DNA of 64,000 bases from positions 930,001-994,000 of the forward strand of contig NZ_UGNX01000001.1 in the NCBI RefSeq assembly GCF_900452415.1. Reading direction: 5' to 3'. The translations under genes were made by a program, and so were the position numbers. This DNA is from Legionella cincinnatiensis (GTDB lineage Bacteria; Pseudomonadota; Gammaproteobacteria; Legionellales; Legionellaceae). Under the pieces are notes generated by a model. It was not told where the DNA came from and made no database searches. It saw only the letters and a list, made by a program, of their open reading frames with translations. Of the stretch, positions 1-64,000 are shown piece after piece (within the stretch, counting starts at the first letter, position 1; every line of letters starts with the position of its first letter).

Positions 1-1170
1 AAGTGCGTATAAAGGAACAAAAGAAGCTTTAGGCACTGCGTTTGAATGGACTAAAACCAAGGGCTGGCCAGCCGTCCGCGATGCGACGGTAAGTGCGTAT
101 AAAGGAACAAAAGAAGCTTTAGGCACTGCGTTTGAGTGGACTAAAACCAAGGGCTGGCCAGCCGTCCGCGATGCAGCGGTAAGCGCGTATAAAGGAACAA
201 AAGAAGCTTTAGGCACTGCGTTTGAATGGACTAAAACCAAGGGCTGGCCAGCCGTCCGCGATGCGACGGTAAATGCGTATAAAGGAACAAAAGAAGCTTT
301 AGGCACTGCGTTTGAATGGACCAAAACCAAGGGCTGGCCAGCCGTCCGCGATGCGACGGTAAGTGCGTATAAAGGAACAAAAGAAGCTTTAGGCACTGCG
401 TTTGAATGGACTAAAACCAAGGGCTGGCCAGCCGTCCGCGATGCAGCGGTAAGCGCGTATAAAGGAACAAAAGAAGCTTTAGGCACTGCGTTTGAATGGA
501 CTAAAACCAAGGGCTGGCCAGCCGTCCGCGATGCGACGGTAAATGCGTATAAAGGAACAAAAGAAGCTTTAGGCACTGCGTTTGAATGGACTAAAACCAA
601 GGGCTGGCCAGCCGTCCGCGATGCGACGGTAAATGCGTATAAAGGAACAAAAGAAGCTTTAGGCACTGCGTTTGAATGGACTAAAACCAAGGGCTGGCCA
701 GCCGTCCGCGATGCAGCGGTAAGCGCGTATAAAGGAACAAAAGAAGCCTTAGGCACTGCGTTTGAATGGACTAAAACCAAGGGTTGGCCAGCCGTTCGTG
801 ATGCAGCGGTAAGTGCTTACAAGGGAACAAAAGAAACTTTAGGCACTGCGTTTGAGTGGACTAAAACCAAGGGTTGGCCCGCCGTTCGTGATGCAGCGGT
901 AAGTGCTTACAAGGGAACAAAAGAAGCTTTAGGCACTGCGTTTGAGTGGACTAAAACCAAGGGTTGGCCCGCGGTTCGCGATGCGGCGGTAAGCGCGTAT
1001 AAAAGAACAAAAGAAGCTTTGGGCACTGCGTTTGAGTGGACTAAAACCAAGGGTTGGCCCGCGGTTCGCGATGCGGCGGTAAGCGCGTATAAAAGAACAA
1101 AAGAAGCTTTGGGCAATGCTGTTGAACGGACAAAAACTAAAGGTTGGCCTGGAATCAAAGAAGCTGCTGA
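1..1170 (+). repeat. Tandem 90-bp coding repeat, 13 units
   Basis: Units begin at 1, 91, 181 and so on every 90 bp to 1081. Units 1-9 are almost identical; units 10-13 diverge toward the unique 3' end. Variants at the unit junction (gcgacggt or gcagcggt, followed by aagt, aagc or aaat) recur in blocks of three, so units 2-4 resemble units 5-7 and the start of units 8-9. This suggests 270-bp blocks were duplicated. Confidence 0.95.
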
Positions 1171-1453
1171 AAATGCTTTCAAAAATGCACGTGAATTTTG
1201 CAGCAGCAAGATTTCTGCAATGAGCAAGAAGTTTGATGAATTACATGATAAAGCAATCGAAAAAATAGATAAGTATTTAGATGATTATTTAACTGAAGAT
1301 AAGGGACTCTTATTATCTTCTCCAGCGAATAGTTCTCCGAAAACATCTCTTTCTTCTTCTTTTAATGAACCGATGTCGACGAAACAATCCGAAGATAATG
1401 AGATGCAGGAGCTGGGGAAGGATAAGGAAGATTCAAAACGTCATCAGTTATAG
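2..1453 (+). CDS. 30-residue-repeat protein, 5' end outside window
   Basis: The frame is open from the window edge to the TAG at 1451-1453, giving 483 visible residues; the true start lies upstream. Thirteen tandem 30-residue repeats (consensus SAYKGTKEALGTAFEWTKTK then GWPAVRDAAV) fill residues 1-390. A unique tail of about 95 residues follows: a charged helical part, then a Ser/Glu/Lys-rich end with SSPANSSPKTSLSSSF. The repeat looks like an amphipathic helical hairpin with conserved Trp and GWP. The 90-bp period keeps the frame, and substitutions between units are few, so the array is probably translated and recently expanded. I do not recognise a family. Long repeats plus a polar C-terminus fit a secreted or effector protein in Legionella, but that is inference. 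The only in-frame start codon in view is a TTG at 1019, inside the array, and I do not take it as the start. Confidence 0.75.
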   Translation, partial: SAYKGTKEALGTAFEWTKTKGWPAVRDATVSAYKGTKEALGTAFEWTKTKGWPAVRDAAVSAYKGTKEALGTAFEWTKTKGWPAVRDATVNAYKGTKEALGTAFEWTKTKGWPAVRDATVSAYKGTKEALGTAFEWTKTKGWPAVRDAAVSAYKGTKEALGTAFEWTKTKGWPAVRDATVNAYKGTKEALGTAFEWTKTKGWPAVRDATVNAYKGTKEALGTAFEWTKTKGWPAVRDAAVSAYKGTKEALGTAFEWTKTKGWPAVRDAAVSAYKGTKETLGTAFEWTKTKGWPAVRDAAVSAYKGTKEALGTAFEWTKTKGWPAVRDAAVSAYKRTKEALGTAFEWTKTKGWPAVRDAAVSAYKRTKEALGNAVERTKTKGWPGIKEAAENAFKNAREFCSSKISAMSKKFDELHDKAIEKIDKYLDDYLTEDKGLLLSSPANSSPKTSLSSSFNEPMSTKQSEDNEMQELGKDKEDSKRHQL

Positions 1454-1602
1454 CGCAAGCGTAATACGAAATTTTTTTCTCTATTGCTCAAATAGAGATG
1501 AGTTTTAAATAGTATCTGAGTCAAAGTGTTTTAAAAATACATTAAAAGGGTAGGTTTATTCTGCTAAACTGCGAGCTAAATTTCTTTTTTTAAAGTAAAA
1601 AT

Positions 1603-1920
1603 ATGGTTATTTATGAAGTCAATTTATCAATTGACCGAGATGTCTTTGCAAAATTTCAAATATGGTTAAAGGAGCATGTAAAAGAAATGCTTCAATTGCC
1701 TGGATTCATACAAGCAAGAATTTTAAAGCCAGAAGATAAGGAAATAATTGGGAAAAATAAATTAACAGTCCAATATCAACTGGAAAATAGAGAATCCTTA
1801 ACTATATATTTTGCTGAATTTGCAGCTAAAATGCGTGAAGAGGGGATTAGATTATTTAAAGATAAATTTTCTGCAGAAAGAAAGATTTTTGAAGTTCAGG
1901 AAAATATTGTGAAACAATAA
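1603..1920 (+). CDS. DUF4286 family protein
   Basis: This 105-residue protein begins MVIYEVNLSIDRDV and has the compact alpha/beta pattern of the DUF4286 family (a small ferredoxin-like dimeric fold), with LPGFIQARIL and a C-terminal helix. The family has no assigned reaction. The length is normal. It stands alone between the repeat-protein gene and a palindromic element, and no strong ribosome binding site is visible before the ATG. The family assignment is by recognition of the sequence pattern. Confidence 0.7.
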   Translation: MVIYEVNLSIDRDVFAKFQIWLKEHVKEMLQLPGFIQARILKPEDKEIIGKNKLTVQYQLENRESLTIYFAEFAAKMREEGIRLFKDKFSAERKIFEVQENIVKQ

Positions 1921-1921
1921 C

Positions 1922-2123
1922 TTAACGTGAATTTCGGATCAAGGATCTATTGAGATCCAGCCTCCATCTTGAACCGTTCGGGCTGAGGAGGCATGCATGC
2001 CGTCTCGAAGCTTTAGTCCAGAACTTGAAAATTTGTACTAAGGCTTCGAGACAGTGCTATGCGCTTCCTCAGCCCGAACGGATCAAAGTAAAACCACGTT
2101 CTCTTATCCGAAACTCACGTTAA
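1922..2123. repeat. MITE-like palindromic element with cloverleaf core
   Basis: The ends are inverted repeats, TTAACGTGAATTTCGGAT at 1922-1939 and its complement with one mismatch at 2106-2123. The core has a 15-bp perfect outer stem (1974-1988 with 2067-2081). Inside it lie three arms: GGCATGCATGCC at 1990-2001, a 16-bp stem at 2002-2017/2037-2052, and a short AGTGC/GCGCT hairpin at 2053-2065. The core is related to those at 48020-48107 and 61.1-63.3 kb. No transposase is encoded. The remainder to 2338 is AT-rich and shows nothing I can assign. Confidence 0.85.
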
Positions 2124-2338
2124 TTTAATGTAAAAGAAGTGTCTGTATTGAAAATAAAAGCATAAGAAATTAGGTCATTAAAAACAAATAGCATACAAAA
2201 ACAATCTATTACTTAGGGTGATCGTTTAAGTGATTTTTTAATTGATCGCAGATGAGCTCAGTTGAACAGTTGTTCATATAAGAATCTATCGATAAATGAT
2301 ACAATTTTAAATATTTTTGATTATTGGGTATTCTTTGA

Positions 2339-2875
2339 ATGATTGGTTTTTCTTCAGAAGAGTTTCGTTTTTGCTTTAAACTCATGGATAAATCTCAACA
2401 TGAATTTGTTCTGGGATGGATTCATCAACCTCATATTAATGAATGGCTTCATGGTGAGGGTTTAAGCAATACCATCAAAGATATAGAACAATTCTTAAAT
2501 AATGGGGAACCATGGGCTACCCATTGGATAGCCTACGATAATGAAATTCCATTTGCTTATTTGATGACTTCTGAAGTTGAAAAATCAAAAGAATATCCAG
2601 AGGGAGCAGTTACTTTAGATTTATTTATTTGCAGGTTGGATTACATAGGGAAAGGATTATCGATACAAATGATTCATGAATTCATCTTAAGTCAATTTAT
2701 TGATAAAAAAATTGTGCTAATTGATCCAGAAATTTCTAATGAACGTGCTGTTCATGTGTATCAAAAAGCTGGTTTTGAAATTATTGGCGAATTTATAGCC
2801 TCATGGCATCCCGTCCCACACTATAAAATGCAGTTATGTATTGATAAACTAAAAAAACAAAAATCATTAGACTAG
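2339..2875 (+). CDS. GNAT N-acetyltransferase, AAC(6')-like
   Basis: This 178-residue protein has the GNAT layout: an N-terminal substrate half (WIHQPHINEWLHGEG, WATHWIAYDNEIPFAYLMT), a central acetyl-CoA-binding strand-helix (LDYIGKGLSIQMIHEF, residues about 99-115), and a C-terminal DPEISNERAVHVYQKAGFE block. That last block is typical of AAC(6')-type aminoglycoside acetyltransferases and their relatives, which transfer an acetyl group from acetyl-CoA to an amine. Whether it acts on aminoglycosides cannot be told from sequence. It is a single-gene unit flanked by palindromic repeats, which suggests accessory status. Confidence 0.8.
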   Translation: MIGFSSEEFRFCFKLMDKSQHEFVLGWIHQPHINEWLHGEGLSNTIKDIEQFLNNGEPWATHWIAYDNEIPFAYLMTSEVEKSKEYPEGAVTLDLFICRLDYIGKGLSIQMIHEFILSQFIDKKIVLIDPEISNERAVHVYQKAGFEIIGEFIASWHPVPHYKMQLCIDKLKKQKSLD

Positions 2876-3416
2876 ATAAATTTTTGTATATTACTGGTAT
2901 TGATTAGGTTTAACCATTGCATCTATCGATTATCGATATGCTACAGGACGTTATGGATTATTCGCTAATAAGGTAAAAATATTAAGTAACGTGAGTTCGA
3001 CACAAAAGACATTTCTATGCCTTTTGTGTCGTTAACACGTTAAGTAGTTCTTCTGAACTAAACCACTACCCAAGGAAATTTTTAAAAAGTCAGGTGGGGA
3101 TTCAATTAATGGGAATCCAATCAATACAATTGAAAATATATGTGAGCACATAAAAAAAATTGTTATACAATTAGTAGTATCCTTAGATTACGAGGGCTGT
3201 TTTTAGAATTAATATTTGTAGCAGTCATTAAAATTTTTTATTTCTGTTAAAAAAGGAACTGGTTCCCACTACCTATATGTTGCGTTTTACGCGCAGTGTC
3301 CCGCTTTGCAAGAACCTAATATTGCAGACCGTTTGGAGCTCGACTATAAATCGCAGAGCGTAGGGAAACAAAATGGATTGCCAGCAAACTCTAAGATACA
3401 ACTAAGGAATAGTGTA
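2876..3416. other. Intergenic region with hairpin element and possible gene debris
   Basis: No convincing gene lies here. A short open stretch at about 2920-3033 (reading IDYRYATGRYGLFANKV) could be the remnant of a lost gene, but I cannot name it. A perfect hairpin element sits at 2987-3042 (separate entry). The frame of the next gene stays open back to about 3306, but a good Shine-Dalgarno only precedes 3417. Confidence 0.4.
2987..3042. repeat. Small palindromic element with TAACGTG ends
   Basis: TAACGTG at 2987-2993 is inverted as CACGTTA at 3036-3042. Inside, CGACACAAAAG at 2998-3008 pairs perfectly with CTTTTGTGTCG at 3021-3031 around a 12-nt loop. The end sequence matches the first bases of the terminal repeats of the 1922-2123 element, so the two may share a mobilising factor. 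Confidence 0.65.
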
Positions 3417-3875
3417 ATGAGAATTAATGATATATATACCTTCTTTTTGTGGTGGTTTCTCTTTAGCATTTTCTGGATTTTATTGATTTCCCATGTCACT
3501 GTTGCCGAATGTCTTATTGGAGGCATTTTAGCATTTATCATTGCTTTTATACCTCTGACAATGACCAAACTAGGCTACTTTTCATTAAGGATTCGTGGCC
3601 ATTGGTTTGATACTTTCTTAAAAATTCCTTATAAAATTATTTTTGAAACTTATTTAGTATTTGTAAGAGTTATTACATTTTTTATTAAAGGAAAACAGAT
3701 AAGAGGCGGTTTCCATACTTTATACTTTAAAGATTTGCATCCCAAAATATCTAATCGAAAACTAGATTTAACCTTGCTAATTTATACATTTTCTATTGCT
3801 CCTAATCATTATATTGTATTCATTGATAAGAAAAATAAAAAAATATTGATCCATTCTTTAGTAACTAATAGATAA
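3417..3875 (+). CDS. mrpE: Cation/proton antiporter subunit E (MrpE/MnhE)
   Basis: This is the first gene of a seven-gene antiporter operon. Starting at 3417 it has 152 residues, normal for MnhE. AAGGAA at 3404-3409 sits 7 nt before this ATG, so I prefer it over an upstream in-frame start at 3306. Two hydrophobic segments (residues about 6-26 and 29-48) are followed by a conserved cytosolic part with IPYKIIFETYLV and a C-terminal TFSIAPNHYIVFID segment typical of MrpE. MrpE is a small membrane subunit of Mrp Na+(K+)/H+ antiporters and of the related Mbh hydrogenase module. Confidence 0.85.
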   Translation: MRINDIYTFFLWWFLFSIFWILLISHVTVAECLIGGILAFIIAFIPLTMTKLGYFSLRIRGHWFDTFLKIPYKIIFETYLVFVRVITFFIKGKQIRGGFHTLYFKDLHPKISNRKLDLTLLIYTFSIAPNHYIVFIDKKNKKILIHSLVTNR

Positions 3876-3917
3876 AGAATATTTTAGTTTTTGTAGTTAT
3901 TAATAAGGCAGGTTTAA

Positions 3918-4160
3918 GTGAATATTTGGTTTATCGCAATTCTATTTATGCTTCTAAGCTTATTAATTACAACAGTTGGAATTTTGCGAGGTACGGTTTT
4001 AAATCGATTAATTTTTTTACAAGTAAGCAGCAATATAACTACTATAACTGCTTTATTATTATGCGAGTTTTATGGCCGAGCTGCTTATTTTGATGTGCCG
4101 TTAACAATGGCTATATTAAGCTTTATTAGTATATTAATTTTTATTCGGTATTTGGAGTGA
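3918..4160 (+). CDS. mrpF: Antiporter subunit F (MrpF/MnhF)
   Basis: This 80-residue protein starts with GTG and has AAGGCAGG upstream. It has three transmembrane helices and the MnhF pattern: LRGTVLNRLIFLQ after the first helix and a short C-terminal helix. The family protein is an accessory membrane subunit of multisubunit cation/proton antiporters. It lies 42 nt after mrpE and 7 nt before mrpG. Confidence 0.85.
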   Translation: MNIWFIAILFMLLSLLITTVGILRGTVLNRLIFLQVSSNITTITALLLCEFYGRAAYFDVPLTMAILSFISILIFIRYLE

Positions 4161-4167
4161 TCAGCGA

Positions 4168-4443
4168 ATGAATTATGTAATAGGAATCCCTCTTTTTTTA
4201 GGAGTTGTATTAATACTTCTTTCTAGTATTGCTCTTGTAATTTTACCAACAGCCTATGCTCGGTTGCATTTCCTGGCGCCTACTACCTTAGGGATATTTT
4301 TAATTGTAATTTCAATTTTGATCAAAGAAGGACTGAATCAACAAGGGATTAAGTCTTTATTAGTTTTTATAATTTTAATGTTAATAGGACCCGTATTGAC
4401 TCATGCCACGGCAAGGGCAGGTAAAATGGAAAAAAATCAATGA
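4168..4443 (+). CDS. mrpG: Antiporter subunit G (MrpG/MnhG)
   Basis: This 91-residue protein has three helices and the signature PTAYARLHFLAPTTLG, matching the conserved MnhG loop (D/T-YARLHAATKA-like) between helices 1 and 2. It is the third small membrane subunit of the antiporter. Its stop overlaps the next start in an ATGA, a sign of translational coupling. Confidence 0.87.
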   Translation: MNYVIGIPLFLGVVLILLSSIALVILPTAYARLHFLAPTTLGIFLIVISILIKEGLNQQGIKSLLVFIILMLIGPVLTHATARAGKMEKNQ

Positions 4444-4700
4444 TATTTATAAATCTAATTATCTATCTGTTGCTTATTATTACTGGAACTGGGGTAATAT
4501 TAACTAGAAACCCATTAAAGCAAACAATTGTATTAAGTTTATTTGGGCTTATTGCTTCTCTATTATTCTTGATCCTGCAAGCACCAGAAGTTGCTCTTTC
4601 AGAAATTGTTGTAGGCATGGTGATCATTCCCCTGATGGTTCTACTCTCTCTTATAAAAATAAAAAGTTATAAAGAAATCAATAAAGATGAAGGGGAATAA
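4440..4700 (+). CDS. DUF4040 / MbhD-like antiporter subunit
   Basis: This 86-residue protein has three helices and LLFLILQAPEVALSEIVVG, the signature of the DUF4040 domain that forms part of the C-terminal region of MrpA. In the archaeal Mbh module it is the separate subunit MbhD; here too it is a stand-alone gene. The glutamate in APEVALSE is conserved and is thought to belong to the ion path. It overlaps mrpG by 4 nt and abuts the next gene with no gap. Confidence 0.82.
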   Translation: MIFINLIIYLLLIITGTGVILTRNPLKQTIVLSLFGLIASLLFLILQAPEVALSEIVVGMVIIPLMVLLSLIKIKSYKEINKDEGE

Positions 4701-5462
4701 ATGAATAGCACTAGGAAATATTTTTTTTTATTTTCTGCTCTTGGTTTTTTCATCTTTTTAATTCCAGGAATTTTAACGCTCCTTCCTTTCGGCCAGAATC
4801 AAAGCGAATATGCAAGAATTGTTCTTACACAGGAGTCAGCTAAAATAAAAGCAACTAATATCGTAACTGCAGTTGCTTTTGACTATCGCGGTTTTGATAG
4901 TTTTATTGAAGCAATAATCCTTTTTACGTCAGTTGTTGGTATTATTCTTGTTTTGCGAGTAGGGAAAAAAGAAAGAAAAGAAATTTCAAAGCATATAAAC
5001 TCTAAGAAACAGCCTCCAAAAATTAGCCCTGCAATTGAGTTTTTTGGTTTGGTTTTTATTGGTTATATTGCTTTTTTTGGTTTTTATATGGTTTTGCATG
5101 CTCCATTATCACCCGGAGGGGGATTTCAAGGTGGAGTAATCATCAGTTCTGCTTTACTATTAATTTATCTTGCAGGATCCTATTTTGAATTTATCCAGAG
5201 GCTTTCATTATATGTTATAAGTCTTGTTGAATCTTTGGGATTGATTAGTTTAATTTTATTGGGAAGCATTCCATTTTTGGAGGGAAACAATTTTTTTTAT
5301 AATTTTCTTCCTAAAGGAACGCTCGGAAATATATTATCTTCAGGAACGATTTTACCTTTTAATTTATTTGTTGGTATCACTGTTATGGCCAGCATCATTC
5401 AAATTTTAAATGAATTTTTAGAACAAGTAGTCATCATTCGCAAAAAGAGTAAGGAAAGATAA
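4701..5462 (+). CDS. mrpB: Fused MbhE-like plus MrpB antiporter subunit
   Basis: This 253-residue protein has two parts. Residues 1-95 look like MbhE, the last two helices of a canonical MrpA, with FDYRGFDSFIEAIILFTSVV. Residues about 108-253 form an MnhB domain with the diagnostic HAPLSPGGGFQGG near residues 131-143 and four helices. Separate genes encode these parts in archaeal Mbh operons; elsewhere the first belongs to MrpA. It sits directly between the DUF4040 gene and mrpC and is expected to act in the same membrane complex. Confidence 0.82.
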   Translation: MNSTRKYFFLFSALGFFIFLIPGILTLLPFGQNQSEYARIVLTQESAKIKATNIVTAVAFDYRGFDSFIEAIILFTSVVGIILVLRVGKKERKEISKHINSKKQPPKISPAIEFFGLVFIGYIAFFGFYMVLHAPLSPGGGFQGGVIISSALLLIYLAGSYFEFIQRLSLYVISLVESLGLISLILLGSIPFLEGNNFFYNFLPKGTLGNILSSGTILPFNLFVGITVMASIIQILNEFLEQVVIIRKKSKER

Positions 5463-5464
5463 TA

Positions 5465-5809
5465 ATGGATTATTTGTCTTATTTTGTAGCATTTTGGTTG
5501 TTTATTTTCTCTCTCTATGGGATCGTTAGCAGTCGCAATTTAATTCATATGATTAATTGCATTATTGTCTTACAGTCCTCTACTTATATTTTTCTTTTAT
5601 TCATTGGATACCGTCAAGGAGGCTCTGCGCCTGTTCTTGCGGATAATATACCTCCTGAAAAGATGGTTGATCCGGTAGTGCAAGCCATTGCTCTGACCGA
5701 TATTGTAGTGAGTGCAGTCGTTGCTGCATTATTATTGGCTATTGCAATACAGGCATATAAGCAGTTTAAAACGCTCGATCCCTATAAATTAATTTCTATA
5801 AAAGGTTGA
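5465..5809 (+). CDS. mrpC: Antiporter subunit C (MrpC/MnhC, NuoK-like)
   Basis: This 114-residue protein has three helices, the usual MrpC length. It shares the NuoK-type pattern: SRNLIHMINCIIVLQSSTYI in the second helix and a conserved loop DPVVQAIALTDIVVSAVVAA before the third. It starts 2 nt after mrpB and ends 1 nt before mrpD, so the three genes are tightly coupled. Confidence 0.9.
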   Translation: MDYLSYFVAFWLFIFSLYGIVSSRNLIHMINCIIVLQSSTYIFLLFIGYRQGGSAPVLADNIPPEKMVDPVVQAIALTDIVVSAVVAALLLAIAIQAYKQFKTLDPYKLISIKG

Positions 5810-5810
5810 T

Positions 5811-7613
5811 ATGTATAATTTGGCTGTTTTGCCCATTCTACTTCCTTTTCTTACGGCTATGATTTTATTAGTGGTTCGGGATGTCTTAAGTAGAAAGTTC
5901 TTGGATTCTATTGCATTAGCTACAACACTTGCAGTTACTTTGATTTGTATCCTATTAATGAGGCGTGTTCCTGAGGTGTATTGGTTTGGTAATCAAATTC
6001 CCGTAGGGAAGATGGCAGTAGGTATTGCATTCGTTATCGATTTTATAGCAGCTTCTTTAGCAACTTTTACTTCATTTCTGACGTTTACAGTTTTTATTTA
6101 TTCTTGGAGTTACTTTAAAGCGGTTAGCGGTTTATATCATTCTCTTATGCTCCTTTTTTTAGGAGCTATGATTGGGTTTTGTTTTACCGGTGATCTGTTT
6201 AACCTCTTTGTTTTTTTTGAGCTTATGAGTGTGGCTGCATTTGCTTTAACAGCATATAAGAATGAATCACAAAGTGCTTTGCAGGGCGCTCTCAATTTTG
6301 TGATTACGAATATGCTGGGTGGCATGTTAATATTATTAGGCGTAACATTTATTTATAGTAAAACAGGGGCATTAAATTTTGCTCAAATAGGGGCTCTGCT
6401 CCAAAATCAAACTTTAGACAATATCATCATTACTTCTTTTGTGTTGATGACAATAGGATTTTTAATTAAAGCAGCTATCGCTCCTTTTCATTTCTGGCTT
6501 GCCGATGCACATACAGTTGCACCAACGCCTGTATCTGTCCTTTTGTCAGGTATTATGGCTCCACTTGGATTATATGGTTTTTTACGTGTTTATTGGACGA
6601 TGTATGCGGCGCCGTTACATTCTTTAGATACGGTGGTTACTGTACTATTTTTTAGTATAGGCACTATTACCATTTTAATCGCAAGCATCATGTGTTTTAT
6701 TGAACGCTCATTAAAACGAATGCTTGCTTTTTCGACTATAAGTAACTCGGGCATTATTTTAATTGGTATATCTACCTTAAAACCACTAGGTATACAGGCT
6801 TCTATGATTTATATTCTTGCACATGGTTTTTTAAAGGGTTCCCTTTTTATGTGCAGCGGGGTGTTATTGCATCATTTTAGAAGCGTTGATGAACTTGATT
6901 TACAGGGAAAAGGAAAAAAAATACCTTTCATTGGTCTTTTGTTTTTTATAGGAATTATTGGTTTGGCAGGTTTGCCTGCATTTGGGGTTTTTACAGCCAA
7001 AAATATGATTGAAGCTTCTATGGATTTGAAAGTTGTTGGGGTTGCCTTTTTTCTTATTCTATTTGAATCAATTGTTACCACCGGAGCGTTTGCACGTGTG
7101 TTTGGAAGAGTTTTTCTTGGTTGGGGAATGCAGCAAAAAAATAATTTGGTCACCGAAAATAGCGAAGAGCAAGAAACTCAAGCCACCAAAAAAACTACTC
7201 CTATAGTGATGGGTATTCCAATAGTATTATTACTATTAGCACCTGTGGTTCTAAATTATCTCTATTTTTTTAATAACACTTTAAGTACTGCTGCAAATGA
7301 ATTTCAAAATCGAATTTGGTATTATGCTGTTGTATATAATGAAACATTACCTGTTACACAGCCAGTAAATTATTCAGGAAATTTAAAAAATTATATTTTC
7401 GAATTCACGGGGATTTTAATTGCTTTATTTATTGGATTCTTAAATATCTTTAAACATTTTATCCCTTTTAAAATACGTAAAATAACTGATACGATTAATA
7501 TGCCCTTTATAACAATATTGAAATCATTGCAAAGTGGTTTAATTGGAGATTATCTATCTTGGATTATTTTTGGGACAACTATTATAGGTCTTGCTTTTTT
7601 ACGTTCAGTATAA
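5811..7613 (+). CDS. mrpD: Antiporter subunit D (MrpD/MnhD, NuoL/M/N-like)
   Basis: This 600-residue polytopic protein is the proton-pumping type subunit. The glutamate in FFELMSVAAF falls at residue 137, the position of the essential Glu of Bacillus MrpD, and the lysine of IKAAIAPFHFWLADAH is at residue 220, next to the equivalent Lys219. A second lysine-bearing helix (LKRMLAFSTISNSG) and a long hydrophobic C-terminus complete the Proton_antipo_M fold. It is the only NuoL/M/N-like protein in the operon. A canonical MrpA N-terminal subunit is not in this window. Confidence 0.9.
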   Translation: MYNLAVLPILLPFLTAMILLVVRDVLSRKFLDSIALATTLAVTLICILLMRRVPEVYWFGNQIPVGKMAVGIAFVIDFIAASLATFTSFLTFTVFIYSWSYFKAVSGLYHSLMLLFLGAMIGFCFTGDLFNLFVFFELMSVAAFALTAYKNESQSALQGALNFVITNMLGGMLILLGVTFIYSKTGALNFAQIGALLQNQTLDNIIITSFVLMTIGFLIKAAIAPFHFWLADAHTVAPTPVSVLLSGIMAPLGLYGFLRVYWTMYAAPLHSLDTVVTVLFFSIGTITILIASIMCFIERSLKRMLAFSTISNSGIILIGISTLKPLGIQASMIYILAHGFLKGSLFMCSGVLLHHFRSVDELDLQGKGKKIPFIGLLFFIGIIGLAGLPAFGVFTAKNMIEASMDLKVVGVAFFLILFESIVTTGAFARVFGRVFLGWGMQQKNNLVTENSEEQETQATKKTTPIVMGIPIVLLLLAPVVLNYLYFFNNTLSTAANEFQNRIWYYAVVYNETLPVTQPVNYSGNLKNYIFEFTGILIALFIGFLNIFKHFIPFKIRKITDTINMPFITILKSLQSGLIGDYLSWIIFGTTIIGLAFLRSV

Positions 7614-7974
7614 CTATTACATGATCTTAATAGGGCTTAATTAAGAGGAGTAGGCGCTACCCAAATCCTTTTGAGCCTAGAATGATCTGATTTATTGGAA
7701 GCTGGTACTTAAGGCATTTTACGATAAGTAAAATGGATTTTATTCTTACCTATAAGAGATGGACATTTCAATGTAGCAGTATTGAATTTCAATTTATCCT
7801 GTCTATACTCAAAATACACTAATAATGCTTTTGGAATGAAAGGCATCAGGTGTATGCACTAAAGCACCCCAGGAAAACCTCCATGGAAATTTATACTAAA
7901 CATTCTACGCTAAAATTATAATTTAGTTTTATGAAGTCAGATGTCCCTACTGGAATCAATAAGGGAGAAGCTGA
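7614..7974. other. Intergenic region before phaC
   Basis: This 361-bp AT-rich gap contains no open frame I can support. It probably holds the phaC promoter: an AT-rich stretch around 7905-7930 could serve as a -10 region, and AGGGAG lies just before the ATG at 7975. No clear terminator follows mrpD. Confidence 0.4.
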
Positions 7975-9829
7975 ATGCCACGTGAAAACTATAAAAAAAA
8001 TGAAATTAGAGACACTGATGAGAACCCCCAAAATTTAGATGAATATTTAACAGGCTATACGGCGGGTTATCAATTTTCTGGACCTCATCGGCCACTAGAA
8101 GAGTCAGAACAGATACTTAAATATCCTTCTGATTTTGATCGTATGTTACATGCTTGGTTAGCAGAAATCACGTTAGGGATATCACCGGCTTCTTTGATAC
8201 TTGCATATATTGATTGGTTTTTGCATTTATTAGTATACCCTATCAAACAGCAAGAATTGCTCAGAGACGCAAATCGAAAAATTGAAATGTTCTTAAACTA
8301 CGTGAAATATAGTTTGCTAGGACAGAAATGCGATCCTTGTATTGTACCACAAGAAAAAGACAGCCGATTTGAGAATAGGCTATGGCAAGAGTTACCATTT
8401 GCTTTTTATGCACAAGGATTTTTATTAACCGAACATTGGTGGCAATTAGCCACAACCCACATTCATGGTGTAAGTAGGCATCATACCGAAATCGTTAACT
8501 TTGTAACAAGGCAATGGTTGGATATGCTTAGTCCGAGTAATTTCCTTCCCACAAATCCTGAAGTGATTAAAACAACGTTGGACGAACAAGGCCAGAACCT
8601 GATAAAAGGCTTAGATCATTTAATAGATGATCTCTCCCGTTTTATTCAAAATGAGCTTCCTCGAGATGCTGAGCAATTCAAACTAGGAACCGATCTTGCG
8701 ACATGTGAAGGTAAAATTATTTACAGAAATTCTTTATTTGAATTGATTCAGTATGTCCCAAAAACCCAAAAGGTATATCCCGAACCCATTTTAATTATTC
8801 CGGCTTGGATCATGAAATATTACATTTTAGATCTTTCACCAAATAATTCCATGGTAAAATTTTTGCTAGAGAAAGGCCATACTGTCTTCATGATTTCATG
8901 GAAAAATCCAGATAAAGAAGACTCATCACATGGCCTCTCAGATTACCTAAAAGAAGGGGTTATAAAAGCAATTGAAATAGTTTCTAAGGTTGTTCCTAAT
9001 CAAAAGATCCATGCAACTGGTTATTGTGTTGGCGGTACTATTTTAACAATGGCAGCTGCTTATCTTGCTAAGCATAATAAAAACTTACTTAAATCACTTA
9101 CCTTATTTGCAACTCAGATTGATTTTGCTGATGCGGGTGAATTGTTGATGTTCATCGATGAAAGTGAGCTTGCCTATTTGGATGATTTAATGTGGAACCA
9201 AGGAAATTTGAAAAAATGGCAGCTTTCTGGTGCTTTTAATATGCTTCGCTCTAAGGACTTAATTTGGTCTAGATGGGTTCGAGATTATTTAAAAGGAAAA
9301 GAAGAAAAAATGTTTGATTTAATGGCCTGGAATGCTGATGCCACTCGTATACCTTATAAATTACATGCAGAATATTTACGCTCCCTGTATCTTAATAATG
9401 ATTTGATTGAGCACCGTTATCAGTTTGAAGATACCATTATCGACTTAGATGAGATACGCATACCGGTTTTTGCGGTAGCTACTGAGAAAGATCATATTGC
9501 TCCTTGGAAATCCGTTTTTAAGCTTCATGCACTGTTAGCAACAGAATTGACCTTTATTTTAACTAATGGAGGTCATAACGCTGGGATTATAAGTGAACCA
9601 GGACATAAAGATCGGAAATTTGAAATTAGGGTATCTAATAGTCGAGATCACTATATTTCCCCTGAAAAATGGAGAGAAAAAGCGGAAAAAAAAATCAGGA
9701 TCATGGTGGCTAACGTGGCAAAATTGGCTTAAAAATGATTCTCAAGCAAAGACAACTCCTCCCGAAATGGGAGCCAAAGAATTTAAACCAATAGAAGATG
9801 CTCCAGGTCAGTACGTCCTGATACGTTAG
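7975..9829 (+). CDS. phaC: Poly(3-hydroxyalkanoate) synthase, frameshifted near 3' end
   Basis: PHA synthases polymerise hydroxyacyl-CoA into storage polyester. The lipase-like box GYCVGG places the catalytic cysteine at residue 351, with D506 (TEKDH) and H534 (NGGHNAG) as the rest of the triad, as expected for class I/III enzymes. The frame from 7975 stops at 9732 after an atypical end. The typical family C-terminus (SGSWWLTWQNWLK, then KPIEDAPGQYVLIR) is present in the next frame up to 9829. The switch is at a run of nine A at 9686-9694; eight A would restore one 617-residue protein. This could be a true mutation, a sequencing error, or transcriptional slippage on the A tract. Confidence 0.88.
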
Positions 9830-11368
9830 ATGTTTCCTCATGGGATATGGTTTTTGGGTATACAGCATTGGATGCAATTTATGAAAGAAACTTCTTTGAA
9901 GACATTAATATTATTACTTGCTATTTTTATCGCATTAATCTTTTTTTTAGCGATTTGGAATGTCTTCCAAAAAAAACATACTCTATTAAGAAACTTTCCT
10001 ATCATTGGGTATACACGCTATTTCGCGGAATTCTTAGGCGTGTATTTAAGACAATATTTTTATGCTCGAGATCGAGAAGAATTACCTTTTAATCGTACAG
10101 AGCGGACATGGGTTTATGAAGCAAGCGAAGATGTAGATACCACTATAGGATTTGGGTCAACTCGGGATCGCAGGCCTCTAAATACCATTTATTTTGTTGA
10201 TTCTCCGTTCCCAGTTCTTAAACGTGATGTTGTAAAGGCTGATTCAGTCACCATTGGACAGCACTGCAAATTTCCCTATACAACAAACTCTTTAATCAAT
10301 ATTTCAGCAATGAGTTATGGGGCTATTTCAAGTAATGCCATCTTAGCATTATCTCATGGAGCAAAAAAAGCAGCTTGCTGGTTCAATACTGGAGAGGGGG
10401 GATTATCTCCTTTTCATTTAGAAGGCGGATGTGATCTAGTAGCACAAATTGGGACTGCAAAATATGGCTACCGTGATGAGGATGGAAATTTATCTGATGA
10501 AAAATTAAAAGAAGCAGCGGCTCATTCACAAGTAAAAATGTTTGAAATCAAATTAAGTCAAGGTGCTAAACCTGGTAAAGGTGGGTTGTTACCTGCAAAA
10601 AAGGTAACCAAGGAAATTGCTAAAGTTCGAGGAATTAAGCCTCATGAGGACTCCATAAGTCCAAATCGTTTTCCTGAAATTTCAAACTCATTCGAATTAC
10701 TTAATATGATCCATCATATAAGGGAAATAACGGGTAAGCCTACAGGATTTAAAGTTGTTTTAGGAAATTATGAATGGCTGGACGAGTTATTTCAGGAAAT
10801 CATAAAAAGAGGAATTGAATATGCTCCTGACTTTATTACTTTAGATGGTGCTGAGGGTGGAACAGGGGCTGCTCCGCTTACTTTAGCAGATTATATGGGA
10901 TTACCTTTAACAGAAAGTCTTCCTGTTCTTGTTGATAAGTTAATTGAATATGACTTACGTAGTCGTATTAAGGTAATTGCCTCAGGAAAATTAATCACTC
11001 CCGGAAAAGTGGCATGGGCGCTTTGTGTGGGTGCGGATTTTGTTAATTCAGCACGTGGATTTATGTTTGCTCTTGGTTGTGTTCAAGCATTGAGATGTCA
11101 TAAAAATACGTGCCCTACTGGAATTACAACACACAATAAATGGCTCGTAAGAGGTTTAAATCCTCGAAATAAAGCAAATCGTGTGTATCATTATGTAAAA
11201 AATCTTACTTATGAAGTAGGAATTATTTGTCATTCCTGTGGTGTAGAAGAACCACGAGAATTAAGAAGATATCACGCACGAATTGTATCTGAGCATGGGA
11301 CTTCTGTTTCTTTGGCTGATGTGTATCCACCCAAAGAAAGAGGGGCAAAACTTAATAAGAAAACATGA
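9830..11368 (+). CDS. Membrane-anchored FMN-binding glutamate-synthase-like protein
   Basis: Residues about 20-46 form a transmembrane anchor. The rest is the FMN-binding and Fe-S central region of GltB-type glutamate synthase: SAMSYGAISSNAILALSHGA, NTGEGGLSP, KLSQGAKPGKGGLLPAKKV, TLDGAEGGTGAAP. A CVQALRCHKNTC motif with C-x5-C-x4-C spacing matches the 3Fe-4S site. The glutaminase domain is absent, so it is not a complete glutamate synthase; stand-alone proteins of this family are of uncertain substrate. It starts right after the restored phaC stop. M15 (9872) or M18 (9881) are alternative starts. Confidence 0.82.
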   Translation: MFPHGIWFLGIQHWMQFMKETSLKTLILLLAIFIALIFFLAIWNVFQKKHTLLRNFPIIGYTRYFAEFLGVYLRQYFYARDREELPFNRTERTWVYEASEDVDTTIGFGSTRDRRPLNTIYFVDSPFPVLKRDVVKADSVTIGQHCKFPYTTNSLINISAMSYGAISSNAILALSHGAKKAACWFNTGEGGLSPFHLEGGCDLVAQIGTAKYGYRDEDGNLSDEKLKEAAAHSQVKMFEIKLSQGAKPGKGGLLPAKKVTKEIAKVRGIKPHEDSISPNRFPEISNSFELLNMIHHIREITGKPTGFKVVLGNYEWLDELFQEIIKRGIEYAPDFITLDGAEGGTGAAPLTLADYMGLPLTESLPVLVDKLIEYDLRSRIKVIASGKLITPGKVAWALCVGADFVNSARGFMFALGCVQALRCHKNTCPTGITTHNKWLVRGLNPRNKANRVYHYVKNLTYEVGIICHSCGVEEPRELRRYHARIVSEHGTSVSLADVYPPKERGAKLNKKT

Positions 11369-11386
11369 ATAATTTTTATATTTTTT

Positions 11387-11671
11387 ATGACAATGAAAGA
11401 TAAATGGTCTCAGAGTGTTACTCAAAAAAGTCATGCCTTAGATTTAGAAAAAGGTGTTTTTACCTGGAAAGATCCGCAAGAGATCGCTAAATCTTTAATA
11501 CACTCGGCCGAAAAAAGTACTCGTCGGAAAGGTTCAATTTATCAATCTGCTATGTCTATGCTTAGTTTTTATATTAATCGAGCTGGAAAGAAGCTGGCTC
11601 AGGAGCAAAAAGATATTTTAAATAAGGCAAAGGATGAATTAAGAAAACTAAAGGAGACAAAAAATAGATAA
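11387..11671 (+). CDS. DUF3175 family protein
   Basis: This 94-residue protein matches the DUF3175 pattern: WSQSVTQKSHALDLEKGVFT, then IAKSLIHSAEKSTRRKG and AMSMLSFYINRAGKKL. The family is small, basic and helical with no known reaction, and is often found beside stress or ChaB-like genes. It starts 18 nt after the flavoprotein gene and may be cotranscribed with it. M3 at 11393 is an alternative start. Confidence 0.75.
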   Translation: MTMKDKWSQSVTQKSHALDLEKGVFTWKDPQEIAKSLIHSAEKSTRRKGSIYQSAMSMLSFYINRAGKKLAQEQKDILNKAKDELRKLKETKNR

Positions 11672-11758
11672 ACATCTTATTCATTAACTGCATCGTAGAA
11701 AATACGAATGTTCGAATTTAGTAATTATAAAATCTTACATGAAAGAAAGGAGACTCGG

Positions 11759-11986
11759 ATGCCCTATAAAAAAATCAATGAACTACCCGATAGCGTTAAG
11801 GATAACTTGCCTAAACATGCACAGGAAATTTATAAGGAGGCATATAATAATGCATGGGATCAGTATGATAAGCCAGAGAAAAGGCAGGGAGATCGTGACA
11901 GGGAAGAGACTGCGCATGCAGTTGCTTGGAGCGCAGTAAAAAAAGAATATGAAAAAAACTCTGGAGGAGAGTGGGTAAAAAAATAA
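11759..11986 (+). CDS. chaB: ChaB family protein
   Basis: This 75-residue protein carries the ChaB signature: MPYKKINELPDSVKDNLP, then AQEIYKEAYNNAWDQY and the conserved end ETAHAVAWSAVKKEYEK. ChaB was named as a putative regulator of the ChaA cation antiporter; its actual role is unclear. AAAGGAGA about 8 nt upstream fixes the start at 11759 rather than an upstream in-frame ATG at 11708. It is the last gene before a strong terminator. Confidence 0.85.
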   Translation: MPYKKINELPDSVKDNLPKHAQEIYKEAYNNAWDQYDKPEKRQGDRDREETAHAVAWSAVKKEYEKNSGGEWVKK

Positions 11987-12047
11987 CTGCTGTTGAAGGA
12001 GGGTTGGGAAAAATGAGCAACGCTTTTTTAATTTGAATTCAAGCAAT

Positions 12048-12074
12048 GAAGCCGCTTAAATGAGCGGCTTTTTA
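12048..12074 (+). terminator. Rho-independent terminator after chaB
   Basis: AGCCGCT at 12050-12056 pairs with AGCGGCT at 12063-12069 around a 6-nt loop, followed by TTTTT. It lies between the convergent chaB and CvfB-like genes. Confidence 0.9.
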
Positions 12075-12075
12075 T

Positions 12076-12927
12076 TTAGAAACCATGCTTCTTTTCTACT
12101 GTCTGTAAACGAATTCCTTTCTCTTCAATATCAATCAAACCTCGTTTATAAAGTTGTCCCAATGCACTTTTAAAATTTTTTTTACTCTCAGCAAATATCT
12201 GCTGAATTTCTGCAGGAGAGCTTTTGTCATGTAACGCTAAAAAACCATCGGATTGTTCCAGCCTAGAGATAATACGTTGTGCTAATTCATTAATACTGTT
12301 TTGCCCTATTTGTCTTAAAGCAACATCAATTTTACCATCTTCACGTATCTTCTTAATGTACCCTTTTATTTTTTTGCCATAGATTAATGGTTGAAAAATA
12401 TCGCCTGCATGGATTAATCCCCAGTGGCTGTTGTTGATAATTACTTTTCGTCCTAACGGTGTACTATCAGCAATCAGTAGACTAACCTCCTCACCTGACT
12501 TAAAGTTAGCTGTTGTCTTATCCAAAAAATAATCGATTTTTGAGCTTGCAATAATGCGTCCCTGATTATCTTGTTTTAAATAGACAAGATAAGATTTTCC
12601 CTTTTCCATAGGACGGTGTTGTTCTGGTTTGGGTACCAATAAATCTTTGTCTAATCCCCAATCCAGAAAAGCTCCTACCGGATTCACATCAACCACTTTT
12701 AAAAAAGCACAGCTACCTAATTTGGCATGAGGACGCACTGTTGTTGCTATAATTTTGTCTTCTGAATCAAAATAAACAAATACATCTACTATATCACCAA
12801 CCAAAGCATTTTTAGGTACAGATTTATTGGGTAATAAAATTTCTCCCCACTCTCCTCCTTGAAGATACACCCCAAAAGGAGCCTCCCGTACCATTTTTAA
12901 TTTATTAAATTGTCCAACTTTTATCAT
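12076..12927 (-). CDS. CvfB/YitL-family S1 RNA-binding protein
   Basis: This 283-residue protein has the CvfB architecture: successive S1-like OB domains (residues about 1-60, 65-130, 140-205) and a C-terminal winged helix (about 210-283, KSALGQLYKRGLIDIEEKGI). It contains VVDVNPVGAFLDWGLDKDLLVP and SSKIDYFL, typical of the family. CvfB binds RNA and affects virulence factor expression in Staphylococcus; in gammaproteobacteria its targets are not defined. The length is normal. It converges on chaB across a shared terminator. Confidence 0.85.
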   Translation of the reverse strand: MIKVGQFNKLKMVREAPFGVYLQGGEWGEILLPNKSVPKNALVGDIVDVFVYFDSEDKIIATTVRPHAKLGSCAFLKVVDVNPVGAFLDWGLDKDLLVPKPEQHRPMEKGKSYLVYLKQDNQGRIIASSKIDYFLDKTTANFKSGEEVSLLIADSTPLGRKVIINNSHWGLIHAGDIFQPLIYGKKIKGYIKKIREDGKIDVALRQIGQNSINELAQRIISRLEQSDGFLALHDKSSPAEIQQIFAESKKNFKSALGQLYKRGLIDIEEKGIRLQTVEKKHGF

Positions 12928-13001
12928 GACAAACTCGCTATCTTGTTTCTCTATCTGGTTTTCTTTATTTTAATGCACAAATACATCAAACAGAAGTGAT
13001 G

Positions 13002-14426
13002 TTAATCTACCTTTTTGCCAGTTGGTTTCACACTGATTTTTGCTGGAGTAAGGTTGTTGGTGATACGGGAGACAGTTCTATCTACTCGTCGCTGAAGCAT
13101 GATTTCAACCATTACGGTTTCATTCGGATGAAGAATTTTGTTAATGTCAGCGAGCGAGGAATGAAAATCAAGTATCTTGTAATAGGCAAGGGCTTGGTCA
13201 CTTGACTCAGGATATGCCTTAATACGGAAACCCAGATTACCCTGCATTTTTGGGGTATTAATTCCGGCTTCCATAATATCGTAATTAAGAAAATAAGTCA
13301 GTTTTCCCCGATCATGTTGGTTTCGCTGGCGGTCTGCGAAAAAACCTGTAGGAAGCGCATACTCGCTATATTGGGGTCCGGCAGTTAGATAAAGATCATA
13401 CTCGTCAAGATGATTACCCCGGTCATCAATAAGTCGGAATATAATCATAGAGTAGCGATTGGTGATAAACTCACGTTTATACATAAGCATCTTCACAAGT
13501 TCTGTATGCTCATTTTTCTGGGTTTCTTTGGTAATCTTATCTAGATCTTTTGCCAATGCATTATAGGAGTCACGATTTCTTACTTGAAGGCATCGCAAGA
13601 CCCATATAGCCGTAGGATGAGTAGCTGCATTGGCCATAGTAACACTGCGGATGATTCCCATTTTTTTACCGGAATGTGAACACCCCGGCAGAACCCCAAA
13701 TGCCATTTGTTTTGTTCGTGTCATTTTGGAGACAACAAGATTTTCACCATTATTCCCCTCTTGATGTAACTTTAATAGGCTGTAATTCATATTTGCAGCA
13801 GCTACACGCACAACTCCATCAGATCCGGCCTCTCCTGTATAAGAGTTAACAGCGTCATAAAGTTGACGATCAATTTTCTGGCCTGTAAGTACAAACGAAT
13901 AGATGCCATGAGCAGTGCAATCGTAATCAAGCCAGCTTTCATTAAGTTGCCAGCTCATGTTGCTTCCGAGCTCAAGCCAATCAAGTACATGCTGTCCTGG
14001 TTCAATACCTTCAAAAAAACTTTTTATACGACCTAGCCGAGATTTACCAAGTTGAGCAAGCGCAGAACCATGGTTGGAAGGAGCCAGCATGATAAGATGA
14101 CTTAATGGGCATTTTGCAAGATTATTCTTAAAGTATAAATCCAGCCACTTACGAACAACAGGGCCACCGGTAGAGTGAGTAATACAAGCAAAACGCTGCC
14201 CCTCTCGCAGTTTATCAGCAATTTCATCACGTACCGCATGATCAAATGCACGTGCTATATCATCTACTGTCACGGTATCGTCAAAGCTGATATAGCGCCC
14301 AAGATAGATATTACCAACTTGAATATTTAGCTTTCCGTCTTTGCTCTGACTTTCAAGCCATTGAGGAAGCTCTCCATAAGTATTGGTATGTGTGACACTC
14401 CAACCATGGACGAAGATAACAATCAT
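13002..14426 (-). CDS. plaB: Phospholipase A / lysophospholipase A PlaB
   Basis: The protein is 474 residues, the length of L. pneumophila PlaB, a cell-associated phospholipase A/lysophospholipase A with haemolytic activity. The nucleophile serine lies in THSTGG at S85, and the aspartate and histidine of the triad fall at D203 (AGSDGVV) and H251 (GCSHSGKK), exactly the published PlaB positions. Residues about 1-290 form the alpha/beta hydrolase; the C-terminal part (about 300-474) is the PlaB-specific beta-rich extension linked to membrane association and activity control. No signal peptide is evident, as in PlaB. An HGWS oxyanion-region motif lies at residues 7-10. Confidence 0.95.
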   Translation of the reverse strand: MIVIFVHGWSVTHTNTYGELPQWLESQSKDGKLNIQVGNIYLGRYISFDDTVTVDDIARAFDHAVRDEIADKLREGQRFACITHSTGGPVVRKWLDLYFKNNLAKCPLSHLIMLAPSNHGSALAQLGKSRLGRIKSFFEGIEPGQHVLDWLELGSNMSWQLNESWLDYDCTAHGIYSFVLTGQKIDRQLYDAVNSYTGEAGSDGVVRVAAANMNYSLLKLHQEGNNGENLVVSKMTRTKQMAFGVLPGCSHSGKKMGIIRSVTMANAATHPTAIWVLRCLQVRNRDSYNALAKDLDKITKETQKNEHTELVKMLMYKREFITNRYSMIIFRLIDDRGNHLDEYDLYLTAGPQYSEYALPTGFFADRQRNQHDRGKLTYFLNYDIMEAGINTPKMQGNLGFRIKAYPESSDQALAYYKILDFHSSLADINKILHPNETVMVEIMLQRRVDRTVSRITNNLTPAKISVKPTGKKVD

Positions 14427-14467
14427 AATTTTCCTTAACTTATTGTGACATCATCACCAACTAGCAC

Positions 14468-15079
14468 CTATAAATGAGAACCAATATAAGTAATAATGAG
14501 TTTATTGGGTACAAAAAATATAAGATTTGTGATCGTATACACAAATAACCTCATATTTGTTAATCCATATCCATAATTTACTAGAGAACACGGTAGAAAA
14601 GGTGTTAAGCGAGCTACAGCAAGAGATTTCCATCCCAATGAGTTCAGCTGTTCCAGCCATTGAACTAAGAGTTTATTTTTACTGCAAGGCAACCAGGAAA
14701 AACCCAAATAGCGACTTATTGTGAAAGCAAGAGCCGCGCTCACGACTGCACAGAATAAAGTGGTCAAAAAACCATAATAAAATCCAAATATAGCTCCTGA
14801 TGCTAGAACGATAGGTTCGATAGGCAAAAATAACAATATGGTAAAGCAATAAAGCATAAAAAAACCAATAAATGCATAAGAGCCTAGCCCCTGAACTCTT
14901 TGAATGAACATTGGAATATAACCATGTAATTTCCATATAAAAAAAACAAGTACAGTGACGATAAAAACTATTCTCATCCATTTAATCATCAAAAATAAAT
15001 AATCGTTATTCATTTGGAACATCATAGCTTGTATAGTCGCCGGTATAAGAAACTGGTGGTATGAAGAGTTGCACTTCAC
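14468..15079 (-). CDS. TVP38/TMEM64 (VTT domain) membrane protein
   Basis: This predicted integral membrane protein of up to 203 residues has the VTT/SNARE-associated (DedA-like) core: FLPIEPIVLASGAIFGFYYG, then SRYLGFSW and ARLTPFLPCSLVNYGYGL. Family members are proposed lipid scramblases or flippases. The GTG at 15079 has a GGAGTGGA upstream, but homologues tend to start near MNNDYLFLMIKW (residue 23), so the start is uncertain. It follows plaB in reverse order on the same strand. Function beyond membrane lipid handling is inference. Confidence 0.75.
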   Translation of the reverse strand: MKCNSSYHQFLIPATIQAMMFQMNNDYLFLMIKWMRIVFIVTVLVFFIWKLHGYIPMFIQRVQGLGSYAFIGFFMLYCFTILLFLPIEPIVLASGAIFGFYYGFLTTLFCAVVSAALAFTISRYLGFSWLPCSKNKLLVQWLEQLNSLGWKSLAVARLTPFLPCSLVNYGYGLTNMRLFVYTITNLIFFVPNKLIITYIGSHL

Positions 15080-15231
15080 TCCACTCCACTATCAGTCATT
15101 CTGGGTTACTTGATCATACATTTTTTCTCATGATTAGCAAAAAATTGATTTATTTCTTGAGGAATTTAATGGCGGTATCTTTAAGTGAGCTTTATCATTT
15201 GCTAAATCGAAACCATGGAATTGGCTTAAAA

Positions 15232-15258
15232 TGAGCCCATTTTATAAAAATGGGCTCA
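15232..15258 (-). terminator. Terminator of the thioredoxin-fold gene
   Basis: TGAGCCCATTTT at 15232-15243 pairs perfectly with its complement at 15247-15258. On the minus strand it is followed by TTTT (15231-15228). It lies just beyond the stop of the gene at 15268. Confidence 0.85.
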
Positions 15259-15267
15259 CTCTGTATT

Positions 15268-16644
15268 TTAGTTATCTTTTATGCTATTAACAAAAGAAGT
15301 ATAATCATTAGGTAAGCCACCCATAACCTCAGTTTGGCCTTCATTATTTATAAAAACAGTTAGAGGCGTTCCAACTCCTAAACCTGTATAGCGAATGAAA
15401 GCTGCTTCATTTTCATTTAATGAACGAATAGCATATGCTGAGGGATTAGTTGATGGTGGGATACCTCCACTTTCGCTTGTTGTATTAAAGTTGTCTTCAT
15501 TGTAAGCAAAAGCGCCTGCAGGTGTTGCAGAATACCCTGAACCCGGTGGTACTTTTCCATCGAGAATAGCCCAAACTTTGCCTTGTGAGGTGGGCTGTAA
15601 AAAACTCACTAGAATCCAATGAATTGATACCTGGCCACTTGTGACATAAGGCTGCATGCCTTCATAAAAATCATGGCAGTAAATACAATTCGGCTCGCCA
15701 AAAACATAAATGGTTTTGGGCGCATTCGGATCCCCCTCTACAAAAGAAGCTAAAGAGCGGACCACATCATATGAAAAATTAGAAGGAACCTCTCCATTAA
15801 TTCCATAACTACTCAGCGGAAGATTGCTTATATAATCCAGGAAAGTTGTCACTGAATTATTAACACCAATTACTTGACCACCAACTACGGCATAACGTTG
15901 AAATTGATCAATAAAAACAATTTGATTCTCTGCTGTTTGATAGGCTAGGAGATTCGCTACATCATTAGATGAAGCGGGATCAGTATATGGATTATAGGGT
16001 GGGGTAAGCGGGATTCTCGTAGTAGTACTTAAAAGCAACATAATTTCTGCGGGATTACTTACAATTTGTCCGTCTATAATTAAAAATTGACCATTCTCAT
16101 CTACAAGTCCTTTTTGTGGGGCCCAGTGAGATTCTGGAGGAAAAGTAACCTCATACTTGAGTAAATCACTGAAGTGAAAACGTGTTTCCACTTCAGGTGG
16201 AGCAAAAAAAATACTGCCATAAGCAAGACTAACAACTAATTGAGCAGGAGTAAGTACCTGAACATCTAAACTATCAACTCGACTTGGCTGATAACATTGA
16301 TTAGGGTTTCCCTGAGAGCAAAGCACTGGACCACCCTTTACAGTTCCGGATAGCCCACCATTTACATATAAAGTCAAAGTACATGATTCATGAGCGCCTA
16401 AAGGAGAAGTGCATCCTGAAGGAGTAATACCGCGTATAAGTTTCATTTGTAAGAGGTGCGATTTACTTGACTGATTAGTCACCGTATATTGGACTGAGGT
16501 AGTATCTGTTGGACCAATAGACACCTTAGGTGGAAATTCGGGAACAGGAGTTAAAGTCCATACAGGACTAGCCTGTACTACAGCAGTAAAACAAAAAACA
16601 CTAAGGCCAATTCCAATTTGTTTTATTAAACAAGATAATTTCAT
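15268..16644 (-). CDS. Secreted DsbC/DsbG-like thioredoxin-fold protein
   Basis: Starting at the second methionine (AAGGA lies 6 nt upstream of it) the protein has 458 residues and a signal peptide ending near VQASPVW. The N-terminal half contains CTSPLGAHESCTL and other paired cysteines in an Ig-like beta region. Residues about 310-458 form a thioredoxin fold with the redox motif CIYC in FGEPNCIYCHDFY and a cis-proline TP in GVGTPLTVF, as in DsbC/DsbG isomerases. It probably acts on disulfides in the periplasm. It is longer than DsbC because of the extra N-terminal domain, whose role is unknown. Confidence 0.8.
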   Translation of the reverse strand: MKLSCLIKQIGIGLSVFCFTAVVQASPVWTLTPVPEFPPKVSIGPTDTTSVQYTVTNQSSKSHLLQMKLIRGITPSGCTSPLGAHESCTLTLYVNGGLSGTVKGGPVLCSQGNPNQCYQPSRVDSLDVQVLTPAQLVVSLAYGSIFFAPPEVETRFHFSDLLKYEVTFPPESHWAPQKGLVDENGQFLIIDGQIVSNPAEIMLLLSTTTRIPLTPPYNPYTDPASSNDVANLLAYQTAENQIVFIDQFQRYAVVGGQVIGVNNSVTTFLDYISNLPLSSYGINGEVPSNFSYDVVRSLASFVEGDPNAPKTIYVFGEPNCIYCHDFYEGMQPYVTSGQVSIHWILVSFLQPTSQGKVWAILDGKVPPGSGYSATPAGAFAYNEDNFNTTSESGGIPPSTNPSAYAIRSLNENEAAFIRYTGLGVGTPLTVFINNEGQTEVMGGLPNDYTSFVNSIKDN

Positions 16645-16653
16645 ATCCATTCC

Positions 16654-16907
16654 TTATGCAATGTAAGTGAGATTAAACATAACTCCATTAGTGTATAGAT
16701 GAGTTAAAGAAAGACCACTATTTAAAGTTTGTTCTTGTCGAATGCCAGATAAAAAGTTTACGTTTTGCTTATATTTTCCCAACAGGCCCAGCGCTAATTG
16801 CACTTATCCAAGTCCAACTGGGTACTACAGACCCCTATAGTGCCTGCTAATGCACTGCTAGTTGCAAGGCTTGCTGATAAAGCAAGTATTAAAGAATTTT
16901 TATTCAT
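16654..16907 (-). pseudogene. Decayed exported-protein gene (signal peptide plus C-terminal scrap)
   Basis: A minus-strand ATG at 16907 with AGGGAG upstream opens a perfect signal peptide, MNKNSLILALSASLATSSAL then A-GTIGVCSTQ, which stops after 37 residues at 16794. Another frame (16795 down to 16654) continues with LGLLGKYKQNVNFLSG and ends GVMFNLTYIA. The start resembles Legionella outer-membrane protein leaders. I read this as an internal deletion plus frameshift; a genuine 37-residue secreted peptide is the alternative. Confidence 0.5.
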
Positions 16908-17656
16908 TAGAACTCCCTAAATGTAAAAAACAAATAGCAGCGAGTGAGATTTGAAGCAAGACCGCTTTGTTTCTTACCATAGCTATTCTCTCTTTTTTTT
17001 CAAAATTTAGGTGGAACGATCATTTGTAGGTATCGATATAGAGGAATATCCGGATTGGTTCCACCCCAAATAAAAGGGCATTTTAATCAAGTTAGCCTAG
17101 ACTAATTCTTTGATTTGACAGTTAAATGGAAGATTAAAATACCTAAAAAAGATTGTACCTTAAATTTGCCAGAATATTCTATATAAAAGAATGAGTGGAG
17201 AAAACCTGGTATATATTGAAGTGCGCTATCGCTGGGTAGTTCGCTCTATTCATTGCGGTAATAAGAAACTGCACCAAAATGATGGTCTTATAAAATGCGT
17301 CCTTTGTTTTTCTGAAATTCATACCAATTTATTATTGTGGCGGTATTGTGCAGATAAAATAACTTTAACTTTATTTATTGCCAAAAGAGTACAAACGTTA
17401 AATATCTCATAAATTTAATAAATAATTTACTGATATAAATTAACCAAAATTTTGCCTTAATTTATGTTGATCTTACGTTAAACGAAATATTATAAAATCT
17501 TACCCCACTTAGTATTTAATTCACATCAGCCAGATAAGATTATTTGAATTAAAACAGCAAGGCTGGGTTATTTTGACCCAACAGCAGGGTGGGATGGTTC
17601 ATTAGAACCCAATATTACTATATAATATACGCATGTTACGAGCTTAGAGAGTAGAT
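16908..17656. other. Gene-poor accessory DNA
   Basis: About 750 bp without a supportable gene. An 8-bp inverted pair GGTGGAAC/GTTCCACC brackets about 17010-17066. A 73-codon frame at 17191-17412 has no family likeness and Cys/Trp-rich random-looking composition. The last 100 bp before 17657 are AT-rich and may hold the promoter of the reductase. Confidence 0.4.
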
Positions 17657-18640
17657 GTGCCTTATAACAAAGTATTTCCACTAATGGGGGTTGGTACCTT
17701 TATTGGTGTGGAAGCAGATCGCATTGAAAATGTAGCACAGCGAATGGCAGCTGTTAAAAATACAGTGCTTAAAGCTTTGGAGCTAGGCTATCGACATATC
17801 GATCTTGCATTAAGCTACGGCAATTTACCTGCAATTGGTGCGGCATTGCAGCAAGCGATGAAACCCAAAGCGGAGAGTGGTTTGGGCATCTCTCGTGATG
17901 AATTATGGCTTACTATGAAATCAGATCAGTATAAGCCTGAAAATATTCAATCTTACCTGGACACCTTAGGCGTAGAGTACATTGATACGTTTATGCTTCA
18001 TCATCCTTACACAGATCATATTTTCGGTAGTGAACAACAACTGACGAATACATGGGTGGCAGTAACATCTCTTTTAGGTGATAAAGTTAAAACGGTAGGG
18101 GTGTCTAATTGCTATCCAGGCCATCTTTCACGATTAGTAGCTGTATGTGACAAGCATCAATTGCCTAAGCCATTCAGCAACGAAGTGGAGTCGAATTTAT
18201 TATGTCCTAATGATGCAACCATTAAATTTTGTCGAGACAATGGGATACAAGTTATTGCTTATTCACCGCTGGGCTACAATATGTCTTCTATGATACTCGA
18301 GTCCGAAACCTTAGTAACAATTGCTGATAGTATGGATGCAACACCTACTCAGGTTGCATTGGCATGGCATATGGCGCGAGGCGTGGCAGTGATTCCTAAA
18401 TCAATTCATACGGCGAGACTTCATGAAAATTTGGCGGCATTGACCTATGTTGGTGATATAGACATAAACAAACAGGGACAATTGTCTACAATAGCTATTG
18501 ACGGTATGGATGCTGTGACTGAAACGGCAGCAGCGGCTAAAGCGCATGCTGAGTCATTAGTTTGGGTTGTGGCTGAACCTGAATTAGATTCAGAGGTAGA
18601 TGATGAAAATGCACAGGCTACAAGGTTTAAATGCGGTTAA
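17657..18640 (+). CDS. Aldo/keto reductase
   Basis: This 327-residue NAD(P)H-dependent oxidoreductase has the AKR tetrad: D49 and Y54 in RHIDLALSYGN, K88 in LTMKSDQ and H115 in FMLHHPYTD. The cofactor-side features VKTVGVSNCYPGHLSRL, QVIAYSPLG and AVIPKSIHTARLHENLAA are in order. It starts with GTG. About 40 C-terminal residues (ETAAAAKAHAESLVWVVAEP and an acidic end) extend beyond the usual core. The substrate is not predictable. It stands alone at the edge of a region full of gene debris. Confidence 0.88.
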   Translation: MPYNKVFPLMGVGTFIGVEADRIENVAQRMAAVKNTVLKALELGYRHIDLALSYGNLPAIGAALQQAMKPKAESGLGISRDELWLTMKSDQYKPENIQSYLDTLGVEYIDTFMLHHPYTDHIFGSEQQLTNTWVAVTSLLGDKVKTVGVSNCYPGHLSRLVAVCDKHQLPKPFSNEVESNLLCPNDATIKFCRDNGIQVIAYSPLGYNMSSMILESETLVTIADSMDATPTQVALAWHMARGVAVIPKSIHTARLHENLAALTYVGDIDINKQGQLSTIAIDGMDAVTETAAAAKAHAESLVWVVAEPELDSEVDDENAQATRFKCG

Positions 18641-18700
18641 AATTTTTCGTTGAGAATCATTTGATATCCATCAGGCTGCACGCTTCCTAATTCCCAGTTA

Positions 18701-18768
18701 AAATAAAGATCCTGAACATGTATTAGCTGCATTAGCTAGTTGATAATTGAAGTCTTAACCATTTCTAT
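18701..18768 (+). repeat. Displaced copy of the higA 3' end
   Basis: Bases 18701-18748 match 25208-25255, which encode the last residues and stop of the HigA-like antitoxin at 24960-25250. After a 6-nt insertion, a further 14 nt (ttaaccatttctat) also match the higA downstream sequence. No toxin or antitoxin gene lies here, so this is a scar of recombination or deletion. Confidence 0.9.
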
Positions 18769-18893
18769 AAATTACTGGATTTTGCGTAAGGGCGCAAACT
18801 CCGGAGCATTCGGCCTAATGAATAATTTGGGCTATATTGCTGACCTGCGCCTGAAATTCAGATTTTTGCCGTTATGATATTTTTTGCAACACA

Positions 18894-19302
18894 GCCGAAT
18901 TAATCAACCAGGCAAAGCGACGCCAAATTGATGTGATTATTGTTTGGAAATTGGATCGGTGGGGATGCTCTGTTAACGATCTTTTTCATACATTGAATGA
19001 CCTAAATAATCTTGGTGTTGGTTTTATTTCTTTGACAGAGGCTCTTTCTCAGTACTGCAACTGGCAGAGCAATGGCTGGGTTATTAGCTATATTTGCAGA
19101 ATTTGAACGTGAAATATTATGTGAACGAGTTAAGGCTGGGATCGCTCATGCAAGACAAAAGGGAAAAAATCATGGATAGCCAGTAATAATTAAAAAACAT
19201 GAAGAAAGAATACAAGAGTTATTTAAATCTGGGTTTAGTAAGTCCGAAATTGCTAGACAACTTGGTATTGGTAGGAATTTGTTGGAAAAACTATTTGCAT
19301 GA
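18894..19302 (+). pseudogene. Serine recombinase (resolvase/invertase) pseudogene
   Basis: Two frames together spell the C-terminal two-thirds of a Tn3-type resolvase: ELINQAKRRQIDVIIVWKLD, GVGFISLTEALS, then, after a frameshift near 19052, TATGRAMAGLLAIFAEFERE and a helix-turn-helix IQELFKSGFSKSEIARQLGI. The catalytic-serine N-terminus is missing, and a TAG interrupts the hinge after KGKNHG. It can no longer recombine DNA. It marks past mobile-element activity in this region. Confidence 0.85.
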
Positions 19303-19615
19303 AATCAAAAGCTTTTTTCATTGCTTTAAGCGTATGTAATGATTTTGATTCATTTTCAACTCTATTAGATACGTTAGAACCTAAAATGATCGTATTAGCA
19401 AATCAGATACTGCAGGGGTACAGCGTGGTTTAGAGTTTTTAAGAGGTCTTCCCAAAGCCACAGATTTTACAAGAGACAAAGAAATGCGTGCAACAATGCT
19501 CGAGAAATCAACTACGCCTGATGGTGATGTTATGCGTGCTTTAGTTACACAATTTGAAAATCAATTTGTTATTAATGATAACTTCGAAGACAATCTTCAG
19601 TGCCGCATTATGTAA
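19299..19615 (+). pseudogene. Frameshifted unknown gene after the resolvase
   Basis: An ATG at 19299 overlaps the resolvase stop (ATGA) and encodes MKSKAFFIALSVCNDFDSFS and on to a stop at 44 codons. A second frame then carries AGVQRGLEFLRGLPKATDFT and ends DNFEDNLQCRIM at 19615. Joining the frames near 19410-19418 would give about 105 residues. I do not recognise the family. Confidence 0.45.
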
Positions 19616-20001
19616 TACTCATTCTCTCTTGTATAGTTACTATTCAGAAAGGGAGAAATTTTTAAATTTATTTGTAATTTTAAAATCAAAAAACTATTAA
19701 TCCTCTATTATAATGAAAAAAATTATTCATTTTTTACATTAGATAACATCTTGATATTAAAATAAACATGAAACGGTCCTTTTCGTCAGAATCCCGGCTG
19801 AACCTCAAATACAGTCCCAGGATATCTTTTTATCGTCTGAATTTAAAGCAAGAACCCATTTGAAAATGGATTTCCTGAGGATGTTAAGGGACTAGAATGT
19901 ACCCTATTCTGGTGCATTTAGATGGGCGCCAAGTGAATTAATTATTTACAAATATTATATTAATTGTATAATTTGCATTATTTTGATGCATTGAGGTAAA
20001 T
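19616..20001. other. AT-rich intergenic region
   Basis: No gene. The stretch 19775-19935 is less AT-rich than its surroundings and may be a remnant of lost coding DNA, but I cannot assign it. Upstream of 20002, a TATAAT-like tgtataatt at about 19964-19972 and gaggt near the ATG are plausible promoter and ribosome-binding signals. Confidence 0.35.
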
Positions 20002-20751
20002 ATGGCAAATAAGAAATTTTTTGGCGTTGCGCAAATTGGTATAAAAAATGATAACTCACTAACGCTTGAAGATTGCGTAAAAGGAATTCAGGAAGGAAAA
20101 TTAGGGCCTTTCAGCCCAATTCCCCAAAAGGAAAGAGATGTTGCCCCTATTTATCGTACGTTACATCTGCGGCACTCCCTTCAGGTATATTTAGGATATC
20201 AGAACAGAGAAGCTGCCCGTATGAAGTCGATACAGACGCCCAATCCAGGTAAAGTTATGATAATTTATGAAGGCGTTTCTTTAAGTAATGGATTGATTCA
20301 AATTAATAATTTTACTGTATGCCGTAATAGCTCTCATTATTCCTTTCCTACACCACTTCACTTTAGGTTGGTAAAGAATGAGGGACCTCTTATGGGAGAT
20401 ATTTTTCTTAGACCTGCCGAAAATGCATGTTCTCTCCAAGATTTAGCTGCAAAAACTTTGGCAAAAAATCCAACCTTTTTTAATAAAAATAAGGCAAGCG
20501 AGCTAGCTATAGAACAAGTTAAAGAAGCTGAAGAAAGTCTAGCCATTGCACCTTTAGTGCCAATATTAAAGAAGTCTGGGGCATATATTTACCCCAAGAA
20601 ACAGCAACTGGCTTCTTTGCAGGATTTAGCAGCCGTAACTTTGGCGAAACATCCTTGCTTTTTTAAAGCAGAGAATGCAACTCGAGCAGCTATATTTAAG
20701 GTTAACGAAGCTAAAAAGCATCTGCCAAGCCCAGCTTTTAATGGCCTTTAA
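20002..20751 (+). CDS. Unknown protein with a duplicated 37-residue C-terminal motif
   Basis: This 249-residue protein has no family I recognise. Residues about 1-140 form a mixed alpha/beta region with LHLRHSLQVYLGYQNRE. The C-terminal third contains two copies of a helical motif: SLQDLAAKTLAKNPTFF then KASELAIEQVKEAEESL, and SLQDLAAVTLAKHPCFF then NATRAAIFKVNEAKKHL. The SLQDLAA start resembles a eukaryotic BC-box (SLxxxC), with alanine in place of cysteine; this is weak. Context is accessory and a host-targeted effector is possible but unproven. It has its own AT-rich promoter region. Confidence 0.6.
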   Translation: MANKKFFGVAQIGIKNDNSLTLEDCVKGIQEGKLGPFSPIPQKERDVAPIYRTLHLRHSLQVYLGYQNREAARMKSIQTPNPGKVMIIYEGVSLSNGLIQINNFTVCRNSSHYSFPTPLHFRLVKNEGPLMGDIFLRPAENACSLQDLAAKTLAKNPTFFNKNKASELAIEQVKEAEESLAIAPLVPILKKSGAYIYPKKQQLASLQDLAAVTLAKHPCFFKAENATRAAIFKVNEAKKHLPSPAFNGL

Positions 20752-21152
20752 AAAACCAATACCTCGACTCGATTCTATTTATCTAGTTCAATTGAGTCTG
20801 TCAAAATGATGATGCAATTTCTAGTAAGTGCAAGTCACTCAAATGAGTAAGCGTATTACGCAACCTCTCACTCTCTAAATTTAATACTCTGCCCTGAAAA
20901 TCATTAATTTTGAAATTAAATCACCCGCTCCTCCAAGATTATCTTAGTGGAAGAAAAACTACTAAGCGAGATGTGCCTGAAAAAACGCGATTGAATTCTT
21001 TGAATCAATAAATGATTAAGAGGCTGGTTCTTATTAGACAATGAAAATTATTAGCGTTAAAGAAAATTGGATTTTGAAAGGGACTCTTGAGTACGGTTTA
21101 TCAAAGTAAATTCGGCTCTGTTGCAAAAAACATTGATAAAGATACTTAATAA
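20752..21152. other. Intergenic debris with a solo IS6-like end
   Basis: No gene. GGCTCTGTTGCAAA at 21114-21127 equals the terminal inverted repeat typical of IS6/IS26-family elements, but no transposase or second end is visible. It lies directly before the truncated TOPRIM gene, consistent with a deletion next to an IS end. Confidence 0.4.
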
Positions 21153-21445
21153 TATAAGATCGCCTTATGTTTTTTTTCTAAAAAAATTGTACTGGTCGAA
21201 GGAGATATGGATCGTTACTTCTATAGGGCAATCCTTCAATTATTAAAACCAGAACACATTCAAGAAGTTGCAATTTTAGATATTCATGGAAAAGGAAATT
21301 ATGAGAAATGGAAATTATTTTTTGAAAGTTTTGGTTTGGATATTTATTATATAGGCGATTTTGATAATGTATTTACACTAGATTTTTTGAGAAATAAATT
21401 AATAAATAGAGAAATAAAGAATAAAGCTGAAGGCGATATCCAGGA
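21153..21445 (+). pseudogene. TOPRIM-domain (OLD-type nuclease) fragment
   Basis: The frame reads FFSKKIVLVEGDMDRYFYRA and IGDFDNVFTLDF, i.e. the first two TOPRIM motifs (VEGD and DxDN-like) as found in the C-terminal half of OLD-family ATP-dependent nucleases used in phage defence. The AAA ATPase half that should precede it is absent, cut by a stop at 21150. The downstream part is interrupted by the IS3-family element at 21446. The ATG at 21207 lies inside the TOPRIM motif and is not a natural start. Confidence 0.6.
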
Positions 21446-21477
21446 CTGACGTGGTCAAGTAAAAGTTTACAACCCAG

Positions 21478-22387
21478 TTAAGCAGCCTTCATTAAAATTT
21501 CTATCTTTTGTTCGAATTGGTTCGGACTCTGATATCCCAAATAAGAGTGCAATCGATTGCTGTTATAGAACATTGTGATGTAGTTCAAAATATCTTGCTG
21601 AGCTTCCCAGCGCGTTTGATAATTGCGCCATTGAACTCGTTCTTGCTTTAAGCTACCAAAAAAGCTTTCAATAACACTGTTATCCCAACAATCGCCTTTT
21701 TTACTCATGCTTCCAACACAATGGTGTATTTTGATTAAATTCCGATACTCCTTACTTGCATATTGTGCTCCTCGATCAGAGTGAACAATTAAACCAGGCG
21801 ATGGTTTTCGTTGCCATATAGCCATATTCAGTGCGTCACATACCAGAGAAGCTTTCATTCTCGAGCCCATGCTTCCAACCCACGATCTTTCGTGAAAATA
21901 AATCCATAACAACGGCTAAATACAGCCAGCCCTCTTGAGTCCAGACATAAGTAATATCTGAAACATAGGCTACATTTGCTTCAGCTACATGAAATTGCCT
22001 ATTTAAAACATTTTCATAAACCGGTTGTTTGTGTTTACTGTTAGTAGTGACTTTGTATTTTTTCCGGTAACGAACAAAAACCTCTGCTTCTTTCATTAAG
22101 CTTTGAGTTCTTCGTCGTCCTACTGGATAGCCCAATGCATTTAATGCCTTCCTCATTCGGCGACTTCCATAACAATAATGACTCGACTCAGCTATCTTTT
22201 TTATCCACTCTATCAATTCATCATGTAGGGGATCTTTAGGTTTATTGTTCTGGCGTTTTTGATAGCTATAATAGCTTTGTCGAGTTACGCCCAGTAGTTG
22301 GTACAATACGCCAACAGGCCAGATCTTCTTGTGTTGGGCAATAAACGAATATTTTACTTCGTTTCCTGAGCAAAGAAGACCGCCGCC
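21478..22387 (-). pseudogene. IS3-family transposase OrfB, frameshifted
   Basis: The DDE integrase is split over two frames. Upstream part: LLGVTRQSYYSYQKRQ, YGSRRMRKALNALGYPVGRR, then VAYVSDITYVWTQEGWLYLA with the first Asp. Downstream part: GLIVHSDRGAQYAS with the second Asp and WDNSVIESFFGSLKQE with the Glu. One extra A near 21880 in the GW-SMGS codons separates them. Removing it would restore FSRKIVGWSMGSRMKASLV, so the element lost transposase function by a single-base insertion. Confidence 0.9.
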
Positions 22388-22647
22388 TTTTTTAATATTT
22401 CTTTCTCCATCTTTAGGCGTTTATTTTCTTCTTTTAACCGGCGAATTTCTGCTTGCTCTGCACTCAGCTTTCCATTGCCCCGAAATGCCTCACTAGCAGG
22501 TTCTTGGTATTCTCTAATCCAGCGACTAAGAAGAGCTTGATGAACCCCTAAACTTTTAGCTGCCTCTGTGCAACCATAGCCTTGATCTAATACAAGACTA
22601 ACTGCATCAAGTTTAAATTCTTTTGAATACTTCTTTCTTACTGCCAT
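22354..22647 (-). CDS. IS3-family transposase OrfA
   Basis: This 97-residue protein has an N-terminal helix-turn-helix (KKYSKEFKLDAVSLV, then CTEAAKSLGVHQALLSRWIR) and a C-terminal leucine zipper (EIRRLKEENKRLKMEKEILK). It binds the element ends and, by -1 slippage at 22387-22393, is normally fused to OrfB. It appears intact. Confidence 0.92.
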   Translation of the reverse strand: MAVRKKYSKEFKLDAVSLVLDQGYGCTEAAKSLGVHQALLSRWIREYQEPASEAFRGNGKLSAEQAEIRRLKEENKRLKMEKEILKKAAVFFAQETK

Positions 22648-22711
22648 TATCTTCTCCAGTTAAGTACATTATCTCTTAACTGGGCTGTCAAAATCTATTA
22701 GACCACGTCAG

Positions 22712-23092
22712 TATATCTTGGCTTACAGAAATCAAGCCTTTTATACTTATGATGAATTGACGCACTCTGATACATTTATCATTTGGAAATATATTTGGCT
22801 TTTCAAAAAATATTTAGGTGTAAATAAAACTTGTATTTTGCTAAATATAAAAACAAAAAATGTATATTCATGTCCCGAATGCGATTATGGAAAATCATCA
22901 TTAGGTGAGAGTAACGAATGTAATTTTGCCTATTTTTTAGAAAATACAAAGACATTATTTTGTCCTATCTGTGAAAGTAAATTTCTTTTAACTGATATCA
23001 CTTGTGAAAACGAAAAATGCGCTTCAAATAATGTTGTCTCGAATAATGACTGGGGCGATTTTTGTTTGGACTGTTTATCATTTAACAAATAG
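22712..23092 (+). CDS. Zinc-ribbon protein, probably 5' truncated
   Basis: The frame is open right from the IS end. The track of about 127 residues has a helical N-terminus (AFYTYDELTHSDTFIIWKYI) and two CxxC pairs resembling zinc ribbons: CPECDYGKSSLGESNEC, then CPICESKFLLTDITC and CENEKCASNN. There is no ATG, only a TTG at 22718, so the true start was probably removed by the IS. It is not in frame with the TOPRIM fragment left of the IS. The family is unknown to me; the neighbourhood suggests a defence or mobile function. Confidence 0.5.
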   Translation, partial: YILAYRNQAFYTYDELTHSDTFIIWKYIWLFKKYLGVNKTCILLNIKTKNVYSCPECDYGKSSLGESNECNFAYFLENTKTLFCPICESKFLLTDITCENEKCASNNVVSNNDWGDFCLDCLSFNK

Positions 23093-23159
23093 GAAGTGAC
23101 TATTCTTATTTGAGTTAATTAACTCATAATTTTATTAAATTAATTAACCATGAAAATTT

Positions 23160-23190
23160 AACCTGATTTTTTAGCCAGGTTTTCTTTTAT
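23160..23190 (+). terminator. Probable terminator after the zinc-ribbon gene
   Basis: AACCTG at 23160-23165 pairs with CAGGTT at 23176-23181, followed by a T-rich run ttttcttttatttt. The stem is short, so this is moderate evidence. Confidence 0.55.
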
Positions 23191-23315
23191 TTTCCGTTTT
23201 GTAAAAAGATATTCTAGGGAGGCAAGAAACCGCCCGTTTGTTATACCTCTTTAAATTCGACTGTATTGAAACGTAATCATATGAGAAAATTACGAAAACA
23301 TGATAATGAAGGTTT

Positions 23316-24320
23316 ATGATGGGAAAAATACAATCCGCACATATTCACGATCAAAATTTTGAGGACATCGTTAAATTAATTACCTCTTCAAAAAATAAGG
23401 CATATCAAGCGGTTAACACTGTATTAATAGATCTATATTGGCGTATTGGTGAATACATTAGTCGAAAAATATCACTTGCTGAATGGGGTGAAGGAGTAGT
23501 TGAACACCTAGCAAGCTATATATCTCGGACTCATCCCGGAATTAGAGGTTTCACACGGCCCAACCTTTTTAGAATGAAACAATTTTATGAAACTTATCAT
23601 AATGATCAAATTGTCTCACCGCTGGTGAGACAATTACCTTGGACGCATAATTTGATTATTATCAATCAGAGTAAAACTAGGGAAGAACGAGAATTTTATT
23701 TACATAAATGTCTTCAAGAAAAATGGAGTAAAAGAGAGTTAGAGCGACAATTTAAATCCGCGCTCTATGAACGATCCGTATTAAGTCCTGTACAGATTTC
23801 AGGAGCTTTAGAACAATCTCATCCAGAAGCAAAAAATACGTTTAAAGACACCTATATGGTTGAGTTTTTAGGTCTTCAGGATGATCATGAAGAAATAGAT
23901 CTTCATAGAGCCTTATTAAAGAAGCTCAAAAACTTTTTAATTGAATTAGGTAAGGATTTTTGTTTTGTTGGAACAGAGTATCCACTACAAGTAGGCGGAA
24001 GAGATTTTTTAATAGATTTGTTATTTTTTCATAGAGGGTTAAATTGCTTAGTTGCTGTAGAACTAAAAGTAGGGCGGTTTGAACCTGAATATCTAGGAAA
24101 GCTATCCTTTTACCTGGAAGGGTTGGATCAAACAGTGAAAAAAGCACATGAGAATCCTTCTATAGGATTATTATTATGCGCGAGTAAAGATAAAGAAGTT
24201 GTCGAATTTTCATTAAATAGAACTCTATCACCCGCATTGATAGCAGAGTATCAAATTCAACTTCCTGATAAAAAATTATTGCAAGCAAAATTGCACGAGC
24301 TGCTATCAGATGATGAATAA
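23316..24320 (+). CDS. YhcG/DUF1016-family PD-(D/E)XK nuclease
   Basis: This 334-residue protein has the two-domain YhcG layout. The N-terminal DUF1016 region (residues about 10-160) has LIDLYWRIGEYIS, WGEGVVEHLA, GFTRPNLFRMKQFYETY and RQLPWTHN. The C-terminal nuclease domain has VGGRDFLIDLLFFHRGL with the PD-like Asp and VAVELKVGRFEPEYLGKLSF with ExK. Such proteins occur near mobile or restriction genes and have been linked to recombination-promoting nuclease activity; their natural substrate is uncertain. A 12-bp perfect palindrome lies inside the coding sequence at 23609-23635 and a related one directly after the stop. Confidence 0.87.
   Translation: MMGKIQSAHIHDQNFEDIVKLITSSKNKAYQAVNTVLIDLYWRIGEYISRKISLAEWGEGVVEHLASYISRTHPGIRGFTRPNLFRMKQFYETYHNDQIVSPLVRQLPWTHNLIIINQSKTREEREFYLHKCLQEKWSKRELERQFKSALYERSVLSPVQISGALEQSHPEAKNTFKDTYMVEFLGLQDDHEEIDLHRALLKKLKNFLIELGKDFCFVGTEYPLQVGGRDFLIDLLFFHRGLNCLVAVELKVGRFEPEYLGKLSFYLEGLDQTVKKAHENPSIGLLLCASKDKEVVEFSLNRTLSPALIAEYQIQLPDKKLLQAKLHELLSDDE
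23609..23635. repeat. Perfect palindrome inside the yhcG-like gene
   Basis: AATTGTCTCACC at 23609-23620 pairs without mismatch with GGTGAGACAATT at 23624-23635, leaving a 3-nt loop gct. It encodes QIVSPLVRQL. A related palindrome with the same ATTGTCTC/GAGACAAT arms follows the gene at 24324-24358. Confidence 0.9.
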
Positions 24321-24323
24321 GAA

Positions 24324-24358
24324 ATAAGATTGTCTCGCCAGTGGTGAGACAATCTTAT
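24324..24358. repeat. Hairpin after the yhcG-like gene, related to the internal one
   Basis: ATAAGATTGTCTC at 24324-24336 pairs with GAGACAATCTTAT at 24346-24358; with inner pairs the stem reaches 16 bp around loop agt. It starts 3 nt after the stop. It lacks a U-tract, so a simple terminator role is doubtful. The following 287 bp to the toxin gene contain no gene. Confidence 0.85.
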
Positions 24359-24645
24359 CTGAATCAGAAATACCATTTTCAACATTCTTTAGAGAATGTA
24401 ACAGAGAGGGTAGGGCTAGTTTAACCCAAGACCTAAATAGACCAATTAAGTCTGATTACTTCGAAAAGTAGACTTTAAGCAGAAAACTGACTCGAAATAG
24501 ATCAATACTTGAAAAACCGATTTATTTTGCCTCATAAACCATAACGTTCGCAAAACCCCCGTTTATTACATACCAAAACTACGCCATTGACTTACTTCTA
24601 TTTAAGTTATATACTTTACCTATCAAAAGAAAAATAAGAATAGCA

Positions 24646-24957
24646 ATGATTTTTATTGAAACTCAAATTTTTACAGAAGACGTGAAGGACTTATTATCTG
24701 ATGAGGAGTATGCTGAGTTTCAAGAGTATCTTGCGAATAATCCTTTAGCTGGAGATGTGATTCAGCAAACCGGCGGGCTACGAAAAGTTCGATGGTCATC
24801 TCAAGGCAAAGGAAAGCGAGGTGGTGTTAGAATTATTTATTATTATGTAACTCCTGCTTCACAAATAAGGCTCTTACTTATTTATAAAAAAGGTATTCAA
24901 GATGATCTGACTGCAGATCAAAAGAAAATGTTACGGCAATTAAATGAACGGTGGTAA
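24646..24957 (+). CDS. RelE/HigB-type toxin
   Basis: This 103-residue protein fits the RelE/HigB2 toxin group: FIETQIFTEDVKDLLSDEEY, LRKVRWSSQGKGKRGGVRII and the strand IRLLLIYKKG followed by LTADQKKML. Such toxins are ribosome-dependent mRNA endonucleases; the basic KGKRGGVR region is the usual active-site side. It is upstream of its antitoxin, the HigBA order, and overlaps or abuts it. The region before it is AT-rich and probably carries the autoregulated promoter. Confidence 0.88.
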   Translation: MIFIETQIFTEDVKDLLSDEEYAEFQEYLANNPLAGDVIQQTGGLRKVRWSSQGKGKRGGVRIIYYYVTPASQIRLLLIYKKGIQDDLTADQKKMLRQLNERW

Positions 24958-24959
24958 TC

Positions 24960-25250
24960 ATGGATAAAAAATTATTTGAACGATTATACGAAAGTATGAC
25001 CCAGATGAATGAAATTATTGATGGTGAGCGCGCTCCTTCACGAGAGTTTGTAATAGATGCTGTTCATGTAAAAGAAATTAGAAAAAAAACAGGCCTAACC
25101 CAAGAAAAATTTTGTCATTTAATTGACGTAAATATTGGAACATTAAGAAACTGGGAGCAGGGAAGGAGGGAACCAACAGGTCCCGCAAAAGCTCTTCTTC
25201 GAGCAATAAATAAAGATCCTGAACATGTATTAGCTGCATTAGCTAGTTGA
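24960..25250 (+). CDS. HigA/NadS-type antitoxin (XRE family)
   Basis: This 96-residue protein has a helix-turn-helix at about residues 36-84 (VKEIRKKTGLTQEKFCHLI, then NIGTLRNWEQGRREPTGPAK) typical of the antitoxins paired with RelE/HigB toxins. It neutralises the toxin and represses the operon. ATG at 24960, 2 nt after the toxin stop, is preferred to the in-frame GTG at 24951. Its last 43 bases are duplicated at 18.7 kb. Confidence 0.88.
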   Translation: MDKKLFERLYESMTQMNEIIDGERAPSREFVIDAVHVKEIRKKTGLTQEKFCHLIDVNIGTLRNWEQGRREPTGPAKALLRAINKDPEHVLAALAS

Positions 25251-26325
25251 TAATTTAACCATTTCTATGAAAAAGTGCCGACAGTGTCGGCACAATTCAA
25301 AGTTTCTCCAAAAGCGCTTTCAACTAAAAAATATGGAAAACCAGTTTAGTGTTGGTACACTAAATGATATTAGACGATTATACTTGCAAATTAGCCACGC
25401 GCTGCGTGGCTAATCTATTGAAATAGGATTAATCCGAATTTGAGCTGGATTTATCACCAAGCATTAATGGGGAGAAGAAGCGCATGTTATAATATTAAAT
25501 TAGGTCTGATCATCGTGAAACCAAAAGATAGGAGGGGAGAGGCTACATCAGCAAATAACATCTAAAAAGGCTGATTACTGTGAAAAGCAGACCGCGATAA
25601 AAAGTAATTTAATTAAGGACAAAGATAACTATATAGAAACTATTTATCACTCACAAACGTGCAATTGTCTGCACTTAAAAGGTTGATAATTTTAAAATTA
25701 AAATAAAAGCTAAACAACAAAATAATTTTTTAATAGATATCAAGATAAGTCGGGTAACAGGATCGAGTCGCCCCGATCCCGTCCCCTAAGAACGTAGCGT
25801 GCGACTTTCACCGCACTACGCTCAAGCCTTTCTAAGGCGAAAATCACCCAGCAGTTATTCGTCAGTAATTACATTCCGTTGCTTATCCAATTTTCATTGG
25901 ATAAGGGAAATATCTTTTATTAACTTCTGTCTATTTTCGAAGTATTCCTTGTACTCCAGTAAATAGAGATTAGCAGCGGTAAATAAATAAAAATGCCTTT
26001 ATTTTCATATGGTTAAATGGATTTATTTTGTATTTTTTACCGTTGATTCACCATAGGTTCACCACCGACATACCTTTATACATAAGTTTACAGCCGATTT
26101 TTTCCGTTTGCATTCAACATTCGGGTTACTTGATAACACTTTCATCTACTATTCAGCAATCTTTTCAAAAAAAATAGCCCGGAGGTTATAGGGATTAATA
26201 GATGTATTGCGACAAAGATTTTAAATTAGTTGCCATAAGATTTCTTTTCAATCGTCAAAACGCATTCAATTTGCACCCTATAATGACAATTCGGTTGGGG
26301 GACACCAAAACCCCATTGATTTCAT
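25251..26325. other. Long noncoding stretch with hairpins and intron remnant
   Basis: About 1.07 kb without a gene. It contains a perfect 8-bp hairpin GTGCCGAC/GTCGGCAC at 25275-25293 (U-rich only on the minus strand), a perfect 10-bp hairpin TTAGCCACGC/GCGTGGCTAA at 25391-25413, a 10-bp hairpin CTTATCCAAT/ATTGGATAAG at 25882-25905, and a group II intron-like remnant at 25743-25828. The rest is AT-rich and looks like decayed island DNA next to the tRNA. Confidence 0.55.
25743..25828 (-). ncRNA. Group II intron remnant
   Basis: Read on the minus strand, the segment has GTGCGGTGAAAGTCGCAC, a stem-loop strongly reminiscent of the conserved element in bacterial group II introns, followed by TTCTTAGGGG and ending TTACCCGACTT. 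No reverse transcriptase/maturase gene is nearby, so it would be a relic. This rests on my memory of such intron sequences and needs a covariance-model search. Confidence 0.45.
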
Positions 26326-26402
26326 TGGTCGGAGTGACAAGAATCGAACTTGCGACCCCTGCCTCCCGAAGGCAGTGCTCTACCAGGCTGAGCTACACTC
26401 CG
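26326..26402 (-). tRNA. tRNA-Pro (anticodon CGG)
   Basis: The minus strand folds as a 77-nt cloverleaf: acceptor CGGAGTG/CACTCCG, D arm GCTC/GAGC, anticodon stem CTGCC/GGCAG with loop TTCGGGA (anticodon CGG, reading CCG), T arm GCAAG/CTTGT with TTCGATT, discriminator A and encoded CCA. Its 3' end points toward the accessory region, the usual orientation for an island attachment site. Confidence 0.97.
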
Positions 26403-26443
26403 TGTTGGACGATGAAATTCCTCTGTCCTGTTAATGATCGAAA

Positions 26444-27412
26444 CTAATAGCTTCTTAGTAATGCAAATTGTGCGAGCTCTATAAGTGCATTTTTATATTT
26501 TGAGTCAGGCAGTAATGTTAAGCTGGAAATTGCGGTATTGACTTCTTTGGCTGCAATTTCTTTAGTGTATTCTATAGCCTTAGTTTCTTCCAAAGCATCG
26601 AGAATTTCAGGTAAAAAGTCCAGTGTGCCGTGTTTTAGGCTTTCTTCAATTTGTTGTTTTTGTACTTCTGTTCCATGTTGCAATGCATAAATTAACGGTA
26701 AAGTGGCTTTTCCATCTGCAAGATCATCTCCTATGTTTTTGCCAATCGTTTTTGCATCAGAACAATAATCCAGGGCATCATCTATAAGTTGAAACGCATT
26801 TCCTAGATGTAAACCATAAGCATAAAGAGCATCTTGCATTTCCTTAGAGGCGTTGCTAATTATTGGACCTATACATGCAGCAGCCGCAAATAATAAGGCT
26901 GTTTTGGCACGAATTACATCGAAATATTCCTCAAAGGTTAATGCAGGATTATGGCGGTTCGTTAATTGTTTGACCTCGCCACAACTGATTTCAAGTGCTG
27001 TCCTGGCGAAAAGCTTAAGTACCTCGGAGTTATTTATATCAACCATTAATTCAATGGATTGAGTAAAAAGATAATCGCCAACTAAAATACTTGCTTTGCT
27101 TCCCCAGATATTATTTGCTGTTTGGCGTCCTCTTCTCAACGTAGACTCGTCAATGACATCATCATGCAATAAAGTTGCGGTATGAAAAAACTCTACCATT
27201 GCAGCTAGATCAATATGTTCCTGGCCTTGATAACCACAGGCATGACTTGCTAAAAGCACTAACAATGGACGTAATCTTTTTCCTCCACTTTCAATCATAT
27301 GGTGGGACATTTTATCAATTAGGCCAATTTGCGATTCAATTTTATTAATAATTAAATTATTAACGGCATTAAAATCGTCATTAATTAGCGCCCGTATGCT
27401 GTCAATCGCCAT
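26444..27412 (-). CDS. ispB: Octaprenyl diphosphate synthase
   Basis: This trans-prenyltransferase extends farnesyl diphosphate with IPP to make the quinone side chain. From M at 27412 it has 322 residues, normal for IspB. The first Asp-rich motif LLHDDVIDESTLRRG and the second QLIDDALDY are intact, along with GGKRLRPLLVLLA and GDYLFTQ. An in-frame start 21 nt further upstream is possible but less like homologues. It lies between tRNA-Pro and ychF. Confidence 0.95.
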   Translation of the reverse strand: MAIDSIRALINDDFNAVNNLIINKIESQIGLIDKMSHHMIESGGKRLRPLLVLLASHACGYQGQEHIDLAAMVEFFHTATLLHDDVIDESTLRRGRQTANNIWGSKASILVGDYLFTQSIELMVDINNSEVLKLFARTALEISCGEVKQLTNRHNPALTFEEYFDVIRAKTALLFAAAACIGPIISNASKEMQDALYAYGLHLGNAFQLIDDALDYCSDAKTIGKNIGDDLADGKATLPLIYALQHGTEVQKQQIEESLKHGTLDFLPEILDALEETKAIEYTKEIAAKEVNTAISSLTLLPDSKYKNALIELAQFALLRSY

Positions 27413-27490
27413 TGTTTGTCCTCTACGACTCAATCAACAAATGCTAAGGTTGAGCATAAGAATTGTCAAGTAAAACTGGGCTTGGATTAA

Positions 27491-28582
27491 TTATACATTA
27501 AAGCGAAAATGCATAACATCACCATCACAAACGATATACTCTTTGCCTTCTAAACGTAACTTGCCTGCCTCTTTAGCACCTTGCTCGCCACCACACTGGA
27601 TAAATGCATCATAAGCTATAACCTCGGCACGGATGAAGCCTTTTTCAAAGTCCGAATGGATTACTCCTGCGGCTTGGGGAGCAGTAGCTCCTTTAGAGAT
27701 GGTCCATGCTCTTACTTCTTTAACTCCAGCAGTAAAATAAGTTTGTAATCCTAATAGTTCATAGCCTGCTCGGATTACTCGATGTAAACCGGGTTCACTT
27801 AAACCTAAATCTTCCATAAACTCTTGGCGATCAGCTTCCTCTAATTCTACGAGCTCTGCTTCAGTTGCTGCACATAGAGCAACAATACTTGCTTTTTCTT
27901 GAAGCGCCAATTCACGAACTTGCTCCAGTAACGGATTATTTTCATATCCATTATCATCAACATTTGCGATATAAAGGACGGGCTTTGCTGTGAGTAAGAA
28001 AAGTCGACGTGAAATGGGTTCTTCTTCAGCAGTGAGTTCAAGGGTACGAACTGGATAACCCTCATCAAGATGCGCTTTGATTTTTTCTAATGTTTTCATT
28101 TCAAATAGCGCTTCTTTATTGCCACTACGACTGTTTTTTCCGGCTTTTAATAAGGCTTTTTCCAGAGTTTCCATGTCCGCTAAAGCCAATTCTGTGTTAA
28201 TCACTTCAATATCGCTTAGGGGATGGACATGGCCTTCTACATGAACTACATCTGTATTTTCAAAGCAACGTACTACATGGGCAATTGCATCTGTTTCACG
28301 AATATTGGCTAAAAACTGATTGCCTAAACCTTCTCCTTTTGAGGCTCCTTTCACAATACCTGCAATATCAACAAATTGCATGGTTGCTGGGAGCACTTGT
28401 TGAGGTTTGACGATTTTACTTAAGGCATCAAGACGTGGATCAGGAACAGTCACAATGCCTACATTGGGCTCAATAGTACAAAAAGGATAATTTGCTGCTT
28501 CAATACCCGCTTTAGTCAGAGCGTTAAATAAGGTTGATTTACCAACATTGGGCAAGCCCACTATTCCACATTTAAATCCCAT
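27491..28582 (-). CDS. ychF: Redox-responsive ATPase YchF/Ola1
   Basis: This 363-residue P-loop protein of the Obg family uses ATP rather than GTP. The P-loop GLPNVGKST is at residues 9-17, then [20 protein letters not shown] (switch II/G3), a central coiled-coil insertion and a C-terminal TGS domain ([20 protein letters not shown]). It associates with ribosomes and stress responses. It is followed, as in many bacteria, by pth on the upstream side. Confidence 0.97.
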
Positions 28583-28642
28583 ATGTAGTACCTCTAAAAA
28601 TGTTATATTTAGGATGATGTGTGCAAAAACTCACACAAATCC

Positions 28643-29212
28643 TTAAGCGTTTAATTGATTCATTGCTTTGGCTAAATCATCAGAGAAGATGAATGGCATT
28701 ACAGCAATACCCCTATCAATCGCGTCATAAGTTAATTGTCTTTCTTGTGCTGAAGGTTTACTGAGCACAAATTGATGGACTAAGTCTTTATGTCCAGGAT
28801 GGCCAATCCCAATACGCATACGGTGAAATTCCGTACTCCCTAATTGAGCAATTATATCTCTTAAGCCATTATGACCTCCATGGCCTCCACCTGTTTTAAG
28901 TTTAATGCGTCCTGCAGGTAAATCTAACTCATCATGCACGATTAATATCTCGTTAGGTTGAATACGATAAAAATGGCTTATAAGTCGGGTAGGTTGTCCA
29001 CTATGATTCATAAAAGTGGTGGGTAATGCCAATTTACACAGATGTTGATTTAATTCTAGATCAACCAGCTCAGCCTGCATCTTTTTTTCAAGTTTAAAGA
29101 AAATACTATATCGTTGTGCTAATGCTGAGACTAGCCATTCTCCCACATTATGACGAGTATGCTCATAAGCTGAGCCTGGATTACGTAAACCGATAATTAG
29201 TTTAATGGCCAT
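28643..29212 (-). CDS. pth: Peptidyl-tRNA hydrolase
   Basis: This 189-residue enzyme releases peptides from stalled peptidyl-tRNA. Conserved features are the start IIGLRNPGSAYEHTRHNVGE with the catalytic histidine at H21, the FMNHSGQP loop, and HDELDLPAGRIKLKTGGGHG. It is followed downstream by ychF and preceded by rplY, the common rplY-pth-ychF order, all on the minus strand. Confidence 0.97.
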   Translation of the reverse strand: MAIKLIIGLRNPGSAYEHTRHNVGEWLVSALAQRYSIFFKLEKKMQAELVDLELNQHLCKLALPTTFMNHSGQPTRLISHFYRIQPNEILIVHDELDLPAGRIKLKTGGGHGGHNGLRDIIAQLGSTEFHRMRIGIGHPGHKDLVHQFVLSKPSAQERQLTYDAIDRGIAVMPFIFSDDLAKAMNQLNA

Positions 29213-29360
29213 GGATTATAAGCTCTTTGCTATGGTCGTAATTTTGGACTTATGTTGCTTGGGTGAAGCAGAGTGAGCAAGGAAAAATAGGTTTCCAAGC
29301 TTTTCTAGGTTCACCCAGGTTATATTTATTGCATGATGTAACAATAAGAATATAAATTTT

Positions 29361-30023
29361 TTATTCTTCACCTTTCTCAGCGTCAACAGTAGGTACAGCT
29401 GATGCTGGGACTTCTGTTGTTTCCTCTTCTTCTGATGCTGCACTTACTTTAGACATATGAATACTTACCACAGGTGCATCATGACTTCCATCAGTAACAT
29501 CAACAGTAAGTTGGACTCCTTTAGGTAATTTTAAGTGAGATAAGTGAACTACATCATCAATTTTAACTTCGGACATATCTACATTAATAAATTCAGGTAA
29601 GTCTTTTGCTTGGCAGCGGACTTCTACTTGAGTCATCGTGTGGTTAATCATACCACCTGCTTTAATGCCAGGGGCTTTATCTTCATTAATAAAATGAATA
29701 GGGACTAATTTAACGAGGATATCCGTTTTAGAAACACGTTGTAAATCCATATGCATAACAACAGGCTTATACGGATGTCGTTGTAATGCCTTTAAAATAA
29801 CATGTTCTACTTTACCATCAACGGTAATATCGAAAACACTTGAGTAAATACTTTCAGTTTCCAACGCTTTGATTACTTTATTATGTTGAAAATGAATAGA
29901 GGTAGGTTTTTTATCACCACCATAGATTACGGCAGGTACTTGATTTTCAAGACGACGTAGGCGGCGGCTCGCACCTTTCCCCATATCCGTTCTTGTTTGA
30001 GCTTCTAAAAGAATGTTTGACAT
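29361..30023 (-). CDS. rplY: 50S ribosomal protein L25/general stress protein Ctc
   Basis: This 220-residue long-form L25 has the N-terminal 5S rRNA-binding domain (GKGASRRLRRLENQVPAVIY, residues about 14-33) and the C-terminal TL5/CTC beta domain (VRCQAKDLPEFINVDM, HLSHLKLPKGVQL). The acidic tail (EEEETTEVPAS) is usual. GGGAG precedes the ATG. It is divergent from rplU, sharing a promoter region of about 190 bp. Confidence 0.96.
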   Translation of the reverse strand: MSNILLEAQTRTDMGKGASRRLRRLENQVPAVIYGGDKKPTSIHFQHNKVIKALETESIYSSVFDITVDGKVEHVILKALQRHPYKPVVMHMDLQRVSKTDILVKLVPIHFINEDKAPGIKAGGMINHTMTQVEVRCQAKDLPEFINVDMSEVKIDDVVHLSHLKLPKGVQLTVDVTDGSHDAPVVSIHMSKVSAASEEEETTEVPASAVPTVDAEKGEE

Positions 30024-30215
30024 TATATACTCCCAAAATTGATATGAATCCTTTGAAATTCAATCCGCGACCAGACTAAATACCGGATAAAAATCCGGAA
30101 AGGGTGGCGAAGTATACAATATTTTAAAATGAACTTGAAGTCATAGTCATAATTTCATAGAATATGCGACTTTATTGAATTTTTGATAGCCAAGCAGGCG
30201 AGTTGGAGAAAAATT

Positions 30216-30527
30216 ATGTATGCAGTAATCAAAACTGGCGGTAAGCAATACACCGTGAAGGAAGGTGATGTATTAAAAATTGAATTACTGCCTGAAGATG
30301 TTGGCAATGAAATACAATTTGAAGAAGTATTAATGTTAGCTGATGGGGATAAAATTGTTTGTGGCTCTCCATTAGTTGATAAGGCTACAGTGAAAGCTGA
30401 AGTGCTGGATCATGGTCGCCACAAAAAAGTTAAAATCATTAAGTTTCGTCGTCGTAAGCACCACAAGAAACAAATGGGGCACAGACAATATTATTCGCAA
30501 GTTAAAATTACTGCGATAAGTAAGTAA
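30216..30527 (+). CDS. rplU: 50S ribosomal protein L21
   Basis: This 103-residue ribosomal protein begins MYAVIKTGGKQYTVKEGD and ends with RRRKHHKKQMGHRQ and ITAI, complete for L21. TTGGAG before 30216 fixes the start; the in-frame codon at 30183 would add a non-homologous leader. It begins the rplU-rpmA-obgE cluster, 12 nt upstream of rpmA. Confidence 0.97.
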   Translation: MYAVIKTGGKQYTVKEGDVLKIELLPEDVGNEIQFEEVLMLADGDKIVCGSPLVDKATVKAEVLDHGRHKKVKIIKFRRRKHHKKQMGHRQYYSQVKITAISK

Positions 30528-30539
30528 GAGAGGATAGCA

Positions 30540-30818
30540 ATGGCTCATAAGAAAGCAGGTGGTAGTACTCGTAACGGCCGCGATTCGAATCCCAAGTACC
30601 TTGGTGTGAAACGTTTTGGTGGTCAATTTGTTAATGCAGGCGAAATTATTGTAAGACAACGTGGCACACGTTTTCATCCAGGACCTGGTGTTGGATGTGG
30701 TCGTGATCATACTTTGTTTGCTTTGGTTGAAGGTTTGGTTCAATTCGTTGTTAAAGGAAGCAAAAATCGTAAGTATGTAACCATTGTTGCAGAACAAAAA
30801 GAAGAAACTGCAAATTAA
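30540..30818 (+). CDS. rpmA: 50S ribosomal protein L27
   Basis: This 92-residue protein starts [20 protein letters not shown] without the cleaved leader found in Firmicutes. The glycine-rich N-terminus reaches the peptidyl-transferase centre. [20 protein letters not shown] is canonical. AGAGAGGA precedes the start. It is separated from obgE by a terminator. Confidence 0.97.
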
Positions 30819-30947
30819 GTCTGAGTCATTCCAGTTACTTCGGAATAGATAAATTGCAGCTTAGCTGCAATATTCTCAGATTTTTAAGAAGTTTTCAGTT
30901 TTTGCTGTGCTAGGATTTTTGTTATCTCCTAATGCAATATCGTCTTT

Positions 30948-30972
30948 AGCCCCGGCAACGGGGTTTTTTATT
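30948..30972 (+). terminator. Terminator between rpmA and obgE
   Basis: AGCCCCG at 30948-30954 pairs with CGGGGTT at 30959-30965 around GCAA, followed by TTTTTTATTTT. A smaller hairpin ATTGCAGC/GCTGCAAT lies upstream at 30853-30871. obgE starts 13 nt later, so it may be expressed by readthrough or from its own promoter. Confidence 0.85.
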
Positions 30973-30981
30973 TTGGGGTAG

Positions 30982-32010
<1,029 letters not shown>

Positions 32011-32292
32011 CTGTTTTGAAGTCGCTACTCTTGATACGGCCAAATTCATAGACCATGCACTTTGCTTTTCTTAAATGGTTTAATCCCATTATCTGGCTTT
32101 TTCAAGATTTTTACTTGTAACTCTAGTTCCGGGTGTAATGACTTTTTGGTGATGTAATTTTGAATCCTAATAAAAAATTTCTTAATATTTTCGAGGACCT
32201 AGGATTAATTTCAGCGTATATCCTTTTGATATAGTTTACAGTGTTTTTTTCTGAGCCTATGATATATGTAACATAAATCAAAAGAGCTTATC

Positions 32293-32799
32293 ATGTCTCC
32301 ACGAGGTGGAAAAAGAGAAGGAGCCGGGCGTCCTAGAGGCGAGCCTACCAAAATCATTCGTGTACCGGTATCTCAGCTTTCGGATTTTGCGCGATTAAAG
32401 GGGCAATCTGATTATCAACTCCCCATATTTTCCAGTAAAGTGCAAGCTGGATTTCCATCACCTGCCGATGATTACATTGAAGGGTATCTGGATTTAAATA
32501 CTAAGTTTATCAAGCATCATTCCTCCACCTTTGTGGTGCAAGCGGTAGGGGACTCTATGGTGGAGGCTGGTATTTTTTCAGGTGATTGGCTTTTAGTCGA
32601 TAGAAGCATAGAGCCTTTAGATGGCCGTATTGTGATTGCAGCAATTCATGGTGAATTAACGGTAAAACGTTTGTCGAAAAAGACAGGTAAGGTACAGCTA
32701 CTTCCTGCTAATCCTCAATTTAAACCCATTCATATTACGGAAGACAGTAACATGGTGATTTGGGGTGTGGTTACTTTAGTTCTTCATGAGTTACCTTAA
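32293..32799 (+). CDS. umuD: UmuD-type translesion polymerase subunit (S24 peptidase)
   Basis: This 168-residue self-cleaving protein has the expected cleavage site A52-G53 (VQAGFPSP), catalytic S88 (AVGDSMVEAG) and K125 (ELTVKRL). The basic N-terminus MSPRGGKREGAGRPRGEP is typical of UmuD/ImpA from mobile elements. Normally it pairs with UmuC to form Pol V, but only a 32-codon vestige of umuC follows here. No clear LexA box is visible upstream. Confidence 0.9.
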   Translation: MSPRGGKREGAGRPRGEPTKIIRVPVSQLSDFARLKGQSDYQLPIFSSKVQAGFPSPADDYIEGYLDLNTKFIKHHSSTFVVQAVGDSMVEAGIFSGDWLLVDRSIEPLDGRIVIAAIHGELTVKRLSKKTGKVQLLPANPQFKPIHITEDSNMVIWGVVTLVLHELP

Positions 32800-32800
32800 T

Positions 32801-32896
32801 CTGTTTGCCTTAGTGAACTGCAATAATTTTTATGCAGGCTGCGAACGCTTGTTTGGCTCTGAGTCCTTGTATCAACGTCATGCTTTAAGTGAATAA
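32801..32896 (+). pseudogene. umuC: umuC remnant
   Basis: Directly after umuD the frame reads LFALVNCNNFYAGCERLFGS, the unmistakable UmuC N-terminus (FALVDCNNFYASCERLF), then ESLYQRHALSE and a stop. The expected ATG start is CTG. At least 380 codons are missing, so Pol V cannot be formed from this locus. Confidence 0.88.
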
Positions 32897-32911
32897 ACCA
32901 AAAGATATACT

Positions 32912-33988
32912 ATGGAACTGATAAATCCAATCAGAAAAATTATTCATATCGATATGGACTGTTTTTATGCCGCGATTGAAATGCGAGATTTTCCTGAGTT
33001 GGCAAATAAGCCTATTGCAGTAGGAGGGGATGCCAATCGTCGCGGGGTTATTGCTACTTGTAATTATATAGCCCGCCAATTCGGAGTACGCTCCGCAATG
33101 CCAACAGCACAGGCACTTAAATTATGCCGGCAGCTTATTTTGCGACCAGTACGTATGGAGGTTTATCAAAAAGAAAGTCACTACATTCGCGCTTTATTTG
33201 CAGAATATACGGATCTTATTGAACCTTTATCATTGGATGAAGCTTATCTTGATGTTACTCATTCCACACAATGTAAGGGAAGTGCGACTTGGATAGCGCA
33301 AGAACTGCGCGCACGAATTTATCGAACACGCGGACTTACTGCAAGTGCCGGTATTGCTCCAAACAAAAGTTTGGCAAAAATCGCCAGTGATTGGCATAAA
33401 CCTAATGGTCAAATGGTAATTAGACCAGAAGAAGTTGCTGCATTTATGCTTCATTTACCAGTACGTCAATTATTTGGTGTAGGACCTAGAATGGAGGAAA
33501 AATTAAACGCACTGAATATTAAAACATGTGGTGAACTACAGTACTATTCAATTGAAGCTTTATGTAAAGAATTCGGCACTATGGGACAAAGACTCTATGA
33601 GTTAGCACGAGGAGTAGATCATCGTCTTGTTAATCCTGAGCGTATTAGAAAATCTATTAGTGTGGAGGAAACTTATCTCAAAGACTTGCCTGATGGTGAG
33701 GCGTGTTTGGCTGCTTTACCAGAACTTATTACGCGTCTTGAAGTACGGATACAGCGTATAGGAAAAATTTCTGGCATCCATAGCTTGTTTGTTAAATTGA
33801 AATTTAATGATTTTCAGAAAACTACGGTGGAATGTGTCCACGATAAAATTGACTTAGCTATTTTACAACAGCTCATCCAAGAAGGTTTTTCCAGAAAATA
33901 TATGCCTGTACGATTATTGGGTATAGGCATTAAATTAAAGCAAGAAAAGGCAAATGAGATGATTCAGCTTCCTTTATTTGACGTATAA
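32912..33988 (+). CDS. dinB: DNA polymerase IV
   Basis: This 358-residue Y-family polymerase has HIDMDCFYAAIEMRD with the first catalytic Asp, the GGDANRRGVIATCNYIAR steric region, SLDEAYLDVT with the second acidic pair, and ASAGIAPNKSLAKIASDWHK. It ends in QLPLFDV, a canonical beta-clamp binding motif. It starts 15 nt after the umuC scar. It can bypass damaged template at the replication fork. Confidence 0.96.
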   Translation: MELINPIRKIIHIDMDCFYAAIEMRDFPELANKPIAVGGDANRRGVIATCNYIARQFGVRSAMPTAQALKLCRQLILRPVRMEVYQKESHYIRALFAEYTDLIEPLSLDEAYLDVTHSTQCKGSATWIAQELRARIYRTRGLTASAGIAPNKSLAKIASDWHKPNGQMVIRPEEVAAFMLHLPVRQLFGVGPRMEEKLNALNIKTCGELQYYSIEALCKEFGTMGQRLYELARGVDHRLVNPERIRKSISVEETYLKDLPDGEACLAALPELITRLEVRIQRIGKISGIHSLFVKLKFNDFQKTTVECVHDKIDLAILQQLIQEGFSRKYMPVRLLGIGIKLKQEKANEMIQLPLFDV

Positions 33989-34150
33989 TTGTTTATTATT
34001 CACGAGCTATAAAGAGTATCAAATCATTAATATCTATTGACATTTATCCGTATATTACCTAATAACAAAAAAAGATGATTTTTTTTATAATAAGCACTAC
34101 TCTTATTGAACAGTTTTTTTAAGATTTATTGTGTACGTGAAGGAGAAATT

Positions 34151-34969
34151 ATGGAGTTTTCAAGCCGTTATATAGCGCATATTCCCAACGCTCAAGGGTT
34201 AGTCAATTATTCTGCGGAAGAACGCAGGATTTGGAAAACTTTATTTGAACGGCAAGTGAAGTTATTACCTGGAAGAGCCTGTGATGAGTTTATAAGCGGA
34301 TTAAAAACTTTAGGGATTACTTCTGATGTTATACCACAGATCCCAGATTTAAGTCGATGCCTTAAAGCCGAGACGGGTTGGCAAGTCTCTGCTGTTGCTG
34401 CCTTAATTTCCGCTCGCGAATTTTTTGAATTATTAGCCACAAAACATTTTCCAGTAGCTACTTTTATACGTACTGAAGAAGAATTGGATTATGTAAAAGA
34501 GCCTGATATTTTTCATGAGGTTTTTGGCCATTGCCCTATGTTGACTGATAAAGTTTATGCTGAGTTTGTTTATGATTATGCTCGTAAAGTTTTAACGTTC
34601 CCTGAGTCTGATTGGGCCTTATTACAACGTATGTTTTGGTTTACAGTTGAATTTGGTTTAATTAAAACCCAAAAAGGATTAAGGGCTTATGGCGGGGGAA
34701 TACTTTCATCAATTAGTGAAATTATTTACAGTGTAGAAAGTGATATTCCGCTTAGAGTGATTTTTGAACCAATACCAGCATTTCGTATGCCTTACCGTAT
34801 TGATATGCTGCAACCGATTTATTTTGTGATTAACGATTATCAAACTTTGTACGATTTTGTTTTGTCTAATATAAGTGAACTTTTAGCACGAACTCGAGAG
34901 TTAGGTGAGTTTCCACCCTTGTTTACAGTAGATCCGGATAACCCTAATATTCATATTAGAGCGTGTTAA
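34151..34969 (+). CDS. phhA: Phenylalanine 4-monooxygenase
   Basis: This 272-residue iron- and pterin-dependent enzyme converts phenylalanine to tyrosine. The iron ligands H122 and H127 lie in FHEVFGHCPML, with the third ligand Glu in FTVEFGL. The LSSISEIIYS and FRMPYRIDMLQP segments are typical. AAGGAGA just before 34151 selects that ATG over an in-frame TTG at 34106. In Legionella phhA lies near letA and has been linked to melanin-type pigment formation; here letA follows 106 nt later. Confidence 0.95.
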   Translation: MEFSSRYIAHIPNAQGLVNYSAEERRIWKTLFERQVKLLPGRACDEFISGLKTLGITSDVIPQIPDLSRCLKAETGWQVSAVAALISAREFFELLATKHFPVATFIRTEEELDYVKEPDIFHEVFGHCPMLTDKVYAEFVYDYARKVLTFPESDWALLQRMFWFTVEFGLIKTQKGLRAYGGGILSSISEIIYSVESDIPLRVIFEPIPAFRMPYRIDMLQPIYFVINDYQTLYDFVLSNISELLARTRELGEFPPLFTVDPDNPNIHIRAC

Positions 34970-35075
34970 TGTACCATAGTGCAATCGTGCGAAGTATGTA
35001 TTGTAATGCACAGCCAGTCTTGTTAACATCGAGCAACTGTTTGTTCATTGGCTGTTTCAAGTCAAGGAGCATTAT

Positions 35076-35735
35076 TTGATTAAAGTACTAATTGTTGATG
35101 ACCATGCATTGGTTCGAATGGGTATTCGACGATTACTCGAAGATATGTCAGATGTAGAAGTTGTTGCTGATGCAGAAAGCGGTGAACAAGCTTTAGTATT
35201 AGTAAAGCAGTATTCTCCTGACGTAGTTCTTTTAGATATGAAAATGCCTGGAATTGATGGCTGGGAAGTAACGCGTCGTCTGAAAAAATCAAATCCGCAT
35301 GTCAAAGTTATAGCAGTAACTGCAATGTGTTCTGATGTATTGCCCACCCGTGTTTTGCAATTAGGAGCCATGGGGTATCTCACTAAAGAATCAGGTGCTG
35401 AAGAAATGGCTGCGGCAATACGGAAGGTAGCTAAAGGGGAAAAATACCTTAGTGCCGAAATTGCTCAAAAAATGGCAATCAACAGTTTGGAAGAAGCACA
35501 AGGATCTCCTTTTAATGTATTATCCGAACGAGAAATGCAAGTGATGTTGATGATTACAAGTGGCATGAATGTTCAGGAAATCAGCGATAGACTTTTCTTG
35601 AGTACTAAAACGATCAATGGCTATCGTTATCGTACGTTTGAGAAATTAGGTATAAAAAATGATGTGGAGCTGACTTACTTAGCTTTGAAACATGGAATCA
35701 TAGAAAATCCTACTGGTTTGACTTCAGAAGAATAG
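35076..35735 (+). CDS. letA: LetA/GacA/UvrY response regulator
   Basis: This 219-residue protein, the length of L. pneumophila LetA, has a receiver domain with acidic pair D8-D9, phospho-acceptor D54 and K104, and a LuxR-type helix-turn-helix at about residues 147-205 (LSEREMQVMLMITSGMN, STKTINGYRYRTFEKLGI). LetA with sensor LetS activates small RNAs that relieve CsrA repression and switches the bacterium to the transmissive phase. The start is TTG, with AAGGAG 8-9 nt upstream (tcaaggagcattattTTG). uvrC follows, the conserved gacA-uvrC order. Confidence 0.96.
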   Translation: MIKVLIVDDHALVRMGIRRLLEDMSDVEVVADAESGEQALVLVKQYSPDVVLLDMKMPGIDGWEVTRRLKKSNPHVKVIAVTAMCSDVLPTRVLQLGAMGYLTKESGAEEMAAAIRKVAKGEKYLSAEIAQKMAINSLEEAQGSPFNVLSEREMQVMLMITSGMNVQEISDRLFLSTKTINGYRYRTFEKLGIKNDVELTYLALKHGIIENPTGLTSEE

Positions 35736-35780
35736 AAATTGCTACGCTAAGAGTTTACTGCTGTAATTCTCTAATTTTTA

Positions 35781-37703
35781 ATGTCAAAAACGTCAAGTGA
35801 TAATCCTCTGCTCCATAAAAATACTGCTATTATTATGAATATGAATATTTCTAAAGAGTTGGCATTATTCCTCGCCAAGCTTCCTAATGAACCGGGTATC
35901 TATCGCATGCTGGATGAAGAGGGTACTGTGCTTTATGTGGGCAAAGCGGCCAATTTGAAAAAACGAGTTACGAGCTATTTTAATAAGCAGAAAACAGGGA
36001 TTAAAACCCGTTCTTTAGTCACTCAAATTGTTTCTATTGAAATTTCAGTGACTCGGAGTGAAACGGAGGCATTACTTTTAGAAAGCAATCTTATTAAAAC
36101 GTTAAAACCCAAATACAATGTTTTATTGCGTGATGATAAATCTTATCCTTATATCCATCTTTCTAATCATCCTCAATTCCCACGAATAGAAAGCTATCGC
36201 TCGAAAAAAAAGCCACTTTCTGGGGATTTCTTTGGTCCTTATCCTAGTAGTGGAGCAGTGAAAGAAACTATAGTAACCATTCAAAAAGTATTTAAAATTC
36301 GTAATTGCCGTGACAGCTATTTTAATGCACGTTCACGGCCTTGTTTACAGTATCAAATTAAGCGCTGTACCGCACCCTGTGTGAATTACATTACTCCAGA
36401 GGACTATAAACGTTCAGTACACGATGCCATGCGTTTTTTACAAGGCAAGTGCCAATTAATTCTCGATGAATTAGCAAAGCGAATAGATAAAGCAGTGAGC
36501 GAGTTGAATTTTGAAGAAGCGGCTCTTTTTCGAGATCAGATTAAAAGCTTACGATTAGTCCAAGAGCAACAAGGAATTTTACAATTACAAGGAGATGCGG
36601 ACGCCATTGCTATTGAAGTAAATCCAGGTTTTGCTTGTGTGCAGTGTGTAACCATTCGTGAGGGGCAAATATTGACAAGCCATAGTTATTTCCCATCTTT
36701 GCCGCAAAACGGATTGGATGAGGAGTTCGGGGTGGATACTCTATGGCAACAAATTTTTAGTGCATTTATTGGCTTTTATTATTTAGATGCTCCGGAAAAA
36801 ATTCCAGCACTAATTATTACGAATCATCCTGTAGAGGATCAAAAAGCACTTCAAGAGGCATTATCACAGCAACGTGGTAAATCATGTAAGCTTCAGGCCA
36901 ACCCTCGTGGGGTTAAATTACGTTGGATGGATTTTGCATTGAATAATTTACGTGTTTCTGTTGCTGAATATGTCACGAAACATTCTACCATGAGATCTCG
37001 TTTTCAAGAGTTAGAGCAGTTTTTAGGACTGAAAAGGCCAATTGAACGAATGGAGTGCTTTGATATAAGTCATACGCTTGGAGAGGCGACGGTGGCATCT
37101 TGTGTTGTATTTGAACAAGAAGGACCTTCTCCTAATCAATATAGGCGTTTTAATATTGAAGGCATCACGCCAGGTGATGATTATGCTGCTATGGAGCAGG
37201 CAATTACTCGTCGTTTTAAACGTTTAGTAGAAACTCAATCTTTACCTGATGTACTCATTATTGATGGAGGTAAGGGGCAGGTTGCTGTTGCTCAAAAAGC
37301 CCTTTCATCTTTAAACATATCCTCTGTGATTTTATTGGGCATCGCAAAAGGACCGGCACGAAAAGCGGGATGGGAAAAGTTAATTTTAGTGCATGACGCA
37401 CGAGAGTTGAGCTTACCTGATGATTCTAAGGCATTGCATTTGTTACAACATATTCGTGATGAAGCGCATCGCTTTGCGATTACTGCTCATCGCAAGAAAA
37501 GACAAAAAAAGCAGTTGGATTCTGTTCTTGAAGACATAGAAGGAGTAGGCAGGAAACGCAGACAAGCATTATTGCATCGTTTTGGAGGGCTGCGTGAACT
37601 TGCAAAAGCCCCGTTAGAAGAAATAGCTAAGGTGCAGGGGATTAATGAGCATTTGGCAAGGCGCATTTTTCAATTTTTTCATGGCGAAAATACATTGCTA
37701 TGA
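35781..37703 (+). CDS. uvrC: Excinuclease ABC subunit C
   Basis: UvrC makes both incisions in nucleotide excision repair. Domains in order: GIY-YIG nuclease ([20 protein letters not shown], residues about 36-60), a Cys-rich zone, the UVR domain ([18 protein letters not shown]), the RNase H-like endonuclease ([22 protein letters not shown]) and a C-terminal helix-hairpin-helix pair ([19 protein letters not shown]). The first 20 residues are atypical; starts at 35835 or 35841 ([11 protein letters not shown]) fit homologues better, and no ribosome binding site decides. Confidence 0.95.
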
Positions 37704-37939
37704 AATAATCTAGGTAAGTAACAGTCTAATATGGTTTTTATTTTATCATAAAGATTTATTTATGATTATTAATGTCAGTCTTAACGAATAGAGAATGAGA
37801 ATATTATTTATAACCCTAGCAAAATTTCTAATATTCGTACTACACTTAGGGTAGATATGCTCGAATAATAATTAGAACAAATTGTATTTAAGCACAGATC
37901 TTGCAGGTAAAAAAATAAAAAGTAAGGTGAGGGGGGCAT

Positions 37940-38653
37940 ATGTATAAAATACTTTCCATTGCATTAATGATGCTCATGGGTGCTGTAGTAAATGCCGCTA
38001 ATTTTTATGGCACAGGATTATGTAGTTATCCTCAATATGACTGTATTAAAGTAGAGTCAGGACAAAGCTGGGAAACTTTATTTCCTGATCCTACCCAACG
38101 TGATATTGTCCAAAGGGTTAATCGTACTTATAACCCTCTATGGGCTGGTAAGGTTATTGCAGTACCAAAAAATTTAGCGTATCTCACTGTTTTTGATGTT
38201 TCTCCTTTCCCACTCAAGATACCTGAAGAGCATCAAAAGCTAATTATTGTCGATCAAGATAAATTAGCTTATGCCGCCTATGATGTTGACGGTAACTTGG
38301 TAAAATGGGGGCCTATTTCATCTGGAAGAGATAGATGTCCTGATGCGAATCGTTCTTGTCGAACTTTAACAGGTATTTATCGCGTCTTTAGTAAAGAAAA
38401 TGAGAAATGTACCTCGGATGTGTTCCCAATCGGTAAAGGTGGAGCCAAGATGCCTTTTTGCATGTTCTTTCATAAAGGCTTTGCATTACATGGTTCCGAA
38501 GATATACCAGGAGTTAGAGCAAGCCACGGTTGTGTAAGGATGTTTACTGCTGATGCTAAATGGTTAAATCAAAATTTTGTTGAATTATCCAGTGAACGTA
38601 ATAATTTCATGGGTACAACAATAATCGTTCGTCCAATAAATGACAGTGAGTGA
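37940..38653 (+). CDS. enhA: EnhA, L,D-transpeptidase-fold protein
   Basis: This 237-residue protein has a signal peptide cleaved after VVNAA. An N-terminal LysM-like region (GQSWETLFPDPTQRDIVQRV, then GKVIAVPKNL) precedes a YkuD catalytic domain with the conserved HGSEDIPGVRASHGCVRM, including His and catalytic Cys. It is the first gene of enhABC, an 'enhanced entry' locus in L. pneumophila linked to host-cell entry and cell-wall handling. A GTGAGGGGGG stretch precedes the ATG. Confidence 0.92.
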   Translation: MYKILSIALMMLMGAVVNAANFYGTGLCSYPQYDCIKVESGQSWETLFPDPTQRDIVQRVNRTYNPLWAGKVIAVPKNLAYLTVFDVSPFPLKIPEEHQKLIIVDQDKLAYAAYDVDGNLVKWGPISSGRDRCPDANRSCRTLTGIYRVFSKENEKCTSDVFPIGKGGAKMPFCMFFHKGFALHGSEDIPGVRASHGCVRMFTADAKWLNQNFVELSSERNNFMGTTIIVRPINDSE

Positions 38654-38658
38654 GAAAA

Positions 38659-39228
38659 ATGATGAATACAATAAAAAAATTCACTTCGATTTCATTGATT
38701 CTTTTCTTAGGGCTGTTATCTACTCACCTTGACGCGGCTACTAAATCCAAAAAAAACAAAAATGAGGATGGACAAGCAAAATCCGCAAAAGAGGAAACTC
38801 GATTTCCCATAGGCTGCAGACCGGTTGGGTATAAGGAAAGTTTAAAAATATTGAGCCTTTATCCAGGAAAAGAGGGCGCCTTACAATCTTTATATTTCTT
38901 TTTCAATAAATTGCCACAAACCGTAAGTTTATACCAAATGCGTGATGAGGATAGCGAATATACAACTCGTGTGAATCATACTATTGGCGGTAACCAATGG
39001 GCAGTTTTAGCAACCGGGGAGCCCTTAGTCAAATTTATTTGTACTTTAGGGGATGGTAAAACTTCCTATGGAAAAATTGTAGATTGTGCTGATACGATTA
39101 AAGTGTGTGAGTACGTTCATGTTAAATTTGGTTTAAATAATAAAGGTAATTATTGGATCGTAGATGGTGCTACTAGAAATGAGGCAGTTAATGGGGTAGT
39201 GCATTATGGCATAATACCTGGGGTATAA
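38659..39228 (+). CDS. enhB: EnhB, exported protein of the enh locus
   Basis: This 189-residue protein has a hydrophobic leader (ISLILFLGLLSTHLDA) and a lysine-rich segment, then a compact domain with four cysteines (GCRPVGYKES, FICTLGDGK, DCADTIKVCEYV) that likely form disulfides. I identify it as EnhB from its position between enhA and enhC. The function is unknown. An in-frame GTG at 38650 overlapping the enhA stop is an alternative start; the ATG pair at 38659-38664 fits the leader better. Confidence 0.85.
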   Translation: MMNTIKKFTSISLILFLGLLSTHLDAATKSKKNKNEDGQAKSAKEETRFPIGCRPVGYKESLKILSLYPGKEGALQSLYFFFNKLPQTVSLYQMRDEDSEYTTRVNHTIGGNQWAVLATGEPLVKFICTLGDGKTSYGKIVDCADTIKVCEYVHVKFGLNNKGNYWIVDGATRNEAVNGVVHYGIIPGV

Positions 39229-39283
39229 ATCTGAATTATAAAAAAATTCGGGTTAAATTGCCGTGTTAAGAGGGAGAATTTTC

Positions 39284-42200
39284 ATGAAATCGCTAGTACC
39301 TTGGGTATGTTTGTTTGTTGCATCAGCCGGCCAACAAGCTTTTGCTGATGATTTCAGTGCTTATCGATTAGGCAACTATAATAAAGCGATTGAACCTTTG
39401 ATGAGTCAATCAGGAAAAAATGCTGTTGCTGATTATTACTTAGGTCGAATTTACCTGTACGGGTATGGCCAACTAAAAAACAATCAGCTTGCTATACGTT
39501 ATTTTACCCAATCGGCGCAAAAAGGATATCTGCCTGCCATTTTACTCATGGCCAAATACTCTTTATTACATGAAAAAAATTCAGAGCAAGCTTTAGAGTG
39601 GTTTAAAAAAGCGGCAGATGCTGGTGATGTAGATGCCCAAATGTTTACTGCAGCGGCTTATATGTATGGCGTTGGCGTCAAAAAAAATAGTGATATAGCA
39701 ACTCGTTATTATATTAATGCAGCAAAAAATGGTAATTCAATTGCCCAATTTACTTTAGCAACGAATTTTATAGACAGCCGAAATGCATCAAATCGTAAAT
39801 TAGGTCTTATTTGGTTGAATAAATCAGTTGCCAATAATAATCCTCAGGCTCTTACTAAATTAGCTCATCTTTATATTGAAGGAAAATTGGTTGATAAAGA
39901 TGAAGATAAAGGAATCGAATTATTAAATCGGGCAGTATCTCAAGGTTTTGCACCGGCAATGGTTGCTTTGGGCGAATTGGCTTTAGAGCATAATCAAAAA
40001 GAGCAAGCTCTGGAGTGGTTTAATAAAGCAAGTAATCAGCAGAATGATCAGGCATACTTGGATTTGGCTCATATTTATTTACAATCCAAAGGTCCACTTT
40101 ATGATCCTAAAACTGCTTTTATGTGGACTTTAAAAGCGGCGCAAGATGGACTACCCCAAGGTAAACGTGAGTTGGCCGAAATGTACCAAAAAGGAATAGG
40201 AGTTGAAGCGGATTCTAATATAGCAAAGCAATGGTTGAACCAAGCCAATCAAGATGAAAGCTCAAAAAATCAAGAGGCTGCTTTGGCACAAGCCGCATTG
40301 TGGTTGAGTAATGGTGTAACGGATAAATTGGAGCAGACTGATTTCCAAATGCAAGGGATATTAAGTGCCTGGCAAAATCCATCTGTATTAGGTGATTTTG
40401 CTTATAATCAAGCACCCAAATTGAAGAATGTGGTGCGTCAATCTGTATTTAAACCTCAATTTGAATTGATTCAGCCTAATGATGTACCTATAACCAGTTT
40501 TTATGATGTACTACTTCGTAAAAATCCTGATTTCCAAGCCAATCAATGGACTTATCCTTTTTATCCTTTAAACAAACAGTTAGCTGCTGCATTAAGGGAG
40601 CATAGTCCTATTTTTAACCAAACGAATTTACCTGTTCCTTATGTTGATGCAAATTATTACGATTATGACGATAACTCACAAGCGAGCATCCTGGATTTAT
40701 GGACAGATGGTTGGCAAGCACAACTGAATTATATGTCTATTTTTAACAATTTATATTCCAGAGCAATATTAGGTGATGCTCAATCACAGTTTGAAATAGG
40801 GCAAATGTTTCAATACGGTATTGGTGTTGCTCAAAGTGATGCTTCTGCAATTATTTTTTATCAAAATGCGGCACAACAACAACATTTAGGCGCCGAGTAC
40901 AATCTAGGCATGTTGTATTTGCAACATGCTAAAGATAAAAATGATTATCAGCTTGCTTTAAATGATTTAACGGATGCTGCATTTAAGGGAAATAAAAAGT
41001 CTCAATATGTGCTTGCTAGAATTTTGACCCAAGGAGTAACGGGTCAAGATGGAACAGTATATATTCAGCCTAACCAAGAACAGGCAACGTCTATGTTGTA
41101 TCTGGCTGCTGCTAATAATTATGGTCCTGCGGAATATGAATTAGCAGATAATTTGGCACGACAAAATGATAGTGCATTAAGCGTCAATGTCAGAAAGCAT
41201 AAAATAGCAATGATACGTCAGCTTTATCAAGGAGCCGCAGATCGCGGAGTATCTCAAGCTTTATTACCACTTGCTTTTTATAATGCAATGGATGAGGACA
41301 AGCAAAGACAAGATCAAGCGTTCCAGATTGCTAAGGAGCAAGCCTTGGTGGGTAATGATGACGCCGCGCTCTTGTTAGGTTTACTTTATGATCGAGGCAT
41401 TGGGGTAACAGCTGATCCTGGACAAGCAATCACTTGGTATCAACAATCAGGAAAAAATGCTGTAAGCGATTTTATTTTGGGTACTTATGTAGCAGAAGGA
41501 AAAGGCATTGCTCAGGATACGGCAAGAGGAATGGAACAGTTACAACAATCTGTTAATGATAAATTTTCTTACGCTGATTTCAATATGGCTGTGTTACAAA
41601 AACAGATGGGCGTGGAGTTTTTACCTAATTTGATCCAAGCTTATCAGCTAGGAAATAGCCATGCTGGGATTGTTTTAGCTGATTATTATTTAATAGACAA
41701 TTCTGATCCCCAAAAAATGCAGGAGGCGAAACAAATTTACGCCGGTCTTGCTGAAAAAGGAGATCAGTACGCTCAATTAAAATTAGCATACATGCTGCAG
41801 AAGGGTTTAGGCTCTGAACCGGATTTGACTGAAGCACAACGCTGGTATACTGCTTCAGCAGAACAAGGAAATCCTCTAGCTCAATACCTATTAGCTCAAT
41901 TATATCAACTGGGTATTAATAGTGATCCCGATTATAATTTGGCACGAGAGTGGTACCAAAAGGCAGCTACGGCATTGCCTGAGGCTTTAGTTGCATTAGG
42001 CTTTATACATGAAACTGTTGATGATAATTATCCTAAGGCATTGAAAGAATATGAAGAAGCAGCTGCCAAAGGCGATGCTTTAGGAACATATGATTTAGGC
42101 TTAATGTATTTATATGGAAAAGGTATCCCTGTGGATTACCAAAAGGCTAGGGACTTCTTTGCTGAAGCAGCAAATCAAGGAGTTCATGAAGCAATGAATC

Positions 42201-42892
42201 AATTGGGGACCATTTATTTTTATGGATTAGGGCAGGCTCGAGATACACAACAAGCTTTAGCATGGTATAAAAAAGCAGCAGAACTAGGAAATGCTAATGC
42301 ACTTTATCAATTGGGGTTATTATCTGAGACAGGGGTCATTACCAAGCTTGATTTTAATGACGCACTCAAATATTACCAGCAATCAGCAGATAAAGGTAAT
42401 GAAAAGGCAATGTTGGCTTTAGCTAGAATGTATCACTATGGCCTGGGTGTTGAAAAAAATCCTGAAATGGCAGCAAGTTTTTATCAAAAATTAGCCATAC
42501 GTCAAAATGCTTATGCTCAATACCAATTAGGCACTTATTATTTGGAAGGTACTGCAGGCGAGCGTTCAGTTGCTAAAGGCAAAGAATTATTGCAGCAAGC
42601 AAGTGATAATGGTAATTTGCAAGCACGCCAAGTGTTACAGCGATTAGAAGCACAAACTCAAGCACGAGTTAGTTTTATTGAGCCTGTGTTGATGAATAAT
42701 GCGCCGGTAGCTGCTGCAGGACAAACAGCTGATTTAATGTACCTAGAAGCGCTTAATGAGTGGAATCAAGGTGATGAAGTTTTATCACGAATGATTTTAC
42801 AACGTTTAGTGACCCAATATCCTAACTTTACCCCCGCAAAACGTGCTTTTGATCAATTGAACCAGGCACGATTAGTGAGTATTTATAGTTAA
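39284..42892 (+). CDS. enhC: EnhC, large periplasmic Sel1-repeat protein
   Basis: This 1202-residue protein has a signal peptide cleaved near QQAFADD. The rest is Sel1-like helical repeats of about 36 residues, for example AMLALARMYHYGLGVEKNPE and ALGTYDLGLMYLYGKGIPVD. L. pneumophila EnhC is 1200 residues with the same design; it is reported to inhibit the lytic transglycosylase Slt and limit release of muropeptides that would trigger NOD1. AGAGGGAGA before 39284 selects this start. Sel1 proteins of this type also promote host entry and vacuole trafficking. Confidence 0.95.
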   Translation: MKSLVPWVCLFVASAGQQAFADDFSAYRLGNYNKAIEPLMSQSGKNAVADYYLGRIYLYGYGQLKNNQLAIRYFTQSAQKGYLPAILLMAKYSLLHEKNSEQALEWFKKAADAGDVDAQMFTAAAYMYGVGVKKNSDIATRYYINAAKNGNSIAQFTLATNFIDSRNASNRKLGLIWLNKSVANNNPQALTKLAHLYIEGKLVDKDEDKGIELLNRAVSQGFAPAMVALGELALEHNQKEQALEWFNKASNQQNDQAYLDLAHIYLQSKGPLYDPKTAFMWTLKAAQDGLPQGKRELAEMYQKGIGVEADSNIAKQWLNQANQDESSKNQEAALAQAALWLSNGVTDKLEQTDFQMQGILSAWQNPSVLGDFAYNQAPKLKNVVRQSVFKPQFELIQPNDVPITSFYDVLLRKNPDFQANQWTYPFYPLNKQLAAALREHSPIFNQTNLPVPYVDANYYDYDDNSQASILDLWTDGWQAQLNYMSIFNNLYSRAILGDAQSQFEIGQMFQYGIGVAQSDASAIIFYQNAAQQQHLGAEYNLGMLYLQHAKDKNDYQLALNDLTDAAFKGNKKSQYVLARILTQGVTGQDGTVYIQPNQEQATSMLYLAAANNYGPAEYELADNLARQNDSALSVNVRKHKIAMIRQLYQGAADRGVSQALLPLAFYNAMDEDKQRQDQAFQIAKEQALVGNDDAALLLGLLYDRGIGVTADPGQAITWYQQSGKNAVSDFILGTYVAEGKGIAQDTARGMEQLQQSVNDKFSYADFNMAVLQKQMGVEFLPNLIQAYQLGNSHAGIVLADYYLIDNSDPQKMQEAKQIYAGLAEKGDQYAQLKLAYMLQKGLGSEPDLTEAQRWYTASAEQGNPLAQYLLAQLYQLGINSDPDYNLAREWYQKAATALPEALVALGFIHETVDDNYPKALKEYEEAAAKGDALGTYDLGLMYLYGKGIPVDYQKARDFFAEAANQGVHEAMNQLGTIYFYGLGQARDTQQALAWYKKAAELGNANALYQLGLLSETGVITKLDFNDALKYYQQSADKGNEKAMLALARMYHYGLGVEKNPEMAASFYQKLAIRQNAYAQYQLGTYYLEGTAGERSVAKGKELLQQASDNGNLQARQVLQRLEAQTQARVSFIEPVLMNNAPVAAAGQTADLMYLEALNEWNQGDEVLSRMILQRLVTQYPNFTPAKRAFDQLNQARLVSIYS

Positions 42893-43141
42893 CCTTCTAT
42901 TTTGCAGTATCATGTAGCCTGAATGGGGTATAGTGGGACTCGAGGAATTAATTAAATAATTTGAGTTCCACTTACTTGCACTAAGATTAAAAATTGCGAC
43001 AACAAGTTGACTTTTTGCAACCTCATAACAAGGACTCAAATTCCACTATCTATAATAGTCAGGTTACCAAGCGTGCTTGTTGTTGATATATGATAATAGC
43101 ATTATAATGCCGTTATCATGTGTATCAGTGGGGGCATAACT

Positions 43142-44860
43142 ATGTTAGCGATTCTAGAAGCAAATAAAGCGGGCCTTCTCCAGCCAAAACATTGGCTCAA
43201 TAATATTATTGCTGGAGTTATTGTAGGTGTTGTTGCCTTACCGCTTGCTATGGCATTCGCAATTGCATCGGGAGCTAAACCAGAACAAGGGCTCTACACC
43301 GCTATTGTGGCTGGATTGTTTGTTTCGATATTTGGAGGGAGTCGACTGCAAATTGCAGGCCCAACGGGTGCATTTATCGTTATTTTATCGGGTATTACAG
43401 CAAAATACGGCATTGAAGGCTTACAAATCGCAAGTATAATGGCAGGGGGAATGTTGCTATTACTTGGTTTGGCGAAAATGGGTGCCATTATTAAATTTAT
43501 ACCCGACCCAGTAATCGTCGGCTTTACTGCAGGGATTGGCATTATTATCTGGGTGGGACAATGGCAAGATTTTTTTGGACTCCCTGCTGTTACGGGGGAG
43601 CATTTTCATACTAAATTGATTCATTTAATTCAAGTGCTTCCTCAATTCCACTTAGCAACTACTTTGTTGGCCATTCTTGCACTCCTATTAGTTATTTATA
43701 GTCCCAAAGTACCATTACTAAAGCGTGTTCCTGGACCTTTGGTAGCACTGATCGTTACGACTTTAATTCAAGTAATATTTCAATTCAAAGGAATCAAAAC
43801 AATTGGTTCCGCTTTTGGCGGGATTCCTCAGGGGATGCCTGCATTTGCTCTCCCTTCCGTCACCTGGGACAAAATCATTGAATTGATTGGCCCTGCATTT
43901 ACAATTGCGATGCTTGGAGCCATCGAGTCGCTCTTATCTGCTGTGGTTGCTGATGGTATGGCTGGCACTAGACATGACTCCAATCAGGAACTAGTGGGTC
44001 AAGGATTGGCTAACATTGTAGCTCCTTTGTTTGGAGGATTTGCTGCAACGGGGGCAATTGCACGAACAGCAACTAATATCCGTAATGGGGGTACAGCCCC
44101 AATTGCGGGAATTGTTCATTCAATTACTTTAATCATTATTTTATTGATATTGGCTCCTTTAGCGGTCCATATTCCATTGGCTACATTGGCTGCCATACTT
44201 TTTGTGGTCGCTTGGAATATGAGTGAAGCGAAGCATTTTATTAAAATGCTGCATCGAGCTCCTTTGGCCGATGCTGTGATTTTGTTGATTACCTTTGTAC
44301 TGACTGTTTTTGCCGATCTGGTAGTCGCAGTTAATATTGGTGTCATTCTAGCAACACTCCAGTTTCTGCGCAGAATGGCCACCAGTGTCGAAGTTCGTCA
44401 GGCGACAGAGCAGGAATTGGTACAGGAATTTGCACACAGAGGGTTTATCACTTTACCACCTGGAGTGTTAGTTTTTACTGTCGAAGGTCCTTTCTTTTTT
44501 GGAGCTGTCGAAAATTTTGAACGTGCTTTAGCTGGAACACATACCGATCCCAAATATCTTATTATTCGACTTAAATGGGTTCCTTTTATCGATATAACCG
44601 GCCTGCAAACTTTAGAAGAGGTTATTAACGATTTACAAAAGCGTGGTGTCAACGTCATGTTGTCTGGCGCTAATGACCGGGTTAGGGGAAAATTGCAAAA
44701 ATCTGGGATTATCGATTTGATTGGAGAAAAAAATAATTTTCATACTTTTGATGAAGCCTTAGTTTTTCTAAAAGAAAGTATGCCTGAATTAAGTGATGCT
44801 TCGTCTTCCCAGCAAATTGTTGTAAGCGACTTTGCTCAAAATGTGCGGAATCCAGATTAA
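43142..44860 (+). CDS. SulP-family anion transporter
   Basis: This 572-residue protein has 10-14 membrane segments typical of SLC26/SulP, with VVALPLAMAFAIASGAKPEQ, IAGPTGAFIVILSGI and the AGMTGTRHD-like MAGTRHDSNQELVGQGLAN stretch, then a cytosolic STAS domain (residues about 440-545, IRLKWVPFIDITGLQTLEEV). Substrates in the family are sulfate, bicarbonate or dicarboxylates; here it cannot be specified. GGGGGC upstream supports 43142 as the start. It stands alone. Confidence 0.92.
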   Translation: MLAILEANKAGLLQPKHWLNNIIAGVIVGVVALPLAMAFAIASGAKPEQGLYTAIVAGLFVSIFGGSRLQIAGPTGAFIVILSGITAKYGIEGLQIASIMAGGMLLLLGLAKMGAIIKFIPDPVIVGFTAGIGIIIWVGQWQDFFGLPAVTGEHFHTKLIHLIQVLPQFHLATTLLAILALLLVIYSPKVPLLKRVPGPLVALIVTTLIQVIFQFKGIKTIGSAFGGIPQGMPAFALPSVTWDKIIELIGPAFTIAMLGAIESLLSAVVADGMAGTRHDSNQELVGQGLANIVAPLFGGFAATGAIARTATNIRNGGTAPIAGIVHSITLIIILLILAPLAVHIPLATLAAILFVVAWNMSEAKHFIKMLHRAPLADAVILLITFVLTVFADLVVAVNIGVILATLQFLRRMATSVEVRQATEQELVQEFAHRGFITLPPGVLVFTVEGPFFFGAVENFERALAGTHTDPKYLIIRLKWVPFIDITGLQTLEEVINDLQKRGVNVMLSGANDRVRGKLQKSGIIDLIGEKNNFHTFDEALVFLKESMPELSDASSSQQIVVSDFAQNVRNPD

Positions 44861-44916
44861 GAAAATTTTTGATCATCAGCAGAGTATGGAAAGGAGATAA
44901 ACTACTCATTTTTTTC

Positions 44917-45102
44917 TTATGGATTATCGGCTGAGTCTGTATTCTCTTCAAGATAACGGATCTCGTGTTTCTCAAGGTACTCTCGAATTAATTGCCTGAC
45001 AACTTGAGAGGGAGTCAAATCTTGGGAAGCGCAGAGCTTTTCAAACGCCTGTTTTTTTCGCGGATCCATTAGTACGGTAAAACGCGCTGTCTTACTTTCC
45101 AC
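44917..45102 (-). CDS. Ribbon-helix-helix (CopG-like) protein
   Basis: This 61-residue protein has the RHH pattern: a basic beta strand TARFTVLMDPRKKQAFEKLC, then TPSQVVRQLIREYLEKH. Such proteins are dimeric DNA-binding repressors, often antitoxins or plasmid regulators. No toxin partner lies next to it. It converges on the SulP gene. Confidence 0.75.
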   Translation of the reverse strand: MESKTARFTVLMDPRKKQAFEKLCASQDLTPSQVVRQLIREYLEKHEIRYLEENTDSADNP

Positions 45103-45497
45103 TTATTGTTGCCCTCATATGTTTAGGTAATAATATATTATAATCACATTCCAAGTGTTGTAGAAACATCCCTTTTTGGTAAGAAGCCGAAAACTTTATT
45201 GGTTTATTATATAGTGCTATCCACTAAGTTCTGTATATCGTTGCAAGCTCGTTCTGCTTTGATGGATCCTCTTTCACCTCACTTTACTTGCCTTGTCTAG
45301 AACTGAGCGTATGACACTATAGAAATTGACTGTTATTATTTTGATTTTTATTAAATCTCTAGTGGTGACAGCGTAGCACATCTCTCTATTTTTCTATGAA
45401 ATAAATTCTTGCATCTTTGATAATATTTACTCAAAATAGCTTGTGCTTTATCTGATTTAAAATCAGGTATCTAAATTCATATAACAGGGGTGTTGAG
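45103..45497. other. Intergenic region upstream of the candidate effector
   Basis: This 395-bp AT-rich gap separates divergent genes. I see no open frame of value, no tRNA and no strong hairpin. AGGGGTG before the ATG at 45498 acts as ribosome binding site (acaggggtgttgagatg). I did not find a convincing PmrA or CpxR box. Confidence 0.4.
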
Positions 45498-46835
45498 ATG
45501 AAACATACGTTAACTATTTGCGTATTTGATCATACTGTAGAAGGTAATCCTTTTTGGCATGGTTCTTTTTTTCTATCTAAATTGAATGAAAGCAAACAGT
45601 TGCTTGAGGTCGCGGAGACCTGGGGATTTTATGGTGTAACAAGTACAACTGATAGAAAGAGTTGGTGGGGTAAATTAAAAACTAAATTTGCTTTGGATGT
45701 TGATTTTCAAGGTAATCATGGAATACTCACTCACGAAGAAGTTCGATTTATGGATCTTGGTCATGGGTTGCATGGATATACTTTTGAACTTACTGAGGAG
45801 CAATTTAATGAGATACAAAAAAGATGCACTAAAGCAGTAGCAGATCAAGAGGCTGCCATTAAAGAAATTGTAGGTTCTGAAATCCCATCGGATCCATCGC
45901 GAAAAGTGAGATTTTATAAAGAAGAACCAGTATCCAAGCATATTTTTGAGATAGAGAAATACAAAGCAAAAATGGAGGGGCGTCCTTCTCGCTTAAAGCC
46001 ATTTGATTTACAAGTGTCCTTTGGTTTTTGGGGACCAAGTCTTGAAAAATCTCATACTTGTAAAAGTGAAGCCCTTAATCTATTAGAAGGGATATTAACA
46101 GAAGAACAACTTGCACCTTTTAAAGCTACTTCCTTGCCGCGATTTATACGTGGTTTAGAGCCTATTCTGTTACATAGTACTGGTAAATTGCGCACTCATA
46201 CTCGAAGTTCTGGCAAAGAGGTTTTCTATCGTGATAGACGCGATGAAGATGTTAAATTGTATTGGAGTGTTCCTCCTCAACATGTTGAAGCTTTGTCAAC
46301 AGATACAATAGATTTATTATCTATAGACAAAGAATATATTGCAGAAGTTAAGAGCACTGTGAGTAAGTTGCAGCGTTTGGAGTGGTCATTAAGAAATGCT
46401 TCTTTGCCTACTCAATATCAAGAATATAAAGATAATTTAATTGATAAAGTCATTACGTGTTACAAAGCATTTGCTATTGTGGAGCCTAAAAAAGATACAA
46501 AAATATCAGGATGGCAAGGATTTGCTCTTTCTCTATTCTCATTACCAAGAAGTAGAGAGGAGAAAAAATTACAAGACAAAATTCATCAGGCCAAAATGCT
46601 TTTAAATTCTATTTACATGGCAATTGCTGATGGATGGGTAATTGACGAGAGGTATCCTTCCGAAGTATCTGCTACTGAACATGATGAAGATTATAATCCA
46701 CTTGAGGCAGTTGTTTCTTATTTATCGATTGATGATAAGAAAGAACTTTGCCAGATATTAGGACGCACTTATGTCGAGCGCGAAGAAGACGAAGAAATGA
46801 GTGAAGAATCACTTTCATTTGCAGCACAAATGTAG
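45498..46835 (+). CDS. Candidate Dot/Icm effector, unknown fold
   Basis: This 445-residue cytosolic-looking protein has no domain I recognise. The first 95 residues contain NPFWHGSFFLSKLNESKQLL, WGFYGVTSTTDRKSWWGKLK and HGLHGYTFELTEEQF, a pattern that might be a papain-like or NTF2-like fold, but this is not secure. The middle is helical. The C-terminus has REEDEEMSEESLSFAAQM, an acidic E-block followed by a short hydrophobic end, as in many Dot/Icm substrates. It has its own terminator and promoter gap. Effector status is inference. Confidence 0.6.
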   Translation: MKHTLTICVFDHTVEGNPFWHGSFFLSKLNESKQLLEVAETWGFYGVTSTTDRKSWWGKLKTKFALDVDFQGNHGILTHEEVRFMDLGHGLHGYTFELTEEQFNEIQKRCTKAVADQEAAIKEIVGSEIPSDPSRKVRFYKEEPVSKHIFEIEKYKAKMEGRPSRLKPFDLQVSFGFWGPSLEKSHTCKSEALNLLEGILTEEQLAPFKATSLPRFIRGLEPILLHSTGKLRTHTRSSGKEVFYRDRRDEDVKLYWSVPPQHVEALSTDTIDLLSIDKEYIAEVKSTVSKLQRLEWSLRNASLPTQYQEYKDNLIDKVITCYKAFAIVEPKKDTKISGWQGFALSLFSLPRSREEKKLQDKIHQAKMLLNSIYMAIADGWVIDERYPSEVSATEHDEDYNPLEAVVSYLSIDDKKELCQILGRTYVEREEDEEMSEESLSFAAQM

Positions 46836-46839
46836 TTTT

Positions 46840-46874
46840 AAAGAGCAACTCTTTGCAGGGGAGTTGCTCTTTTT
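46840..46874 (+). terminator. Strong rho-independent terminator
   Basis: AAAGAGCAACTC at 46840-46851 pairs perfectly with GAGTTGCTCTTT at 46861-46872, followed by TT. It starts 5 nt after the candidate effector gene. Confidence 0.95.
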
Positions 46875-47117
46875 GCTTCATTTTTATCTTCTATAAAATT
46901 TCTTGTTTCTCAATTCATTTGGTATCATAATGAAAAACAATAATGTGTTTTTTTAGACCAAATTAATCTGAAGAGTAAGAATGAGCTTTTGTAAGCGATT
47001 TTCTTTACTATTTCACTAGATCAGCATAAAGGTACTTTATCTTAGTATCCTGAAAAAAATCATGAACGTTTATCAACTGATTCAATTAATAAGTGCCAAT
47101 TTACTGAGGAAATAAAG

Positions 47118-47846
47118 ATGAGTATTAGATCGTTCGAAGACAAGAAAATTAGGGCTAATAGTATCGCTCTAAATTTCATTACAGCTGAAGAAGAAGCAAA
47201 ATCTTTTTGTAAGAAGCTGGATGTGTTGCAAAAAGATCTTTGCTCGGCAAAAACACAAACAGAATTTGATAGTGTCGCTAAAAAGTTAATTACTCAGGGA
47301 AAAGAGGTGCATCAGTTTTTATCAACACTGGCAGCAGGGAAGGAACAAGAAACGAAACTAGCTTTAACATACGGTTCTAAATATGTAGGAAAGCTCTCAA
47401 AATATATAGATGTTGTAACCGAAAGCGTTTCAGAAAAAAACGAGTCAGTCGCTCTTGAAGAAATATTGAAGAATTTAGCTGATACCCAAAAGAATGAAGT
47501 TCGTAATTTTATTAAAAGCCTAAAAGAACTCCAGCCAGTTTCAGAAACCCTTATGAGTCAAGAAGAAAAATTTAAAGAACGCCTTAGTCAGGCAGATTCA
47601 TCTGATGTTGTTGATATGATTGAGGCTGAAATTTTGGCGAAGAATAATATTATTGAAGGCTCTTTGAATCGACTCATCTCTTATCCTCAAGATGAGGCTG
47701 TAGCTGGAGCCCTTGTCAATTTTTTGCAGAGGAATGAACGCCTTTTAAATATAATGCAATCTTTTGATATATACGCGTCCTTAGAGGATGATCTATCAAA
47801 TGCGAGGGCAGCACTCCCTGTAAATAATAGATCTTTACGTAGTTAG
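47118..47846 (+). CDS. Helical coiled-coil protein of unknown function
   Basis: This 242-residue protein is nearly all helix, with heptad-like stretches (SFCKKLDVLQKDLCSAKTQT, then KNLADTQKNEVRNFIKSLKE) and a polar C-terminus (NARAALPVNNRSLRS). No signal peptide, membrane segment or family motif is visible. GAGGAAATAAAG precedes the ATG. Its place between a candidate effector and a PPR protein suggests a Legionella-specific, perhaps host-directed role; nothing in the sequence proves it. Confidence 0.6.
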   Translation: MSIRSFEDKKIRANSIALNFITAEEEAKSFCKKLDVLQKDLCSAKTQTEFDSVAKKLITQGKEVHQFLSTLAAGKEQETKLALTYGSKYVGKLSKYIDVVTESVSEKNESVALEEILKNLADTQKNEVRNFIKSLKELQPVSETLMSQEEKFKERLSQADSSDVVDMIEAEILAKNNIIEGSLNRLISYPQDEAVAGALVNFLQRNERLLNIMQSFDIYASLEDDLSNARAALPVNNRSLRS

Positions 47847-47947
47847 ATGAGTTGCCAATTGAGTTTTTGTACAAAATATATAGAACATAGAGGCTATTAT
47901 GAATTATAGCTCACAGAGCAAACCTCATTGAGGTAGTTTTTGACTCA

Positions 47948-48178
47948 TGTAACTCCCCATCTCATCCTGAGCGGAGCTATACCCACGAAATTTAAAAAAG
48001 TCCAGTCACTCTTTAGAACCGTTCAGCCTGAGGAGGGGCAAAATGCCCCGTCTCGAAGGCCTGCTGCAAGCTTCGAGACAGCGCTTTGCGCTTCCTCAGC
48101 CCGAACGAGCCCAGTCAAATCATCTTGTAGTTTAAATTTCGGGGGACAGATGAGTTCAGGAGAACGTGGGGAGTTACA
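47948..48178. repeat. MITE-like palindromic element with cloverleaf core, second locus
   Basis: The ends TGTAACTCCCCA (47948-47959) and TGGGGAGTTACA (48167-48178) are inverted; imperfect pairing continues inward to CGAAATTTAAA/TTTAAATTTCG. The core 48020-48107 has an outer stem (12 of 14 pairs) and three arms: GGGGCA/TGCCCC, GTCTCGAAG/CTTCGAGAC and AGCGC/GCGCT. Short open frames across it arise from the palindrome. The flanking 47847-47947 and 48179-48437 hold nothing else I can assign. Confidence 0.88.
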
Positions 48179-48437
48179 AAATATTTTACAACTCATTTTA
48201 ATTTTCTTTGTATAGACATCTACAGCACACCTAATTTCTATAAAAAAGATTAATATAGCCTTAACAAAATTCACTTTATATTCCTTCTTGTAATAGGCTA
48301 TTCATTTTATTCATTTTGATATCACTTAAGGTTAAGACTAATGTGTGAAAATAATACATATAGGATGGAAAGTTAACTAATTTTTAAATGCTCTTTTGGC
48401 TAAAAACCAAAAAAAACACTATATAGTGAGGGTTATT

Positions 48438-49622
48438 ATGTTTGACGAATTAATAAAAATCTTAGGGGATAAGGTCACAATGAAAAAGGATATTAGAGGC
48501 GCAATAGCGTTAAGTAAACATATTGCCTATCAAAAACATTTATCACCTATTTTATCTCTTTTAAAAAATGCACCTGAAAACAGTATCGATGTAGTTGTTT
48601 GCAATCAATTAATGAATAAGTTTAATAGAGATTGGGATTTTATATGTGCTGTTTACAATCTATTAATTGCTAAAGAAATAGCTAATGAAGCCAGCATTAA
48701 TAGTTTTATTACAATGGCTGGGAAAAATAAAAAGTTTGAAGCGGCACAAAATGCTTTTGAATTTGCTAAAACAAGGAAATTAGTTAATGAGATTACATTT
48801 AATAGTTTCATTGTGGTTGCAGGGAAAAATAGGCAGTTTCATGCAGCGCAAAATGCATTTGAATTGGCCAAAAAATGGAAATTGACCAATGCGATTACCT
48901 TCGCAACTTTTATTGATGTAGCTGGAAAGCATGGGCAATTTGAATTGGCGCAAAATACCTTTGAATTAGCAAAAAAATGTGGATTGCTCAATGAAGCTGC
49001 CTTTTCTAGTTTTATTGATGCAGCGGGTAAAAATGGACGATTTGAATTGGCGCAGAAGGCTTTTGAGTTAGCTAAAAACTGTAAATTGGTTAATGAAGTC
49101 ACTTTTGCAAGTTTCATTGATGCGGCGGGTAAAAATGGGCAATTCGAAATAGCCCAAAATACTTTTGCATTGGCTAAAAGCAGCAACTTAGCAAATCAGA
49201 TTACTTTTAATAGCTTCATTAATGCAGCAGGCAAGAATGGGCAGTTTACGGCAGCACAAAATGCGTTTGCACAAGCTAAAGAAAAAAGTTTGCTTGATCA
49301 GGTCACGTTCGCAAGTTTTATTAATTTAGCAGGGAAGAATGGAAAATTTGAAGCAGCTCAAAATGCCTTTGAGTTAGCTAAAGAATATAAACTAGTCAAT
49401 GAATTTACATTTAATTGTTTCATTAACATCGCAGGAAAAAATAGACAGTTTGAGGCAGCCCAAAGGGCTTTCGAATTAGCCAAAAAAATGAGATTGGCTA
49501 ATGCAGTTACGTTTACTAGTTTCATTGATATAGCCGGAAAAAATGGGCAGTATGAGGCGGCGCAAAATGCTTATGAGTTAGCTAGAAAATGGAAATTAAC
49601 GAATCATTCAAATGTTATTTAA
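48438..49622 (+). CDS. Pentatricopeptide repeat (PPR) protein
   Basis: Starting at 48438 (GAGGG upstream) the protein has 394 residues. From residue about 78 it contains nine exact 35-residue repeats of the type EVTFASFIDAAGKNGQFEIA then QNTFALAKSSNLAN, matching the plant PPR consensus (VVTYNTLIDGLCKAGKLDEA then LKLFEEM). PPR proteins bind single-stranded RNA, one base per repeat, and act mainly in plant organelles. They are rare in bacteria, though reported in Legionella such as L. longbeachae. Repeat ends are N, or D in repeat six. A host-RNA-binding effector is a reasonable guess. It lacks a signal peptide. Confidence 0.88.
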   Translation: MFDELIKILGDKVTMKKDIRGAIALSKHIAYQKHLSPILSLLKNAPENSIDVVVCNQLMNKFNRDWDFICAVYNLLIAKEIANEASINSFITMAGKNKKFEAAQNAFEFAKTRKLVNEITFNSFIVVAGKNRQFHAAQNAFELAKKWKLTNAITFATFIDVAGKHGQFELAQNTFELAKKCGLLNEAAFSSFIDAAGKNGRFELAQKAFELAKNCKLVNEVTFASFIDAAGKNGQFEIAQNTFALAKSSNLANQITFNSFINAAGKNGQFTAAQNAFAQAKEKSLLDQVTFASFINLAGKNGKFEAAQNAFELAKEYKLVNEFTFNCFINIAGKNRQFEAAQRAFELAKKMRLANAVTFTSFIDIAGKNGQYEAAQNAYELARKWKLTNHSNVI

Positions 49623-49780
49623 TGAGAATATTGTACTAAGCTCTGAAACAGCGTAAATACTTTTTTAGTCCGACGTAAACGAGATGATGTTTCAATTGTT
49701 TACCAGAAAACACATCTTTTCGAGCAAATATTTGCATTGGAAAGCAGATGTTGCTTAGGTCGTTTGTTATAGCGAACAAA

Positions 49781-49803
49781 CGAACTGGTATATTACCAGT
49801 TCG
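49781..49803 (-). terminator. Terminator of rpsT
   Basis: CGAACTGGTA at 49781-49790 pairs perfectly with TACCAGTTCG at 49794-49803. On the minus strand it is followed by TTTGTTCG. A second small hairpin (49761-49782) follows. Confidence 0.8.
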
Positions 49804-49823
49804 AAGTTTATAAATTCAGATAA

Positions 49824-50090
49824 TTACGCAGCCATTGCCTTTACACGTGCTACTAAACGGCTTTTAATTCGTGCAGCTTTATTTTTATGAATCAAACCTT
49901 TTCCTGCAGCTTTGTCAATAATAGGTTGGGCTTTGGTATAGGCAGCATGAGCAGCTTCTTTATCACCTGATTCAACAGCTTTAAGCACATTTTTGATGTA
50001 AGTGCGGAACATAGAACGTGCACTGGCATTATGTTGACGCAGTTTAACGTTTTGGCGAGCGCGTTTGATTGCTGATTTAATATTTGCCAC
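49824..50090 (-). CDS. rpsT: 30S ribosomal protein S20
   Basis: This 88-residue basic helical protein begins [20 protein letters not shown] and ends [19 protein letters not shown], complete for S20, which binds 16S rRNA. It is divergent from murJ, the usual gammaproteobacterial arrangement. Confidence 0.97.
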
Positions 50091-50497
50091 TTAAAAATCT
50101 CCACTCATTCAGTAGGTACAAAAGATGTTGATCATGCACAACAAGATATAAATTGTCAATATAATTTATTTGTCCAAAGCTCTTTATTGTGTTTCGTTAT
50201 TGAGACATCTATAATTGCGTTGCAAATTTCATCCGTAATTTACAGGATATTAATGAATACTGTCTAAACAGAGTTGGGTTTATCTATGTTCGGTATAAAA
50301 GGCATTTTTATGCTGTTTCTGTCGTTAAATAGCACTACAAAAAGAGAGTAACATTGAATTCGTTGAGTACAGGATGATTTTGCGTTATTTGTTTCTCAGT
50401 GATGAATGATGGTTTCATCTCTCATGCATTATTAAGATTATGTAAGAGAAAGGATTTAGGTATATCATAAGATATCTTTCGTTTTATTTTTAAAATT
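50091..50497. other. Divergent promoter region of rpsT and murJ
   Basis: This 407-bp gap has no open frame, tRNA or clear palindrome. It must hold the rpsT and murJ promoters, but I cannot point to single sites with confidence. The murJ start at 50498 lacks a good ribosome binding site. Confidence 0.4.
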
Positions 50498-52075
50498 ATG
50501 TCAGCAACAGATGCAGAAATTATGGTACCTAAACGACAAAGCTTATTGCGCTCAACTACGTTAGTATCAGTGATGACGTTTATTTCACGTGTTGTGGGTT
50601 TTGCGCGTGATATGGTTCTTGCCAATTTTTTTGGTGCTCAAGCCGGTATGGATGCTTTTTTTGTGGCATTTCGTATTCCTAATTTTATGCGTCGCTTATT
50701 TGCGGAAGGGGCTTTTGCACAGGCCTTTGTTCCGGTACTGGCAGAATATCAAAAAACACGTACTCCAGAGGACGTTCGTGTTTTTATTGCTCGTATTGCT
50801 GGGTATTTAGGATCTATTCTCAGTGTTGTTACTTTAATTGGTATATTTGCAGCGCCTGTAATTATTTTTTTGTTTGCTCCGGGATTTAGCCACGATAGCA
50901 GTCGTGCCGTATTGGCTACAGAAATGCTGCGTATTACTTTTCCGTTTTTGATGTTAGTTTCTTTAACAGCTATGGCTGGTGCAGTGTTAAATACCTATGG
51001 TTATTTTGCAATCCCTGCATTTACTCCAGTCTTGCTTAATATCTGCATGATTCTTGCAGCAATTTATTTATGCCCTCATTTGCCAACTCCTGTAGTAGGT
51101 TTAGCGTGGGGAGTACTGGTTGCAGGAATTATACAATTAATCTTTCAAATTCCTTTTTTACATCAACGTAATTTACTGGTAAGACCACGTGTAGTGAGAG
51201 ATGATGCAGGGGTTAATAAAGTATTAAAATTAATGATCCCTGCCTTGTTTGGTGTTTCTATCGCCCAGCTTAATTTAATGGTTGATAGTATTTTTGCATC
51301 TTTTTTAAAAGTGGGCAGTGTCTCATGGTTATATTACACCGATCGTCTCACTGATTTTCCGTTAGGTGTTTTTGGAGTGGCTGTTGCTACAGTAATTTTA
51401 CCCCACTTGTCTAGAAGATATTCTGAACAAAGTATAAACCAATATTCGAGTGCATTAGATTGGGGATTACGATTAATTTTGCTGATTGGAATTCCTGCCG
51501 GTTTGGGGTTATGTTTATTTGCAATGCCTTTAATTGCCAGTTGTTTTGCCTATGGCAAATTTACCGCTTATGATGTGCTGCAGACCCAGAAGAGTTTAAT
51601 TACTCTTGGAGCAGGTGTTCCTGCTTTTATGATGGTTAAAGTTTTGGCTTCAGGTTTTTATGCACAACAAGATATCAGTACTCCGGTTAAAGTAGGCGCT
51701 ATTTGTATGATAGTGAATACTCTATTATGCTTTTTGTTTATTCGACATTTTGCTCATGCTGGCCTGACTTTGGCTTCTGCATTAGCAGGTTATATAAACT
51801 GTGGCAGTCTCTTGTTTTTACTGATTAAACGTGGAGTATTCAAACCCTCTCCAGGATGGTTAAAATACAGCATCCAATTAATTTGTGCTAATATTGCAAT
51901 TAGTATTTATTTAATTTTCACGACTGAATCAGTAAGTTACTGGCTTAGCTTTTCTCCGATAAAGCGTTTAAGCGTATTATCACTCCATATATTGGTGGTA
52001 GTAGTCATTTATTTATTGGTTCTAGGATTAACAGGGTTAAGAGCTTCCCATTTTCGTGGCCAAGTGAAGGAATAA
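50498..52075 (+). CDS. murJ: Lipid II flippase MurJ (MviN)
   Basis: This 525-residue MATE-like protein with about 14 membrane helices moves lipid II to the periplasmic face for peptidoglycan synthesis. Conserved segments include TFISRVVGFARDMVLANFFG, MDAFFVAFRIPNFMRRLFAE and FAQAFVPVLAEY at the N-terminus, and YYTDRLTDFPLGVFGVAVAT in the middle. M9 at 50522 is an alternative start. An aminopeptidase gene follows after 5 nt and is likely cotranscribed. Confidence 0.96.
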   Translation: MSATDAEIMVPKRQSLLRSTTLVSVMTFISRVVGFARDMVLANFFGAQAGMDAFFVAFRIPNFMRRLFAEGAFAQAFVPVLAEYQKTRTPEDVRVFIARIAGYLGSILSVVTLIGIFAAPVIIFLFAPGFSHDSSRAVLATEMLRITFPFLMLVSLTAMAGAVLNTYGYFAIPAFTPVLLNICMILAAIYLCPHLPTPVVGLAWGVLVAGIIQLIFQIPFLHQRNLLVRPRVVRDDAGVNKVLKLMIPALFGVSIAQLNLMVDSIFASFLKVGSVSWLYYTDRLTDFPLGVFGVAVATVILPHLSRRYSEQSINQYSSALDWGLRLILLIGIPAGLGLCLFAMPLIASCFAYGKFTAYDVLQTQKSLITLGAGVPAFMMVKVLASGFYAQQDISTPVKVGAICMIVNTLLCFLFIRHFAHAGLTLASALAGYINCGSLLFLLIKRGVFKPSPGWLKYSIQLICANIAISIYLIFTTESVSYWLSFSPIKRLSVLSLHILVVVVIYLLVLGLTGLRASHFRGQVKE

Positions 52076-52080
52076 GAAAT

Positions 52081-53445
52081 ATGCAAGCAAAATTATTTTA
52101 TGAAACTCAGAGCGATAGGGCAATTCCTCTTTATTTGATGTCACAGGAGCAGTGGGAAGAACAAATCAATATATTAACGGCTGCAGAACGAAATTGTTTC
52201 GCTTTACATCAATTTAAGGGAAACATAGGTGACTCTTGTTTCATTTTTAATGCAGATGGCCTAATTGATAAAGCCTATATAGGCTGCGGAGATGGAAACC
52301 AAGCTCAGGCTATGGCAAATGCGGCTTTATTACTTCCTCCTAATACTTATAAAGTACAAGGCTTCTGTTCTCAAGAGGCATCAATGAATTGGGCATTAGC
52401 ACAATATGGTTTTGAAGCCTATAAAAAAAGCGAAACCAAACCACGTATTTTGGTGGTCAATGCAGATGATTTAAACGATCTCTTAAATTTAGTACAAGCT
52501 CAATTTTTAGTTCGAGATTTAATTAATAAGCCAACAAGTGATTTAGGGCCAAAAGAAATGGCTGAAGTAGTTGAGCAATTAGCTAAAACCCATAAGGCAC
52601 AATTTAAACAATGGGTTGGAGATGAATTAATCAAGGATAATTTTCCAGCTATCCATGCCGTAGGACGTGCTTCCAAATCTGCACCGCGTTTGTTGTCGTT
52701 AACTTGGGGCGATGAGAATCATCCTCGTGTTACTCTAGTAGGAAAAGGAGTATGTTTTGATAGCGGTGGTTTGGACATTAAATCAGCCTACGGAATGCGT
52801 CTTATGAAGAAAGACATGGGGGGGGCCGCCCATGTGATTGGACTTGCACAGTGGATTATGACGCGTCATTTACCTGTTCGATTACATATGCTGATTCCTG
52901 CAGTGGAAAACTCTATAGGACCTGATGCATTTAGACCAGGGGATGTTTTAACCATGCGTAACGGTTTAACTGTAGAAATACACAATACTGATGCGGAGGG
53001 TCGTTTGATTTTGGCTGATGCTTTAGTAAAAGCCTGTGAAGAACAACCGGAATTATTAATCGACTTTGCTACGTTAACCGGTGCTGCCCGAGTTTCCGTG
53101 GGAAGTGAAATCGCTGCATTTTTTACGAATAGCGATCAGCTTGCTAAAGAAGTAAGTGATGTTTCTGTGAAAGCAGTTGATCCTGTTTGGCGTTTGCCGT
53201 TATTTGAGGCTTATGAAGAGATCCTTCGCTCCAATGTGGCTGATTTAAGCAACGCAAGTGATCATCCATATGCAGGAGCAATTGTTGCAGGTTTATTTTT
53301 GCAGCGATTTGTGTCAAAAACCACCCCTTGGATACATCTTGATATTATGGCATGGAATTTAAGTAGTAAACCAGGGAAGCCAGAAGGTGGTGAAGCGATG
53401 GGATTTCGTACAATTGCAGCATATTTGTTGCAAACTTACGGATAA
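52081..53445 (+). CDS. M17 leucyl aminopeptidase family protein
   Basis: This 454-residue two-metal aminopeptidase has GKGVCFDSGGLDIKSAYGMR, KKDMGGAAHV and the signature [14 protein letters not shown] with metal-binding Asp and Glu. The N-terminal domain is diverged from classical PepA, matching the PepB-like group of alpha- and gammaproteobacteria. It removes N-terminal residues from peptides in the cytoplasm. A second M17 enzyme (pepA) lies at 57364-58815. It follows murJ by 5 nt. Confidence 0.92.
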   Translation: MQAKLFYETQSDRAIPLYLMSQEQWEEQINILTAAERNCFALHQFKGNIGDSCFIFNADGLIDKAYIGCGDGNQAQAMANAALLLPPNTYKVQGFCSQEASMNWALAQYGFEAYKKSETKPRILVVNADDLNDLLNLVQAQFLVRDLINKPTSDLGPKEMAEVVEQLAKTHKAQFKQWVGDELIKDNFPAIHAVGRASKSAPRLLSLTWGDENHPRVTLVGKGVCFDSGGLDIKSAYGMRLMKKDMGGAAHVIGLAQWIMTRHLPVRLHMLIPAVENSIGPDAFRPGDVLTMRNGLTVEIHNTDAEGRLILADALVKACEEQPELLIDFATLTGAARVSVGSEIAAFFTNSDQLAKEVSDVSVKAVDPVWRLPLFEAYEEILRSNVADLSNASDHPYAGAIVAGLFLQRFVSKTTPWIHLDIMAWNLSSKPGKPEGGEAMGFRTIAAYLLQTYG

Positions 53446-53478
53446 TTACAGGATGAAAAAAATTAAAAGGAGATTTTG

Positions 53479-53769
53479 ATGCTCGTTACGTTTCATACTG
53501 ATGCTTATGAAGACATTACCTATTTTGCGGATGTAGCCAAGCGTTTACTTTCTTTAATGGGCCATAGCGGCGCTATTCCGGGAGCAATCAAATCTGAAGA
53601 TCTTCCTGAAGCTTTGAAAAGATTACAGTCTGGTCTTGGCAAAGAAGAAAAAGTAGTAGAGGATGATGAGGAAAACGATGCTCCAATCAGTTTGAAAAAA
53701 CGTGCCGTTCCTTTGATTAGTTTATTACAAGCAGCCATTAAAAAGGATAAAGATGTGCTTTGGGATTAA
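53479..53769 (+). CDS. DUF1840 family protein
   Basis: This 96-residue protein begins MLVTFHTDAYEDITYFADVA and contains GHSGAIPGAIKSEDLPEALK, both typical of DUF1840, followed by an acidic linker and a helical end. The function is unknown. AAAAGGAG precedes it; the ATG at 53479 is preferred to the adjacent TTG at 53476. It ends the murJ transcription unit, just before the IS66-type insertion. Confidence 0.85.
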   Translation: MLVTFHTDAYEDITYFADVAKRLLSLMGHSGAIPGAIKSEDLPEALKRLQSGLGKEEKVVEDDEENDAPISLKKRAVPLISLLQAAIKKDKDVLWD

Positions 53770-53846
53770 TCCATTAAGGATGCCGTTACGGTACACTCTC
53801 AAAGAGCTCCTCATTTTGAGATAAAAAAGTTTTTAATGGATTGCTC

Positions 53847-55438
53847 GTAATAGGTCACCCCTAATAAACTTCAAAGAAGTTTATTAGGGGAGCTCATCTT
53901 CAATATATTTCAAAGCGCAGAGGGTCAAAAGATCCCCCAAGATAGAGAAATATCTTATGGATTTTTGTGTTAAAACAAATAAAATAACCGATCATTCATG
54001 CACTTAAATATTTTTTAATGAACGTACACTTACCTGAGACAATAGCGGACTGTCATGAGTTGATAAAACGACTTGTTGAGATCACTGATGCATTAGTTTT
54101 ACGGGTTGAACAGTTAGAACAAGAAAATAAAGCACTTAAAGAGCGCTTGGATAATAATTCATCGAACTCATCGAAACCGCCCTCACAGGACTTTAAAAAG
54201 AAAAAGACTAAAAAGAAGCCCAACCCGAATAAGGGTGGAGGAGTTAAAGGACATCAAGGGCATTTTCGAGAGTTGTTGTCAGTAGAAGAAGTGGATGAGG
54301 TTGTATCCTGTAAATTGCCAAAGCGCTGTATTTGCGGTGAAAAGAACATAAAAAACCAAGAGGTGTTAAGACACCAAGTCTATGAACTACCCCTAATAAA
54401 GCTCAACATCACTGAATATCAGTTAGAAAAAGGAACGTGTGTTTGTTGCGGCAAGAAGCGACTGGCCACTTTACCTAACGGCATTACGAGGGGTATAACA
54501 GGTCCCCGATTAACGAGCTTGATGTCCCACATGCTCTCAAAATACAAGTTGTCTCGTCGAGGACTTCAATCTTTTTTAAGCGAGCAGTTCTCATTTACTC
54601 TAAGCATGGGGTGTATTTATAAAAAACAACGCCTCGTTAGCGATGCGCTAAAAGAACCTGTAGCCGATTTATTCAATCAAGTGAAAGAAAGCCCCTGTGC
54701 GCATATGGATGAAACAGGGCATCGCCGGGACGGGCTCAATCAATGGCTTTGGGGAATGATGTCCGAATCAGCTGCTTTTTTCTCTGTTGAGCCTTCTCGA
54801 GGGAAGAAAGTGATTGATTCCTTAATGGGGGCGTTTGATGGCATTCTTGTTTCCGATCGCTATGCCGGATATAACTATTTTCCCAGTGATAAGCGTCAAA
54901 TCTGTTGGGCTCATTTAAAACGCGACTTCACGAAACTTTCTGAGAAACAAGATAAACCAATTGCTCGTATAGGAAGTGAGTTATTAAGTTGCCAAGCTGA
55001 TTTATTTGAACTGTGGCACCAATACAAACAAGGAGGTTTCTCTCGTTGGGAGCTCATACGAAAAACTAAGTTCATCCGGCATAAGGTAGGGGAACTTCTG
55101 GAGCAAGGGACTTATACAGACCCCAAATTAAGAATCGTGCGGTTTTGCTCAAACCTATTGACGCATTTTGATGCCTTATGGACTTTTATTTTTAATGAAA
55201 ATGTAGCGCCAACAAATAATCATGCCGAGCAATGCTTAAGGCCTGCGGTGATTTGGCGGAAAAATTATTTTGGTACACGATCGGATTATGGTTCTGACTT
55301 CGTAGCCAGAACCATGTCTCTTATTACTTCCTGCAGATTACAAGCGAAAAGTGCTTTTGATGTCTGCTACCAGATTTTGACTGACTACTTCTCGGGACAA
55401 AAATCTCTGGTTTTTGCTAACCCCACGTGACCTATTAC
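53847..55438 (+). mobile_element. Intact IS66-family element with 8-bp target duplication
   Basis: The element is 1592 bp with inverted ends GTAATAGGTCAC. It is flanked by a perfect 8-bp direct repeat, GATTGCTC, at 53839-53846 and 55439-55446, the duplication length of the IS66 family. It carries one transposase gene. A perfect 15-bp hairpin (53858-53872 with 53876-53890) just inside the left end may block read-in transcription. Perfect duplication and an intact transposase indicate recent insertion, between DUF1840 and the gene at 55493. Confidence 0.95.
54018..55430 (+). CDS. IS66-family transposase
   Basis: This 470-residue transposase has an N-terminal coiled coil (LVLRVEQLEQENKALKERL) and the NNSSNSSKPPSQD linker diagnostic of IS66 TnpC-like proteins. 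A zinc-binding region follows (CICGEKNIKN; CVCCGKKRL), then the DDE core (HMDETGHRRDGLNQWLWGMM; SDRYAGYNYF; NNHAEQCLRPAVIWRKNYFG). It appears complete. The TnpA and TnpB partners are absent, as in single-gene IS66 subgroups. Confidence 0.95.
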   Translation: MNVHLPETIADCHELIKRLVEITDALVLRVEQLEQENKALKERLDNNSSNSSKPPSQDFKKKKTKKKPNPNKGGGVKGHQGHFRELLSVEEVDEVVSCKLPKRCICGEKNIKNQEVLRHQVYELPLIKLNITEYQLEKGTCVCCGKKRLATLPNGITRGITGPRLTSLMSHMLSKYKLSRRGLQSFLSEQFSFTLSMGCIYKKQRLVSDALKEPVADLFNQVKESPCAHMDETGHRRDGLNQWLWGMMSESAAFFSVEPSRGKKVIDSLMGAFDGILVSDRYAGYNYFPSDKRQICWAHLKRDFTKLSEKQDKPIARIGSELLSCQADLFELWHQYKQGGFSRWELIRKTKFIRHKVGELLEQGTYTDPKLRIVRFCSNLLTHFDALWTFIFNENVAPTNNHAEQCLRPAVIWRKNYFGTRSDYGSDFVARTMSLITSCRLQAKSAFDVCYQILTDYFSGQKSLVFANPT

Positions 55439-55492
55439 GATTGCTCAAATTAGAAAAAAGAGCATTATTCGGGTTTTTAATTGGTTATATCT

Positions 55493-56818
55493 TTAAGTGT
55501 ATTGAAGACTTTGACCAGACTCGTTTTTATCCAAATTATCATCTTTTGGGCTACCACTGTTCTGTACCTGAGTGGTGCCGAGATCAAGTTTCTTGTGACT
55601 GTCTGATGGCGCTGTTAATGAAATACAGCTTTTTTCTTGTTTCGCTGTTAGGTCTTTTTCAAGGGACTGGTTAAATCCATTAGCAAGGCCAGAGAACCCC
55701 CCAAATAATGCTCCTTTAATTGTACTTCCTATGGTTGAGAGTCCTTTTCCTTCCTGAAATCCTTCTGCCATGCCCTTTATAGAACCTTTTACACCTTCGC
55801 AGGTAGCGTTCACAAAGGCTTTAGATAGACTAAATAGTTTAGAGGGTAAATAAGTCTGAGAATCATCCAAAACAGCATTAAAATTTTTTGTTGCACTAAC
55901 CACATCGCTCCCTAATTTCTCTAGAGCTTTGGCTCCCTCTAAACCACCAAATTTTTGAGGAGAGTTAAAATCATGGATAACTTCTAATGCTGTATGCATT
56001 AATGCTGAACCTGCGCTCGTTAAAGATAAAACCCGTAATGAGCCTACAATTTCAGAACCTTTTTCTGGCTTACTATTTAATCGGCTTTCTAATTCAGATA
56101 AATATTTTCCTTCTTCCTTTAAAATTTCAATTCGGGCTTTATTGGCTTCAAGTGCAGGGTCTGATTTGTTTGCAATTTTTTTATAAAGTTCTAGGAGTTC
56201 ATTACCATGCTCTTGTCTAAGATTGTCAATCATTTTTTTCGCTTTTTTCTTATCATCCAGAAATGAATCTGCAAATCCTCTTGAGCCTCCTAATGCTGCA
56301 CCCATAGTAGCACCTTGGAGAACACCTCCCAGAGTTTTAGAAAACCCTTCATTTTCAACGAAACCTTGCCTTACTCCTTTAGCTGCTCCAGTCGCTGTAT
56401 CTAAACAAGTAGTTACAACTGATTTCATGCAAGTAAGCAATTTATTGCCTGCAGACCTAGACGTATCGAAGGTCATTTCGTTAAAAGTATCGCCAATACG
56501 CCTCGTTTCATTTGATAGTTTAGTTAAGAATGAAGGATTACTCTCTTTTGCCAGGAGTGTCAGCTTAACACTATCTACAAGAAAATTCGTTTTATCTAAG
56601 TTTTCTTTTATAGTTTGGAGCGCTTTTAAAGCCTCTTTCGGATTTGTTTCATTTAATTTCATTAAACGGGAAGTTTCTTTTTCTGTCTCTTCACATAAGC
56701 TATCAATATCTGTTTTCAATTGAATTGGTAAAGGAGAACTGACATCATCTGCTTGGGTTCTCAAACTGTTTCTAGCGGAATTGATTTGTTCTAATAATTC
56801 TTTTACATCAGAAGGCAT
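55493..56818 (-). CDS. Glycine-zipper repeat protein, candidate effector
   Basis: From the ATG at 56818 (AGGA upstream) the protein has 441 residues. It is a long helical protein with two related glycine-zipper segments: TGAAKGVRQGFVENEGFSKT then LQGATMGAALGGSRGFADSF, and KGSIKGMAEGFQEGKGLSTI then IKGALFGGFSGLANGFNQSL. These could insert in or bend membranes. The ends are polar (DDNLDKNESGQSLQYT). No family is known to me. The longer frame to 56920 has no start signal. Host-membrane targeting by a Dot/Icm effector is inference. Confidence 0.6.
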   Translation of the reverse strand: MPSDVKELLEQINSARNSLRTQADDVSSPLPIQLKTDIDSLCEETEKETSRLMKLNETNPKEALKALQTIKENLDKTNFLVDSVKLTLLAKESNPSFLTKLSNETRRIGDTFNEMTFDTSRSAGNKLLTCMKSVVTTCLDTATGAAKGVRQGFVENEGFSKTLGGVLQGATMGAALGGSRGFADSFLDDKKKAKKMIDNLRQEHGNELLELYKKIANKSDPALEANKARIEILKEEGKYLSELESRLNSKPEKGSEIVGSLRVLSLTSAGSALMHTALEVIHDFNSPQKFGGLEGAKALEKLGSDVVSATKNFNAVLDDSQTYLPSKLFSLSKAFVNATCEGVKGSIKGMAEGFQEGKGLSTIGSTIKGALFGGFSGLANGFNQSLEKDLTAKQEKSCISLTAPSDSHKKLDLGTTQVQNSGSPKDDNLDKNESGQSLQYT

Positions 56819-56948
56819 TACTATCCTGGTCACTAAAAATGCTATATGTAAATTATAGGATAAGTTTGATTTTGTCGCAAAAAGCGATGGTCTGTGTAAT
56901 TTTTTTATTAGGTTAAACAAGACTCACTTTTTGCGCGGATTTATAAAT

Positions 56949-57383
56949 CTATTGCAGTTGATGTGTATGTAACTCGCATCCTTTGGCCCGATAATCTCTA
57001 TAATGAGCACGGCTTTGTTCTTTGTCAGCCTCAATATTGAGAACTATTTCTATGATACGCCTGAACTTAGTATAAAAAGGAGGAATACTATTTGAAAGAT
57101 TCAACAAAATATCATTAAATCCTCTTGGCTCCCGCTCATATCCAATTTGTATTGGGGGTGGAGGCTCGGGCCCCTCGCCTTGCAGGTGATGAGGAATAAA
57201 GCTGTCTTCTTTGAAAGTCCATAAAAGTTCATCAAGAAATTCAGCATCTTGTTTGTTCGCGCACAAGACATAAACCTTATGTCCTTTAGCATAGGCTTTT
57301 TCTAAGAGGCGGCATGCGAGTAACCAACGAGCATTCTTCTGCTCATTGGCTAACAAGTAAAAATCAACGCGAATTGGCGGCAT
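56949..57383 (-). CDS. holC: DNA polymerase III chi subunit
   Basis: This 144-residue protein matches HolC: an N-terminal [20 protein letters not shown], then [20 protein letters not shown] and [18 protein letters not shown]. It links the clamp loader to SSB. Its start overlaps the end of pepA by 20 nt, the common pepA-holC arrangement. Confidence 0.92.
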
Positions 57384-58815
57384 GGCGTAATATTTGAATT
57401 AATAAAGGAACGGGTCTGCCAGTAGCATTACGATTTTTACCAAAAATCCAAGCAGTGCCTGCAATATCTATATGTGCCCAACGATATTTTTCGGTAAAAC
57501 GAGATAGGAAACATGCAGCAGTAATACTACTGGCTGTTCTATCAAAACCGGCATTGATCATATCTGCTAAAGGGCTTTCAAGTGCATCCTGGTACGCGTC
57601 ATCTAAAGGCATACGCCATACTCGGTCATTACTTTCTTTCGCGGCTTTTTCTATGAGCTGTGCTAACTCCTCATCTTGAGTCATAAACCCTGATGCAACA
57701 GTTCCTAGAGCGACAATAATTCCGCCAGTCAGAGTAGCAACATCAATGACAAATTCAGGTGTATAACGTTCTGCATAAGTGAGCGCATCGGCCAATACAA
57801 GACGGCCCTCCGCATCAGTATTGATAATTTCAACAGTTTGTCCTGACATGCTTGTAACAATGTCTCCTGATTTTACTGACGTACCGCTTACCATATTTTC
57901 AGCACTGGCAATTAAACCAATGACATTGATTGGAAGTTTTAGTAGAGCACAGGCTTTGATTACCCCTAGGACACTGGCCGCGCCACACATATCATATTTC
58001 ATTTCATCCATAGCATTAGCAGGTTTGATGGATAAACCGCCCGAATCAAAAGTGATGCCTTTTCCCACAAGAATAATCGGTGGATTATTTCCTGCTCCCT
58101 GATAGTGGATGTCTATAAGTTTTGGCGGTTGGGCTGAACCTTGGGCGACTGCTAATAATGTTTCCATACCCATTTCACGCATCTCTTCTGGACCCATTAC
58201 TCTACAGCTTATTTCTTGAGGAAATTCTTTTGCTAACTGAAGAGCTTGCTCACCAAGGTAAGTCGGTGTGCAAATATTAGCGGGCATATTCGCCAAGTGA
58301 CGAGTTAGCTCAATCCCAGTTGCAATGGCTTTACCTAGTTTTATACCGTGCTCACTGGCATTAGGTAAATAAAAAGTAATTGTTTCTAGTTGATGTGGTT
58401 TTACTTTTTTCTTTTTGAAGTCTAATAATTGATAACGTTGATTATCTATTAGGACAACCATCTGCTCCAGCTGCTGATCTGAAGAATATTCAGTCACTTG
58501 TGGTATGCATAAAGTTGCAGAGTTGATACGATGCTTGATTAAGGCACCCATTACCTCTGTTAAGCGTTTTTGTAACTGGTTCGCATTAAATTTTGCTTTT
58601 TCGCCACATTGTATTATTAATACACTTCCCTGGGAATTATGATGCCAAAGTAGGTCACCTGGTTCCGTTGCTTTGTGAATCAGTTTGCTCAGCAAACCAT
58701 GATGTTCTTTATCTATATTTAGAGCAAAATCAGCAAGCTCTATATCAGAAAAGACCCCAAGCACAAGGCATTCATTCGCAGATAAAGAGGGTTTAGAGGT
58801 TAATCCGTAATTCAT
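57364..58815 (-). CDS. pepA: Leucyl aminopeptidase PepA
   Basis: This 483-residue M17 enzyme has an N-terminal macro-like domain (residues about 1-165) and a catalytic domain with [33 protein letters not shown], and [20 protein letters not shown]. The two-metal ligands are intact. E. coli PepA also binds DNA in cer recombination; that role is not tested here. It is followed by holC. Confidence 0.95.
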
Positions 58816-58831
58816 TTTATAATCCTAATCG

Positions 58832-59830
58832 TTAAACAGATGTTTTACAGTCTGTTAAAGGTTTTTGAGGCAATACCACTTGCACATTGATGCCCTTAAT
58901 CGTAGGGCTATTTAGCGCTTTTTCAAGGTAGTCAATCAGTGGAACATCAACTACTTTGCCATATTCGGATGAAGCTTGTCGAAAGTACAATTGTCCTTTA
59001 TCGCGAATCGCGAACCCTAAATGTGAAATATTTAATGAGGTTCCAATTTTTTGGCTGAGATCCCAATTAGGGCGGACTATTTCAATGATTGCGCCATTAG
59101 GAATTTGGGCAAATAAATGCATATTGGGTTTGTTTTTTTCAGGAAACAATGCTGCGAAGGGTAAATAAGGAACTCTTTCTGAGGTGATTTCCAATTTGGA
59201 ACCTTCATTTTTCAATTCAGTCAGGCGCTCCTCAGCAGTTTCTTTAGTCGCATTTTCTAATCTAATTGTATCAAGAGTTTTATAGGCGTACCAATTGGGT
59301 TTATTAATAACGGCCTCAGCAATTTTAGCCACTGACTGATGGTTTTGATCTTTGAAACTTAGGGTAATGTCTTTGAGGAGTCCTCTTTGTTGATTATTTT
59401 GATTCCAGTCTAAACCTGTAAAATGATTGCGTTGTATGTAAGATACATTTCCGTTTTTATAGCGTATATTTTTTACACATTGTTGAAAAGAAGTAAGTGA
59501 GTTTGCTAATGCCAAAGACAAAACGGTGTTGACATAAGTATCACAATCAAAGGCGTCAACCCTATATTGAGGAAATTGATCATACAATGCTTTGGGGCCT
59601 TCCCCCAACGAACCTAGTAAATAATGTACTCCTAAAAATTGACCACTGATCCAGTCAATTCTTGCGGGCATGGAATTATTCGGCATGCTATTTAGTCTGT
59701 GGTATAGTTCCTCTATTGAGGAGTTAGCCTGTTTTTCAGTAGCACTTGAGTCAAAAGTATAACCAACAATAGAAGTGCTCAAGCAGGTTAGAAATACCAA
59801 ATGTCTTAGAGGGTTAAATGTGTGCTTCAT
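58832..59830 (-). CDS. DUF1460 (NlpC/P60-like amidase) exported protein
   Basis: From M at 59830 the protein has 332 residues with a leader HLVFLTCLSTSIVGYTF. It fits DUF1460: ARIDWISGQFLGVHYLLGSL, YRVDAFDCDTYVNTVLSLAL with the catalytic Cys in FDCDTYV, then LNISHLGFAIRDKGQLYFRQ with the His. Such proteins cleave peptidoglycan peptides in the periplasm. The longer frame to 60091 overlaps the divergent spmA gene and is rejected as the start. Confidence 0.82.
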   Translation of the reverse strand: MKHTFNPLRHLVFLTCLSTSIVGYTFDSSATEKQANSSIEELYHRLNSMPNNSMPARIDWISGQFLGVHYLLGSLGEGPKALYDQFPQYRVDAFDCDTYVNTVLSLALANSLTSFQQCVKNIRYKNGNVSYIQRNHFTGLDWNQNNQQRGLLKDITLSFKDQNHQSVAKIAEAVINKPNWYAYKTLDTIRLENATKETAEERLTELKNEGSKLEITSERVPYLPFAALFPEKNKPNMHLFAQIPNGAIIEIVRPNWDLSQKIGTSLNISHLGFAIRDKGQLYFRQASSEYGKVVDVPLIDYLEKALNSPTIKGINVQVVLPQKPLTDCKTSV

Positions 59831-59897
59831 GAGTTTTTTCAATTTAAAACCAAAATAAAAAGTACATATTAACCTGTCCCAGAGGAGGGAAGCAAGA

Positions 59898-60503
59898 ATG
59901 CTGAATATAATTTGGCTAAGTATGATATTTATTTCCGTAATCGTTGGTATTATTGAAGGACGAATCGATGAAGTCGCCCGAGCTGTCACTGATTCTGCTA
60001 AATTAGGTTTTGAAATAGCTCTTGGTTTAGCAGGGATTATGTCTTTATGGTTAGGAATTATGTCCATTGCTACTGAATCAGGGTTGGTCACCCTATTAGG
60101 AAAGTTACTGCGGCCGATTTTAAAATGGCTCTTTCCTGATATCCCTCCCGAACATCCTGCTATGGGGGCTATGACGATGAATATCGCTGCTAATATGTTA
60201 GGGTTAGCGAATGCTGCAACTCCATTTGGACTTCAGGCAATGAAGGAACTGCAAACTCTGAATGAACATGCAAAGATTGCTACTAATTCTATGTGTACTT
60301 TTCTGGCAATTAATACGTCGAGTGTGCAACTCATTCCTGCGACTGCTATTGCGTATTTAGCGGCGAATGGGAGTACTAATCCTAGTGGGGTGATTGTTAG
60401 TTCTTTGATCGCAACAATAATTTCTACTGTTGTTGCCATTATTTCGGTAAAACAGTTAGCCAAATTACCCATCTTTCGTATTAAAAGGACAACGAGTTTA
60501 TGA
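59898..60503 (+). CDS. spmA: Spore maturation protein A-like membrane protein
   Basis: This 201-residue membrane protein has the nucleoside-recognition (Gate) fold: GFEIALGLAGIMSLWLGIMS, FPDIPPEHPAMGAMTMNIAA and LGLANAATPFGLQAMKELQ. The name comes from Bacillus; in non-sporulating bacteria the pair is likely a transporter of unknown substrate. It overlaps spmB by 4 nt. AGAGGAGG precedes the start. Confidence 0.92.
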   Translation: MLNIIWLSMIFISVIVGIIEGRIDEVARAVTDSAKLGFEIALGLAGIMSLWLGIMSIATESGLVTLLGKLLRPILKWLFPDIPPEHPAMGAMTMNIAANMLGLANAATPFGLQAMKELQTLNEHAKIATNSMCTFLAINTSSVQLIPATAIAYLAANGSTNPSGVIVSSLIATIISTVVAIISVKQLAKLPIFRIKRTTSL

Positions 60504-61036
60504 ATGAATTTGCCAATCAATTATCTAATTGGATGCTTTTAGCATTTGTGGTGGGTATTCCTTTATATGCTGCAGCAGTCAAGAAAATTAATGTATTTGA
60601 TGCGTTTATTGTTGGTGCAAAACAAGGTTTTGATACGATTTTAAATATAGTCCCTTATCTTATTGCGATGATAGTTGCTATTGGAATGCTACGAGCATCC
60701 GGTTTTTTTAGTTTAATGGCGAAATTACTGGCACCACTTCTTGCAATGATTGGTATGCCGCCTGAAGTATTACCTTTGGCTTTGATCCGACCGTTTTCTG
60801 GGAGTGCTTCAACTGGATTGATGGCAGAGTTAATTCATCAATATGGTGGCGATTCAATGATTGCTAAAATTGCAGCAACGATGATGGGAAGTACAGAGAC
60901 TACTTTTTACGTCATTGCAGTGTATTTTGGTTCTATAGGCATTCGTCGTACACGACATGCAATTCCTGCAGGATTATTAGCCGACTTAGCCGGTATTATC
61001 GCAGCAGTAATAATCTGTCGTTATTTATTTGGATGA
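60500..61036 (+). CDS. spmB: Spore maturation protein B-like membrane protein
   Basis: This 178-residue Gate-domain protein has GAKQGFDTILNIVPYLIAMI, RPFSGSASTGLMAELIHQYG and STETTFYVIAVYFGSIGIRR, typical of SpmB. It is the partner of the upstream gene (ATGA overlap). The C-terminal helices end PAGLLADLAGIIAAVIICRY. Substrate unknown. Confidence 0.92.
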   Translation: MNEFANQLSNWMLLAFVVGIPLYAAAVKKINVFDAFIVGAKQGFDTILNIVPYLIAMIVAIGMLRASGFFSLMAKLLAPLLAMIGMPPEVLPLALIRPFSGSASTGLMAELIHQYGGDSMIAKIAATMMGSTETTFYVIAVYFGSIGIRRTRHAIPAGLLADLAGIIAAVIICRYLFG

Positions 61037-61088
61037 CCCCCAGATTTTAGTTAGCTCTTTTGGTCTTACATTACCGTGAGTTTCAGAA

Positions 61089-63330
61089 AAAGAACTCCAC
61101 TCTCCATTTTGACTCGTTCAGCCTGAGGAGGAGCAAAATGCCCCGTCTCGAAGGCCTGGTATGCTTCTGTTAAGGCTTAGCGACAGCGCTATGCGCTTCC
61201 CCAGCCCGAACGATCTACGTGCAGAATCGATCTTTTTGGGAGGCTCTCTCAATTTTGGAGGCATAGGCATGGCTCGCAAAAATGAGTCCCCAGTCATTGT
61301 TTAGAGCCGTTCAGCCTGAGGAGGGGCAAAATGCCCCGTCTCGAAGGCCTGGTATGCTTCTGTTAAGGCTTCGAGACAGCGCTATGCGCTTCCTCAGCCC
61401 GAACGATCTACGTGCAGAATCGATCTTTTTGGGAGGCTCTCTCAATTTTGGAGGCATAGGCATGGCTCGCAAAAATGAGTCCCCAGTCATTGTTGAGAGC
61501 CGTTCAGCCTGAGGAGGGGCAAAATGCCCCGTCTCGAAGGCCTGGTATGCTTCTGTTAAGGCTTCGAGACAGCGCTATGCGCTTCCTCAGCCCGAACGAT
61601 CTACGTGCAGAATCGATCTTTTTGGAGGGCTCTCTCAATTTTGGAGGCATAGGCATGGCTCGCAAAAATGAGTCCCCAGTCATTGTTTAGAGCCGTTCAG
61701 CCTGAGGAGGGGCAAAAAGCCCCGTCTCGAAGGCTTGGAGGCTTCGAGACAGCGCTATGCGCTTCCTCAGCCCGAACGATCTACGTGCAGAATCGATCTT
61801 TTTGGGAGACTCTCTCAATTTTGGAAGCATAGGCATGGCTCGCAAAAATGAGTCCCCAGTCATTGTTTAGAGCCGTTCAGCCTGAGGAGGGGCAAAATGC
61901 CCCGTCTCGAAGGCCTGGTATGCTTCTGTTAAGGCTTAGCGACAGCGCTATGCGCTTCCTCAGCCCGAACGATCTATGTGCAGAATCGATATTTTTGGGA
62001 GGCTCTCTCAATTTTGGAGGCATAGGCATGGCTCGCAAAAATGAGTCCCCAGTCATTGTTTAGAGCCGTTCAGCCTGAGGAGGGGCAAAATGCCCCGTCT
62101 CGAAGGCCTGGTATGCTTCTGTTAAGGCTTAGCGACAGCGCTATGCGCTTCCTCAGCCCGAACGATCTACGTGCAGAATCGATCTTTTGGGGAGGCTCTC
62201 TCAATTTTGGAGGCATAGGCATGGCTCGCAAAAATGAGTCCCCAGTCATTGTTGAGAGCCGTTCAACCTGAGGAGGGGCAAAATGCCCCGTCTCGAAGGC
62301 CTGGTATGCTTCTGTTAAGGCTTAGCGACAGCGCTATGCGCTTCCTCAGCCCGAACGATCTACGTGCAGAATCGATCTTTTTGGGAGGCTCTCTCAATTT
62401 TGGAGGCATAGGCATGGCTCGCAAAAATGAGTCCCCAGTCATTGTTTAAAGCCGCTCAGCCTGAGGAGGGGCAAAATACCCCGTCTCGAAGGCCTGGTAT
62501 GCTTCTGTTAAGGCTTAGCGACAGCGCTATGCGCTTCCTCAGCCCGAACGATCTACGTGCAGAATCGATCTTTTTGGGAGGCTCTCTCAATTTTGGAGGC
62601 ATAGGCATGGCTCGCAAAAATGAGTCCCCAGTCATTGTTTAGAGCCGTTCAGCCTGAGGAGGGGCAAAAAGCCCCGTCTCGAAGGCCTGGTATGCTTCTG
62701 TTAAGGCTTAGCGACAGCGCTATGCGCTTCCTCAGCCCGAACGATCTACGTGCAGAATCGATCTTTTTGGGAGGCTCTCTCAATTTTGGAGGCATAGGCA
62801 TGGCTCGCAAAAATGAGTCCCCAGTCATTGTTGAGAGCCGTTCAACCTGAGGAGGGGCAAAAAGCCCCGTCTCGAAGGCCTGGTATGCTTCTGTTAAGGC
62901 TTAGCGACAGCGCTATGCGCTTCCTCAGCCCGAACGATCTACGTGCAGAATCGATCTTTTTGGGAGGCTCTCTCAATTTTGGAGGCATAGGCATGGCTCG
63001 CAAAAATGAGTCCCCAGTCATTGTTGAGAGCCGTTCAACCTGAGGAGGGGCAAAAAGCCCCGTCTCGAAGGCCTGGTATACTTCTGTTAAGGCTTAGCGA
63101 CAGCGCTATGCGCTTCCCCAGCCTGAACGATGTAAGTGTAGAATGGATCTTTATTGTTTTTTTGGAGATTCCCCTAAGTACCCAGAAAAATAAGGAGGAG
63201 CCCGTCATTATTTAGAACCGTTCAGCCTGAGGAGGGGCAAAATGCCTCGTCTCGAAGGCTTGGTATGCTCCTGTTAAGGCTTAGCGACAGCGCTTTGCGC
63301 TTCCTCAGCCCGAACGCTCCAAGTAGAGAG
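61089..63330. repeat. Tandem array of 193-bp palindromic units (about 12 copies)
   Basis: Units of 193 bp start near 61089, 61282, 61475, 61668, 61848 (after one 180-bp unit), 62041, 62234, 62427, 62620, 62813, 63006 and 63195. Each has the core CGTTCAGCCTGAGGAG to CTTCCTCAGCCCGAACG with internal hairpins GGGGCA/TGCCCC and AGCGC/GCGCT and a third arm from GTCTCGAAG; a linker with GGAGGCTCTCTCAATTTTGG follows. In most units the third arm reads cttagcgac instead of cttcgagac. The first and last units are the most diverged. The period is not divisible by three, and the many short open frames are by-products. Left and right flanks (61037-61088, 63331-63414) show no gene. Confidence 0.95.
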
Positions 63331-63414
63331 TCCGAGCAAAATGATTTTTTAGTTTAAATTTTGGGGGGATATCTCAGAACCCGAACGGTTCGATAAAGAT
63401 GCTATTTATTTTTT

Positions 63415-64000
63415 CTAGAGTTCATGGGATGCGCGATCTATAATGGGATGCTCTATTAATCGAGCTTTTTCACTAATATCCCTGCATTGAATCACATACA
63501 GTTGTTGATCGGCAATAATCCACTCAATATCCTGCGCTTTGCCAAATAAAGTTTCTAATTGACGTCCTAAGTGATATAAATCTTGGTATTGCTTCTTATT
63601 TAGTATATTTTTTTCACCTTGTTCATAGAAGGTTTGACCTTGTGCATTAATGTGTAATGATGCTAGAGCTCCATTACCTTCTGTTACTCCCTCAATTCCA
63701 TTACTTGCAACTTCAACGCACATTAAATCCGGAGTTTCACTTTCAGTAAATAATACACCACCCGCTTGTCCTTTAATGTAGGGTTGGATAATGAGATGTA
63801 AGTTTAATTCATTTTCTCCACTGTATTCTTTGACTATTGTACGCCTCTTTACCATGTTTTCCCATGAGGAGCAGATGGCTGAAATAAATTTGTCCATATT
63901 GTGGATATTGGCTTGAGAGTAAAATATCCCTGCATAACTGTAGGCACTTGAGTCTTCTACATTTGTTGATGAGCGTACAATAATCGGGGTATCTGTTGCT
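63415..64000 (-). CDS. PEP/pyruvate-binding (PPDK_N) protein, 5' end outside window
   Basis: The frame is open to the window edge, giving 195 residues. It begins with PIIVRSSTNVEDSSAYSYAG, matching the ATP-grasp region of PEP synthase and rifampin phosphotransferase (VRSSATAEDLPDASFAGQ), and has IIQPYIKGQAGGVLFTES and DIEWIIADQQLYVIQCRDIS. It stops about 20 residues after the ATP-grasp end, so the phospho-histidine and PEP-binding domains are absent, unlike full enzymes. The ATG at 63897 is internal, not the start. Its upstream domains decide its function. Confidence 0.82.
   Translation of the reverse strand, partial: ATDTPIIVRSSTNVEDSSAYSYAGIFYSQANIHNMDKFISAICSSWENMVKRRTIVKEYSGENELNLHLIIQPYIKGQAGGVLFTESETPDLMCVEVASNGIEGVTEGNGALASLHINAQGQTFYEQGEKNILNKKQYQDLYHLGRQLETLFGKAQDIEWIIADQQLYVIQCRDISEKARLIEHPIIDRASHEL

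What the first reader, a model, noticed from the sequence alone, without database searches (positions are those of the whole stretch)
61089..63330. Tandem array of about twelve 193-bp cloverleaf-forming units
Each unit holds a long inverted repeat that encloses three smaller inverted repeats. Units are nearly identical, so the array has recently expanded or is kept uniform by conversion. The period (193) is not a multiple of three, so it is not a protein repeat. There are no CRISPR-type variable spacers, because the linkers are conserved too. In most array units the second arm carries the same two-mismatch change, so that variant spread by amplification. This could be a mobile element amplified in place, a structured RNA locus, or a chromosome-organising site.
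Basis: partly seen in the sequence, partly recalled or inferred. Interest (0 to 1): 0.85.

Follow-up and report, generated by a model that had tools for sequence, protein, structure and literature searches.

The report
Tandem array of Legionella mini-transposon cores
The array is a run of twelve copies of the folded core of a small, gene-less jumping element that is scattered through this Legionella genome and often multiplies in head-to-tail rows; a half of the same element is already catalogued in Legionella pneumophila as a small RNA family.

Summary
The array is real: 12 copies, spacing 193 bp (once 180, once 187), window 61115-63316. Each core is two facing, non-identical REP-type hairpins. 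The genome holds 186 exact matches to one strict REP pattern (reversed control 0). In the 86 own-genome stretches scanned there are 160 REP pairs at 65 loci, 18 of them rows of three or more. Dispersed copies show what the element is: about 200 bp, inverted ends CGTGAGTT..GGATAA, and direct repeats of consensus TTAANTTAA on both sides; one relative has a probable unfilled site. That is a MITE, a transposon without its own transposase. REP and end counts go together across 45 genus genomes and do not follow REP-transposase (RAYT) genes. At 9 of 27 tandem loci, copies join end to end across one short stretch, mostly a single target copy, so rows grow by local duplication. Rfam LPR69, an L. pneumophila ncRNA family, matches each half of the element. 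The window array is a variant core that appears to lie inside a remnant of such an element; its own ends were not resolved. No transposase was found, and no host function is shown.

The parts
61115..63316 (+). tandem array of 12 core-plus-linker units, period 193
61115..61212 (+). core 1 (left REP 61115-61155, right REP 61174-61212 facing it); arm variant TTAGCGAC
61308..61405 (+). core 2 (unchanged arm TTCGAGAC)
61501..61598 (+). core 3 (unchanged arm)
61694..61778 (+). core 4, 13 bp shorter between its two REPs (unchanged arm)
61874..61971 (+). core 5 (variant arm)
62067..62164 (+). core 6 (variant arm)
62260..62357 (+). core 7 (variant arm)
62453..62550 (+). core 8 (variant arm)
62646..62743 (+). 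core 9 (variant arm)
62839..62936 (+). core 10 (variant arm)
63032..63129 (+). core 11 (variant arm), followed by the diverged linker
63219..63316 (+). core 12 (variant arm)
61071..61114 (+). remnant of the left end of an A-type element bordering the array (61075-61094 matches CGTGAGTTTCGGATAAAGAA with 2 mismatches)
   Evidence: 3 window matches against 0.02 expected in shuffles
63317..63399 (+). right border: end of a C-type shell, then CCCGAACGGTTCGA as in the right half of A-type elements (read by eye, not tested against chance)
1926..2119 (.). complete single A-type element: inverted ends, two facing REPs (1975-2012, 2042-2080); both halves hit Rfam LPR69 above its gathering score; its flanking 9-mers agree at only 7 of 9 positions
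48019..48107 (.). single dispersed C-type core (same core type as the array)

Best explanation
The array is a locally amplified core of a non-autonomous transposon (MITE). SHOWN: the core is two facing REP hairpins with different stems. In dispersed A-type copies it sits in a shell of about 200 bp with inverted ends CGTGAGTT..GGATAA, between direct repeats whose consensus is TTAANTTAA. SHOWN: many loci carry head-to-tail copies with unit lengths peculiar to the locus and mostly uniform within it, and at nine loci successive copies are separated by one 7-9 bp stretch, TTAANTTAA-like at most of them. INFERRED: a transposase acting in trans, probably of the DDE type because it duplicates its target, moves single copies into TTAANTTAA-like sites. 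A first tandem copy then arises by slippage or exchange between the flanking 9-mers, or by a second insertion into the target that each end restores, and unequal crossing-over lengthens and homogenises the row. INFERRED for the window: a variant (C-type) core entered an A-type element and then multiplied in place. The element is most likely selfish; any RNA function is secondary and unproven.
For: Strict REP pattern 186 hits against 0 for the reversed control; the looser pattern used for the locus table has 0 hits in one shuffle of the same 316 kb. Ends pattern 234 hits against 1. 71 spans from end to end under 300 bp, 48 of them 200-211 bp. In 45 stand-alone elements the 9-bp register of direct repeats has 308 identities, shuffled mean 282.3, highest of 1000 shuffles 298; the seven other registers tried stay within their shuffles. 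Probable unfilled site: relative G020 has a single TTAATTTAA and no element where this genome has TTAACTTAA on both sides of the element. 35 of 95 array junctions, at 9 of 27 tandem loci, read end + 7-9 bp + end; shuffled linkers give 0 in each of 100 rounds. Units are 92-100% alike within 15 of 18 arrays; the median between arrays, first units compared, is 63%. L. gratiana has under 50 bp where this genome has the array. REP and end counts correlate across 45 genus genomes (Spearman 0.71); REP and RAYT counts do not (0.19, p 0.21).
Against: No transposase gene flanked by these ends was found, so movement in trans is inferred. The excess in the target-duplication test rests mainly on the central base (29 of 45 against 11.6), because the rest of the target is nearly constant, and the outermost positions show no excess; 5 to 9 bp would fit that test. 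Only one unfilled site was found: its right flank aligns by BLAST, but its left flank only over 28 bp (19 identical; 30 of 1000 shuffles score as high), and its central base is T where both copies here have C. The second relative with both flanks, L. longbeachae, has about 500 bp of other sequence there. The window's own complete element has 9-mers that differ at 2 of 9 positions. The window's array units are the C-type core, for which no such junction was shown; 60 of 95 junctions lack the signature, and the stretch at L085 (CACACTCAA) is not close to TTAANTTAA. Three of 18 arrays are not uniform (means 0.82, 0.81, 0.47).
Confidence: 0.77

Rival explanations
1. It is a REPIN population in the strict sense: facing REP pairs copied by a resident REP-associated tyrosine transposase (RAYT).
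For: The core has REPIN form: two facing REPs, each a hairpin with strong covariation (97 cells with a change on both sides against 27.5 in shuffles), and the genome has an open RAYT-like gene, just over the Pfam cut-off (23.8 bits against 23).
Against: That RAYT is flanked by a different REP, GTAG-tagged GTAGCCTGGTTGCTTGCAACCAGG. Of eight loci with RAYT-related sequence scanned (L031 and L044 are one), only one, the fragment L046, has a pair of our REPs nearby, and it has its own GTAG-like hairpins; the loose pattern's other hits, in L031/L044 and L048, are not REP-like. 4 of the 13 genus genomes with 5 or more REPs, including G036 with 110 and G002 with 76, have no PF01797 match at E 0.001. 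Whole elements have end repeats and target-like direct repeats, which IS200-type transposases do not make (recalled).
Confidence: 0.12
2. It is a functional multi-copy ncRNA locus, the counterpart of the L. pneumophila lpr0001/lpr0049/lpr0069 family, kept for its RNA.
For: Both halves of the window element at 1926-2119 hit Rfam LPR69 above gathering (45.7 and 40.7 bits). PMC3048289 reports 20 copies, two confirmed by Northern blot, and higher expression in infection for some members (section 13 read).
Against: The LPR69 model stops at the transposon end (AACUCACG). Array units score below gathering (best 31.2). No promoter-like site in the array region. The same paper calls the expression of members uncoordinated and gives no established role. 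Copy number ranges from none to at least 145 among congeners.
Confidence: 0.06
3. The array is a chromosome-organising or gyrase-binding site of the E. coli BIME-2 kind.
For: REP pairs in tandem rows between genes; 63 of 65 loci lie between ORFs, 25 of them convergent.
Against: No binding data. Presence and copy number differ widely between relatives. The end repeats and direct repeats need no such role.
Confidence: 0.04
4. The array is an assembly artefact.
For: Repeats are where assemblies fail, and the reads could not be inspected.
Against: The main contig is 4.04 Mb and completeness is 100. Units carry private differences (a 13-bp deletion, a 187-bp spacing), and other arrays have different periods.
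Confidence: 0.01

Closest known systems
Rfam RF02823 LPR69 / lpr0069 ncRNA family of Legionella pneumophila (PMC3048289)
   Same: Same sequence family: the 82-nt model matches, over its whole length, each half of the window element 1926-2119. Multi-copy and strongly structured.
   Different: Described as an ncRNA family of 20 copies in strain Philadelphia-1; in the passages and section 13 that I read there is no mention of end repeats, target duplication or tandem arrays.
QMITE2 of Coxiella burnetii (PMC5896051)
   Same: A MITE of 150-190 bp with inverted ends, 7-11 nt direct repeats and a REP core, which gives rise to an sRNA (CbsR16); small versions are bare REPs (abstract, sections 8 and 10 and passages read).
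   Different: Its REP is called GTAG-tagged. 'Tandem' has 0 occurrences in the main text. Homology with our element was not tested; no Coxiella sequence was fetched.
REPINs / RAYT system (PMC3116915, search listing only)
   Same: Two facing REPs make the core; many dispersed copies.
   Different: No cognate RAYT found; end repeats and direct repeats outside the REP pair; arms nearly always unlike (2 of 112 alike).
GTAG- and CGTC-tagged REP superfamilies (PMC3733652; abstract, passages and section 16 read)
   Same: Facing dimers, frequent unlike partners, mostly between genes; dimers embedded in longer palindromes are mentioned there for two species.
   Different: The tag here is CGTTC and the inner motif TGAGGA..TCTCGAA, fitting neither tag; clusters are called rare for CGTC repeats. 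A GTAG family is also in this genome, beside the RAYT.
BIME-2 arrays of enterobacteria (recalled; PMC2817692 seen in a search listing only)
   Same: Tandem rows of alternating REPs between genes.
   Different: Here the repeated unit includes transposon ends, and locus-specific spacers at some loci.

Membership tests
MITE | short element without coding capacity, many copies | tested here: met
   about 200-bp elements; 160 REP pairs at 65 loci in the 86 stretches scanned
MITE | terminal inverted repeats | tested here: met
   234 pattern hits against 1 control; 71 end-to-end spans
MITE | target-site duplication | tested here: met
   9-bp register 308 identities against 282.3 shuffled, maximum 298; one probable unfilled site, weak on its left side. 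The exact length (5-9 bp) rests on the unfilled site and the junctions
MITE | autonomous partner with the same ends | tested here: inconclusive
   none seen among the listed ends in G000 and G002; the G000 listing was cut and no transposase-wide search was run
MITE | the window's C-type units themselves have ends and target duplication | tested here: inconclusive
   array linker shows no such junction; one C-type single (L113) has GTAACTCCCC ends and an 8-bp repeat AAATGATA, by eye, and the window single at 48019 has similar ends but no clear repeat
REPIN with RAYT | two facing REP hairpins | tested here: met
REPIN with RAYT | cognate RAYT gene flanked by the same REP | tested here: not met
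   the open RAYT is flanked by a GTAG REP; REP-rich genomes without PF01797 matches
GTAG REP superfamily | GTAG tag at one end | tested here: not met
   REP starts CGTTC
CGTC REP superfamily | CGTC (or TGTC, CCTC) tag followed by an 8-9 bp stem that begins with A-T residues | tested here: not met
   REP is CGTTCrGsCTGAGGA..TCTCGAAGsC, against the description in PMC3733652
Rfam LPR69 | score at or above gathering (40 bits) | tested here: met
   dispersed element at 1926-2119, two hits of 45.7 and 40.7 bits
Rfam LPR69 (array units) | score at or above gathering (40 bits) | tested here: not met
   best 31.2 bits
BIME-2 | binding of DNA gyrase | not testable with these tools
   no binding data
QMITE2 | sequence homology to the Coxiella element | not tested
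   no Coxiella sequence was fetched

The most novel reading that the evidence does not exclude
A satellite-forming class of bacterial transposon: an ancient REP-hairpin pair (a covariance model of the REP also matches 27 of 397 other genomes drawn from the phylum) has been captured by unrelated end-repeat shells in Legionella. Because each insertion restores its own TTAANTTAA target at its ends, the element grows into head-to-tail rows, bacterial satellite DNA, and the L. pneumophila 'infection-associated' ncRNA family is simply transcribed halves of it.
Probability: 0.3. Interest if true: 0.7.

Novelty: new variant of a known kind. Interest (0 to 1): 0.5.

Why it matters
It re-reads an Rfam ncRNA family of Legionella, so far reported as an infection-associated sRNA family, as half of a mobile element. 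It also gives a bacterial case, rich in examples within one genome, of a MITE turning into satellite-like arrays. Unit lengths that differ by locus make these arrays candidate variable-number markers. They also show an element with REP hairpins at its centre whose abundance does not follow the RAYT enzymes usually credited with REP spread.

Tried and rejected
CRISPR array: linkers are conserved, no variable spacers. Protein repeat: no ORF of 80 aa or more is listed within 61037-63414. RAYT-driven REPIN: tested and disfavoured. Cloverleaf as the conserved structure: in 28 C-type cores (chosen by their CCTGAGG arm) the cross-arm pair fails in 28 of 28 at head position 8 and in 28 of 28 at tail position 9, while within-arm pairing there holds in 54 of 56 with G-C swapped for C-G, so the two-hairpin form is preferred. 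Against that, the within-arm pair hit by the TCGCTAAG change is broken in 16 of 56 arms, and in the covariation test the number of pairs with any double change (7 against 6.0) is no higher than in shuffles; the excess is in cells and score. Plasmid carriage: two searches of 72,556 plasmid records found nothing at E 1e-5 (the genome's own or near records may be left out). Terminator function: 7 terminator-like sites against 3.2 expected (sd 2.0), not pursued. Literature: LPR69 under that spelling gave no paper. Searches for Legionella with REPIN or RAYT, with MITE, with repeat and palindrome words, and for lpr0069 with mobile-element words gave, among the rows listed (title and start of abstract), none that describes this element as mobile; a search for MITEs in tandem likewise. 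Only open-licence PMC papers are in that library. PMC2267715 was searched for Legionella: 0 occurrences.

Limits: REP counts of 145 or 150 per genome are floors, and the phylum draw scored only 16 candidates a genome. Pattern listings were cut at about 100 places, so the 65 loci are not the whole genome. The locus table comes from a fuzzy pattern (up to 3 + 2 mismatches); its only shuffled control is one round. For one search I dropped spans under 120 or over 260 bp and those within 60 bp of another (45 of 71 kept). For one search I dropped identical arm pairs within a locus (112 of 131 kept). For the alignment A1 I used 71 of the 131 REPs listed. One search left out spacings of 360 bp or more. 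Only two of the 51 relatives' loci held the downstream neighbour gene.

Full report
Window 61115-63316 carries 12 copies of a repeat: nine spacings of 193, one of 180 (unit 4, which lacks 13 bp between its two hairpins) and one of 187. Each unit is a core of about 98 nt plus a linker of about 95 nt; ten linkers are alike and the last one differs. The array lies between convergent genes: a Gate-domain gene ending at 61036 and a gene with PPDK_N, PEP-utilizers and rhodanese domains on the minus strand ending at 63415. In L. gratiana the same two genes are under 50 bp apart, with no array. Of the 51 relatives' loci scanned around the first gene, 49 have no REP and two (L129, L151) have one each; only two of the 51 held the second gene, L. 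gratiana and L. longbeachae.

The core is a pair of REP-type hairpins facing each other, CGTTCrGsCTGAGGA - 5-bp stem - loop - stem - gTCTCGAAGsC. On 71 REPs from this genome the hairpin pairs in 97.3% of cells, with 97 double-change cells against 27.5 in shuffles and a covariation score of 0.369 against 0.170; sliding the partners by one to three columns drops pairing to 33-44%. The number of pairs with any double change (7 against 6.0) is not above shuffles. The two arms of a pair almost never carry the same stem: 2 of 112 against 18.6 expected from random pairing. In the window's core type (C-type) the left arm has AGCCT/AGGC where the right has GGGCT/AGCC. Each arm keeps its own pairing there while pairing between arms breaks, so the conserved form is two separate hairpins, and the cloverleaf follows from their facing arrangement.

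The genome is full of them. A strict pattern has 186 hits, its reversed control none. In the 86 own-genome stretches scanned (the window included) I count 347 REPs, 160 pairs and 65 loci; 27 loci have two or more pairs and 18 have three or more; one shuffle of the same bases gives 0 REPs. Periods differ by locus (191, 193, 195, 202, 204, 238, 254-256, 293, 301, 349 bp and others). Within arrays units are 92-100% alike at 15 of 18 loci; between arrays the median is 63%. That pattern means local amplification or homogenisation. By a simple ORF rule most loci lie between ORFs: 25 convergent, 29 co-directional, 9 divergent, 1 inside an ORF, 1 undetermined.

What moves was read from dispersed copies. 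They have common ends CGTGAGTTnnGGATAA in inverted orientation; of 71 end-to-end spans 48 are 200-211 bp. Outside the ends the sequence is TTAANTTAA-like on both sides with the same central base: 29 of 45 against 11.6 in shuffles, whole register 308 against a shuffled maximum of 298. At C1:1960055 the element is flanked by TTAACTTAA twice; relative G020 has a single TTAATTTAA there. The right flank of that site aligns well; the left flank aligns only over 28 bp (19 identical, 30 of 1000 shuffles as good), and L. longbeachae has about 500 bp of other sequence, so this is a probable, not a proven, unfilled site. Together these are the mark of a transposon that duplicates its target, most simply 9 bp. 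Seven spans of 128-141 bp have a shortened core, in six of them a single hairpin by eye.

Arrays of this A-type join in a telling way. In 35 of 95 junctions, at 9 of 27 loci, the right end is followed by one short stretch and then the left end of the next copy: TTAANTTAA exactly at four loci, TTCACTTAA at two, TTATTTAA, TTCACTT and CACACTCAA at one each; shuffled linkers never gave it. A tandem row with a single shared target copy is expected from exchange or slippage between the flanking repeats, or from insertion into the restored target. The head-to-tail order favours the former, since a palindromic target should give both orientations (inference).

The window array is C-type. Its left border, 61071-61114, is the left end of an A-type element, and its right border has CCCGAACGGTTCGA, as in the right half of A-type elements. 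Other loci (L112, L115, L110) show C-type cores inside A-type elements in the same way (by eye). So the likely history is nesting followed by amplification. The two-base arm change is in 9 of 12 array units and in 7 arms at L033, L035, L110 and L118, so it is a property of part of the C-type family rather than of this array alone.

RAYT enzymes are not the obvious mover. The one open RAYT-like gene found in the genome is flanked by a GTAG REP of another kind. Across 45 genus genomes REP and end counts go together (Spearman 0.71, p 5e-8), REP and RAYT counts do not (0.19, p 0.21); all 13 genomes with 5 or more REPs have two or more ends, 9 of 13 have a RAYT match. In all, 23 of 45 genus genomes have the REP. 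Named genomes rich in it are L. shakespearei and L. nautarum (150 scored, a floor), MAG BO158 (110) and L. massiliensis (75); L. santicrucis has 17, L. gratiana 8, L. longbeachae 1; 16 of 28 named genomes have a match. In a draw of 398 genomes from the phylum, 28 including our own have matches. In seven loci read from seven of these, all with GC 0.62-0.64, the same TGAGGA..TCTCGAA design is seen, mostly as unlike facing pairs by eye. Whether these are the alphaproteobacterial relatives of QMITE2 reported in PMC5896051 (section 10) was not tested.

The link to what is known is Rfam RF02823, LPR69. Both halves of the window's complete element at 1926-2119 match the model from first to last position, above gathering, and the model ends at the transposon end. 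The source paper (PMC3048289, section 13 read) reports 20 copies in L. pneumophila Philadelphia-1, expression by Northern blot for two, and likens the family to quorum-sensing sRNAs; it found none in L. longbeachae, where I find one REP match. The Coxiella paper PMC5896051 (abstract, sections 8 and 10, passages) is the nearest precedent in kind: a REP-containing MITE that gives an sRNA. I therefore rate this a new variant of a known kind. The new points are the re-reading of LPR69 as a mobile element and the satellite-like arrays; the transposase and the function remain open.

Noticed in passing
G000:C1:1696996-1697517 (L032/L044) and places listed: An open RAYT-like gene between GTAG REPs; more than a dozen other places match only its first 20-30 codons. 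At the four of these looked at (L048-L051) the same GTAG REPs are present, as if small elements carry the 5' piece of the gene.
   Followed up: partly
window 1-1149: 90-bp tandem repeat, 12.8 copies, 94% matches; the period is a multiple of three, so possibly a protein repeat.
   Followed up: no
window 48733-49598: 102-bp tandem repeat, 8.5 copies, 70% matches, inside ORF 48396-49622.
   Followed up: no
window 25749-25825, minus strand: Rfam group II intron match (RF00029, 55 bits), about 500 bp from a tRNA-Pro gene.
   Followed up: no
L113 (C1:3137066), L119 (C1:869832), window 48019: C-type cores sit in other inverted-repeat shells: GTAACTCCCCA ends with an 8-bp repeat AAATGATA at L113, and CTACGTCCCGCGACTTGTTCCTGAGAGA ends at L119 (by eye).
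   Followed up: partly
L037, L038, L087, L088, L092, L097: Array linkers share a spacer hairpin (CCCGTGGCTTGTCCACGGGAGCC or close) between right and truncated left ends (by eye).
   Followed up: no
L092 (C1:1054002-1056319): Two copies of the same REP-pair doublet 1.93 kb apart with the same 174-nt linker, a larger duplication.
   Followed up: no
L260 and L261 (C1:3510755, C1:3164044): Arrays with long units (301 and 349 bp) whose spacers carry sequence not seen at the other arrays, as if host flank was amplified with the element.
   Followed up: no
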